44,677 bases of DNA. It comes from Candidatus Thioglobus sp. Its GTDB lineage: Bacteria; Pseudomonadota; Gammaproteobacteria; PS1; Pseudothioglobaceae. Below the pieces are notes generated by a model, which was not told the origin of the DNA, ran no database searches, and saw only the letters and a program-made list of their open reading frames with translations. Within the stretch, counting starts at the first letter, position 1; each line of letters starts with the position of its first letter. Made by a program: the position numbers and the translations under genes. Positions 1 through 44,677 of this stretch are shown piece by piece. The DNA lies in NCBI GenBank assembly GCA_012959965.1, contig DUCF01000008.1:1-44677 (forward strand), in the 5' to 3' direction.

Positions 1-1
1 T

Positions 2-154
2 GTTGTGCCAGCTAAGGTCGCGGATGATGAGATGGTATTGATACCCGCTGGCACATTTCAAATGGGCAATCCGGATCGCGAGAGCGGTGATGATAATTAT
101 CCAGTGCGCAGCGTCACAATCGACAGTTTTTACATGTGCAGGGTTTTCGTTTAG
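2..154 (+). pseudogene. Truncated FGE-sulfatase (SUMF1/EgtB-like) domain fragment
   Basis: The frame is open from the left edge and reads a typical start of a formylglycine-generating-enzyme/sulfatase-modifying domain: MVLIPAGTFQMG followed by an acidic stretch, then DNYPVRSVTIDSFYM. In the family this leads directly into an EVT-x-x-Y segment and about 200 more residues. Here the frame changes to CRVFV and stops at 152-154, only 24 bases before the stop of the convergent carbonic anhydrase gene. The fold cannot be complete, so this is probably a decayed or rearranged gene remnant. Whether a longer N-terminal part exists to the left is not visible. A short lipoprotein or kinase-linked FGE variant is possible but less likely. 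Confidence 0.6.
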
Positions 155-178
155 CAGTAGACCTAAAATAGTTTCAGA

Positions 179-814
179 CTAAGAGTCATTGTCTGGCTCG
201 TAAATATCTTCTTCGTCCTTAAAGCCGTGCCTGTCTACCTTAAGGTCATGAATCACGCCATCATTAACGCTATAGATCCAGCCATGGACATGCAGTTGTT
301 GGCCGCGTTGCCATGCGGTTTGCACAATTTTACTGCGAGATAAATTGGACACTTGTCTGATGACGTTAATTTCGCACATGCGGTTAAGGCGATCCTCGTC
401 TGAATCGAGTTTCTTTAATTCTTTTTGATTGAACCAAAAGTGGTCTTTAACCGAACGTAGCCAATAATCACTAATGCCAGCATTGGTGTTTTCCATTGCA
501 ACCTTGATACCACCACAGCCATAATGGCCGCAAATAATAATATTTTCTACTTTAAGTACATCGACAGCATACTGGATGACCGACTGGCAGTTAAAGTCGA
601 CATGCTTCACCAAGTTACCAACGTTTCGATGGACAAATAACTGGCCTGGCAGTAGGCCAACTATTTCATTCGCGGGGACACGGCTGTCAGAGCACCCAAT
701 CCATAAGTATTTTGGTGTTTGCTGTTTTGATAGAGTGGCAAATAATTCAGGCTGCTCTTCTGAAACTTGTTGCGCCCAGCGTTTATTGTTTGCTAATAAT
801 TCAGATACGTTCAT
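179..814 (-). CDS. can: Beta-class carbonic anhydrase
   Basis: A 211-residue cytoplasmic zinc enzyme interconverting CO2 and bicarbonate, close in length to E. coli Can (220). The four zinc-site residues are visible: C41 and D43 in CSDSR (residues 41-45) and H97 and C100 in HYGCGG. R45 pairs with D43, as in the family. The HRNVGNLV segment at about 62-69 is also typical of the beta class. The gene starts with ATG and is divergent from the SulP transporter gene at 1024, sharing a 209-bp intergenic region with a palindrome. The pairing suggests a joint role in bicarbonate supply; that is inference. Confidence 0.96.
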   Translation of the reverse strand: MNVSELLANNKRWAQQVSEEQPELFATLSKQQTPKYLWIGCSDSRVPANEIVGLLPGQLFVHRNVGNLVKHVDFNCQSVIQYAVDVLKVENIIICGHYGCGGIKVAMENTNAGISDYWLRSVKDHFWFNQKELKKLDSDEDRLNRMCEINVIRQVSNLSRSKIVQTAWQRGQQLHVHGWIYSVNDGVIHDLKVDRHGFKDEEDIYEPDNDS

Positions 815-893
815 AATTGTTGCAATTATACATTTTGCATTATCATAATATTCTAAAAAAACTTTGTATTGTTATGCGATTTTAAAAGACCCA

Positions 894-921
894 AATTAAA
901 CAAATATAATTTGGTTTAATT
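894..921. promoter_or_regulatory. AT-rich imperfect palindrome in the carbonic anhydrase/SulP divergent region
   Basis: AATTAAACAAA at 894-904 is mirrored by TTTGGTTTAATT at 910-921, differing by a single extra base. A TATAAT hexamer lies at 905-910 in the centre. The position between two divergent genes and over a possible -10 element makes an operator plausible. No convincing -35 was found for either direction. Confidence 0.35.
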
Positions 922-1023
922 CAAATAAAAGCCACTCCATTAGGTTGATATTGTAATAGAATCTCCATAGCTAATGCTTAAGTAGCAGAGGGCTGAAAAC
1001 ACTATTTCTAATAAGCGTATTTG

Positions 1024-2856
1024 ATGATCTGGATAACCAAAATATTTCCCTTCCTGTTGTGGATTAAGGAGTTAAAAAATCCCGAGGTATTGAAAGCGGA
1101 CGCTATTGCAGGCGCAACGGTCGCTTTGGTGTTGGTGCCACAATCAATGGCCTACGCACAGTTGGCCGGTCTTGGTCCTCAATACGGTTTATACGCCTCT
1201 TTCCTGCCAGTGATGATTGCCGCCCTCATGGGCTCATCAAGGCAACTAAGTACTGGTCCAGTGGCTATTGTCTCTTTGTTGACTGCTGCTGCTCTTGGCG
1301 ACTTAGTAATTGATCCGGGCAGTTATGCTGTCTATGCAGCACTCTTGGCATTGATTGTAGGTGTGTTTCAATTGTTGCTCGGCATTCTTAGGATTGGCTT
1401 TGTCATCAACTTTATTTCACACCCTGTAGTGAATGGCTTTACCAATGCTGCAGCAATTATTGTCAGTGTCTCCCAATTGCATAAGCTTGTGGGTATTCGA
1501 GTAATAAACTCCTCGGATACTGACTGGAGCGCAGCTTGCCAGCCTCTAACGATGCTTGATAGGATAGAGCAAGCAGGGAGTGGCGCTATGCACGCGATAT
1601 GTAATGCTGATCAAAATTACGAAACCCTATGGCGTTTGCTCGAAGCCGTCTCAAGCTATGCGCACATTCCAACATTAGCCATGTCGGTATTAGCCTTGTT
1701 AACGATGCTACTGTTAAAGCGTTTTTATCCGAAAATTCCAGGCATCCTAGCCGTGGTTGCCGTCTCTATTTTAGTGTCTTGGGTTATTGGTTACGAGTCC
1801 ATGGGAGGTGTTATTGTCTCCTCGGTAAGTGTCGATAGCATTTTTAGTTTTAAAGTGCCGAGTTTTGACTTTAAGGCCATAGGCTCGCTATTTATTTTTG
1901 CGATCATTATTGCATTAATTGGCTTTATGGAGGCTATCTCAGTGGCGAAATCAATGGCCGCTAAAACCAAACAAAGATTAGATGTCAATCAAGAGTTGAT
2001 TGGCCAGGGCTTAGCCAATGTCACCTCAAGCCTTTTCCAAGGTTATGCGGTTGCAGGTTCATTTTCTCGGACTTCTGTGAATGCTGGTTCCGGGGCCGTT
2101 ACCGGTTTTTCTTCGGTGGTTACGGCTGTCATTGTTGGTATTACCTTATTATGGTTCACGCCGTTGTTGTACCATTTGCCCCAAGCAACTCTGGCGGCGG
2201 TGATTATGATGGCTGTGTTTCAATTAATTAACTTTGGACCGATATGGCACGCCTGGAAAATCGAGAAACACGATGCCATTGTCGGCCTTCTCACTTTTAT
2301 CCTGACGTTAATATCCGCTCCGCATTTAGAAAACGGCATTGCTTTCGGCGTCATTCTTTCTTTGGGTTTGTTTTTGTACCGGACTATGCAGCCCAACTTT
2401 AGCGAGCTCTCAGCTCACGATGGCTCTAAGAACTTTGTCAGCGCAGGGGAGAACAACCTTGAGGGTTGTAAAGTTGTTAGTCTTGTGAAGTACAGTGGCT
2501 CGTTGTATTTTGCTAACGCTGGTTATTTTGAAACAAGAATGCTGGAATTGATTGCACATAATCGCGAATATTTGCGTTATATTATTGTTGATGTGGCTGG
2601 TATTAATCAAATCGATGCCAGTGGCGAAGAGATGTTATTAAATCTTGTTGAATCCTGCTCAGAGTCAGGCGTTGAAATTCTATTTGCCAGGATGGAGGGT
2701 TTAGATACTGTTCTAGAAAGAGCTGGCTTTAAAGACAGGGTGGGGCAAAATCGCTTTTTCCAACGAAGAGGTGAGGCTTTGCGTTATGCTTGGGAAGAGA
2801 TTGGTGATCCTGAGGCAGAGTTTAAGAGTCCATTACGACATCTTATCGGTCGTTAA
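1024..2856 (+). CDS. SulP family anion permease with STAS domain
   Basis: A 610-residue inner-membrane transporter. The SulP signature is present near the N-terminus (VPQSMAYAQLAGLGPQYGLY, about residues 38-57) and is followed by roughly ten to twelve hydrophobic segments to about residue 450. A cytoplasmic STAS domain (about 475-575) contains IIVDVAGINQIDASG, the usual nucleotide-binding/regulatory loop. Family members carry sulfate, bicarbonate or dicarboxylates with sodium or protons. The adjacent divergent carbonic anhydrase favours bicarbonate, but sequence alone does not settle the substrate. A TTG lies directly before the chosen ATG; neither start has a strong ribosome site. The stop overlaps the truA stop by 3 bases. 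Confidence 0.93.
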   Translation: MIWITKIFPFLLWIKELKNPEVLKADAIAGATVALVLVPQSMAYAQLAGLGPQYGLYASFLPVMIAALMGSSRQLSTGPVAIVSLLTAAALGDLVIDPGSYAVYAALLALIVGVFQLLLGILRIGFVINFISHPVVNGFTNAAAIIVSVSQLHKLVGIRVINSSDTDWSAACQPLTMLDRIEQAGSGAMHAICNADQNYETLWRLLEAVSSYAHIPTLAMSVLALLTMLLLKRFYPKIPGILAVVAVSILVSWVIGYESMGGVIVSSVSVDSIFSFKVPSFDFKAIGSLFIFAIIIALIGFMEAISVAKSMAAKTKQRLDVNQELIGQGLANVTSSLFQGYAVAGSFSRTSVNAGSGAVTGFSSVVTAVIVGITLLWFTPLLYHLPQATLAAVIMMAVFQLINFGPIWHAWKIEKHDAIVGLLTFILTLISAPHLENGIAFGVILSLGLFLYRTMQPNFSELSAHDGSKNFVSAGENNLEGCKVVSLVKYSGSLYFANAGYFETRMLELIAHNREYLRYIIVDVAGINQIDASGEEMLLNLVESCSESGVEILFARMEGLDTVLERAGFKDRVGQNRFFQRRGEALRYAWEEIGDPEAEFKSPLRHLIGR

Positions 2857-3596
2857 AGGTCTTTGTAAAAAGCCTTCACAAAATACAATCCTTGAGGCTC
2901 GGATGTTGGCCCTGCTTGTCGTCTGTCCTTACTATCCAAGACATCTTGTACCCAACCAACAACGCGTTCGCCTCTGCCGACTTTTAAGAGTGTGCCAACA
3001 ATATTGCGAACCATATGATGCAGAAACGCATTGGCTTTAACTTCTAGTAGAACAATGTCGTTATTCTTTGTAATGTTTAGATATTCAATGGTTTTAATGG
3101 GTGATTTGGCTTGGCATAGGCTGTCACGGAAGCAAGAAAAATCGTGCTCACCCAATAGCAAAGCCGCAGCTTCTTGCATTTTCTCAATATCGAGCGGCCT
3201 TGGTTGCCAAAGGTGTGAGTCAGCCTTTAGTGCTGAGCGCACGGGATGGTTGAGAATTTTGAACTCATAGGCTCTGGCGTAAGCATTAAAACGGGCGTGA
3301 AAGTCATCGCCAACTTCTTTGGCCCAGGTGAAGTTAACGTCGGCCGGCAAATTAACATTACCACCAAATAACCAGGCTTTGCTTTCGCGAACCGCCTTAG
3401 TTTCGAAATGAATCACCTGCTCTTTGGCATGTACGCCAGCGTCAGTTCGTCCAGAACAGAAGACCCGTACTGGATGGTCGGCAACTTTTGATAAAGCGGC
3501 CTCAACAACAAGCTGGACGGTTCTGATGCCAGATTTTTGTATTTGCCAGCCGTGAAAGTGGGTGCCTAAATATTCGACACCGAGAGCAATTTTCAT
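2853..3596 (-). CDS. truA: tRNA pseudouridine(38-40) synthase TruA
   Basis: A 247-residue cytoplasmic enzyme converting uridines 38, 39 and 40 of the tRNA anticodon arm to pseudouridine. The catalytic aspartate is D52 in CSGRTDAGVHA, and HHMVRNIVGTLL in the C-terminal half is the other family block. The frame is open to a TTG at 3611, but the ATG at 3596 gives MKIALGVEYLGTHFHGW, matching the normal family start. In many gammaproteobacteria truA sits near asd, fimV or trpF; here it is alone, convergent with the SulP gene. Confidence 0.97.
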   Translation of the reverse strand: MKIALGVEYLGTHFHGWQIQKSGIRTVQLVVEAALSKVADHPVRVFCSGRTDAGVHAKEQVIHFETKAVRESKAWLFGGNVNLPADVNFTWAKEVGDDFHARFNAYARAYEFKILNHPVRSALKADSHLWQPRPLDIEKMQEAAALLLGEHDFSCFRDSLCQAKSPIKTIEYLNITKNNDIVLLEVKANAFLHHMVRNIVGTLLKVGRGERVVGWVQDVLDSKDRRQAGPTSEPQGLYFVKAFYKDL

Positions 3597-3697
3597 ACCT
3601 AATGGACCCAACTAATTTGTTGTAAAATCAATTGTATTATTTTAACAAAGTATTGCAACTAGGCCATTGATACTCGTCATTTGGCATAGGAAGGCTT

Positions 3698-4060
3698 ATG
3701 AGCAAAAAAAATCAACAATCGGAAATCAAAAGACTGATTTCAGCCTGCGTATATTCAGCCCAAGGCTTCAAGGCTTGCTACAAGTCTGAAGCTGCGTTTA
3801 GATTGGAGCTGTGGCTTGGGGTAGTTTTGCTGCCGCTTGGCTATTGGATGGGCGAGTCTGCGATTGAGCAAGTGTTATTAATTACGCCTATTTTTATTGT
3901 GCTGATTGTTGAAATGCTTAACTCTGCTGTTGAGGCCGTGGTCGACCGAATTGGCACTGAGAAACATGAACTTTCTGGCTTTGCCAAAGACGTGGCTTCT
4001 ACTGCAGTGACACTTTCATTAATCCTATTTCTTGTGACGTGGTCGATTATTCTACTTTAG
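3698..4060 (+). CDS. dgkA: Diacylglycerol kinase (prokaryotic DgkA type)
   Basis: A 120-residue integral inner-membrane kinase that phosphorylates diacylglycerol to phosphatidate, recycling diacylglycerol released during cell-envelope synthesis. The family blocks are clear: EAAFRLELWLG at about 30-40, then EMLNSAVEAVVDRIG and HELSGFAKDVASTAV, which hold the active-site and metal-binding acidic residues. Three hydrophobic helices are visible. An AGGAAGG ribosome site precedes the ATG. The end overlaps the birA start by 22 bases, suggesting coupled translation. Confidence 0.96.
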   Translation: MSKKNQQSEIKRLISACVYSAQGFKACYKSEAAFRLELWLGVVLLPLGYWMGESAIEQVLLITPIFIVLIVEMLNSAVEAVVDRIGTEKHELSGFAKDVASTAVTLSLILFLVTWSIILL

Positions 4061-4794
4061 AAAATTTCATCGATCAGCAGGTAGATTGTGTGTTTTTTGA
4101 CTCAATTGAGAGCACAAACGATTACCTGTTAACTCAACCTTTTAGCGAAACAACTCAATTGTGTATAACGCGTGAGCAGACCAAAGGAAAAGGTCAGCAC
4201 GGTCGAGTGTGGTGCAGCCAAAAAGACGGCAGTGTGTTGTTTTCAATACGACAAAATTTTGACGCAAGTTGCGATCTTAGCGGCTTAAGCTTGGTAGTTG
4301 CTCTGGCGATTGTGAAAAGCTTAGAAGGGGCTTGCGCCATTGAAAAATTGAGCATTAAGTGGCCGAACGATATTTATTTTGGCGATAAAAAACTCTCTGG
4401 AATATTACTTGAAAACCAATTACACGGAGACAAGCAATCGGTTGTTATCGGGGTTGGGGTTAATTACGCACTTGGCGCAAATCTTGGTTGCGAAACCCCT
4501 TGGGTCGATTTGACGACAATTAGTGATAGTGTGGCAAATATCAAAGCGCTAACAGTCGCTATCATTAATGCTATTCTTGCTTATGTTAAACGCTTTGAGA
4601 AAAATGGATTTGAAGATTTTCAAAGTGAGTGGGCGGCTTACGACATGCTCAAAGGCCGGATGGCAAAAGTAGGCCGAGCGAACAATTCTTATACTGGCGA
4701 AGTGACCGGTGTAAACAGCAAGGGCGCGTTACTCATATCAAGTGAGGGCGGCGTTGAGACGATGTATAGCTCTGAGCAAATCACCTACATTTAG
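4039..4794 (+). CDS. birA: Biotin--[acetyl-CoA-carboxylase] ligase, monofunctional (no HTH)
   Basis: A 251-residue enzyme that activates biotin with ATP and attaches it to the biotin carboxyl carrier protein. GKGQHGRVW at about 50-58 is the biotinyl-AMP loop, and KWPNDIYFGDKKLSGILLE at about 108-126 holds the biotin site and the conserved lysine. A short SH3-like C-terminal domain follows. The N-terminal winged helix of E. coli BirA is absent, so this form cannot be the DNA-binding repressor of biotin genes. The GTG start at 4039 lies inside dgkA and is the only reasonable start before the conserved FFDSIESTND block. Confidence 0.93.
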   Translation: MVDYSTLENFIDQQVDCVFFDSIESTNDYLLTQPFSETTQLCITREQTKGKGQHGRVWCSQKDGSVLFSIRQNFDASCDLSGLSLVVALAIVKSLEGACAIEKLSIKWPNDIYFGDKKLSGILLENQLHGDKQSVVIGVGVNYALGANLGCETPWVDLTTISDSVANIKALTVAIINAILAYVKRFEKNGFEDFQSEWAAYDMLKGRMAKVGRANNSYTGEVTGVNSKGALLISSEGGVETMYSSEQITYI

Positions 4795-4802
4795 GGTAAG
4801 AT

Positions 4803-4832
4803 ATGACCACCCACAAATCCACAGAAAATTAG
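4803..4832 (+). other. In-frame nine-codon upstream ORF abutting lptB
   Basis: ATG at 4803 opens MTTHKSTEN and stops at TAG 4830-4832; the next codon is the lptB ATG, in the same frame. The mini-ORF start has a purine-rich AGGGTAAG shortly upstream, whereas the lptB ATG has none. It could couple translation into lptB, or it may mark a former longer start lost to a nonsense change. Confidence 0.4.
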
Positions 4833-5567
4833 ATGGCGAACAATAGATTAGAAGTTAAAAATATCTGCAAAACTTACGCAAAACGAGAGGTTGTTAACGA
4901 CGTTTCTTTTGCGGTTGAAGGCGGTGAAATTGTTGGGTTGCTTGGCCCGAATGGTGCCGGCAAAACAACGTGTTTCTATATTGCTTGTGGTCTTGTTCGG
5001 TCCGATAAGGGTGAGGTTTTTATTAACCACCATAAGGTCGGCCATATGCCGATGCATAAGCGCGCCAAACTGGGCCTGGGTTATTTACCACAAGAGCCTT
5101 CCATTTTCCGTAAGCTCACGGTTGAAGACAATATTTTGGCGGTGTTAGAGCTTAATAAAGCGCTACCTTCTGCACGCAGAAAGCACAGACTTGAAGAGTT
5201 GTTGACAGAATTCCATGTGGAGCATATTCGCCACATTAAGGGTGTCAGCTTATCGGGCGGTGAGCGCAGAAGAGTTGAAATTGCTAGAGCGTTGGCGATG
5301 GAGCCAAAATTTATTTTGCTTGACGAGCCTTTTGCCGGTGTTGATCCAATTTCGGTGGGTGACATTCAACAAATTATTTACCACCTCAGAGACAAAGGTA
5401 TTGGTGTATTAATTACCGATCACAATTATCGAGAAATGCTGGATACGTGCGATCACTCGTATGTCATGCACTCTGGGCAAATCATAGCCGAGGGCGACAA
5501 AGAAGCGATTCTTACCAACGAGGCTGTGAAAAAAGTCTATCTGGGCGAAACGGCTGGTGAACACTAA
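4833..5567 (+). CDS. lptB: LPS export ABC transporter ATPase LptB
   Basis: A 244-residue cytoplasmic ATPase that, with LptFG, drives lipopolysaccharide from the inner membrane to the LptC-LptA bridge. The Walker A motif is GPNGAGKTT (38-46), the signature LSGGERRR (139-146), Walker B with catalytic glutamate [13 protein letters not shown] (159-171), and the switch histidine is in TDHNYRE (H196). The FAGVDP sequence is characteristic of LptB. The gene is usually beside lptA and rpoN; here it lies between birA and tsaD and overlaps tsaD by 11 bases. See the abutting in-frame upstream ORF. Confidence 0.96.
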
Positions 5568-6579
5568 ACCATTTATCACTCTAGGCATTGAGTCCTCGTG
5601 TGATGAAACCGGAATAGGAATATACAGCTCTCAAACCGGCTTACTCTCACACACACTTTTTTCACAAGTCGAGATTCATGCTGAATACGGCGGCGTGGTG
5701 CCGGAAATCGCCTCGAGAGACCACATTCAAAGAGCGATACCGCTTATTAAAGACGCCTTACAAGAAAGTGACCTGTCATTACAAGATTTGACCGGCATTG
5801 CTTATACGCAAGGCCCAGGATTGGCAGGCGCTCTTTTGGTTGGTAGCTCTATTGCGCAAAGCCTTGCTTGGGGTTTAAACATTCCTGCAATCGGTGTTCA
5901 CCATATGGAAGGCCACCTTTTAGCGCCACTTCTGGCTGAATCTAAGCCAGAGTTTCCTTTTGTTGCGTTATTAGTTTCAGGCGGCCACACCTTGTTAGTT
6001 GAAGTGAGAAGTATCGGCGATTATAAAATTTTGGGCGAGTCTTTAGACGATGCCGTTGGCGAGGCATTTGATAAAACCGCTAAAATCCTCGGCTTGGGTT
6101 ATCCTGGCGGGCCAGCGCTTGCCAAGCTTGCTACTGAAGGCGAAGTGGGTCGGTTTACTTTCCCGCGACCAATGACCGATCGCCCAGGACTTGACTTTAG
6201 TTTTAGTGGTCTAAAGACTTTTGCGAGAAATACCTTTGCTAAACACCCCGACGAAAAAGCCAATATTGCCACAGCCTTTGAAGTGGCGGCAACTGAAACA
6301 CTGATGATCAAATGCCGTCGCGCTTTGGAGCAAACAGGCTTTTCAACGCTGGTTGTTGCTGGCGGTGTCAGCGCCAACACAACACTACGACAAGTACTTG
6401 ATGCAATGGGCGAAAAAATGACAGTGGACGTGCATTATCCCGAACACGAATTTTGCACCGATAACGGCGCAATGATTGCACTTGCTGGGCATTATCGCCT
6501 TATGGCTGGACAGAGTAATAATGATTTGGAGGTTGCTATCAAACCACGCTGGAACTTAGAGGAGCTTCAAGCCATTTAG
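5557..6579 (+). CDS. tsaD: tRNA N6-adenosine threonylcarbamoyltransferase TsaD
   Basis: A 340-residue protein that transfers threonylcarbamoyl to A37 of ANN-decoding tRNAs, working with TsaB, TsaC and TsaE. The metal-binding histidines are in HHMEGH (H116 and H120), and the ASKHA-fold nucleotide blocks [33 protein letters not shown] and [12 protein letters not shown] follow in order. The GTG at 5557 gives [19 protein letters not shown], the normal family start, and overlaps the lptB end. TsaD is often next to rpsU; here it is the last gene of the dgkA-birA-lptB-tsaD run. Confidence 0.97.
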
Positions 6580-6672
6580 TGCAATTAAGTCGTATTAAAA
6601 GATCTAAATGATCTATACTTTGTATTAAGTCTAGCTGCCACACTAAGGCAACTAGCGATACGACTTATTGCC

Positions 6673-8181
6673 ATGAATCAACTTGCAAAGATATTTACCC
6701 GAGCTGCAGACGGCTTAGATGCGCCGTTGGTGAGTATTGAAGTGCATATTTCAGGCGGCTTGCCGTGCTTCTCGATCGTAGGCTTGCCCGAGGGCGCTGT
6801 CAAAGAAAGTAAAGACAGAGTGCGTAGTGCGCTGATGAATTCTAAGTATCGATTCCCCACTCAAAGAATCACCGTTTCTCTTGCACCAGCCAACCTGCCA
6901 AAAAGCGGTGGGCGCTATGATCTCGGTATTGCACTGGGTTTATTGATGGCCTCGGGCCAATTAAAGTCGGTGAAAGACATTAATGAGTTTGAATTTTATG
7001 GCGAGCTTGGCCTTGATGGCGCTGTTCGTGGTACCGAAGGACTGTTGACAGCATTAGTACAGGGATTTTCTAGTGAACATCATTTAGTTATTCCTGAGAC
7101 TAATATTGATGAAAGCACCTTGGTGAATGAGGCGAGTATTTATCCTTGCAATCACTTACTACAAATTTGTGGTTTTTTATCCGGTGCCGGCGAGATGAAA
7201 AAACTTCAAATTAAAGAGGTCTCGTCAAATCACACCAACTTTGATTTTTCACAAGTTAAGGGGCAACATCAAGCCAAAAGAGCGATGGAGGTGGCTGCCA
7301 GTGGCGGCCATAATTTACTTTTAATCGGCCCACCAGGTGCGGGAAAAACCATGCTTTCAGAGCGCCTACCATCGATACTACCACCCCTCACAAAGGAGCA
7401 GGCGTTAGAGCGTGCATCCATTTATTCTGTGGCTGGTCAGAGTGTAAATGTTAGTGAATTACGCATCCCGCCTTTTCGATCACCACACCACACGTGTTCT
7501 GCGGTTGCTTTAGCGGGCGGTGGTGCAATTCCAAAACCGGGTGAAATCTCGCTTGCTCACGAAGGTGTGCTTTTTTTAGATGAGTTGCCAGAGTTTCCAA
7601 GAGCGGCTTTGGAGGTGTTAAGGCAGCCGATGGAGAATGGTGTCGTGCACTTATCGCGTGCGGCCAAACAAGTGAGTTTTCCGGCTAATTTTCAGCTTAT
7701 TGCCGCAATGAACCCCTGTCCATGTGGTTATTTTGGCGACGGCTCTCAGAAGTGCCATTGCACCGAAGATCAAGTGAGTAAATACCGCTCGAAGATTTCT
7801 GGTCCTCTGCTGGATCGAATTGATATGGTGCTTGAATTACCACCATTGCCAAAGGAACTTTTACTGCCAAGTGAGAGTGGGGAGACCCTTGAAAATAGCG
7901 AAAGCATTCGAGCGCGCGTGTTAAGTGCTTATAATACTCAGCTTGAAAGACAGGGTAAAGCCAATGATCGCTTGCTTTCTGATGAGGTAGATAAACTGCT
8001 TCAACTGGATAGTGATGATAGGCGTTTACTCGAAATGATGATTGAAAAATTGTCGCTTTCAGCAAGAGCCTACTACCGCACTATTAAGGTGGCACGCACC
8101 ATCGCAGACCTCGATAAAAGCGCAAAAATTCAAAGAGCGCATTTGATTGAAGCTGTGGGTTATCATCGTTTTAATTATTAA
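6673..8181 (+). CDS. comM: YifB/ComM-family Mg-chelatase-like AAA+ ATPase
   Basis: A 502-residue cytoplasmic AAA+ protein. The N-terminal ChlI-like domain carries [20 protein letters not shown] and the [19 protein letters not shown] block. The ATPase core has Walker [13 protein letters not shown] (about 217-228), Walker [12 protein letters not shown], and the cysteine-rich [11 protein letters not shown] segment. A C-terminal Mg-chelatase domain ends the protein. In Vibrio and Acinetobacter, ComM is a hexameric helicase promoting branch migration during natural transformation. The gene starts a new unit after 93 bases and is followed 11 bases later by hisA. No other competence gene is visible here. 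Confidence 0.93.
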
Positions 8182-8192
8182 TTAAGAATTTC

Positions 8193-8930
8193 ATGCTTAT
8201 TATTCCGGCTATTGATTTAAAAAATGGGCAATGTGTACGCCTAAGACAAGGTTTGATGGACGACACCACGGTGTTTTCAGACGACCCCTGTGAAATGGCC
8301 GCCAAATGGGTGAATGAAGGCGCTAGACGCTTACACTTAGTAGACTTAAACGGCGCCTTTGAGGGTAAGCCAATTAACGCTGAAAGTGTTAATCAAATCA
8401 CTAAAACATTCCCTGATTTGCCGGTGCAAATCGGCGGCGGTATCCGTGATTTAAACATTGCTAATACGTATATTGAGGCGGGCATTAGTTATCTTATCAT
8501 TGGCACGATGGCGGTGACGCACCCCGAGTTTGTTTCAGAGCTTTGTCGGGAGTTTCCAGGCAAAATTATCGTTGGATTGGATGCCAATAATGGCCTTGTT
8601 GCAACCGACGGCTGGGCTAAACAAACTGACATCCATATTGTTGATTTATCAAAGAAATTCGAGCAAGACGGTGTGAGTTCAATTGTCTATACCGATATTG
8701 CCCGTGACGGAATGATGCAGGGTGTTAATGTGGAAGCAACCGCAGACCTTGCTAAGCAAACCTCAATCCCTGTCATTGCTTCTGGCGGCATCACCAATTT
8801 GGATGATATTGCTGGACTTCTGCATCACGCTAAAGAGGGTATTATGGGTGCGATTACAGGCAGAGCCATCTATGAAGGGTCGCTTGATTTTAGAGCCGCG
8901 CAGACTATGAGTGATGTTTATGATCATTGA
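8193..8930 (+). CDS. hisA: HisA, ProFAR isomerase of histidine synthesis
   Basis: A 245-residue TIM-barrel enzyme that isomerises the fourth intermediate of histidine synthesis (ProFAR to PRFAR). The two catalytic aspartates are visible: D8 in IPAIDLKNG and D130 in VGLDANNG. The phosphate-binding loops IGGGIRDL and [10 protein letters not shown] are intact. Its partners hisH and hisF, normally adjacent, are not in this window, so this is a detached member of the pathway placed between comM and rnfH. The stop overlaps the rnfH start. Confidence 0.96.
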
Positions 8931-9216
8931 AGTTGCTTACGCACTTGCTGAAAAACAAACATTATTAAGCCTTGAAGTAAAAGAGGGTGTCACCTTGCAA
9001 GAGGCCATTGAGACTTCTGGTATTTTGAACACCTATTCGCAGATTGACTTAAGTAAAGACAAGGTGGGTATTTTTGGTAAATTGGCCAAACTCGACACCG
9101 TTTTACGTGAAAAAGATCGTGTTGAGATATACCGTCCTTTGATTGCTGACCCTAAGCAAGTGCGCAAAGAGCGCGCAGCGGCGGGCAAAGTGATGCGAGG
9201 CGGCAAAAAAACGTAA
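8920..9216 (+). CDS. rnfH: RnfH family ubiquitin-like protein
   Basis: A 98-residue small beta-grasp protein of the RnfH/UPF0125 family. [11 protein letters not shown] near the start, [18 protein letters not shown] in the middle and [20 protein letters not shown] near the end match the family closely. It is usually in a ratA-rnfH-smpB neighbourhood in enterobacteria, and its biochemical role is not firmly known. GTG 8911 and ATG 8914 are alternative starts in frame; ATG 8920 is chosen for the family-length N-terminus. The gene overlaps the end of hisA by 11 bases. Confidence 0.9.
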
Positions 9217-9259
9217 ATCAAGGTAAAATAACCCCTCTACACTATTGATATTTTAATAA

Positions 9260-10105
9260 ATGAGCGACGAAAAACCTCCGAGTCCGACCTTTTTTCAAAA
9301 GGTTATTGGTAAGTTCTTTTACCAACCACTTAAATCCCGTAAACAATTAATGCAAGCCTTGGAAGAGGCTGAAGACAATCTTGTGATTGATGCCCACTCT
9401 CGTTCTGTTATTGAGGGCGCCCTCCAAGTTGAAAGCCTCAGGGTGCGAGATGTCATGGTACCAAAAGCAAAAATGGTCCTGATTGCTTCCGATGCCTCGA
9501 CAAAAGAACTTCTGCAAGTGATGATTCGTTCGTCGCATTCTCGTTTTCCGATACACAATCAAGAGCAAGATCGTGTTTTAGGCGTCATTCTCGCCAAGGA
9601 TTTACTGTCTCATTTTGCTGAGAACGGGGGTGGCGAGTTTAATTATCGAGAATATTTGAGAGATGCGCTATCGGTGCCTGAAAGCAAGCCACTTGGCGCG
9701 CTGCTTCGAGAGTTTCAGCAGAGTAAATCTCATATGGCTATTGTTCTGGATGAATACGGTGAGATTGCAGGATTGGTCACCTTGGAAGACGTGCTCGAAC
9801 AAATTGTTGGTGAAATTGAAGATGAGCACGACCAAGAAGAGGACTATATTGTGGACTATGGCGACGGTCGTTATTTGTTGCAAGCCAACACACCGATTGG
9901 AGAGTTTAACGAATTTTTTGAAACGTCGATCAAAAATAATGATTTTGACACGGTTGCAGGCATGGTTATAGCGGGCTTCACCTACTTACCAGAGCAAATG
10001 AGTGAAATAAGCCTCCATGGTTTTCAGTTTAAAGTCTTGAAAACAGATTCTCGTCGACTGCACTTGCTTGAGGCAACGCGCTTAAAGAAAGGCCCGAAAG
10101 ATTAG
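9260..10105 (+). CDS. corC: CorC/YbeX-family CBS-pair protein
   Basis: A 281-residue soluble protein with no membrane segment. Two CBS domains (about 66-115 and 130-185) carry RVRDVMVPKAKMV and VLDEYGEIAGLVTLEDVLEQIVGEIEDE, then a C-terminal CorC_HlyC transporter-associated domain. The first block is the usual RxRDxMxPR-type motif with lysine in place of arginine. Relatives are linked to magnesium and cobalt efflux and, in E. coli YbeX, to ribosome maturation. In many gammaproteobacteria it sits with ybeY, phoH and lnt; here it is separated from them. Confidence 0.9.
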   Translation: MSDEKPPSPTFFQKVIGKFFYQPLKSRKQLMQALEEAEDNLVIDAHSRSVIEGALQVESLRVRDVMVPKAKMVLIASDASTKELLQVMIRSSHSRFPIHNQEQDRVLGVILAKDLLSHFAENGGGEFNYREYLRDALSVPESKPLGALLREFQQSKSHMAIVLDEYGEIAGLVTLEDVLEQIVGEIEDEHDQEEDYIVDYGDGRYLLQANTPIGEFNEFFETSIKNNDFDTVAGMVIAGFTYLPEQMSEISLHGFQFKVLKTDSRRLHLLEATRLKKGPKD

Positions 10106-10218
10106 ATCGGCGCAGTTAATCGACCGAATAAAAAGTAGAGTTTGGCAACATCAAGTTGTTTCTACGAAACTTATACTAAAGTAGGCTCCGCACTGCTCTC
10201 TGAGTATAATCAACCGAT

Positions 10219-11535
10219 ATGAGTACACTTGAACAAACTACCCAGCTAGCTATTGATTTAATCAAAAAACAACAAGCCACTGATTTTGAAATATCCGTGG
10301 CTGAGAGTTCTGGCGTCTCCACAAGTGTTAGATTGGGAGAGGTTGAGACATTGCAGTATCATCTTGATACAAGCTTTGATATCAATGTTTACTTTGGCCA
10401 AAACAAGGGCCATGCCTCTAGCGTGGATTTGAGTGAGAAAAGTTTGCAAAAAGCCATTGAATCCGCTTGCTTAATTGCCAAATACACCCAGGAAGATCCG
10501 TTTAACGGCCTTGCACCTAAGGAAAGAATGGCGTGGGATGTGCCGGAACTGGATCTTTATCACCCCTGGGATTTAGATGCGAAATACAGCATTGAGCTAG
10601 CCAAAGAGTGTGAAGCTAGCGCCCTAGATCAGGCTGAAATTGATAACTCCGATGGCGCAGAGTTATCCAGTTTTGAAGGTACAAGCTTTTATGCGAATTC
10701 CAACGGATTAATCGCCAAAGCAAAGAGCACAAGGCATTCGTTACACTGCTCTTTGATTGCAAAGCGAGGCAGTGAAATGCAAACCGCTTACGACTACAGC
10801 AGTGTTTTGGATGCCGAAGACTTGTTGTCGGCCAAACAGATTGGCCTTTCAGCGGCTGAATTGGCACAACAAAAACTTGGTTCAAAAAGTTTGAAATCAC
10901 AAAAGTGCCCCGTTATTTTTACTTCACGACAATCCTCGGGTTTGTTTTCTCAGCTATTGAGCGCGCTTGGCGGCTCAAGACAGTACAAGAAATCATCGTT
11001 TTTGCAGGACTCTCTTGGAGAGATCGTATTGCCTGAGGGGATGAGTATTTTTGAGGACCCAATACAGCTGAAAACAATTGGCGCAAGAGCGTTTGATCAG
11101 GATGGTATAGCGAAACAAAAACAGTTTTTTGTTGAGCGTGGCAGAGTGGCAAGTTATATTATGAGCCAATATTCCGCCAATCAGTTGGGTTTAGAATCAA
11201 CAGCGAATGCTGGCGGTGCCAGTAATTGCCAAGTTAGCACAACATTTGACGGCGCACTGGACGCGCTCCTTAACGAAATGCATAAAGGCTTATTGGTTAC
11301 TGACTTGATGGGTCATGGTGTCAATACCACAACAGGTGATTACTCCCGTGGTGCACAAGGTTTCTGGGTTGAAAATGGGAAAATTCAATACCCAGTGTCA
11401 GGCATCACTATTGCGGGCAACTTAAAAACTATGTTTACTAATATCTCTGCAGTTGCAAGCGATATTGATTTTAGAAGCAATATTAAAGCTGGCTCAACAT
11501 TGATTAGCGAGATGACTATTGCAGGAGAAATTTAA
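10219..11535 (+). CDS. pmbA: Metalloprotease subunit PmbA/TldE
   Basis: A 438-residue protein of the TldD/PmbA family. The RLGEVETLQYH segment near 37-47 and the C-terminal region VTDLMGHGVNTTTGDYSRGAQGF followed by PVSGITIAGNL are the family hallmarks. TldD and TldE form a heterodimeric zinc protease in which TldD holds the metal, while TldE lacks the full metal site. Functions include peptide maturation (microcin B17) and toxin-antitoxin processing. tldD is not in the window. The next gene begins immediately after the stop. Confidence 0.95.
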   Translation: MSTLEQTTQLAIDLIKKQQATDFEISVAESSGVSTSVRLGEVETLQYHLDTSFDINVYFGQNKGHASSVDLSEKSLQKAIESACLIAKYTQEDPFNGLAPKERMAWDVPELDLYHPWDLDAKYSIELAKECEASALDQAEIDNSDGAELSSFEGTSFYANSNGLIAKAKSTRHSLHCSLIAKRGSEMQTAYDYSSVLDAEDLLSAKQIGLSAAELAQQKLGSKSLKSQKCPVIFTSRQSSGLFSQLLSALGGSRQYKKSSFLQDSLGEIVLPEGMSIFEDPIQLKTIGARAFDQDGIAKQKQFFVERGRVASYIMSQYSANQLGLESTANAGGASNCQVSTTFDGALDALLNEMHKGLLVTDLMGHGVNTTTGDYSRGAQGFWVENGKIQYPVSGITIAGNLKTMFTNISAVASDIDFRSNIKAGSTLISEMTIAGEI

Positions 11536-12699
11536 GTGAGAGAGTTCGATGTCATCATTGTCGGTGGCGGCATGGTTGGTCTTGCTTTTGCATTAGAATT
11601 ATCAGTACGACAAAACATTTCAATCGCTATTGTTGATCCCGGCGAAATAAATCCAACAATTCACAAATCTTTTCATACACGTGTCAGTGCTATAACACCT
11701 GTCAGTGAGGCATTCTTGGGCGGGCTGGGTGTTTGGGAGCGCATTTCTAGAAGGAAGTCTTTCAATGCCACCAAGGTGTGGGATCAGAATTCTCACGGTC
11801 AATTGAATTTCAACGCGTCGGATGAAAGTCTTGATCATCTTGGCAGTATTGTTGAGAACGACCTCATTCAAGCTGCGCTATTCACATCTCTTGATCGGGG
11901 AAAAATTGACTGTATTAAGGGCAGTTTAACCGCGCTTGATAAGACTGAAGAGGGCTATCAAGTCACATTGAGCGATCAAACAAAGCTTGCTTGTCAGTTG
12001 CTTATTGGCGCAGACGGCGCACAGTCTCAAGTGAGAAAGTTGTCTGGTATCGACACCTGTGAAAAAGACTATCAACAACAAGCGATTATTGCCAATATTG
12101 CATGCGAGAAGTCTTTTGATGGTGCCATTTGGCAGCGCTTTTTAGCCGACAGTATTATTGCACTATTGCCATTGTCTGACAAACAAGCCTCTATTGTTTG
12201 GTCGTGCAAAAATCCCCTTGCGAGCGAGTTAACCGATATGCAAAATGCTGATTTTTGCCGGGCACTGTGTGCGGCCGTTGAGTATCGTTTTGGCGAAATA
12301 ACATTAGAGAGTGACAGAAAGGCGTTCCCTTTGATTGAGCGTAGTGCAAATGATTACGTTTTGCCAAATTTAGCACTCATAGGTGATGCGGCGCATAATA
12401 TTCATCCTTTGGCGGGTCAAGGTGTAAATCTTGGGTTTGCAGATGCACAAGAGCTTAATATGCAGCTTTATACACATACCGATAAAGCCCTGGGTGATCA
12501 TATGGTTTTGAGAAAATATGCCAGAGCAAGGCGCACTGATAATGAGCTCATGGCTAAAACAATGACAGGACTTAATTGGATTTATAAAGAAAACAATGAA
12601 GGCTTACGTTGGCTTAGGGGCTTTGGTATGAATCTCATCGATGAGACGCCATTGCTTAAGTCATTCTTGCAGAAGCACGCATTGGGTAAGCAGGGTTAG
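11536..12699 (+). CDS. FAD-dependent ubiquinone-biosynthesis hydroxylase (UbiH/UbiI/UbiF family)
   Basis: A 387-residue flavoprotein monooxygenase. The FAD dinucleotide motif is VIIVGGGMVGLAFALEL (about 7-23), the second FAD block is LIGADGAQSQVRK, and the third is LIGDAAHNIHPLAGQGVNLG (about 283-302). The region RVSAITPVSEAFLGGLGVWE and the HLGSIVEND block resemble UbiI (VisC), the C5 hydroxylase, more than UbiH, but paralogue assignment needs a tree. The GTG start follows the pmbA TAA with no gap and has AGGAG upstream, so the two are co-translated. It is convergent with the cyclo-ligase gene, 9 bases away. Confidence 0.9.
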   Translation: MREFDVIIVGGGMVGLAFALELSVRQNISIAIVDPGEINPTIHKSFHTRVSAITPVSEAFLGGLGVWERISRRKSFNATKVWDQNSHGQLNFNASDESLDHLGSIVENDLIQAALFTSLDRGKIDCIKGSLTALDKTEEGYQVTLSDQTKLACQLLIGADGAQSQVRKLSGIDTCEKDYQQQAIIANIACEKSFDGAIWQRFLADSIIALLPLSDKQASIVWSCKNPLASELTDMQNADFCRALCAAVEYRFGEITLESDRKAFPLIERSANDYVLPNLALIGDAAHNIHPLAGQGVNLGFADAQELNMQLYTHTDKALGDHMVLRKYARARRTDNELMAKTMTGLNWIYKENNEGLRWLRGFGMNLIDETPLLKSFLQKHALGKQG

Positions 12700-12708
12700 T
12701 GGCGCACT

Positions 12709-13263
12709 TTAGCGAATAAATCGGGTCGGCGTAATGATGCCATCAACGGGTACATCCCACGGTTTTGCATCGAGTTGATCCACTTCTTGGCAATTAAAAG
12801 CCAGCGCAAAAAGCTTGGGTTTGTTAAATTTATTTTGCTGGGCTTTAAACGCCAGTGTCTTGTCATAAAAACCACCACCCATACCCATTCTGTTTTTGTG
12901 TTTATCAAAACCGACAAGGGGCATTAGTATCAAATTCATTTCGTGGGCACCGACAAGTGGCGTGAAAAGCGGCTCATCAATACCAAAACGATTTTTTTGA
13001 AAATGCTGCCCAACTTTGGCAAATTTGAGCTTTTCACCGACCAGAATTGGGAAATACACGCTATGACCCTGACGGCTTAAAAATTTAATGATATTTTTGG
13101 TTTCAACTTCCCCGTCATTAGGGGTGAAGATGGCGATGTGTTTTGCGCTGCGAAAAACCCCTGCCTTTTGGCATTGGTAGAGTAGTTTTTTGCCTTTTTT
13201 ATGACGCACCGGCTGCGAGAGCGATTTTCTAAGTCTTCGTAGTTTACGACGTAGTTCTTTCAT
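12709..13263 (-). CDS. fau: 5-formyltetrahydrofolate cyclo-ligase
   Basis: A 184-residue cytoplasmic enzyme converting 5-formyl-THF to 5,10-methenyl-THF with ATP, returning a stored folate to the one-carbon pool. The substrate and ATP loop GMGGGFYDK is present, as are the basic N-terminus (KELRRKLRRLRKSL) and ALAFNCQEVD near the end. The frame continues upstream to 13338, but the ATG at 13263 gives the family N-terminus and avoids overlap with the divergent Sel1-like gene. In gammaproteobacteria this gene classically follows 6S RNA; here 6S lies upstream on the same strand with one foreign gene between. Confidence 0.92.
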   Translation of the reverse strand: MKELRRKLRRLRKSLSQPVRHKKGKKLLYQCQKAGVFRSAKHIAIFTPNDGEVETKNIIKFLSRQGHSVYFPILVGEKLKFAKVGQHFQKNRFGIDEPLFTPLVGAHEMNLILMPLVGFDKHKNRMGMGGGFYDKTLAFKAQQNKFNKPKLFALAFNCQEVDQLDAKPWDVPVDGIITPTRFIR

Positions 13264-13336
13264 TGCAACACATTGGTCTAAAAATTTGGATTTTAGCAGT
13301 ACAATGAGCCCTTTTGGGTTCATTTGTAAAATCATC

Positions 13337-13999
13337 ATGGTGGAAGTAAAGACATTTAGATTGATTTGCCTGCTAACGGCTACACTGCTATCACTGAATA
13401 CACAGGCTGATGAAGAGCTATTTTATTACGCCCTCAAGAGCTATGAAAATCAAAAGTACAGTGTGTCCTTCGGTATGTTTGCTGATCTGTCAAAAGCGGG
13501 ACTCCCAAGTGCTAGCACCATGCTAATGTCGCATTATGAGGAGGGGTTGGGCGTTCTTCAAGACTCCACCAAGGCCATGTCTTATTTGGGCTTGGCTGTG
13601 ACTCAAATGGATAATTACAATCCGGAAAACGGTTATCAAGCTGGTCTGATGTTTTTACGCATCAATAAACTGTCTGTTGCATTGGAGCAGCTCAAGACTG
13701 CGGCTAAGTACAAGCACCCATTGGCGTCTTATGAGATTGCCAAACTAAAGCTTGCTGGGCTCGAAGAGCAAGTATTAGAGGCGGTTATGTGGGCGATGAT
13801 TGCCGGCTCTTATGACACAAAAGAATCTGAATCACTGCGCTCGATGGTTGAGAATTTATTGGGTGTGCAGGGCGCGCAAGCGCTACAAATGACGGAAAAA
13901 TGGTTTAAGGACAACAGCGCTGAGATGCTCAGAAAAGAGATTAAAAAAATGAGAAGGAAGGTTAAATTAATGGGTCTTCTCAAGAATATTCAGGAGTAG
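13337..13999 (+). CDS. Exported Sel1-repeat-like protein
   Basis: A 220-residue protein with a clear signal peptide: MVEVKTFRLICLLTATLLSL then NTQA-DE as a likely signal peptidase I site at about 24-26. The mature part has Sel1/TPR-like helical repeats, for example KAGLPSASTMLMSHYEEGLG then DSTKAMSYLGLA, and KYKHPLASYEIAKLKLAG. The C-terminus is strongly basic (KEIKKMRRKVKLMG). It is probably a periplasmic scaffold or interaction protein; the specific partner is unknown. The frame is open upstream to 13286, but ATG 13337 is the start that exposes the signal peptide. The gene is inserted between 6S RNA and fau, in the opposite orientation. Confidence 0.75.
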   Translation: MVEVKTFRLICLLTATLLSLNTQADEELFYYALKSYENQKYSVSFGMFADLSKAGLPSASTMLMSHYEEGLGVLQDSTKAMSYLGLAVTQMDNYNPENGYQAGLMFLRINKLSVALEQLKTAAKYKHPLASYEIAKLKLAGLEEQVLEAVMWAMIAGSYDTKESESLRSMVENLLGVQGAQALQMTEKWFKDNSAEMLRKEIKKMRRKVKLMGLLKNIQE

Positions 14000-14009
14000 A
14001 CCCTTAAAA

Positions 14010-14182
14010 GGTCCGTTGTGCCGCGTTGATAAAGACCTGGGCCTTACGGCTCAAGGCGGAAGTTCGACGCTTACCGCAGGCTTCCCACTTCAAGGCGGGC
14101 TTGCACAATAGTAAAACAATCTCATCTCCTGTTCTGTCTTTAATCGGCTCAGGGATAAAAATCAAACACGCACACAACAGAT
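14010..14182 (-). ncRNA. ssrS: 6S RNA (SsrS)
   Basis: Read on the minus strand, the region contains CCCTGAGCCGAT, the hallmark of the 5' side of gammaproteobacterial 6S RNA. The closing stem pairs 14165-14178 with 14015-14027 with one bulge. A second hairpin near the 3' side (CCTTGAGCC, GTAA loop, GGCCCAGG; about 14037-14058) corresponds to the 3' arm hairpin of E. coli 6S. The length of about 173 nt is normal. 6S RNA binds the sigma70 holoenzyme as a promoter mimic and dampens transcription in stationary phase. The fau gene lies downstream on the same strand, the classic neighbour. Ends are approximate. Confidence 0.88.
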
Positions 14183-14188
14183 GATTTC

Positions 14189-14217
14189 ATTATCACCCCG
14201 CACTTTGAGATTTGCAA
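14189..14217 (-). promoter_or_regulatory. Sigma70 promoter of 6S RNA
   Basis: On the minus strand TTGCAA (14217-14212) and GATAAT (14194-14189) are separated by 17 bases. A start 7 bases downstream falls at 14181-14182, exactly where the predicted closing stem of 6S RNA begins. Confidence 0.75.
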
Positions 14218-14361
14218 ATTATTTTTTTCTTTTTTATGTAAGACTGTAAGAATATATTGATAATTGATGTAGTTTGACTACGGTTATCAACAGGCGTAGG
14301 ATTGAGCTAACTCAATTTACAAGAGTGCATGATAAGTCTCGCACTCTTCAGGAAAAGCCGA

Positions 14362-15801
14362 ATGAACTTTGACATACTCCAATCACCCTTCGCGTTTTTG
14401 CATCAAGAAATTGGTGACATTACGCATGAGAAAACGCTACGAGCATACGAAGACAGCTGGGAAAAAGATGGCAGGGATATTTCAGCAGCGATTGACCGTA
14501 ATGGCACGCCGTGGTTGCGAATGTTTAACCCTCAGGGTAAGCGCATTGATGAAATCCTCTTCCCACGGGAATACTGGTGGCTTTTAAAGAGCGGCTATAA
14601 AGCGGGTGCTGTGTGGCGTGTTTTCGAAGAAGACTCTTTGTTAACTTCCTATTTGCAAGGCTACATCACCTCTTTTTACGATTCCGGGCTTTATTGTCCT
14701 CATACCGTTTCCTTGGCAACAGCGGTGTCGGTTGAGAAGTACGCGAATGAATCCTTAAAGCAATGTTTTCTCTCACAGCTACTCAAAAAGGATGACACGG
14801 TATCTCAAGGTGCGACTTGGATGACAGAAATCAAAGGGGGGTCAGATTTGGGCGGCAATACCGAGACAGTTGCAAGCCAAAATGGCGAGCATTGGCTTCT
14901 AAATGGAGATAAATATTTTTGCAGCAATGTGCAAGCGGAGATGGCTGTGGTAGCAGCGCACGTTGAAGGCTCTGCAAACAATGTACATGGCTTGGCACTT
15001 TTTCTATTACCAAAATTCCGTCAAGACGGCAGCCTTAATTATCTTATTCGGCGCCTTAAAAACAAAATTGCAACGCGTTCTGTACCAACTGGTGAGGTAG
15101 AGTTGAAAGACTCCGAGGCTTATCTTCTGGGTACTCCAGATATAGGTATTTATCTGATAATGGAGGTGCTGAACGTATCTCGAGTTGCAAACAGCATGGC
15201 CAGTATTGCATTGGCACAACGAGCATTATTTGAAGCTTGGAGTTTTGCAAGACAGCGCCACGCTTTTTCAAAGCCTATTATTGAGCACGGACTTCTGCAG
15301 CAGCAATTTAACGATCGATTTAAGCAGTTACGAAGTGGATTCGCTCTAAGCTGGGAAGCGGCCAAACTGCTCGATGAAGTTTGGCGTGAAAAACCACCGT
15401 ATTCGGAACGTTATCATCTTTTTCGATTGATGGCGCACTTGAGTAAGTACTGGAGTGCTGAATTTGCGGTACAAAGCTCTAAATGGGCGATAGAAGTGCA
15501 TGGAGGAATTGGCGTTCTGGAAGAGTACGGCGTGGAGCGTTGGTTGCGTGAAGCGATGATTTTGCAAATATGGGAGGGTACGCCTCACCGACAAATCCTT
15601 GATGGATTGGCCGTCATGGAGCATAAAGGCGCGCATTTATTGCTGTTTAATTATTTACAAGACCGCACTTCAAAAGAGGCATTAGAGGCGATGAGGAGGC
15701 GTGTTGAAAAGCATCTTCTCTTGCCAAAAGAGGTTAAAGAGGCCAAGTCTGAAGCACTCTTTAAAGATCTGGCGTTATTTACAATAATCGCCCTTGCATA
15801 A
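14362..15801 (+). CDS. AidB-like acyl-CoA dehydrogenase family protein
   Basis: A 479-residue flavoprotein of the acyl-CoA dehydrogenase superfamily, closest by eye to E. coli AidB (541). GATWMTEIKGGSDLGGNTE is the FAD-binding block, SRVANSMASIALAQRA starts the helical C-terminal domain, and EVHGGIGVLEEYGVERWLREA with IWEGT are the usual C-terminal hallmarks. The DNA-binding C-terminal extension of AidB appears shortened. AidB is linked to alkylation stress; a true acyl-CoA substrate cannot be excluded. ATG 14362 has a GGAAAA site; ATG 14329 is an alternative giving 11 more residues. The gene is divergent from 6S RNA. Confidence 0.8.
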   Translation: MNFDILQSPFAFLHQEIGDITHEKTLRAYEDSWEKDGRDISAAIDRNGTPWLRMFNPQGKRIDEILFPREYWWLLKSGYKAGAVWRVFEEDSLLTSYLQGYITSFYDSGLYCPHTVSLATAVSVEKYANESLKQCFLSQLLKKDDTVSQGATWMTEIKGGSDLGGNTETVASQNGEHWLLNGDKYFCSNVQAEMAVVAAHVEGSANNVHGLALFLLPKFRQDGSLNYLIRRLKNKIATRSVPTGEVELKDSEAYLLGTPDIGIYLIMEVLNVSRVANSMASIALAQRALFEAWSFARQRHAFSKPIIEHGLLQQQFNDRFKQLRSGFALSWEAAKLLDEVWREKPPYSERYHLFRLMAHLSKYWSAEFAVQSSKWAIEVHGGIGVLEEYGVERWLREAMILQIWEGTPHRQILDGLAVMEHKGAHLLLFNYLQDRTSKEALEAMRRRVEKHLLLPKEVKEAKSEALFKDLALFTIIALA

Positions 15802-15947
15802 AAGCGGAAAAACCTTCAAGTGCTCGTTGTTTTCACCAGTTTACTAATCTGTTTCTTATGCAGGGTAGAGTCTAATAATCAGTTACAATGTGCGGATATA
15901 TTGCTGTTGCGCTTAGCGCATTATTGTTTGACTTAAAAAGGTTATAA

Positions 15948-16535
15948 ATGACTGTTTTATCTGCAATTTTTTTGTTATTCATCATAATGGATCCGATTGG
16001 AAATGTACCTCTTTTCCTTAGTATCCTGAAAAACATCGCGCCTGAGCGTCGTCGTATGATCATTATCAGAGAGCTATTGATTGCACTGCTGGTGTTGTTG
16101 GTATTCATGTTTTCTGGCAAGTACATTCTTGCCTTTTTGCAAATTTCTGAATCCTCTTTGGGTATTGCTGGCGGCATCATGCTACTCACTATTGCTTTTA
16201 AAATGATCTTTCCTGGAAAAGAGGACATGTATGCTCACAATGAAGAGGCCGAGCCATTAATTGTGCCACTTGCAGTACCACTTTTGGCAGGGCCTTCAGC
16301 GATTGCCGCTGTGATTCTTATGATGGCTCAAGAGCCAGATCGTTGGACGGATTGGGCTTTGGCTTTGGTTGTTGCTTGGCTCTTAGCTGGCGTAATTTTA
16401 ATCTCTTCAGAAACACTGGGTCGAAAGCTGGGCGTTAGGGCCTTGATTGCCATCGAAAGGTTGATGGGTATTTTGCTATTGTTGGTTTCGGTCAATATGC
16501 TTGTTGAGGGCATTAAGCGGTCATTCAATATTTAG
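15948..16535 (+). CDS. MarC/YhgN family inner-membrane protein
   Basis: A 195-residue membrane protein with about six hydrophobic helices. The family signatures are FIIMDPIGNVPLFLSIL at about 10-26 and PLAVPLLAGPSAIAAVILM at about 107-125, two related half-repeats with conserved P and G that suggest a re-entrant, transporter-like fold. The original link of MarC to antibiotic resistance was not upheld, and the substrate is unknown. A short AAAAAGG ribosome site precedes the ATG. It stands alone between the AidB-like and aspartokinase genes. Confidence 0.9.
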   Translation: MTVLSAIFLLFIIMDPIGNVPLFLSILKNIAPERRRMIIIRELLIALLVLLVFMFSGKYILAFLQISESSLGIAGGIMLLTIAFKMIFPGKEDMYAHNEEAEPLIVPLAVPLLAGPSAIAAVILMMAQEPDRWTDWALALVVAWLLAGVILISSETLGRKLGVRALIAIERLMGILLLLVSVNMLVEGIKRSFNI

Positions 16536-16614
16536 CTTTCTTTCAAAATATAACTCCGTTCGATAATTCGCTCTATAGTCGCAGTTTTTCCCAAAGTTGT
16601 GGGGCGACTTGAGT

Positions 16615-16643
16615 TTGCCAAGCTACAGCCATCAGGTTAAAAT
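16615..16643 (+). promoter_or_regulatory. Sigma70 promoter of the aspartokinase gene
   Basis: TTGCCA (16615-16620) and TAAAAT (16638-16643), each five of six to consensus, lie 17 bases apart. The predicted start near 16650 leaves a leader of about 20 nt before ATG 16670. Confidence 0.65.
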
Positions 16644-16669
16644 ACCTTTTATTTTTCTTCGAGATCAAC

Positions 16670-17788
16670 ATGTCATCAGCAGCACCTATCGTAATGAAAT
16701 TTGGCGGAACAAGCGTTAGGAACGACAGCTCGCGCACCAGTGCAATGAGGCACGTTAAAGATCATTTTGAGGATGGCAAGGATATCGTTGTCGTTGTTTC
16801 TGCTATGGGTCGTAAAGGCGAGCCCTATTCAACAGACACTTTGATTAACATGGTCAAGCTTGTCGGCAAACATATTTGCCCTAAAGAGTTGGATTCTGTT
16901 ATGAGTATTGGTGAGAACTTGAGCGCCGCCTATTTTGCTCACTTTCTTAATCAAAACGGTATGAATGCGATTTCATTTGACGGCCGTCAAGCCGGTATTT
17001 TGACGGATGATAACGCCGGCAATGCTGAGATAATTGAAATTAACCCAGCTCGAATTCGCTCGGCTTTAGCCGAGGGAAATATTGTGGTTGTGGCTGGCTT
17101 CCAGGGTGTTAATAGCGATGGTGATGTGCGTACGCTCGGACGTGGTGGTAGTGATACTTCTGCCGTTGCATTGGGCGCAGCATTGGGCGCTGAATGTGTT
17201 GAAATTTATTCGGATGTTGATGGTATCGCTAATTGTGATCCGAGGCAAGTGACAACCGCTGTTTTTATGGACTCAATCAGTGCGGCACAAATGATTATGA
17301 TGTCGGATGAAGGCTCCAAAGTTATTCACCCTCGCGCGATAAAAGCGTCACTAGTGAGTAAAACACCGATTATTGCCAGAAATACTTTTAACGATGCGCC
17401 CGGCACAACTATTTTTCACGGTGAATCGTCGGACTCTAGCTGCGCCACCCTGGCACACCGAGAGGACATGGTTATGGTTGAGTTTGAGTACGCCCACGAT
17501 GCGGGTAGCCACGTTGAAGGTGTCATCAATATCGACTCTAAGCGCGTTATCTTGAGAGATGATGTGTATTTCAGTGCAAAGCTTTCACGGTTGGAAGAAA
17601 GCTTTGGCTTTTATAAGGTAAGCAAGGGTTGGGCGACGGTTTCGGTTGTTTTTAACGACAAAGCCCCTGAGGCGATGGCAATCGAATCGGCGGAAGTCCT
17701 TGAAACTGAAGCAAACGTCATTAGCTATTTGCTGCCCGAGTCAGAAATGCGAGTTGCGCTCAATACTCTTCACGCTGCATACACGTAG
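16670..17788 (+). CDS. Aspartate kinase, DapG-like
   Basis: A 372-residue monofunctional aspartokinase, first step of the lysine, methionine and threonine pathway. The catalytic core is intact: KFGGTSV at about 9-15, VVVVSAMGRKGEPYSTDTL at about 38-56, and GRGGSDTSAVALGAALGAE then DVDGIANCDPR. These blocks resemble Bacillus DapG more than the usual proteobacterial LysC. The regulatory part after about residue 265 is only about 105 residues and diverged, although the last helix (MRVALNTLHAAYT) matches the end of a DapG ACT domain. Feedback control may therefore be altered. It lies just before a one-carbon and amine cluster, so a specialised role is possible. Confidence 0.87.
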   Translation: MSSAAPIVMKFGGTSVRNDSSRTSAMRHVKDHFEDGKDIVVVVSAMGRKGEPYSTDTLINMVKLVGKHICPKELDSVMSIGENLSAAYFAHFLNQNGMNAISFDGRQAGILTDDNAGNAEIIEINPARIRSALAEGNIVVVAGFQGVNSDGDVRTLGRGGSDTSAVALGAALGAECVEIYSDVDGIANCDPRQVTTAVFMDSISAAQMIMMSDEGSKVIHPRAIKASLVSKTPIIARNTFNDAPGTTIFHGESSDSSCATLAHREDMVMVEFEYAHDAGSHVEGVINIDSKRVILRDDVYFSAKLSRLEESFGFYKVSKGWATVSVVFNDKAPEAMAIESAEVLETEANVISYLLPESEMRVALNTLHAAYT

Positions 17789-17814
17789 CCAAGCGCAGTC
17801 TTGGCGATTAAGCT

Positions 17815-18114
17815 TTAGGGTTTATTGCCGCCATTATCAACATACGCCCGAAGAGTTTCAGCATTGAAGCTCTCTTCAAGTTCTGCTGCTTTTTGTGCTA
17901 CGGGCGCCACCATGTCACCGTCTGCAATTTCAATAACTTCGTTTTCCCAATCAGCAAGATAGGCGTCTGCATCCGTTGCACTAGCAACTGCCGCAGCCTC
18001 ATCAACAGCTTCCATAAAGCGGTTATCAAGCTGTAATTTTTCAACTTCACGGCGACTTTTTTTAATCATTACTTGGGTTGGGATGTCTCGCCATTTGATA
18101 ATCGTAAGTTTCAT
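17815..18114 (-). CDS. Small Virulence_fact-domain (PF13769-like) protein
   Basis: A 99-residue acidic soluble protein beginning MKLTIIKWRDIPTQV and continuing with a basic patch (KKSRREVEKLQ) and helical, alanine-rich segments. This start resembles the small conserved proteins annotated as 'virulence factor' domain, which in marine proteobacteria are often found beside folate-linked one-carbon genes; that recognition is from memory and should be tested. A strong TGGAGA ribosome site precedes the ATG. It is convergent with the aspartokinase gene and divergent from the GFA gene. No catalytic motif is apparent. Confidence 0.6.
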   Translation of the reverse strand: MKLTIIKWRDIPTQVMIKKSRREVEKLQLDNRFMEAVDEAAAVASATDADAYLADWENEVIEIADGDMVAPVAQKAAELEESFNAETLRAYVDNGGNKP

Positions 18115-18307
18115 TTTTTCTCCAAAAAAAAGTTGTTGCTAGTTCGTTGTTTGTTGCTGTGAAATAATTCTACATTAAGCTCAGTTTTCTCACAACAAAT
18201 ATACTGATTTATAAAAACAAGATTATTCATTCAAGCCTTACGCGACTTATTTAAAATTTAATCATTGCTATTGTTTGATTGATGGCGAGTTGTTTTCTGG
18301 GGGTGTT

Positions 18308-18691
18308 ATGGTCTACACTGGCTCTTGCCACTGTGGTGCAGTGGTGTATGAAGTTGAGGCGGACGAGGAACTTGCTGTTGTTGATTGTAATTGCAGTATT
18401 TGCCAAAAATCGGGCAACTTGCATTTAATTGTTCCTAAATCCAAATTCAAACTTTTGCAGGGCGAGCAAAGCGTGTCAACGTATATTTTTGACAGCTGTG
18501 AAGCCAAGCATTTGTTTTGTAGTATATGCGGAATTAAGTCTTATTATATTCCACGATCTAACCCAGACGGAATAAGTGTTAATGTGCGCTGTCTAGAGCC
18601 TCAACCAAAAAAAATATCCGTTGAGCCTTTTGATGGCAAGAATTGGGAAGAGCATGTACACACTCTGACCCACCTAAGTAAAGAAGATTAG
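18308..18691 (+). CDS. GFA/CENP-V family zinc protein
   Basis: A 127-residue protein of the Gfa family. The cysteine clusters are complete: SCHCG at about 6-10, DCNCSICQKSG at about 27-37, and FCSICGIKSYY at about 75-85, which bind two zinc ions in the family. Gfa promotes or binds S-hydroxymethyl-glutathione formation from formaldehyde; many homologues have unknown substrates. The next gene encodes a demethylating dehydrogenase whose relatives release formaldehyde, so formaldehyde handling is a reasonable inference. ATG 18308 gives the family start MVYTGSCHCG; a TTG further upstream is less likely. Confidence 0.85.
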   Translation: MVYTGSCHCGAVVYEVEADEELAVVDCNCSICQKSGNLHLIVPKSKFKLLQGEQSVSTYIFDSCEAKHLFCSICGIKSYYIPRSNPDGISVNVRCLEPQPKKISVEPFDGKNWEEHVHTLTHLSKED

Positions 18692-18755
18692 GTTTTTTAA
18701 TTATGTTGTATTCTTGAGTTGATTCAAGAAAAAGTATTGTTTATAGGAGATTTTG

Positions 18756-21281
18756 ATGAAAAATAAAACCCAAGTAGTAGTGATCGGCGGTGGCGTTGTT
18801 GGCGCCGGAACACTTTATCATTTGGCTAAAAAAGGTTGGACCGATGTTGTTATGGTTGAGCGTAAAGACTTAACCTCGGGCTCGACTTGGCATGCGGCTG
18901 GATTGCTGCCACTTTTTAACATGAGTTATTCGGTGGGCAAACTTCACCAATATTCGGTTGATTTTTATCATGAACTTCAAGAAGAAACCGGCATGAATGT
19001 TGGTTTTAGTGTGGTATCGAACATTCGTCTTGCAAACTGCCAAGACAGAATGGATGAGTATAAATACTACGCTGGTGTCGGTAGTACAGTGGGCGTAAAT
19101 GTTAATTTCTTAACGCCAGAGGAAGTGAAAGAAATCTGGCCATTGTGCAACATAGAAGGTTTGCTTGGCGCAATTCAACATCCAGACGATGGCTATATTC
19201 AGCCTGCAGATTTAACACAAGCTTTGTGCAAAGGTGCGCGTAATCACGGCGCTGAAATTTATGAGCACACACTGGTGACGGCTATTGAGCAACAAAAAGA
19301 TAACAGCTGGATTGTCAAAACAGACAAAGGCGACATTGCTTGTGAGCACGTTGTTTCGTGCACAGGCAACTACGCTAGAAAAACAGGTGAAATGGTGGGC
19401 TTAGATATTCCAGTGATTCCTGTTGAGCACCAATTTATTATTACAGAGCCGCATCCAGAAATTATGGCGCGTAAAGAGCAAGGCTTACCTGAAATGGCTG
19501 TTTTGCGTGAATCCGATGCCGGTTATTATTTGCGTGAAGAAGCGGGTGGCTTGCTGTTAGGTCCTTATGAAAAAGGCGCACCAGTTTGTTATATCGATGG
19601 CCCAAGTGACGACTGTCAGTACGAGTTGTTTAATGCTGAACTTGACCGCCTCATGCCGCACATTGAGCGTTGTATGGTTCGCGTGCCGGCTTTTGGCGAA
19701 GTTGGCGTTAAAGATATTTATAATGGCGCAATCGCTTACACACCGGATGGCAATCCAATTGTTGGCCCTGCTGCAGGACTGAAAAACTTCTGGTTAAATG
19801 AAGGGCACAGTTTTGGCATTACTGCTGCTGGCGGTGCTGGTTGGCAGTTGGCAGAATGGATGATTGATGGTGAGCCAACGGTCGATATGATGGGTGTTGA
19901 TCCTCGTCGTTTTGGCCCATACGCCACACGAGGTTATTTGCGAGAGAAAAACGAAGAGGCGTACTCGAACGTTTTCACCACGCATTACCCTGATGAGGAG
20001 CGCGGTGCGGCTAGACCGTTAAGAACCACGCCTTGTTATGATCGAATGAAAGCACTGGGCGCCGTATTTGGCTCTGTGTATGGCTGGGAGCGCCCGAACT
20101 GGTTTATGCCAAGTGCGGATTACGCGCTAAGCGCTGAAGAGCTTAATAAGGCAGATCCAGAAAAAGTGCTATGGAATGAAAACCATGCCGAGCCACTGGA
20201 AGATGGCCGTATTGTTGAAAAGAACTCGTTCCGCCGCTCAAACTATTTTGAACACGTTGGCAATGAGTGTAAGCATGTTACTGAAAAAGTCGGTCTTTTG
20301 GATATGTCCGCTTTTGCTAAATGCATCGTCAAAGGTCCTGGTGCAGAAGAATGGTTGGAGTACATTTTTGCCAACAAGATGCCAAAAACCATTGGTCGAA
20401 TTAGCCTTGTACATATGCTGAGTCTAAACGGCGGTGTTCGTTCTGAATACACTGTTTATAAAACAGGCCCTCAGAGCTACTACCTTGTTTCGGCTGGTGC
20501 ATTCGAGACACACGATCATGACTATCTATTCAAGCTATTGCCTAACGATGGGAGTGTCAGTGTGCAACGAGTAACAACACAAACAGGCGTGTTGGTTTTG
20601 GCTGGCCCAAGATCTCGTGATTTGTTGCAAAAGCTTACCGATACAGACTTATCTAACGACAGCTTTAAGTGGTTGACAGGTAAGAAGATTAATGTGGGTT
20701 ACGCAACTGCTGAAGCATTAAGAGTAAATTTTGTTGGCGAATTGGGCTGGGAATTACACCACCCAATCGAAATGCAAAACTATATCTTTGATCAATTAAT
20801 GGAAGCGGGTGCAGAGTTTGATATTAAGCCATTCGGTATTCGTGCAATGGACTCAATGCGCCTCGAGAAGTCGTATCGTTTGATTCCAAGAGAAATGTCT
20901 ATTGAGTATTCGGCGTTTGAGTCGGGTCTTGATCGTTTTGTTCGTCTTGATAAAGAGCAGGACTTTATTGGCAAAGAGGCACTTGCAGCTTGGCAAGAAA
21001 AAGGCGCAGAAAATGGTTTTGTTACCTTGGAAGTGAAAGGCGTGACTGATGCTGATGCGCGTGGTTCTGAGGCGATCTACAAAGATGGCGAAGTCATAGG
21101 ACGAGCTACTTCTGGTGGTTATGGCTGGCGTTGTGGCAAATCTCTTGCATTGGGTTTAGTGCAAAAAGACTTAACAGCGATTGGAACTGAGCTTGAAATT
21201 GAAATTTTAGGCGAAAAATATCAAGCTATTGTGGTTGAGGAATCTCCTTTCGATCCAACCAATGTGTGTCTAAGGGCTTAA
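18756..21281 (+). CDS. Dimethylglycine/sarcosine dehydrogenase-type FAD-GcvT protein
   Basis: An 841-residue enzyme with three parts: an FAD-binding DAO domain (about 1-375; VVVIGGGVVGAGTLYHL at the start), an FAO_M middle domain (about 375-435), and a GcvT-type aminomethyltransferase part (about 440-841). The histidine in GSTWHAAGLLP (about residue 50) matches the covalent FAD site of mammalian dimethylglycine dehydrogenase. Such enzymes oxidatively demethylate N-methylglycines and pass the one-carbon unit to tetrahydrofolate or release formaldehyde. The exact substrate (dimethylglycine, sarcosine or another methylated amine) is not fixed by sequence. An AGGAGA site precedes ATG 18756. Confidence 0.88.
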   Translation: MKNKTQVVVIGGGVVGAGTLYHLAKKGWTDVVMVERKDLTSGSTWHAAGLLPLFNMSYSVGKLHQYSVDFYHELQEETGMNVGFSVVSNIRLANCQDRMDEYKYYAGVGSTVGVNVNFLTPEEVKEIWPLCNIEGLLGAIQHPDDGYIQPADLTQALCKGARNHGAEIYEHTLVTAIEQQKDNSWIVKTDKGDIACEHVVSCTGNYARKTGEMVGLDIPVIPVEHQFIITEPHPEIMARKEQGLPEMAVLRESDAGYYLREEAGGLLLGPYEKGAPVCYIDGPSDDCQYELFNAELDRLMPHIERCMVRVPAFGEVGVKDIYNGAIAYTPDGNPIVGPAAGLKNFWLNEGHSFGITAAGGAGWQLAEWMIDGEPTVDMMGVDPRRFGPYATRGYLREKNEEAYSNVFTTHYPDEERGAARPLRTTPCYDRMKALGAVFGSVYGWERPNWFMPSADYALSAEELNKADPEKVLWNENHAEPLEDGRIVEKNSFRRSNYFEHVGNECKHVTEKVGLLDMSAFAKCIVKGPGAEEWLEYIFANKMPKTIGRISLVHMLSLNGGVRSEYTVYKTGPQSYYLVSAGAFETHDHDYLFKLLPNDGSVSVQRVTTQTGVLVLAGPRSRDLLQKLTDTDLSNDSFKWLTGKKINVGYATAEALRVNFVGELGWELHHPIEMQNYIFDQLMEAGAEFDIKPFGIRAMDSMRLEKSYRLIPREMSIEYSAFESGLDRFVRLDKEQDFIGKEALAAWQEKGAENGFVTLEVKGVTDADARGSEAIYKDGEVIGRATSGGYGWRCGKSLALGLVQKDLTAIGTELEIEILGEKYQAIVVEESPFDPTNVCLRA

Positions 21282-21293
21282 GTTTTTTCTAGT

Positions 21294-21319
21294 CCCATGC
21301 TAATTTTCTTTGGCATGGG
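21294..21319. terminator. Hairpin after the dimethylglycine-dehydrogenase-type gene
   Basis: CCCATGC at 21294-21300 is perfectly mirrored by GCATGGG at 21313-21319 with a 12-base loop. It follows the stop by 13 bases. There is no clean U-tract, so it may be a weak terminator or 3' stabiliser. Confidence 0.45.
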
Positions 21320-21438
21320 GCGACATTCTTCTGTAGCTTGATAATATCTCTGTGAATCTACAAAACATTAATTTTTTACCTCTAAAATAGGTGTTACTTT
21401 TCGCTATTCATCCGGCGATTTTAACAACACGAAGTGCT

Positions 21439-22605
21439 ATGCAAGAGATTGAATCACAACAACAAATGGTGTCTTGGCGCCATTACCTGCACCAACATCC
21501 AGAGCTCAGTTTTAATGAGCAAATGACAAGTGATTATATTGCCTCAGTTTTACTTGAGCACAATATTGAAATTCATCGCGGTTTGGCCGTTACTGGTATT
21601 GTTGCAACTGTTCAGGGCAAACAGCCAGGAAAATCGATTGGTCTGCGTGCAGACATGGATGCATTGCCAATTCAAGAGCTTAATGAGTTTGATCATAAGT
21701 CCCTGCACGATGGCAAGATGCACGCCTGTGGCCACGATGGTCATTCGACGATGTTGCTAGGCGCAGCGGTTCATTTAAAAAAGAACAATAATTTTTCAGG
21801 CACGGTTCACTTCATCTTTCAACCCGCAGAAGAAGGTGGCGCTGGTGGAAAAGTGATGGTCGAAGAAGGTATTTTTGAGAAGTTTCCTTGTGAAGCTGTT
21901 TACGGAATGCATAATTGGCCCGGTATGGCAGAGGGTCAGTTCGCGGTTCACGATACTGCTGTCATGGCTGCAAACGAGACGATTGAAATAACCGTTCAAG
22001 GAAAAGGTGGTCACGCCGCAATGCCTGACCAATGTGTTGATCCAGTTGTTGCAGGCGCGCAAATTATTACCGCTTTGCAGTCGGTAATTTCTCGTAATGT
22101 CGCACCAGCGGATTCTGCAGTAATCAGCTTGACTGTGGTTAATGCCGGTTTTGCAACAAATGTCATCCCTGATGAAATGCATTTGAAGGGTTCGTTAAGA
22201 TACTTTAAGCCAGAGGTTGGCGCTGAGGTTAATCGAAGAATGAGAAACGTTGTTGAAGGTATTGCAAAGGCAATGGGAGCAACAGCTACGCTGGAATCTA
22301 GGCCAAATTATCCAGCAACAATCAACACCCCTAAACATGCTGAAAAATGCGCTGTTGCTGCCGGAATGGTTGCAGGCGATGACAATGTACATCGAAACAT
22401 GCCACCAAGCATGGGCTCTGAGGATTTTTCATTTTTGCTGAATGCTTCAGAAGGCGCCTATATTTGGATCGGTAATGGTGAAGTGCCCGACGATCAGCCC
22501 CAAGGTGGTTGCATGCTGCACAATACTCACTATGATTTTAATGACGATATTCTTTCTCTTGGTGCATCCTACTGGGTTCAACTGGTAACAAACATTTTGC
22601 AATAG
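21439..22605 (+). CDS. M20 family amidohydrolase (hippurate hydrolase-like)
   Basis: A 388-residue two-domain metallopeptidase-type hydrolase. The metal and catalytic residues are in place: GLRADMDALP, HACGHDGHSTMLLGAA, QPAEEGGAGG and, near the C-terminus, MGSEDFSFLL. The dimerisation lid is GGHAAMPDQCVDP. Homologues cleave N-acyl amino acids such as N-acetyl or N-benzoyl conjugates, and the substrate here is unknown. A GTG at 21391 extends the frame by 16 residues; ATG 21439 fits the family start before WRHYLHQHPELSF. The next gene is an EamA transporter 28 bases on, and the pair probably forms one unit. Confidence 0.9.
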   Translation: MQEIESQQQMVSWRHYLHQHPELSFNEQMTSDYIASVLLEHNIEIHRGLAVTGIVATVQGKQPGKSIGLRADMDALPIQELNEFDHKSLHDGKMHACGHDGHSTMLLGAAVHLKKNNNFSGTVHFIFQPAEEGGAGGKVMVEEGIFEKFPCEAVYGMHNWPGMAEGQFAVHDTAVMAANETIEITVQGKGGHAAMPDQCVDPVVAGAQIITALQSVISRNVAPADSAVISLTVVNAGFATNVIPDEMHLKGSLRYFKPEVGAEVNRRMRNVVEGIAKAMGATATLESRPNYPATINTPKHAEKCAVAAGMVAGDDNVHRNMPPSMGSEDFSFLLNASEGAYIWIGNGEVPDDQPQGGCMLHNTHYDFNDDILSLGASYWVQLVTNILQ

Positions 22606-22633
22606 ACGGTGTTTTGCCCTATCATGCGAAAGC

Positions 22634-23545
22634 ATGACGTTTATTGCGATTTTTCTGGTTATTTTGTCTGCAGCCATTCATGCGCTGTGGAATGTATTCA
22701 GCAAGAGTAAAAAACCAACTTCTTCGTTTTTCCTTCTAGCCAGTCTATTTGGTGCGGGACTGCTCGCACCTATTCTGTTGCTACACAGCAGCACTGTTCT
22801 TAGTGATATCCCAAGTCAAGTGTGGGCTTTTCTTGTTATTGCTGGTTTTTTTATGTCCTTGTATTACGTCTCTTTGGCAAAAGCGTATCGAGTGGGTGAT
22901 TTGTCAATCGCCTATCCAATTGTTAGGGCGCTACCTGTTGTAATTGTGCTGGTTGTCGTTGTCTATCTTGGTCGTGCAGATCAGATTACCTATCAAAGTG
23001 TTGTTGGTGGGTTAATCGTTGTTTTGGGCTGCTTTATGGTGCCATTAAAACGCTTTAAAGGCTTTCATTTTAATCATTATTGGAATCTGACTTGCGCCAT
23101 GGCACTCATTGCTGCTATAAGTACAGTTGGGTATTCTATGGTGGACGACGAAGCCCTAAGATATTTACGTAGCGACAGCCAATTTGAATTCGATAATACT
23201 TCAGTGGTTATTTTATACGCCTTTCTGGAGGCGTTTATTACTTCAGTGTGGATGGCTTTATATGTCTTGATGAGGCGCCAGAGTCGAGTCGAATTTATGC
23301 AGCTGATACGTTTTAATAAATCCCATGTTTTTGTGGCGGCAGTTGGTATACATCTGTCTTACACCCTTGTTTTAGCAGCACTCGCTTTTGCTGATAATGT
23401 TAGCTACATCATTGCCTTCCATCGTTTAAGCATTCCTTTGGGTGCCGCTCTTGGTATCTTGATATTAAAAGAACAACCTTATCCGACAAAGATCACCGGC
23501 GTGCTTGTGGTATTAATCGGACTTGCTTGTGTTGCTCTTGGTTAA
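22634..23545 (+). CDS. EamA/DMT superfamily transporter
   Basis: A 303-residue inner-membrane protein with about ten hydrophobic helices in two EamA half-repeats. The family-like segments are AIHALWNVFSKSKK near residues 14-27 and the YRVGDLSIAYPIVRALPVV block (about 84-102); in the second half, DNVSYIIAFHRLSIPLGAALG precedes the final helices. Members export or import amino acids, metabolites or drugs. The position after an amidohydrolase and before an aminotransferase suggests an amino-acid-type solute, but that is inference. The start ATG 22634 follows the M20 gene by 28 bases. Confidence 0.88.
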   Translation: MTFIAIFLVILSAAIHALWNVFSKSKKPTSSFFLLASLFGAGLLAPILLLHSSTVLSDIPSQVWAFLVIAGFFMSLYYVSLAKAYRVGDLSIAYPIVRALPVVIVLVVVVYLGRADQITYQSVVGGLIVVLGCFMVPLKRFKGFHFNHYWNLTCAMALIAAISTVGYSMVDDEALRYLRSDSQFEFDNTSVVILYAFLEAFITSVWMALYVLMRRQSRVEFMQLIRFNKSHVFVAAVGIHLSYTLVLAALAFADNVSYIIAFHRLSIPLGAALGILILKEQPYPTKITGVLVVLIGLACVALG

Positions 23546-23547
23546 TG

Positions 23548-23565
23548 TGCTGTTGCTGAACAGCA
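23548..23565. terminator. Short perfect hairpin after the EamA gene
   Basis: TGCTGTT and AACAGCA form a 7-bp perfect stem with a GCTG loop starting 3 bases after the stop. A U-run does not follow, so terminator strength is uncertain. Confidence 0.4.
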
Positions 23566-23639
23566 TTATGCTTTGATCATTCTATTTTCTATATAATTTG
23601 GTTTTTGTTTAGCGTGCAATATTTGCCACCTTGGTTTCT

Positions 23640-24890
23640 ATGAATTATTCGATTTTTGGTGAAAAATTCACCCGCAACAGCGGCATCTCCCAGTTAATGG
23701 AGGATCTTGGCAAAGCCAACCATAGCGACGACCCTGATACGGTCATGCTTGGTGGTGGTAATCCCGCACTAATCCCAGAGGCGCACGATATTTTTGTTGA
23801 TGAGTTAAAGAAGCTCATTGCCAGCTCGGATGTTGATCAGATGTTGGGCATGTACGATTCCCCACGTGGTAATGAGCCCTTTATTAAGGCTTTAGTTGAG
23901 TTGCTGAACAAGAATTTTGATTGGTCATTGTCTGAGCGCAATATTGCGATTACCAATGGCTCGCAAAGCAGTTTTTTCTATTTGTTTAATTTGTTTGCGG
24001 GCGATATGCCGGACGGCAGTCAAAAGAAAATTTTGTTGCCGCTGGTGCCTGAGTATATTGGCTATGCCGATCAAGGCATCACTGAAGAGATGTTTGTCTC
24101 GGTTAAGCCAAATATTCAAATGCTTGAGAGCAAGCAATTTAAGTATCAAATTAATTTTCATAAATTGATCTCCACCCTTGAAATGGAGAATATTGGCGCG
24201 ATTTGCGTTTCCAGGCCGACCAATCCAACGGGTAATGTTATTACCGACGAGGAGTTGGATCAATTAGACGCGATTGCGCAAGAGTACAACGTGCCATTGA
24301 TTGTTGATAATGCTTACGGTCAGCCATTTCCAGGGGCGATTTATATTGACGCAAAGCTTAAGTGGAACGCCAATATGATTCTTTGTATGTCGCTTTCTAA
24401 GCTGGGCTTGCCTGGCATCAGAACCGGTATTGTTATTGCCAGTGAGCCTTACATTGAAGCCGTCAGTCGTATGAGCGGCATCATGGTGCTAGCGCCAGGC
24501 AGTGTAGGCCCAACATTACTTACTCGGATGATTAAAGACCAAGAGCTGTTGCATTTGTGTGATGATGTCATCAAGCCTTTTTATCAAGACAAGGCCAAGA
24601 CCGCTGTCAGACTTTTTAACGAGATTTTTGCAGATTCTGAAATTTACATGCACAAACTCGAAGGCGCTTTTTTCATGTGGCTTTGGCTTCCAGAGTTGTC
24701 CATTACTTCGGAAGAGCTTTATCAGCAGTTGAAAAAAGACAAAGTCTACATTATTCCTGGGCACAATTTCTTTATGGGAATGTATGGCAATTGGCCGCAT
24801 AAAAATCAGTGTATCCGCATAAACTACGCAAAAGATGAAGCGACGCTGAGAAAGGGCTTAGAGGCTATTCGTCGAGCTGCATTTACTTAG
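23640..24890 (+). CDS. avtA: Valine--pyruvate aminotransferase AvtA
   Basis: A 416-residue PLP-dependent enzyme exchanging the amino group between valine and pyruvate (giving alanine). Similarity to E. coli AvtA runs along the whole length: VMLGGGNPALIPE, AITNGSQSSFFYLFNLFAG, VSRPTNPTGNVITDEEL, and the PLP-lysine block MSLSKLGLPGIRTG, then WPHKNQCIRINY near the C-terminus. The start ATG 23640 gives MNYSIFGEKFTR, matching MTFSLFGDKFTR of E. coli; the TTG at 23631 is not needed. It supplies alanine and may also consume amino groups released by the nearby amine-oxidising genes. Confidence 0.96.
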   Translation: MNYSIFGEKFTRNSGISQLMEDLGKANHSDDPDTVMLGGGNPALIPEAHDIFVDELKKLIASSDVDQMLGMYDSPRGNEPFIKALVELLNKNFDWSLSERNIAITNGSQSSFFYLFNLFAGDMPDGSQKKILLPLVPEYIGYADQGITEEMFVSVKPNIQMLESKQFKYQINFHKLISTLEMENIGAICVSRPTNPTGNVITDEELDQLDAIAQEYNVPLIVDNAYGQPFPGAIYIDAKLKWNANMILCMSLSKLGLPGIRTGIVIASEPYIEAVSRMSGIMVLAPGSVGPTLLTRMIKDQELLHLCDDVIKPFYQDKAKTAVRLFNEIFADSEIYMHKLEGAFFMWLWLPELSITSEELYQQLKKDKVYIIPGHNFFMGMYGNWPHKNQCIRINYAKDEATLRKGLEAIRRAAFT

Positions 24891-24926
24891 TTCTTTGGCC
24901 TTTTCAGGTCATTATTGCACACCCAA

Positions 24927-26186
24927 CTAGACAAGGTGCGCCAGTGTGGCGCCAAGTTCAATGGTTTTGCTTTTGAAATTGCAAAAAGACTCTTGGTGAT
25001 GCGGTACTGGCGATAGCGGCAGATGTTTTTCGTTGTCATCGAGTAGGCTGTTGACAATAGATTTCCCAAAAAGTGTTGCTGGGCCAATTCCTCGACCCGA
25101 GTAACCAAAAACAGAATACGCATTGTCACCGAGTTTTATGATTTTTGGCAAATGGTCATTTGTCATCGCGATGCGACCATGCCATAGATGCTCTATTGAC
25201 GTTTCAATTAACGGAAACAGCTTTCTGATCTTTTGTTTTGCCCAGTTGACGTGCATGGAAGAGGCTTGATGGTCAAGAGAGCCAATACTACCAATGATGA
25301 GTCGGTTGGCATTATCAAGGCGAAACGAGGTCATCACTGTGGCATTATCCCAACAACCTTGTCGGCCAGGGAGTATTGTTTTTGCGATTTTTTCGGCCAG
25401 AGGCTTTGTTGCCACTTGAAAAAAATGCATGGGCGTAAACGAAGGTGATGATCCCATGCCGTCGATTTGTTGTTGATAGGCGTTCGTTGCTATGATTAGG
25501 TTTTTGGCGACAATCGAGCCGTGACTGGTTTGCACATGCCAGTGATTGTTTCGAAAAGTAATACGCGTAGCCATTGAGGATTGGTAAATTTTTGCACCAT
25601 GTGATTGGGCGGCACGAGCGAGACCAATGCAGTATCCGAGCGGGTTAATTGTGCCAGCGTTCGGATTGAGGAGTGCGCCACAAAACGCATCGACACCTGT
25701 TGCAGCTCTGGTCTCTGATTGGCTCAGTAGCTCCAAAGAGGCGCCTCTGACACTAAGTTGTTGATGGCGTTTTTGTAGATCTTGAAGCTGGTATTTCGAT
25801 TGTGCGCAATGCAGTGTTCCCTGTCGGATGCTTTCGCAGTTGATATTGTACTCGTCAATCAGATTAAAAACTAAATCTGGTGTTTTTGCTAGAATACTGT
25901 TCAACTTTGCACCGCTCCTGACGCCTAAGTGCTCTTCAATTTTATCAGGGTGCAGCCAAAGGCCTGCATTAACCAAGCCAACGTTTCTGCTGGAGCCTCC
26001 CGCGCCTATTTTGCTGTCAACAAGCCCAACAGACGCGCCTAATTTGGCTGCATGTAGTGCAGCAGAGCAGCCTGTGTACCCTCCACCAATAATAGCAATG
26101 TCTTGATAGGATTTACCGTTTAGCGATTCGAAGCTGCAGCTTTCTTTGCAGGTTTTCTCCCAGAGATTGTTTTGTTTTACCTTCAT
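24927..26186 (-). CDS. FAD-dependent amine oxidase (DAO/PuuB-like), copy 1
   Basis: A 419-residue flavoprotein of the DAO family. The FAD motif is IAIIGGGYTGCSAALHAAKLG at about 29-49, followed by the SRNVGLVNAG loop. The C-terminal block VFGYSGRGIGPATLFG closes the FAD site. It resembles gamma-glutamylputrescine oxidase and sarcosine-type oxidases, which oxidise secondary or primary amines. No covalent-FAD histidine motif of the DMGDH kind is seen. ATG 26186 is chosen; GTG 26222 adds 12 residues that look like leader. The gene is divergent from the saccharopine-dehydrogenase-like gene, with a perfect dyad between, so joint regulation is likely. Confidence 0.83.
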   Translation of the reverse strand: MKVKQNNLWEKTCKESCSFESLNGKSYQDIAIIGGGYTGCSAALHAAKLGASVGLVDSKIGAGGSSRNVGLVNAGLWLHPDKIEEHLGVRSGAKLNSILAKTPDLVFNLIDEYNINCESIRQGTLHCAQSKYQLQDLQKRHQQLSVRGASLELLSQSETRAATGVDAFCGALLNPNAGTINPLGYCIGLARAAQSHGAKIYQSSMATRITFRNNHWHVQTSHGSIVAKNLIIATNAYQQQIDGMGSSPSFTPMHFFQVATKPLAEKIAKTILPGRQGCWDNATVMTSFRLDNANRLIIGSIGSLDHQASSMHVNWAKQKIRKLFPLIETSIEHLWHGRIAMTNDHLPKIIKLGDNAYSVFGYSGRGIGPATLFGKSIVNSLLDDNEKHLPLSPVPHHQESFCNFKSKTIELGATLAHLV

Positions 26187-26213
26187 CAAATTTATTGTGT
26201 TATTAGTGTTGAC

Positions 26214-26247
26214 AATCCTCACTCGAACTACTTAGAGAGTGAGGATT
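26214..26247. promoter_or_regulatory. Perfect 11-bp inverted repeat in a divergent promoter region
   Basis: AATCCTCACTC (26214-26224) and GAGTGAGGATT (26237-26247) are perfect reverse complements with a 12-base spacer. The site lies 28 bases upstream of the minus-strand flavoprotein start and about 100 bases upstream of the plus-strand gene. A repressor/activator operator or a leader hairpin would both fit. Confidence 0.6.
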
Positions 26248-26348
26248 AAATACCCTATATTATGAATATCTTTCGTGTATTGTGTTGTCATTCTCGGGGT
26301 AAGTCTATATTTTCCTGCGAATTTTTTTGAATTAATTGTTGGGGGTAT

Positions 26349-27503
26349 ATGGCTCAAATACATTGGCTGGGTACAGGTTTGTCTGCATTGCCTGGACTAA
26401 AAAGCTTAATAAGTAACGGCTATTCCGTTAGTGTTTATAACCGTACGGTAGAAAAAGCCACTGAGGCTTTGAATGATGTTAAGGGTGATTATCGAGTTAT
26501 AGCTTTTTCGTTAGACGCACTTGATAATCAAGTGCAAGCAGGAGATGTGGTGGTGTCGATGCTGCCCGGAGATTTTCATGTTCCTGTTGCAAAGCGCTGC
26601 CTAGCTTTGGGCGCGCATTTCGTTTCAAGTTCTTATATCTCACCTGAAATGCAAGACTTGCATGAGGTTGCGCTTGATAATAATCTGTGCTTTGTCAACG
26701 AGGTCGGGCTCGATCCAGGTATTGATCATAGCCTTTCCCACGCACTAGTAGCCGATTACAAAAAATCTAACGTTTTTTCAGCGGACAACCAGCACTTTTT
26801 TTTAAGTTATTGTGGTGGCCTGAGTGATGTGCCAAATGATTTCTGTTATAAATTTAGCTGGTCGCCTTTGGGTGTCCTCAAGGCGCTGATGTCGCCCTCA
26901 CTTAGTATTCGTGACGGTGAAGAATATCACGTTAGCAAGCCTTGGGAGGCGATTGAGCTTTACGCATTACCAATGCCATGGGGTGAGGAGTCATTCGAAG
27001 TTTACCCCAACCGTGATTCGCTACCATTTATCAAGCAATATCACCTTGATGACGGCCTTAATATCAAACAATTTGTACGTGGCACGCTGCGTTTTCAAGG
27101 CTGGAAAGAGGCCTGGTCGAAGATATTTTCGGAGGTTGACTCATTGAGTTCGTCAGAAGCACCAGCGCGCCTTAGTGAGTTGAGCGATGAATTGTGGAGT
27201 CAGTATGCTTTTTCTGAAAATGAGCGTGACCGAGTGATTCTTACTGTTGAGCTTAAAGTTCAACAAAACGAACAAACCGTTTGGCATAAACAATATTGCT
27301 TTGATACACTCGGCAATGACAAAGGTAGCGCCATGGCGCAATTGGTGTCCCACTCTGTGGCCTTGGCGGTAGAGTCGGTGGTCGCTCAAGAGATTACTGC
27401 TGGCGTCAGTGCGGCTCCAGATGATGAGATTTTAGTTATGCGCTGGCTAGATATGACAAATAACATCTGTGATCACTTTGTTTTGATCGATCATCTATCG
27501 TAG
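26349..27503 (+). CDS. Saccharopine dehydrogenase-like NAD(P)-binding protein
   Basis: A 384-residue protein. The Rossmann motif is IHWLGTGLSALPGLKSLISN at about 3-22, and the block DNNLCFVNEVGLDPGIDHSLSHAL followed by a C-terminal domain typical of saccharopine dehydrogenases and reductases is present. In lysine metabolism such enzymes split or form saccharopine (lysine joined to 2-oxoglutarate). Other family members act on related N-carboxyalkyl amino acids. The neighbouring flavoproteins suggest an oxidative route for such a compound, but the substrate is not known. A GGGGGT ribosome site precedes the ATG. The next gene follows after 10 bases. Confidence 0.82.
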   Translation: MAQIHWLGTGLSALPGLKSLISNGYSVSVYNRTVEKATEALNDVKGDYRVIAFSLDALDNQVQAGDVVVSMLPGDFHVPVAKRCLALGAHFVSSSYISPEMQDLHEVALDNNLCFVNEVGLDPGIDHSLSHALVADYKKSNVFSADNQHFFLSYCGGLSDVPNDFCYKFSWSPLGVLKALMSPSLSIRDGEEYHVSKPWEAIELYALPMPWGEESFEVYPNRDSLPFIKQYHLDDGLNIKQFVRGTLRFQGWKEAWSKIFSEVDSLSSSEAPARLSELSDELWSQYAFSENERDRVILTVELKVQQNEQTVWHKQYCFDTLGNDKGSAMAQLVSHSVALAVESVVAQEITAGVSAAPDDEILVMRWLDMTNNICDHFVLIDHLS

Positions 27504-27513
27504 ACTTTTGTAG

Positions 27514-28839
27514 ATGACTATGGGCTCAACAACAAGCAACAGTCAATTACAAAACGACAATAAATCTTGGTCACAATTTTTATCGCGTCGCACATCAAAT
27601 CCATCATGTCAGGGTGAGAAAAGAAGCAAGTTTGTTGTAGTGGGTGCGGGCTTTACAGGTCTTTCAGCGGCAAAACGGTTGGCAGAACTTCATCCAAGTG
27701 ACGAAATACTATTACTTGACGCTCGCGAAATTGGGCAAAATGCTTCGGGCAGAAATTCAGGCTTTGCAGTTGCTCATTCACATTTTCCTGGCCGTTTTGA
27801 TGAAAAATTACTCAAAGAATACCAGCGCATTGATCGGCTCAACCAAAGCGGCCTAGATATTCTAAGAGCTGAGATAACGAAACACAATATTGGGTGCGAT
27901 TGGCAAGAACACGGTTTTTATCATGCGGCAGCAGATAAAAGTGCGCTCAAATCCTGCGCAGAATTTATTGATTACCTTGCAAAAAGAGGCATTGAGCATC
28001 AGCCATTAAATCAAGATGAGTTGCAGAAACAGATTGGTACTCGCTGGTATCAAGGGGGTGTTAAAGTGAATGATGGCGCTTTAATGAATCCTGCTAAATT
28101 GGTGAAGGGTTTGGTGAAGAGTTTTCCTAGTAATGTAGTGCTTCATGAAAACAGTGCTGTTGACTCCATTGCTTTGGGCAAGCAGATAATTTTACGCACT
28201 AAAAAAGCCAAAATAATAGCTGATAAGGTCTTGCTAGCATGCAATTACGAGATGACAAGATTGGGCATCAATAACCACAAACTTCTTGGGGTTACACTAA
28301 CTGGCAGCTTTACCAGAGTACTGACTGAGGAGGAGCTGGATGGGCTGGGCAGTGTTCGATCATGGGGAGTTATGTCACTACATGGTGGCGGTGCTACGCT
28401 GAGATTAACGCTCGATGGTCGACTTGCCATTAGGAATACCGCTGAATATAATCGAAGTAACCTCTATAGTGTGCCAGATATTAAAGAAAGAGAGCGGCTA
28501 CATAGACAAGCATTCAACAATCGTTTTCCTCAGTTAAAAGAGGTGACATTTGAACACAGCTATTCTTGTGTAGAAGGGGTAAGCGCCAATAAAACCAACT
28601 TTTTTGAAAAGTTAGGCGACAATCTGTTTGTTGCCGGTGGTTTTAACGGCTCTGGTATTTCAAAAGGTACGGTGTTTGGCAGAGCTCTTGCTGAATATGC
28701 TAGCAACCAAACATCTGAACTTATTAAAGATTGCTTGAACTGTCCCAGTGCATTATGGATGCCGCCTCCACCTCTATTGGGTGTTGGTGCTCGATTTATG
28801 GTGAGACAAAGATTTAAGGATGTGGGCAAGGATCGATAA
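27514..28839 (+). CDS. FAD-dependent amine oxidase (DAO/PuuB-like), copy 2
   Basis: A 441-residue flavoprotein in the same broad family as the gene at 24927-26186. The FAD motif is FVVVGAGFTGLSAAKRLAEL at about 37-56, then ASGRNSGFAVAHSHFPG, and the C-terminal closing block is LFVAGGFNGSGISKGTVFG. A non-homologous N-terminal leader of about 30 residues precedes the Rossmann fold; it does not look like a signal peptide. It lies 10 bases after the saccharopine-dehydrogenase-like gene and so forms an operon with it. Two DAO proteins around one such dehydrogenase suggest a dedicated catabolic module. Confidence 0.83.
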   Translation: MTMGSTTSNSQLQNDNKSWSQFLSRRTSNPSCQGEKRSKFVVVGAGFTGLSAAKRLAELHPSDEILLLDAREIGQNASGRNSGFAVAHSHFPGRFDEKLLKEYQRIDRLNQSGLDILRAEITKHNIGCDWQEHGFYHAAADKSALKSCAEFIDYLAKRGIEHQPLNQDELQKQIGTRWYQGGVKVNDGALMNPAKLVKGLVKSFPSNVVLHENSAVDSIALGKQIILRTKKAKIIADKVLLACNYEMTRLGINNHKLLGVTLTGSFTRVLTEEELDGLGSVRSWGVMSLHGGGATLRLTLDGRLAIRNTAEYNRSNLYSVPDIKERERLHRQAFNNRFPQLKEVTFEHSYSCVEGVSANKTNFFEKLGDNLFVAGGFNGSGISKGTVFGRALAEYASNQTSELIKDCLNCPSALWMPPPPLLGVGARFMVRQRFKDVGKDR

Positions 28840-28872
28840 GATAACTTATATTAAAATAAGTAAATAAAAAGC

Positions 28873-28901
28873 TTGCGTATGAAATATACCTAGATTATAA
28901 T
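28873..28901 (+). promoter_or_regulatory. Sigma70 promoter of a small protein gene
   Basis: TTGCGT (28873-28878) and a consensus TATAAT (28896-28901) are 17 bases apart. The predicted start near 28908 lies after an in-frame ATG at 28902 and favours ATG 28953 as the real translation start. Confidence 0.65.
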
Positions 28902-28952
28902 ATGCGCTCGGAATTACTTTCGATAAACTTTTTTACTCTTTTAATACGACAA

Positions 28953-29135
28953 ATGCACAATAAAATCAGAAACTTTATCGGTTCAAACTACCAAGCTTAC
29001 CAATCAAAAAAGATTGAACAAAAAACTTGGGAGCATGCTATAAAAGTTGCACAACAATTGCGCCATGAATACCCAAATTGGGCATCCGTAGAGTTTGTTG
29101 CAAGAGAGCTTATCGACAACTCTAAGGCAGCGTAG
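28953..29135 (+). CDS. Small hypothetical protein, 60 residues
   Basis: A soluble, mixed-charge 60-residue protein: MHNKIRNFIGSNYQAY then KKIEQKTWEHAIKVAQQLRH, ending with VEFVARELIDNSKAA. The predicted structure is mostly helical with no membrane segment. A consensus promoter ends 51 bases upstream, and a perfect 10-bp hairpin lies 24 bases after the stop. An in-frame ATG at 28902 exists, but it sits on the -10 element. I do not recognise the family. The expression unit looks real, stand-alone and well framed. Confidence 0.6.
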   Translation: MHNKIRNFIGSNYQAYQSKKIEQKTWEHAIKVAQQLRHEYPNWASVEFVARELIDNSKAA

Positions 29136-29159
29136 CTTTATAGCATACGCTTGACCCGT

Positions 29160-29183
29160 AGCAATTAACTTGCGTTAATTGCT
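29160..29183 (+). terminator. Perfect 10-bp hairpin after the small protein gene
   Basis: AGCAATTAAC (29160-29169) and GTTAATTGCT (29174-29183) pair perfectly around a TTGC loop. It is AT-rich and lacks a long U-run, so it may be weak. The following 180 bases to the hemolysin III gene hold no other feature I can support. Confidence 0.5.
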
Positions 29184-29364
29184 GTTCAATATTAATCACT
29201 GCAAGGCGACCAATTCTGCTTGGTGCCTATGGGATTTCTAGGGTCATTTTTTTGCTGCACAGAACTTATTAGCCGCTTAATCAATTTTGTGTTGAATGGG
29301 TAATGTTGATCAGTGCTATTGAAAATCTCTGTTATAGTTGGCCAATCCATCTAAATAAAGACTG

Positions 29365-30018
29365 ATGAGTCAAGCTAGCCCTGAAAATCGACTGCAAAAT
29401 TTTGGCGAAGAATTAGCCAATAGCATGAGTCACGGTATTGGAGCGATCTTTGCTTTAATCGCCGCTCCCACTCTTATTGTCACCGCCGTTAATGCGGGGG
29501 ATGTTTATTCAATCGTTGGCTCAAGTGTGTTTGCGGCCAGCATGATAATCCTCTATCTTTCCTCGACGTTGTATCATGCCTTACCCAATAAGCGCGCAAA
29601 GGGCGTATTCCAAATCGTTGATCACATTGCTATTTTTCTTTTTATCGCTGGCACTTACACGCCATTCGCACTCGGTGTTTTACGCGGTGCTTGGGGTTGG
29701 ACGATTTTTGGCTTAGTCTGGAGTATTGCCCTAGCGGGTATTGTTATGAAGCTGGTCTTTGGCGCTAAATACCCCAAGATTTCCACCGCCACTTATCTAT
29801 GTATGGGTTGGATTGCGATTATTGCTATTAAGCCACTTATCGATTCTGTACTACCGTGGGGTTTGTTTTGGATAATTGCAGGTGGTGTGACTTATACTAT
29901 TGGCGTTATCTTTTTTGTTCTCGACACCCGATTGCCATACGCACACTTTATCTGGCATTTATTTGTCTTGTTGGGCACGGTTTTTCATTTTATTGCTGTA
30001 CTAAGTTACTCAACTTAG
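29365..30018 (+). CDS. Hemolysin III / YqfA-PAQR family membrane protein
   Basis: A 217-residue inner-membrane protein with seven hydrophobic helices. The family motifs are intact: EELANSMSHGIGA near residues 14-26, SSTLYHAL, VDHIAIFLFIAGTYTPFALG, and the C-terminal HFIWHLFVLLGTVFHF. The conserved histidines and aspartate form the zinc site of PAQR/HlyIII proteins, which are thought to act as hydrolases on membrane lipids; bacterial roles are poorly defined. The gene is followed 17 bases later by the DMSP-lyase-family gene, so the two may be co-transcribed. Confidence 0.9.
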   Translation: MSQASPENRLQNFGEELANSMSHGIGAIFALIAAPTLIVTAVNAGDVYSIVGSSVFAASMIILYLSSTLYHALPNKRAKGVFQIVDHIAIFLFIAGTYTPFALGVLRGAWGWTIFGLVWSIALAGIVMKLVFGAKYPKISTATYLCMGWIAIIAIKPLIDSVLPWGLFWIIAGGVTYTIGVIFFVLDTRLPYAHFIWHLFVLLGTVFHFIAVLSYST

Positions 30019-30035
30019 TCAGAAATGTATTTTAA

Positions 30036-30635
30036 ATGACCCAGACAATTGCGATCCAACTTGAGAGTCTTGTGCTTGAATATTTGCGTCAAACAAACCA
30101 TCAGGGTGTTCATAATTTTCTCGAAAATTGGCCCACAAAACCACTGCAATTGCGTCACATTTCATCCAAAGAATTAGCTGTACTGCACTACCTTCGAGAT
30201 ATAAACATCAATACCAACAGCAAGGCATCAACACTTGTGCAAAAGTTGCAAAAATACGCTGATCGTCTTTATTGGGGGCAAACCTACAGCAAACAAGATT
30301 TTGGCGCAATTTTTATGAATAATTATGGCTGGACGGAGCTAATTGGCACTAGAGGCCCAATTGTGAGTAATGAAATTGCTTGTGGTTTTCTCCTGCTTGG
30401 GCCAAATACTCACTATCCCGGGCATAGTCATGAGGCTGAAGAGCTTTATGTTCCACTTACTCAGGCGCAGTGGAAACAAGGCGGAGAAAATTGGCAATTA
30501 AGAGAGCCTGAGTTGGCGATTTATCATAAGTCTTGGGTTTCACACAGTATGAAAACAAGCTCCGAACCACTGCTAGCCCTTTATATTTGGAGAGGCGGCG
30601 ATCTTGCGCAAAAATCTTTCATTAATCCACCTTAA
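30036..30635 (+). CDS. DddQ-like cupin DMSP lyase family protein
   Basis: A 199-residue protein with a helical N-terminal half and a C-terminal cupin. The metal and catalytic pattern is Y127-x2-H130-x-H132-x3-E136-x-Y138 plus H170. As I recall the DddQ residues (Y120, H123, H125, E129, Y131, H163), every position matches with a constant offset of seven. ALYIWRGGDL at the end is also typical of DMSP_lyase proteins. The enzyme would cleave dimethylsulfoniopropionate to dimethyl sulfide and acrylate. Related cupins exist with no measured activity, so substrate needs a test. No acrylate-degrading gene is adjacent. Confidence 0.8.
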   Translation: MTQTIAIQLESLVLEYLRQTNHQGVHNFLENWPTKPLQLRHISSKELAVLHYLRDININTNSKASTLVQKLQKYADRLYWGQTYSKQDFGAIFMNNYGWTELIGTRGPIVSNEIACGFLLLGPNTHYPGHSHEAEELYVPLTQAQWKQGGENWQLREPELAIYHKSWVSHSMKTSSEPLLALYIWRGGDLAQKSFINPP

Positions 30636-30947
30636 ATCAAATTTTTCTAATATTCTTATGATTTTCAATCAGAAGCTTGCAATTTAGGGGGCGTAGTTAT
30701 AAATAGAGTATTTTTAAGTGTTACTTGGAAACTTTTATGGCGTTAGTTCGTGTGTTTATCGCTCTAATACTACTCATTTCAATAATTCCTAAAATTTGTC
30801 TGAATTAACTTGGCTGAAGTCATGTAATAACCCGGTATATTTTTTCATAATGAACAGATACTTCTATTGATTTATAGTATATTAACTACAGTTCTATATG
30901 ATCCATAAAATGATCTTAGAGCTTCATTTAACTATTGGAGAAAGAGT
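30636..30947. other. AT-rich 312-base intergenic region
   Basis: This gap separates the cupin gene from a small membrane protein gene. The only candidate content is a 23-codon hydrophobic ORF at 30737-30808 and a possible weak promoter (TTGCAA near 30678, then TAAATA). No RNA fold, repeat or terminator stands out. Confidence 0.5.
30737..30808 (+). CDS. Possible 23-residue hydrophobic small protein
   Basis: ATG 30737 opens MALVRVFIALILLISIIPKI and closes after CLN at TAA 30806-30808. GGAAA lies 7 bases upstream as a ribosome site. One basic residue then a single hydrophobic helix gives the look of a small inner-membrane protein. In AT-rich DNA such a short ORF can occur by chance, and no relative is known to me. 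Confidence 0.3.
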   Translation: MALVRVFIALILLISIIPKICLN

Positions 30948-31310
30948 ATGACTTTAGCGCATTTATTTAAAGCCCAAGCAATTTTTGCTTGGTTGTGGGT
31001 TGTAATGATATGGGTTGCGCCAGAGATGGCAATTCAGGGAAGTGGTTGGGAGTTGACGCCAAATATTCAAACTATGTTTGAATTTATCAGCGTGCCCTTT
31101 TTCATGTTAGGGGTAATATCTTGGATGATACCAACATGGGCGGCTGACAATCTTAAGCAAGTGGGCTTGGTATCAGGTGTTGGGCTGAACGCAGTGTTTG
31201 TGGTTGTCACAATGTATCACGTCTCAATAGAGGCTGTTAATTTTGACCCATTTAATACGATTCCAATTGTTATATTTATTACTCTATTTTTCTGGAAATC
31301 TCGCGCATAA
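30948..31310 (+). CDS. Small four-helix membrane protein of unknown function
   Basis: A 120-residue protein with four predicted membrane helices: about 8-26 (AQAIFAWLWVVMIWV), 45-62 (FISVPFFMLGVISWM), 72-90 (VGLVSGVGLNAVFVVV) and 100-116 (FNTIPIVIFITLFFW). A strong GGAGAAAG ribosome site is 5 bases before the ATG. No catalytic motif is seen. The architecture is like small DUF membrane proteins of marine bacteria, and I cannot name a family. It is convergent with umuC, with a large imperfect hairpin between. Confidence 0.7.
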   Translation: MTLAHLFKAQAIFAWLWVVMIWVAPEMAIQGSGWELTPNIQTMFEFISVPFFMLGVISWMIPTWAADNLKQVGLVSGVGLNAVFVVVTMYHVSIEAVNFDPFNTIPIVIFITLFFWKSRA

Positions 31311-31327
31311 TATTGCTATAGATCGAG

Positions 31328-31378
31328 CAAGCTCTCTGCAGGCTGTCATGTTGTTTCCGATGTCCTGCTGTAGGCTTG
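31328..31378. terminator. Imperfect hairpin between convergent genes
   Basis: CAAGC (31328-31332) pairs with GCTTG (31374-31378), and inside it GCAGG (31338-31342) pairs with CCTGC (31364-31368), separated by a 5x5 internal loop. It sits between the ends of the plus-strand membrane gene and minus-strand umuC, so it could terminate either. No long U-run is present. Confidence 0.4.
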
Positions 31379-31382
31379 TTGT

Positions 31383-32672
31383 TTAAATTTTCAATAACTC
31401 TTCCCAGTGTGTTGTATAACGCGGCGACCTAAACTCAGCCTTTGACAACCACTTATCGCTACCCACCTCACTGGCGTACTTTATTGACCCCCTAAAGCGC
31501 TTGTTAATACCTCTTACTGTATTGGATTGATTAAGGCTGCTTTTGTTGGTTTGTTGTTCTTCGCTCTGATTGATATTAAACAAGTCTTGTTGTCTATACT
31601 CTTTGGTCAATCCACCCAACATCACTCCACCTTGATAGAAGGGATAACCTGATTTGTAGATAGCCTTTAATATCTTAGCGGTTAGTGGTATCAATACAGA
31701 CTCGTCTTGCGCTGGCGTCGTGAACCCAATTGTTTTGGATAAGTGAATTCTTGGCTTGTCTTTTTTATGCGGACTTGTGCGGATAAAGACAGTCAGTGAG
31801 GTTGTTGCTAGCTTGTGGTTATTAAGCTTATTCACAGCCTTTCTGATGAGCGTCATCAATGCTTGATTGACTTCATTAAAGGTCGTTAGGTCGGCGCCAA
31901 AAGAACGTGAAGAGACTATCTGTTGTCTAGTAGGCGGCACGCACTCCATAGGTAGGCAAGAATACCCTTTAAGTTCTTGTTGCACTCTCTTGCCATTAAC
32001 ACCTAATAACGTCTCTACAATGCCAATATCGGCTTGATAAAAGTCGTAGCTGTTGTGTATACCAATACGGTTAAGCTTCTTGGCGCTTTGTCTTCCAATA
32101 CCCCATAAATCACCCACGTCAACAGAAGTCAATAACTTACAATAACGCTCATAAGGTAGGTTGTCTATATCAAACACCCCTTTAAACCTTGGGTAGTTTT
32201 TAGCAATACGATTGGCGAGCTTTGACAGTACCTTAGTGCTTCCCATTCCCACACAAACAGGGATGCCCGTCCACTGTTGTACTTGTTGTCTGAGCTTCTG
32301 CATATGCTCAATGAGATTAAATGGTAGTCCTGATAACTCGAGGAAGCTCTCATCAATAGAATAAACCTCTTGCAGTGGTGAGTAGTTACTAATAATGCTC
32401 ATCACTCTGGATGACATATCTCCGTATAGGGGGTAGTTGGAAGATTTAACAACAATGCCTTTATTGATTGCCAGACCTCTTACTTGGAAGTAAGGTACAC
32501 CCATCTTAACGCCAAGCGCTTTAGCTTCATTAGAGCGGGCGATGACACAGCCATCGTTATTAGACAAAACAACAATAGGTATGCCTTCTAGCTTAGGTTC
32601 GAACACGCGTTCACAAGAAGCGTAGAAGTTATTGCAATCAATCAGCGCAAACTTGAACTGTCCTTTAGACAT
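31383..32672 (-). CDS. umuC: DNA polymerase V subunit UmuC
   Basis: A 429-residue Y-family translesion polymerase acting with processed UmuD on damaged DNA. The metal-binding catalytic blocks are [19 protein letters not shown] at the start and SIDESFLEL at about 100; [19 protein letters not shown] follows, then the helix-hairpin segment [15 protein letters not shown]. The C-terminal end [13 protein letters not shown] matches full-length family members. The frame extends upstream to 32699, but ATG 32672 overlaps the umuD end by 8 bases, giving coupled translation in the classic umuDC order. Confidence 0.96.
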
Positions 32673-33246
32673 ACTGGTGAATGACTGAAGTAACCACACC
32701 CCAAATGATTAACTCTGTTGCACCTTCTATTTTAATGTCTTCAAACTCAGGGTTCTCAGCCTTAAGAGTAATGATGCCTTTGTACTTATGTAGTCTTTTA
32801 ACGGTAAATTCGCCATCAACTACAGCAATAACAATCTTGCCGCTCTTGGGTGTTAACGATTTATCGACCACCAATATATCCCCTTGATGAATGCCTGCAT
32901 CGAGCATCGATTCGCCTTGTGCTTTCACAAAGAAGGTGGATTCCTTATGCTGAATAAGGTGAGTGTTTAAATCAAGACTATCCTCTAGATGGTCATCCGC
33001 TGGTGAGGGAAAGCCTGCTTGTACGCGTGAGGTAAAGATAGGCGTGAACACCTCTTCTGCGTTATCAGAGGGAAGTGATACAGAGACGCCAGAGTTAAGC
33101 TGTGACTTGTACACGTTAAGCGTGGACTTAACCGAGTCAACAAGACTCAGAGGTATGCGAAGTACTTTGGTTTGCTCTTTAAATCCACTGCTGTTCTTTT
33201 TACGACCGGCGCCAGCTCGAGCGCCGCCGTGGGATGGTTTGTTCAT
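32665..33246 (-). CDS. umuD: UmuD-like S24 autopeptidase with long N-terminal arm
   Basis: A 193-residue protein, clearly longer than E. coli UmuD (139). The self-cleavage site is A77-G78 in [11 protein letters not shown], the catalytic serine is S113 in GESMLDAGI and the catalytic lysine is K150 in GEFTVKRL. Cleavage would activate the polymerase V complex during SOS. Unlike E. coli, about 76 residues precede the cut, starting [11 protein letters not shown], a basic glycine-rich motif also seen at the start of some phage and plasmid DNA-binding proteins. The arm then reads [15 protein letters not shown], resembling a short DNA-binding fold. The arm is removed upon cleavage. It is co-transcribed with umuC. 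Confidence 0.92.
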
Positions 33247-33281
33247 AAGTTACTTTGATTAATGTTACGTTATTCAAAATG

Positions 33282-33310
33282 ATTATAGATTGGTTAAAGC
33301 TGAGCGTCAA
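33282..33310 (-). promoter_or_regulatory. Near-consensus sigma70 promoter of umuDC
   Basis: On the minus strand TTGACG (33310-33305) and TATAAT (33287-33282) are exactly 17 bases apart, about 36 bases upstream of the umuD start. No CTG-N10-CAG LexA operator is recognisable nearby. Confidence 0.75.
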
Positions 33311-33404
33311 TACACGGTCGAATTAAACGCCAAGGTTTTTTTGCTGGCCTCTAGTTACAGGGCTATAATTATTAACAATATTAATGGTTTAAGCTGGTAA
33401 ATGA

Positions 33405-34058
33405 ATGCCTAATCTAACGCTAATAATTGGCAATAAAAACTACTCCTCATGGTCGTTGAGGCCTTGGGTGTTTATGAAGCACAATCGAGTTGAGTTTGTT
33501 GAGAAGAAGATATTGCTTGATACTGAAACAACCACCCAAGAGCTGTCACAATACAATTCAGCCACAAAAGTGCCGGTGCTGCAAGATGAGTGCTTAGAGA
33601 TCTGGGACTCACTGGCCATTCTTGAATATGTATCTGAACAATACTGTGAGTCCAGTGGTTGGCCAAGTGAGCCGAGCGCTCGCGCTATTGCAAGATCCGT
33701 CAGTGCGGAGATGCACTCAAGTTTTGCCAATCTTCGAAGTGAGCTACCGATGAATTGTCGCAGGCAATTCAATCCTATTAGCCTGTCTACCGAAGCCGAG
33801 AACGAGGTTGCGAGAGTTAAGGAAATTTGGCGAATGTGTCGAGATCAATTCGCCGTTAATGGGCAGTGGCTATTTGGGGATTACTCAATAGCCGATGCCA
33901 TGTTCGCGCCCATTGCACTTCGATTCGCGGGCTATAGTATTCCACTCGAAGAAATCGAAAAAGATTACGTTCAAAGTGTTTTAAATCAGCCGTGTATCAT
34001 TGAATGGATAACTGCCGCAAAAGCGGAAAAAGAAATTATTGAGTCGGAAGAGCTGTAA
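33405..34058 (+). CDS. Glutathione S-transferase family protein
   Basis: A 217-residue cytosolic protein. The N-terminal thioredoxin-like domain contains LIIGNKNYSSWSLRPWVFMK (about 5-24), where serines in the SSWSLRP stretch are the likely glutathione-activating residues; the cis-proline and glutathione-binding part is KVPVLQDECLEIWDSLAILEYV. The helical C-terminal domain ends with the FGDYSIADAMFAPIA N-capping box. Members of this YfcF-like group detoxify electrophiles or have peroxidase activity. It is a single gene between umuDC and a DUF3105 gene. Confidence 0.9.
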   Translation: MPNLTLIIGNKNYSSWSLRPWVFMKHNRVEFVEKKILLDTETTTQELSQYNSATKVPVLQDECLEIWDSLAILEYVSEQYCESSGWPSEPSARAIARSVSAEMHSSFANLRSELPMNCRRQFNPISLSTEAENEVARVKEIWRMCRDQFAVNGQWLFGDYSIADAMFAPIALRFAGYSIPLEEIEKDYVQSVLNQPCIIEWITAAKAEKEIIESEEL

Positions 34059-34154
34059 ACACAGCAGTTTGCAAGCCAATAAAATAATCTCTTTGCGGAG
34101 GTTTGATTTAGTAACATGGCAACCTAATCGAGCAAAATTTACCCTCTTTACGGC

Positions 34155-34679
34155 ATGAAGAGTAAAAATAAAAACAATAAAAAACCGCTACTGATATTGG
34201 CACTACTTGCCATCGCTGGCATTGTTGCTTACATCTTCCTTGCAAGCGACTCTCAAACTGACAATGAAGAGATGGGGCAAACCATTCCTATTCAGAATAG
34301 GGACCATATCTCAGAGAGTGAAACGGTGCAAGTTTACAATTCAAATCCACCAACATCAGGCCCACACGCTGGCGCTATCAAGGGTGGCTATTATGATGGC
34401 GAGATAGAAGATATTAATGGTGTTCACAATCTAGAACATGGTTTTATTTGGATTACCTATCGAAATGTTAGTACTGAAACAAAAGCCAGATTAAGAAAAA
34501 TTGCTAATCGTCATTCGGGAAGGGTGGTGGTTTCTGAACGCAGAGCCAATGACGCTCAAATTACCCTTGCCTCGTGGGGTCGTTTTGACAAGATGTCGCA
34601 AGAAGAGCTTGACGAAGATTATGTCATTCGTTTTATTGATAAATACACCAATAAATCCCCTGAGAAGTTTGCCAAGTAG
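34155..34679 (+). CDS. Membrane-anchored DUF3105 protein
   Basis: A 174-residue protein with a basic N-terminus and one transmembrane helix (about 11-29, LLILALLAIAGIVAYIFLA), then an extracytoplasmic domain. The DUF3105 signature is present: VYNSNPPTSGPHAG (about 60-73) and GVHNLEHGFIWITY (about 90-103). The conserved histidines and glutamate in those two motifs look like metal ligands. No function is established for the family. It starts after a 96-base gap and is convergent with a small exported-protein ORF. Confidence 0.88.
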   Translation: MKSKNKNNKKPLLILALLAIAGIVAYIFLASDSQTDNEEMGQTIPIQNRDHISESETVQVYNSNPPTSGPHAGAIKGGYYDGEIEDINGVHNLEHGFIWITYRNVSTETKARLRKIANRHSGRVVVSERRANDAQITLASWGRFDKMSQEELDEDYVIRFIDKYTNKSPEKFAK

Positions 34680-34727
34680 GTGGTAATTTTTTTTCAAGGT
34701 GGGGTAGAAGAGAAACGAAAGTTAGTA

Positions 34728-34745
34728 GTTTATTAATTAATAAAC
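34728..34745. repeat. Perfect 18-bp AT-rich palindrome
   Basis: GTTTATTAATTAATAAAC is fully self-complementary. It lies 48 bases after the DUF3105 stop and 19 bases after the small minus-strand ORF's stop, between convergent genes. It may act as a weak bidirectional terminator. Confidence 0.5.
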
Positions 34746-34764
34746 ACTCTGATAAGGGTGCTCT

Positions 34765-34905
34765 CTAGCTAGCTTTTTCTGGAGTTACCTCGTGCGCTAC
34801 CAATCCATTATTGCGTTCTGGAGCTGACAATTTAGCAATTAATGGAATGACACCCGTTATGATGAGGACAGAGAGAAGCAATGCTAATAGTAGTATTCTT
34901 TTCAT
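34765..34905 (-). CDS. Small exported or membrane protein, 46 residues
   Basis: The minus-strand ORF reads MKRILLLALLLSVLIITGVI then PLIAKLSAPERNNG and ends HEVTPEKAS. The basic start and single hydrophobic helix indicate a signal anchor or an exported small protein. A TATAAT box lies at 34942-34937 with a start about 25 bases before the ATG, and AGAG provides a weak ribosome site. The composition after the helix (charged, proline) is protein-like. I know no family. Confidence 0.5.
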   Translation of the reverse strand: MKRILLLALLLSVLIITGVIPLIAKLSAPERNNGLVAHEVTPEKAS

Positions 34906-34936
34906 TATTTACTCTAATCTAAGCAGGGTGGTTTTT

Positions 34937-34942
34937 ATTATA
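34937..34942 (-). promoter_or_regulatory. TATAAT -10 element for the 46-residue small gene
   Basis: On the minus strand this is a perfect -10 hexamer 31 bases upstream of the small ORF start. No clear -35 was found at the correct spacing. Confidence 0.4.
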
Positions 34943-35113
34943 CTCGCAGGGATTCCTTCGTAGGATGCGTCTTATAAGCGGGTATTTCAGGCGATAGTTA
35001 TTAGCCAAGATTACGGCGTGGAGTAAATGAGAAGTGGGGGTTTACGAATCGTAAATGACTACTTCGAGGCTTGCTTCACAACAAAAATATTGGCCAAGAA
35101 GTATCTCTGTAAT

Positions 35114-36655
35114 TTAGTGTTTGAAGTGACGCATGTTTGTGAAGATCATAGCAATCCCATGCTCATCAGCAGCGGCAATCACATCATCGTCACGCATTGA
35201 GCCGCCAGGGTGAATAATCGCTTTAATGCCGGCCTCAGCTGCCGCATCAATGCCGTCCCTAAACGGGAAGAAAGCGTCTGAAGCCATTACAGAGCCATCA
35301 ACAATCAAGCCTTCGTCAGCGGCCTTAATGCCAGCAATTTTGGCCGAGTAAACGCGCGACATTTGTCCAGCACCAACACCAATAGTCATTTGATTTTTGA
35401 CGTAAACAATGGCGTTAGATTTAACGCACTTGGCCACCTTCCAGGCAAATAGCATGTCTTTCATTTGCTCAGCAGTTGGTTGTATTTTGCTGACACATTT
35501 TAGATCAGACTCTTGAACTGAGCCTGAATCCTTGTCTTGCACCAACAGGCCGCCAGTTACTTTTTTGTAATCCAGTGCTGGTTTTGTTGTTTGCAAGTCG
35601 CCGCACTCAAGTGCGCGAATATTTTGTTTGTTTGCGAGAACGGTTTTGGCATCGTCGTCAATACTCGGACAAATAATCACCTCAACGAATTGACGCTCCA
35701 CAATGCTCTTTGCTGTTGCACCGTCTAGCGCTCGGTTAAAGGCAATAATGCCGCCGAAAGCGGATGTTGGATCGGTTTTGTAGGCATCATCGTAAGCTTC
35801 AAGAATAGAGTCTCTGGTTGCTACACCGCAAGGGTTTGCGTGCTTTACAATAACACAGCTTGGCTCTGAAAATCCACGGACACATTCCAGAGCAGCGTCA
35901 GCGTCTGCAATGTTGTTAAAGGACAGGGCCTTTCCTTGGTATTGTGTGCTTGAGGCAACACTGGCTTCAACGAGATTGGCTTCTTTGTAAAAAGCTGCCG
36001 CTTGGTGTGGGTTTTCACCGTAACGCATGGTTTGCGATTTTACAAACTGCAGGTTAATGGTGTTTGAAAATCCATCCTCTTCTTGGCCAAGGTAATTCGC
36101 AATAGCGCCGTCATATTGGGCAGTGTGCTCAAATGTTTTAAGCGCTAATTTTTTACGTGTATCAAGTGTCGTGTCACCATTGTCCGCGACTTCATCAAGG
36201 ACTTTTTGGTAATCACTGCTGTCAACAATAACCGTAACAGAGACGTGATTTTTGGCGCTAGAGCGTAACATCGCTGGACCGCCGATATCAATATTTTCAA
36301 TGGCATCATCGAGTGTGCAATCGGCCTTAGCAATCGTTTCTTGAAAAGGGTAAAGGTTGACCACGACCAAATCAATTGGATTGATGTCGTTCTGTGCCAT
36401 TACACCTTCATCAATGCCACGACGCGCCAAAATGCCGCCATGAATTTTAGGGTTTAGTGTTTTAACGCGACCGGCCATCATTTCTGGGTAATTGGTGTAG
36501 TCTGAGACTTCAATCACCGGAATGTTGTTTTCTTCTAAGAGCTTGGCGGTGCCGCCTGTTGAAAGTATTTCGATGTTGAATTCACTCAGTTTTTGAGCAA
36601 ATTCAATAATTCCTGATTTGTCGGAAACACTAATCAGAGCGCGTTTAATAGCCAT
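35114..36655 (-). CDS. purH: Bifunctional AICAR transformylase/IMP cyclohydrolase PurH
   Basis: A 513-residue protein for the last two steps of IMP synthesis: formyl transfer from 10-formyl-THF to AICAR, then ring closure. The N-terminal MGS-type cyclohydrolase domain has [12 protein letters not shown] and [15 protein letters not shown] (about 32-75). The transformylase domain includes [22 protein letters not shown], and the C-terminal [11 protein letters not shown] and [11 protein letters not shown] blocks. The length is close to that of E. coli (529). It follows fis after 92 bases, the standard dusB-fis-purH order of many gammaproteobacteria. Confidence 0.97.
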
Positions 36656-36747
36656 TGATAATCCTTTAGGATGCGGTGCGGTTAAAAGGAAATATTATAT
36701 AAGATATCCGTGCATCAAAATAATGCGATTGACACAAAGAGCTAAAG

Positions 36748-36978
36748 TTACAACTGGTAGAGTGCTACTTTTTTCTTTAGAGTGGCGCGATTAATACCGA
36801 GAATTCTGGCGGCCTCGCTGTGGTTGTGGTTGACTTTATTGAGGACAAACTTCAAGGTTGCGGTTTCCGTTTGTTGCGCTACCATTTTGAATACGCCAGA
36901 GGCGGACTCGTTGTTCAATTGAGTGAAGTATCGCTCAAGTTTTTGGTGAATACAGTCGTGTAAATCGCTTTGATTCAT
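36748..36978 (-). CDS. fis: DNA-binding protein Fis
   Basis: A 76-residue nucleoid protein, shorter than E. coli Fis (98) and similar to the short Fis of other gammaproteobacteria. The C-terminal helix-turn-helix is intact: LKFVLNKVNHNHSEAARILGINRATLKKKVALYQL region, where helix 4 contains N63-R64 of the recognition element. The N-terminal hairpin arm used for Hin stimulation is absent or reduced. The start codon overlaps the dusB stop as ATGA, so translation is coupled. It acts as a growth-phase regulator of ribosomal and other promoters. Confidence 0.95.
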   Translation of the reverse strand: MNQSDLHDCIHQKLERYFTQLNNESASGVFKMVAQQTETATLKFVLNKVNHNHSEAARILGINRATLKKKVALYQL

Positions 36979-37943
36979 AAAGAATGCAAAAAATCTCGGA
37001 ATATGAAATATTGTTCAGAGTGATCACTCACTCGATTAATGTTTGGCCAAAAATCTCTAGCTTTTTTCTGGTCAAGACGCATAGAATACCAAAAAATATG
37101 CTTCCTGGCTAGCTGAGTGCCTAATATATTTCCATAAAAGTCATGAATTCTTGAGATATGGTTTAGTATGACTGGGATCTTGTCATTTTGACTCATTGGT
37201 GACTTTATCTTCCCCGTTGAGAGGTGGTGATGAACTTCGCCAATCAACCAAGGATTGCCCTGAGTTGCCCTGCCTAGCATAACAGCGTCTGCTGAAGTGT
37301 AATCCAGAACTTCTTTGGCTTTTTCAGCGCTACTGATATCGCCGTTAACAACCACAGGGATGTTGGCGTCACTGACTATTTTTGCAACCGTCTCATATTC
37401 TGCTTCACCCAGATATTTTTGCTCACGTGTCCTGCCATGAATTGCGATCATTTGAATGCCGGCATCCTCGGCTATTTTGGCAATAGTGGGTGCATTTTTG
37501 TTTTCCTCGTTCCAGCCGGTGCGCATTTTCAGCGTCACTGGGATATCCACAGAGGCCACCACTGCATTAAGGATATCCGCCACCAGTTTTTCATTTTGCA
37601 TGAGTGCAGAGCCCGCGGCTTTATTGCAAACCTTTTTCGCAGGGCAGCCCATATTAATATCAATAATGTCGGCTCCAAAGCTCACAGCTTGCACAGCTGA
37701 TTCGGCCAGTTGGCTAGCCTCAGAGCCGGCTATCTGGATACTGATAGGGGATTGTTCGCCGCTAAAATCTAAGCGATATTTTGACTTGTTGGTATTGAGC
37801 AGGTGTTTCTGAATAACCACCATTTCTGAGGTGGTCAGCGCCGCGCCTTGTTCACGGCAAAGCATGCGAAAAGGTTTGTCACTGGTGCCTGCCATCGGTG
37901 CGAGTAGGACTTGGGTGTTTAGCTTATAGTGACCGATTTGCAT
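36975..37943 (-). CDS. dusB: tRNA-dihydrouridine synthase DusB
   Basis: A 322-residue FMN enzyme that reduces uridine to dihydrouridine in the tRNA D-loop. The FMN-binding start LLAPMAGTSDKPFRMLCRE, the active-site cysteine in NMGCPAKKVCNKAAGSALM, the HGRTREQ block and the phosphate loop VNGDISSAEKAKEVL then GRATQGNPW are all intact. The dusB-fis pairing is the classic arrangement in which fis is translated from the same message. It starts 17 bases after def. Confidence 0.96.
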   Translation of the reverse strand: MQIGHYKLNTQVLLAPMAGTSDKPFRMLCREQGAALTTSEMVVIQKHLLNTNKSKYRLDFSGEQSPISIQIAGSEASQLAESAVQAVSFGADIIDINMGCPAKKVCNKAAGSALMQNEKLVADILNAVVASVDIPVTLKMRTGWNEENKNAPTIAKIAEDAGIQMIAIHGRTREQKYLGEAEYETVAKIVSDANIPVVVNGDISSAEKAKEVLDYTSADAVMLGRATQGNPWLIGEVHHHLSTGKIKSPMSQNDKIPVILNHISRIHDFYGNILGTQLARKHIFWYSMRLDQKKARDFWPNINRVSDHSEQYFIFRDFLHSL

Positions 37944-37960
37944 TAGGACGACAGAAAACT

Positions 37961-38458
37961 TTACAGTCTTTTGGCTTGTTTGCTAGCTTTTTCTTTAAGG
38001 CGTTTTTGCTTTAGCTTTGAAATGTAGTCGACAAATAGAATACCGTTAAGGTGATCAATCTCATGCTGAATGCAGACCGCCAATATTTCACTGGCCTCCA
38101 TTTCAAACTCTTCACCATTTTGGTCAAGGGCGTGAACTTTAATATCATTAGCACGCTTGACGCTCTCGTAATAATTAGGCACCGAGAGGCAGCCTTCTTC
38201 CCATTCGATTTCGCCAGATTTTTCAATAATTTCAGGGTTGATTAGGCACAGTGGTTGGTTTTGTTCATCAGAAATGTCAATCACAATCACTCTTTGATGA
38301 AAGTCCACTTGGGTTGCGGCCAAGCCAATTCCCGGGGCATCATACATGGTTTCAAACATGTTTGAAACTTGTGTTTTAATGATGTCATCAACTGCCTCAA
38401 CCGGCTTAGCAACGGTTCTGAGTTTTTTGTCTGGGTAGCAAAGAATGGGTAGAAGCAT
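37961..38458 (-). CDS. def: Peptide deformylase
   Basis: A 165-residue metalloenzyme that removes the formyl group from nascent proteins. The three metal-site motifs are GIGLAATQV (about 44-52), EEGCLSVP (about 87-94) and QHEIDHLNG (about 130-138), giving the Cys and two His metal ligands and the catalytic glutamate. Usually def is followed by fmt; here it is followed by dusB and preceded 5 bases away by nadB. Whether a second def-fmt pair exists elsewhere cannot be seen. Confidence 0.96.
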
Positions 38459-38463
38459 GATTT

Positions 38464-40026
38464 TTACGGGGTCTTGATAATAACACTATTATCCGCGCTT
38501 TCCAACTGTTCAGGATAGTCGAGAGTGAAATGGAGGCCGCGACTCTCTTTTCTTGAAAGTGAAGATTCGACAATAATTTGTGCCGTTTGCACAAGATTTC
38601 GAAGTTCGATAAGGTCTTCTGTGAGAATGTAGAGACGGTAATAATCATTTACTTCTTTTTGAATTTGTGTCAGTCGGCGATGAGCCGTTTCTAGGCGGCG
38701 GTTGCTGCGTACAATGCCAACGAAATTCCACATAATGCGCCTTACTTCCTGCCACAGATGAGAGACTACGACTTTTTCTTGGGAGTGCTGTACACGCGAT
38801 GCATCCCAATCATTAAATGATGGTAAATCGTCAATTATATTTTCACTGTTAATATGCTTTGCACAGGCTTTGGCAAAAACAAGACATTCAAGAAGCGAAT
38901 TACTCGCCATTCTATTGGCGCCGTGTACGCCGCTGTGAGCTACCTCACCAATGGCATAAAGATTCTCAACACTGCTTTGAGCGTTTATATCGGCACCAAC
39001 ACCGCCACATGTGTAGTGTGCAGCCGGCACTACAGGGATGCGCTCGTTGCATATGTCAATACCTAACGCAAGGCAGCGCTCGGTAATGGTTGGAAAGCGC
39101 TCGGCAATCCAGCGACTGTCTTTAAAGGATAAATCTAGATAAACACAATCAAAGCCATGAGTTTTCATTTCATGATCAATAGCTCTAGCAACAATATCAC
39201 GAGGCGCCATTTCTTCTCGTTCATCGTATTTGTGCATGAACGGCTCACCATTTGGCAAAGTTAGCTTGGCACCTTCACCTCTGAGCGTTTCTGAAATGAG
39301 AAATGATTTGGCATGGGAGTGAAAAAGGCAGGTCGGGTGAAATTGAGCAAATTCCATATTGATAATTTCACAGCCTGCGCGATATGCCATAGCAATGCCA
39401 TCGCCAGTTGATGTGTCCGGGTTAGAGGTGTAGAGGTAGGCTTTTGAGGCGCCTCCTGTAGCTATAATTGTCTTGCTTGAAATAAAAGAAGAGACTTGGT
39501 CATTTTGTTTGTCGTAAACGTAGGCGCCAAAGCACTGCTTGTCTTTCATTAATAGATCAATCGCTATATGGTGCTCAAAAAGCGTAATGTTTGATTTTTG
39601 ACGCACTTGTGCGAGTAAATTTGTTTGCACAGATTGGCCGGTTTTGTCCGAAACATGGGCTACGCGTTTGGCGCTATGACCACCCTCGGTAGTGAGGTCG
39701 TATTTTTTGCCCTGCTGAGAAAATTTTACCCCTGCTTTTTCTAAATCTTTGATCGCGTTTGGCGCCTGTTCGACCATAAATCGAATACTTTGCTTATTGC
39801 CCAGTTCAAAGCCAGTTTTTATGGTGTCTTGTATGTGAGAATCAAAATCATCGGCAGAATCGAGCACTGCCGAGATGCCACCTTGTGCATAATAAGAGGA
39901 GCCCTCTAAGAGCTTGTCTTTGGCGATTAGTGCAATTGACAAATCCTCGGAAAGTTGTATGGCGCCCATCAATCCGGCTGCACCTGAGCCGATAATGAGC
40001 ACGTCAAATTGGTAAGTTTTTGACAT
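38464..40026 (-). CDS. nadB: L-aspartate oxidase NadB
   Basis: A 520-residue FAD enzyme that oxidises aspartate to iminoaspartate, the first step of quinolinate and NAD synthesis. The FAD start is [18 protein letters not shown] (about 8-25), followed by [13 protein letters not shown]; the active-site loop has [18 protein letters not shown], and the C-terminal blocks are [15 protein letters not shown] and [20 protein letters not shown]. It heads the nadB-def-dusB-fis run. In many gammaproteobacteria nadB is divergent from rpoE; rpoE is not seen here and a small RNA candidate is upstream instead. Confidence 0.96.
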
Positions 40027-40093
40027 AGTTAATTGAAAAAAATTGGGGTTAAAATTAGATTAATTAAGGTTGAAAATAAATCATAAAAAAAAG

Positions 40094-40123
40094 TTGTAAA
40101 TAGTATTGATTTGCGTATATAAT
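40094..40123 (+). promoter_or_regulatory. Sigma70 promoter of a candidate small RNA
   Basis: TTGTAA (40094-40099) and a consensus TATAAT (40118-40123) lie 18 bases apart and point away from nadB. No open reading frame starts downstream before the terminator, so the transcript would be non-coding. Confidence 0.6.
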
Positions 40124-40129
40124 ACCCGC

Positions 40130-40212
40130 CTGAGTTAAACCCTACTAGTTAACTTATCTCTCCTTTAGTATAGTAGACTAAACCCGCTCTCTTATTCGAG
40201 GCGGGTTTTTTA
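40130..40212 (+). ncRNA. Candidate intergenic small RNA, about 83 nt
   Basis: Starting 7 bases after the TATAAT box and ending at a strong intrinsic terminator, the transcript would be about 83 nt. It has no ATG or other plausible ORF. TTTAGT (40164-40169) and ACTAAA (40177-40182) can form a second hairpin that overlaps the first three bases of the terminator stem. I do not recognise a known RNA family. It lies between nadB and the MMPL gene, which both face the other way. Confidence 0.5.
40180..40212 (+). terminator. Intrinsic terminator with long U-run
   Basis: AAACCCGC (40180-40187) pairs with GCGGGTTT (40201-40208), with inner CTC/GAG, a TTATTC loop and a following T-run. It is orientated to end the plus-strand small RNA. 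Read on the minus strand, the stem also follows no gene end. Confidence 0.85.
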
Positions 40213-40224
40213 TTGCACGCTCAT

Positions 40225-42501
40225 TTATTTTCCCATGTTTGGCTTAAACATTAGTAGCAGTTTTGGCAATAAAGTGAGGTTTGCCAGCACGGCACTTAGC
40301 ATCGCAATTGCGGTAAAAATACCAAAGTAAATACTAGGAATAAAATTTGATAGCGCTAGCACCAAAAAGCCAATGGCAACGGTGATGGATGTGTAGAACA
40401 TCGCGAGACCAATTGAGGCGTGCGAGCGATACATAGTGGCTAGGTAATCTTGATCAACCCTAAACTCTGACTTAAAGCGATGAATATAGTGAATAGCATT
40501 GTCTACGCCAATACCAATGGCAATGGCAGCAATGGTGATCGTCATTAAATCGAGCGGAATATTGGCAAGTCCCATAATGCCCAAAATAAGCAGTGATGGC
40601 AAGGTGTTTGGAATCAGCGCCAGAATTGAGAGACTGATCGATCGAAAGATAAATAAGAACATCGCAAAAATCATCGCAAACACGAGGGCGATGGTCTTGA
40701 TTTGAGATGTAAATAAGCTTTGCAACAGGTTGTTGTATAAAACAAACACACCCGTCATTCTGAAACTGTCTGGTTCGAGGTTAAACTCGTTGATAAGGTG
40801 TGCTCTTACTTCGTTAATAAGTTCATCTCTTTTGAGGGCGCCATCGGTCTCTCGAATTCTTGCAACCAGTCTCAACTGGTTTTCTGATTCGGATAGATAA
40901 GGGTCAAGCACTTGTTCTCTGGCAAAATCTGGCATTTGATTTTTAGCTATCATTAACAAAAATCCAGTCGGTGGTATGCTGGCATTGGCCTGCGTGAGAA
41001 TTTGCATCAGTGTATCAATTGACAGCACCTTGCCTGTCGCATCAAGGCTGTCCATATATTGATGAATGTTATGAACGTCTTCGCGCAAAAAGTCGTCCAC
41101 CCAGTAGGCGCTAGCCATGTCGTCAAAGACAATTTCAAGTGACATGGTGCCACCCAGTTGCTGGTCAATTAAACTTAAACCTTGGTGAATTTCGGTGGAT
41201 TTCTTAAAATAATCGATGAAGCGGTTTTCAACGCTTAATTTACTTACGCCAATTAGCGCAATGGTAACGATAAGAGTTAGGGCAATAATCAGTTGATTGC
41301 CGTATTGATGGGTGAAGTTAGCCAACTTGTTGGTGAAGGCGAATTCTGTTGAGTGTTTTGCAATCTTAGGCTTTGGCAATAAACTCATTAAGATTGGAAA
41401 GCTCAAGAAAGAGAGTGCAAGTGCAATGGTAACGCCAATAGCCATCATCCAGCCGAAGTCAATGACGGGGCGCACGTCGCTAATCATCAATGAAGCGAAT
41501 GCGGCGATGGTGGTCAGTGTTGTGAATAAACACGGTTTGGACATTTGTTGCAACGTGAGCATAGTCAGTGAATTGACGTCGGCCTCAGGGGTTTGTTGTG
41601 AAAGTTCTTTAAATCTCACCACCAAGTGAATGGTGACTGAGAGAGTCATCACCAGTAGCAATGAGAAGAAATTGGAAGAAATGACGGTTACCTTCCAGCC
41701 CAGCGCACCCAGTACGCCGGTCATTATCAAGGCACCCGTGACACTGATACCTATCGGCAATAAAACCCACCTTATGCCTCTAAAAATAAGGGCAAGCATG
41801 ATGGACATAACAAGTACGACAGCAAGGCTGAAGAGTACAAGGTCGCTGGCAATGTAGGCAATGATGTCATTTCTGATCATTGGTACGCCGCCTAAATAAA
41901 GCTGTGCGTTCTTGCTGTAGCCTTCCATTATTGCTCGAATACTTTGCACCGTGTCTGCTAGTGCATCATTGACGTCTTCAGTTGATTTGTCGACCTCTTT
42001 AAGACTAATAAGTAAAGCGGATGTTTTGCCATCAAGGCTAACCAAGTTGTCAGCATAAAGCGGGCCGCGTCTGAATTCGCCTGCTATAAATGACATATCA
42101 GCCTTGCCATTGTCAATGGTAATTGCATCTCCCGTCAACTCTATTAGTGAAAGCGGCGGCGATTGAAATAAAGGCACATCGAGAATAGAAGTCACTGAGG
42201 CAACCCTCTTAAGTGCGAGCAAGTCATCTCTCAGGGCGCGCAAATACTTAATTTGTTGAGGGTCTAAAACACCGTCTTCAGTGGTGTAGCTAATAATTAA
42301 CGATGAGCTAGAAGTCTGGAAAGTTTCTTGCGTTTTTTCGAATAATGCAAGGTTGTTGTCGCCTTCAAGCGCGAGAGAATCTGATGAAGCGTCAAGAGAG
42401 AAGTGTGGGATTTGGTACAGTAGCGAGCCGATTAGGACAAGTAGCAGTGTTAGTGCCAGTACCGATTTTTTAATCAGAAAGTTGAAAAGAGAATTCAACA
42501 T
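40225..42501 (-). CDS. MMPL/RND superfamily exporter
   Basis: A 758-residue inner-membrane protein with the RND two-fold layout: one N-terminal helix (about 10-30), a periplasmic domain, five to six helices at about 215-385, a further helix near 400-420, a second periplasmic domain, and the last helical bundle at about 610-750. GVDNAIHYIHRF in the second bundle is the proton-relay-like segment, and VTIHLVVRFKEL is its counterpart. This layout matches the HpnN/MMPL group, which moves hopanoids, lipids or other hydrophobic compounds. It lacks adjacent adaptor or outer-membrane genes. The MITE-like element ends 15 bases upstream of its start. Confidence 0.88.
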   Translation of the reverse strand: MLNSLFNFLIKKSVLALTLLLVLIGSLLYQIPHFSLDASSDSLALEGDNNLALFEKTQETFQTSSSSLIISYTTEDGVLDPQQIKYLRALRDDLLALKRVASVTSILDVPLFQSPPLSLIELTGDAITIDNGKADMSFIAGEFRRGPLYADNLVSLDGKTSALLISLKEVDKSTEDVNDALADTVQSIRAIMEGYSKNAQLYLGGVPMIRNDIIAYIASDLVLFSLAVVLVMSIMLALIFRGIRWVLLPIGISVTGALIMTGVLGALGWKVTVISSNFFSLLLVMTLSVTIHLVVRFKELSQQTPEADVNSLTMLTLQQMSKPCLFTTLTTIAAFASLMISDVRPVIDFGWMMAIGVTIALALSFLSFPILMSLLPKPKIAKHSTEFAFTNKLANFTHQYGNQLIIALTLIVTIALIGVSKLSVENRFIDYFKKSTEIHQGLSLIDQQLGGTMSLEIVFDDMASAYWVDDFLREDVHNIHQYMDSLDATGKVLSIDTLMQILTQANASIPPTGFLLMIAKNQMPDFAREQVLDPYLSESENQLRLVARIRETDGALKRDELINEVRAHLINEFNLEPDSFRMTGVFVLYNNLLQSLFTSQIKTIALVFAMIFAMFLFIFRSISLSILALIPNTLPSLLILGIMGLANIPLDLMTITIAAIAIGIGVDNAIHYIHRFKSEFRVDQDYLATMYRSHASIGLAMFYTSITVAIGFLVLALSNFIPSIYFGIFTAIAMLSAVLANLTLLPKLLLMFKPNMGK

Positions 42502-42516
42502 AGCCAGGCTTTATCG

Positions 42517-42787
42517 AGAGACCTTCATAGGAATAATTTTAGATTTGATAGTGGATTTTTTATTGTTTTGCAAGGCATATATTTTGAAGTTCTACTTGTT
42601 GTCTGGCGAAAAAAATTAACACAGGAAAATAATAAAAATCCCCTATCCCAAAGGTCTGAGACGAAAAATGCTAAAAAATTCAGAAAAATTCTCATCAATA
42701 GCTAGTGCTATTAATTTTAAATTGTTACACATTTTTTATTCATTTTTATCACTCGGCAAATATTAAATAATTCCTACGAAGGTCTCT
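42517..42787. mobile_element. MITE-like element with ~30-bp imperfect terminal inverted repeats
   Basis: The 30 bases at 42517-42546 match the reverse complement of 42758-42787 at 26 of 30 positions, starting with a perfect AGAGACCTTC and a following TAGGAAT. The 211-base interior is AT-rich and has no credible ORF or transposase. The element nearly fills the gap between the MMPL start (42501) and the stop of the downstream-facing methyltransferase gene (42790). No clear target-site duplication is visible. A miniature inverted-repeat element is the simplest reading; a very long RNA hairpin in the MMPL leader is the alternative. Confidence 0.6.
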
Positions 42788-42789
42788 TT

Positions 42790-43443
42790 TTAAAAAGCAA
42801 ACACCGCCGTCGGCTCTTGGCCTTGCATATAGTCTAAGTGGGTTTCAAAAATTGATTTTGCTTGCCACTCGTTATCACCAAGTCTGGTGGTCAAGGTTGC
42901 CTGCATTTTATTCTTGCTGCCAATAATCGCAAACAATCTGCCACCAGTATTGAGTAGTTCATTTAATTTCTGACTTTGCGCATTCAAAGAGCAGCCAAGG
43001 ACAATAACGTCGAATTTTTGTTTTGAGAAGTCAGCTGTTGAAGCATCTGAGACTTGCAAATCAACATTGTTTATAGCAAGTGCGTCTATATTCTTTTTGG
43101 CGGAAGCGGATAACGCCTGATCAATTTCAATACTAACGACGCTGTCCGCAAGCTTGCCAAGTACCGCGGTGAAGTAACCGCTGCCTGTGCCAATTTCGAG
43201 CACACTTTCGTCGCCTTGGATGTTAATAGAGTCCAGAATTCTGCCTTCAATTTTTGGTGAGAACATTTTGGCGTTGTCGCTGAGAGGGATCTCGATATCA
43301 GCAAACACAAGACCCTGAAAGCCTTCGGGCACAAAGTTTTCTCTTGGTACATCGCTCAAGGCTTGATTGGCGCGCAGGTTAAGTCCACCCCAAGGGCGCA
43401 CTTGCTGCTCAATAACGTTTCTTCTTGCTTTGGTAATATCCAT
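42790..43443 (-). CDS. Protein-L-isoaspartate O-methyltransferase family (PCMT)
   Basis: A 217-residue SAM-dependent methyltransferase-like protein. The SAM-binding motif I is VLEIGTGSGYFTAVLGKLA (about 81-99) and motif post-I is VVSIEIDQ. The N-terminal block VPRENFVPEGFQGLVFADIEIPL resembles family members often placed near tolC or thiC in gammaproteobacteria. Classical PCMT repairs isoaspartate in damaged proteins, but this subgroup lacks some of the PIGxGxTISQP substrate motif (here FSPKIEGRIL), so the substrate may differ. It begins 8 bases after lpdA, suggesting co-transcription. Confidence 0.8.
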   Translation of the reverse strand: MDITKARRNVIEQQVRPWGGLNLRANQALSDVPRENFVPEGFQGLVFADIEIPLSDNAKMFSPKIEGRILDSINIQGDESVLEIGTGSGYFTAVLGKLADSVVSIEIDQALSASAKKNIDALAINNVDLQVSDASTADFSKQKFDVIVLGCSLNAQSQKLNELLNTGGRLFAIIGSKNKMQATLTTRLGDNEWQAKSIFETHLDYMQGQEPTAVFAF

Positions 43444-43451
43444 GTTTTTTC

Positions 43452-44677
43452 CTATTTCCTTTTTCTTGGCGGCATCAAGTCAGTGATTGTACCTTCCGCC
43501 ATTTCAGCCGCAAAAGCGGTTGTTTCTGAAAGTGTCGGGTGGGCGTGTACTGTGAGTGCAATATCGCTCATATCACAGCCCATTTCAATCGCCAAAGTTG
43601 CCTCTGCTATGAGCTCACCTGCGTTGGTACCACAGATGCCCATGCCGAGTATTTTACCGTTTGCGCTGTCAAATAAACCTTTTGTTACACCTTCGCTTCG
43701 ACCAATACTCAGGCTTCGTCCAGAAGCTGCCCAAGGGAATACACCTTTTTCGTAAGACACGCCCTCTGCTTTTAATTCTTTCTCGGTTTTACCGGTCCAA
43801 GCCACTTCTGGATCTGTGTAGGCAACGGATGGAATGGTGAGTGCATCAAAGCCAGATTTGTGTCCACAAATAACCTCTGCCGCCACTTTGGCTTCGTGTA
43901 CAGCCTTATGTGCCAACATTGGCTGGCCTACAACATCACCAATTGCATAAATACCCGAAACATTGGTTTTCATTTGTCTGTCAGTTGCGATAAAACCACG
44001 CTCATCTACTAAAACTCCTGCCTTGTCTGCATCGATCAATGCACCATTGGGTGAGCGGCCTATGGATACCAGTACTTTGTCAAAAGTGTCGGTCTCGGGT
44101 GCACTCTTACCTTCAAAGGAAACTTTAATGCCTTTTTTGAGCGCCTCCATATTGGTCACTTTGGTGTTGAGGTAGATATTCGCATAGCTCTTTTTAATGC
44201 GTTTAAATAATGGGCTAACAATGTCTTTATCAGCGCTAGGGATGAGCTGCTCTGCCAATTCTACGATGGTAATCTCACTGCCAAGTGCCTCATAAACAGT
44301 CGCCATTTCAAGGCCAATAATACCGCCACCAACGACCAGCAGTCGTTTTGGGATATCGCTAAGCTCTAAGGCATCGGTAGAGTCCATCACTCGGTCGTCG
44401 TCAAAAGGGAAAGATGGTATCTTGGTAACGCGTGAGCCAGCTGCAATAATACAATCTTCGAATTCAATGACCTCGTCACTGCCTTCAACACTGATTTGAT
44501 TGGGTGAGATAAACTGTGCATAACCAGTAATAATATTGACCTTTCTCGCCTTGGCTAATGCTTTAATGCCGCCGGTTAGTTTAACTACGATGTCTTCTTT
44601 GTTTTTCCTGACGCCATCAATATCAATTGACGGCGCTTCGAAATGCACACCTAAATGGTCGGCAGTTTTGGCTTCGT
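43452..44677 (-). CDS. lpdA: Dihydrolipoyl dehydrogenase, 3' part (runs off window)
   Basis: About 408 residues are visible, and the frame continues past the right edge without a stop; the N-terminal 65-70 residues with the first FAD motif and the redox CxxxxC lie outside. The NAD-binding motif is LLVVGGGIIGLEMATVYEALG, the second FAD contact is SGIYAIGDVVGQPMLAHKA, and the catalytic His-Glu dyad is in VHAHPTLSET. The enzyme re-oxidises lipoamide in pyruvate and 2-oxoglutarate dehydrogenase complexes. The GTG near 44648 is not a true start, since the protein continues upstream in frame. Confidence 0.95.
   Translation of the reverse strand, partial: EAKTADHLGVHFEAPSIDIDGVRKNKEDIVVKLTGGIKALAKARKVNIITGYAQFISPNQISVEGSDEVIEFEDCIIAAGSRVTKIPSFPFDDDRVMDSTDALELSDIPKRLLVVGGGIIGLEMATVYEALGSEITIVELAEQLIPSADKDIVSPLFKRIKKSYANIYLNTKVTNMEALKKGIKVSFEGKSAPETDTFDKVLVSIGRSPNGALIDADKAGVLVDERGFIATDRQMKTNVSGIYAIGDVVGQPMLAHKAVHEAKVAAEVICGHKSGFDALTIPSVAYTDPEVAWTGKTEKELKAEGVSYEKGVFPWAASGRSLSIGRSEGVTKGLFDSANGKILGMGICGTNAGELIAEATLAIEMGCDMSDIALTVHAHPTLSETTAFAAEMAEGTITDLMPPRKRK

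Follow-up and report, generated by a model that had tools for sequence, protein, structure and literature searches.

The window analysed here is a stretch of 44,677 nucleotides from Candidatus Thioglobus sp., and its segment at 42517-42787 is a copy from a dispersed family of MITEs about 272 bp long, which carries no gene and has its hosts in the Thioglobaceae (Pseudothioglobus/SUP05 clade). The family is a new one of an already known kind, namely MITEs with IS5-type ends, and the concerted evolution of its terminal arms is the notable part. The best joint explanation, in which we have high confidence, is that a gene-less MITE copy was moved by an IS5-family transposase and inserted in a probable operon, where it is most likely passive and its two arms are probably kept matched by copying at the DNA level.

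The element, its copies and its insertion site

The element and its surroundings consist of the following features.

42790-43443, minus strand: upstream gene, PCMT-type (protein-L-isoaspartate methyltransferase-like) methyltransferase (Pfam PCMT, 95.7 bits; orthologs in 24 congeneric genomes)
42517-42787, minus strand: MITE copy of 271 bp; the family consensus strand is the window minus strand, the same direction as both flanking genes
42764-42787, minus strand: terminal inverted repeat AGAGACCTTCGTAGGAATTATTTA (minus-strand reading) from the repeat search; family consensus AGAGACCTTTGCATAAATCATTTT at both ends
42517-42540, plus strand: terminal inverted repeat AGAGACCTTCATAGGAATAATTTT from the repeat search; family consensus AGAGACCTTTGCATAAATCATTTT at both ends
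40225-42501, minus strand: downstream gene, MMPL/HAE3-like RND transporter (Pfam MMPL, 124 bits), which directly follows the methyltransferase gene in the relatives with an empty junction

The original prediction had described a non-autonomous inverted-repeat element with an ORF-free interior, ends that match at 26 of 30 bases with a perfect first 10, and a location 15 bases before the MMPL start, and all of these points hold. Comparison of 42517-42546 with the reverse complement of 42758-42787 gives 26 matches in 30, with mismatches at 11, 19, 24 and 26, and the repeat search extends the inverted repeat to arms of 38 nt at 42510-42547 and 42757-42794, which are 82% complementary. Among spans up to 400, only two placements of overlapping size reach 26/30 in the whole window, and the best arm match in five mononucleotide shuffles of it was 22/30. 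The interior contains short spurious frames only, the longest one wholly inside being of 57 aa with a TTG start, so that no credible gene and no transposase lies within these 271 bp. The element lies 2 bp from the methyltransferase stop and 15 bp from the MMPL start. Searches of the element against phage records gave no match, and a conserved 21-mer had no exact match in viral contigs.

That the element is non-autonomous and has been mobile is borne out by dispersed copies, empty sites, a 3-bp duplication at the family level and, in a sister genus, an IS with ends that match. The window genome (G000; 1.79 Mb in 95 contigs) contains 8 dispersed copies, the other seven being 70-85% identical to the window copy. 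In the sister species G026 full-length copies number about 25, with many fragments besides. The sister species G019 has 5 matches of which three are near full length, each of two other congeners has a single match, short and weak, and the remaining congeners searched show no family match at E 0.001. Both orientations and all gene contexts are represented among the copies. There are also short versions of 54-107 bp, which keep the ends without most of the interior (L085:902-1008; also L052, L055, L063, L073 and L078). L085 is a 107-bp element at a site where the window genome has a 269-bp one (L002:1480-1748), and interiors have thus been deleted in place.

The junction of the two flanking genes was compared in 25 loci of congeneric genomes, one genome being counted on two contigs. 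It is filled in 2 loci, those of the window genome and G026, and empty in 23, namely in G019 (methyltransferase 89% identical) and in 22 loci of more distant congeners. This is the empty-site comparison that had been proposed as a check of the prediction, and it supports an insertion, because the genes in the empty junctions lie on the same strand with only 13-17 bp from the methyltransferase stop to the MMPL start. The insert therefore sits inside a probable operon of the two genes, and spacing and direction suggest that it is co-transcribed with them. Just downstream of the MMPL gene, at 40157-40214, there is an Rfam match to Betaproteobacteria_toxic_sRNA of 24 bits (gathering threshold 50), which is probably due to chance.

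Ends, target duplication and the candidate parent element

The family end consensus is AGAGACCTTTGCATAAATCA, and in an alignment of 34 full copies both ends share the consensus AGAGACCTTTGCATAAATCATTTT. A 3-bp target duplication is exact in 13 of 45 copies of the ~272-bp family, with 2.2 expected; the copies scored are old. The window copy has no clean 3-bp duplication (flanks TCG / TTT on the plus strand), so that this fixed-length duplication is a property of the family that is not intact at the window site. In the related 163-bp family, which shares with the ~272-bp family the ends AGAGACCTTTGCATAAAT and the 3-bp duplication, the duplication is exact in 42 of 55 cases against 3.8 expected. 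The 163-bp family differs in length and interior, is young, and is very abundant in the sister genus g4; it also occurs in G026. Its near-identical copies are present in very high number at L207-L223 (genus g4, G074 and G077), for instance L207:1953-2115, and are found in L224 and L226 of genus g2 as well. The 13-mer AGAGACCTTTGCA occurs 296 times in G074 (sister genus g4), in comparison with zero for a control pattern. One 163-bp copy, at 17506-17668, sits inside the remnant of an IS5-family element with matching ends (L210:17166-18186). The second family in G026, of about 163-166 bp (L065, L066, L069, L084, L093 and L094), has the same outer ends, and one transposase has therefore probably moved several MITE families.

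An intact IS of 1268 bp in genus g2 (L225:1341-2608) bears the same ends AGAGACCTTTGCATAAATCA, an ATT/ATT duplication and a 340-aa transposase, which scores 245 bits against the cut-off of 140 for NF033581 (IS5-family transposases, NCBIfam). This Thioglobaceae element and the MITE are alike in their ends over about 20-27 bp and in the 3-bp duplication; the IS differs by its transposase, and the two interiors are unrelated. Since, weak AT-rich matches aside, the ~272-bp family is like the IS in its outer 20-27 bp only, it is a solo-TIR (type II) MITE. Elements of the g2 type number 25 in G070 among the matches listed, and none was detected among 29 genomes of genus g1, to which the window belongs; the PF01609 profile likewise had no match in G000, G026, G019, G028 and G005. 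Of the genome search proposed with the prediction, the part on further copies thus succeeded, whereas a transposase with matching ends was seen only in a sister genus. Because a transposase of the matching type was not found in the window's genus, the putative parent IS is drawn from sister genera only. The moving enzyme would be an IS5-family transposase, as the matching ends and the duplication length suggest. In the defining features tested here the ~272-bp family is a MITE family, with its probable membership in a particular IS5 lineage drawn from the same two characters.

Comparable elements are known elsewhere. The Neisseria ATR (AT-rich repeat) is a type II MITE attributed to ISNme1, an IS5-family element with ends GAGACCTTTGCAAAA, and the 12-bp ends GAGACCTTTGCA have been reported in ISNme1 and in some BrickBuilt copies in Porphyromonas gingivalis (PMC4596501). 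ATR has in common with the ~272-bp family the 12-bp terminal GAGACCTTTGCA, an IS5-family parent, dispersed intergenic copies and no transposase remnant, whereas its host clade and interior are different, compared by the published description only (PMC4596501). BrickBuilt, also a MITE, shares IS5-type ends, with GAGACCTTTGCA in some copies; however, it contains a minisatellite and makes no consistent duplication, whereas the aligned copies of the ~272-bp family have no tandem array and the family has a 3-bp duplication (PMC4596501). In our literature search no MITE was described for Thioglobus, and nothing relevant was found for Bathymodiolus symbionts.

Matched arms and the readings of their covariation

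Across the family the two arms of a copy vary together: double-change cells in the paired arms number 78, in comparison with 25.6 +/- 4.2 after shuffling of the right arms across copies. As shared ancestry could inflate such covariation among copies, orthologous sites were compared in five copy pairs found by matching both flanks. In these pairs both arms had changed at 10 positions, and at 9 of these in the identical way, whereas 4.4 would be expected once the variability of each position is taken into account (P about 1e-4). The signal is driven largely by one pair of the five, the window copy and its G026 ortholog, between which a span of 12 nt has five paired changes that are identical in the two arms. 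At the window locus, 13 of 44 arm sites and 22 of 226 interior sites differ (P = 0.001).

Selection on an RNA stem is expected to tolerate G-U and to reject A-C mismatches. The counts were 33 G-U and 41 A-C on the consensus strand, and 16 G-U and 25 A-C on the strand read with neighbouring genes of the same direction, so that covariation is present without G-U tolerance on the transcribed strand. In comparison with shuffles the consensus fold is stable (z -4.65), which alone would also suit an RNA element, while the covariation term of the interior consensus fold is unfavourable on both strands. Because there is no G-U excess, the arms evolve faster than the interior, the interior shows no covariation, and orientation and context of the copies are mixed, DNA-level copying is favoured over RNA selection. 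The arm pattern thus favours homogenisation at the DNA level, for which template switching may be the mechanism, over an RNA leader.

Template switching is documented as a cause of paired changes in inverted arms (PMC8794818, PMC8604942, PMC7202029). The documented cases of homogenisation and the MITE ends have in common clustered changes by which the complementarity of inverted arms is preserved in the DNA itself; the former, however, are RNA genes, yeast coding repeats and E. coli reporters, whereas here transposon ends are separated by a spacer of about 220 nt (PMC8794818, PMC8604942, PMC7202029). Such a spacer is long for classical quasi-palindrome correction and is a difficulty for the mechanism. 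Among the papers listed in our literature search, none dealt with template switching at the ends of bacterial MITEs. With the chances evenly balanced, we propose that MITE ends evolve in concert by template switching within the element at fixed chromosomal sites, that the resulting multi-base compensatory changes mimic RNA structure, and that old copies keep matched private ends, which are perhaps no longer recognised by their original transposase.

The strongest competing account accepts the MITE and attributes the paired arm differences to subfamilies or to replacement of one copy by another, without homogenisation in place. End variants such as CAACAAT, CATAAAT and CACAAAC do recur in several copies. 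This account, however, sits badly with the concerted changes that appear when orthologous copies of one site are compared. In addition, the arm sequence of the window copy, CCTTCRTAGGA, is in no other family copy of G000, G026 or G019, so that no extant relative in these genomes was the donor, and the interior features that the window copy has in common with the G026 copy lie beside just one of the arms. We regard it as unlikely, although it is the alternative with the best chance.

Also part of the prediction was an 11-mer from the right end of the element that recurs elsewhere, possibly as a remnant. The recurrence is real: TCCTACGAAGG recurs at 34955-34965, where the window reads CCTTCGTAGGA, a sequence that one arm of the element has as well, in intergenic DNA of the same contig 7.6 kb away. 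The remnant was rejected, as the site at 34955 lacks both a GAGACC end and an inverted partner, and as the genome contains CCTTCRTAGGA 3 times in comparison with 2 for a control pattern. No alignment to G019 or G026 was obtained for the surrounding intergenic DNA. The match is most likely due to chance, although the site could conceivably have been an ectopic template for the private arm sequence of the window copy.

The MMPL junction and the proposed history of the element

Regarding the MMPL gene, the prediction that the element supplies or disrupts its promoter was not supported. A promoter role is unlikely at an operon-like junction, where the genes of empty relatives follow each other on the same strand at 13-17 bp, and no sigma-70-type promoter or terminator-like match was found in the element, which is weak negative evidence. 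A broader version of this idea is that the MITE was co-opted to regulate the MMPL gene, whether by a promoter, by a processing site or by a hairpin in the mRNA. Some bacterial MITEs do have known regulatory effects, and the element has been kept in two species 15 bp before the MMPL start. The copies, however, have no consistent orientation or gene context, the interior has no conserved structure, and promoter- or terminator-like matches are absent, so that co-option is improbable here.

The least probable reading, in which the MMPL gene has a structured RNA leader or intercistronic element with a long stem under selection for pairing in the transcript, has on its side the stable fold, the covarying arms and the location between co-directional genes, but it is already largely refuted and very improbable, since only 2 of 24 genomes are filled at this junction, many copies lie elsewhere in either orientation, the arms outpace the interior at the window locus, neither a G-U excess nor interior covariation appears on either strand, and Rfam over 34600-44677 gave two sub-threshold matches, neither within the element. 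The prediction had named a single copy with a covarying stem in all relatives as the outcome in favour of such a leader; the stem does covary, whereas the element is multicopy and mostly absent from the relatives.

For the preferred reading, that of a passive MITE copy, the following history may be proposed. An IS5-family transposase recognising AGAGACCTTTGCATAAATCA would have moved the element with 3-bp target duplications; the mobility is evident from the distribution and the empty sites, and the type of transposase is suggested by the matching ends and the duplication length. A matching IS survives in sister genera and was not found in the window's genus. Entry between the methyltransferase and MMPL genes probably predates the split of the window species and G026, in which the copies occupy the orthologous position, presumably from a single insertion. 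At present the element is most likely a passive, co-transcribed hairpin. Its arms have probably been kept matching by arm-to-arm copying, with replication template switching in the quasi-palindrome as the likely process behind the observed pattern, and such copying would make the ends resemble a covarying RNA stem.

These results document a MITE family in a clade made up of gill symbionts and streamlined marine bacteria, for which our literature search found none described, and tie it to a concrete IS5-type element. What is more, they offer a natural case in which covariation, the usual sign of RNA structure, appears without G-U tolerance at orthologous sites, and this calls for caution in RNA predictions in repeat-rich intergenic DNA.
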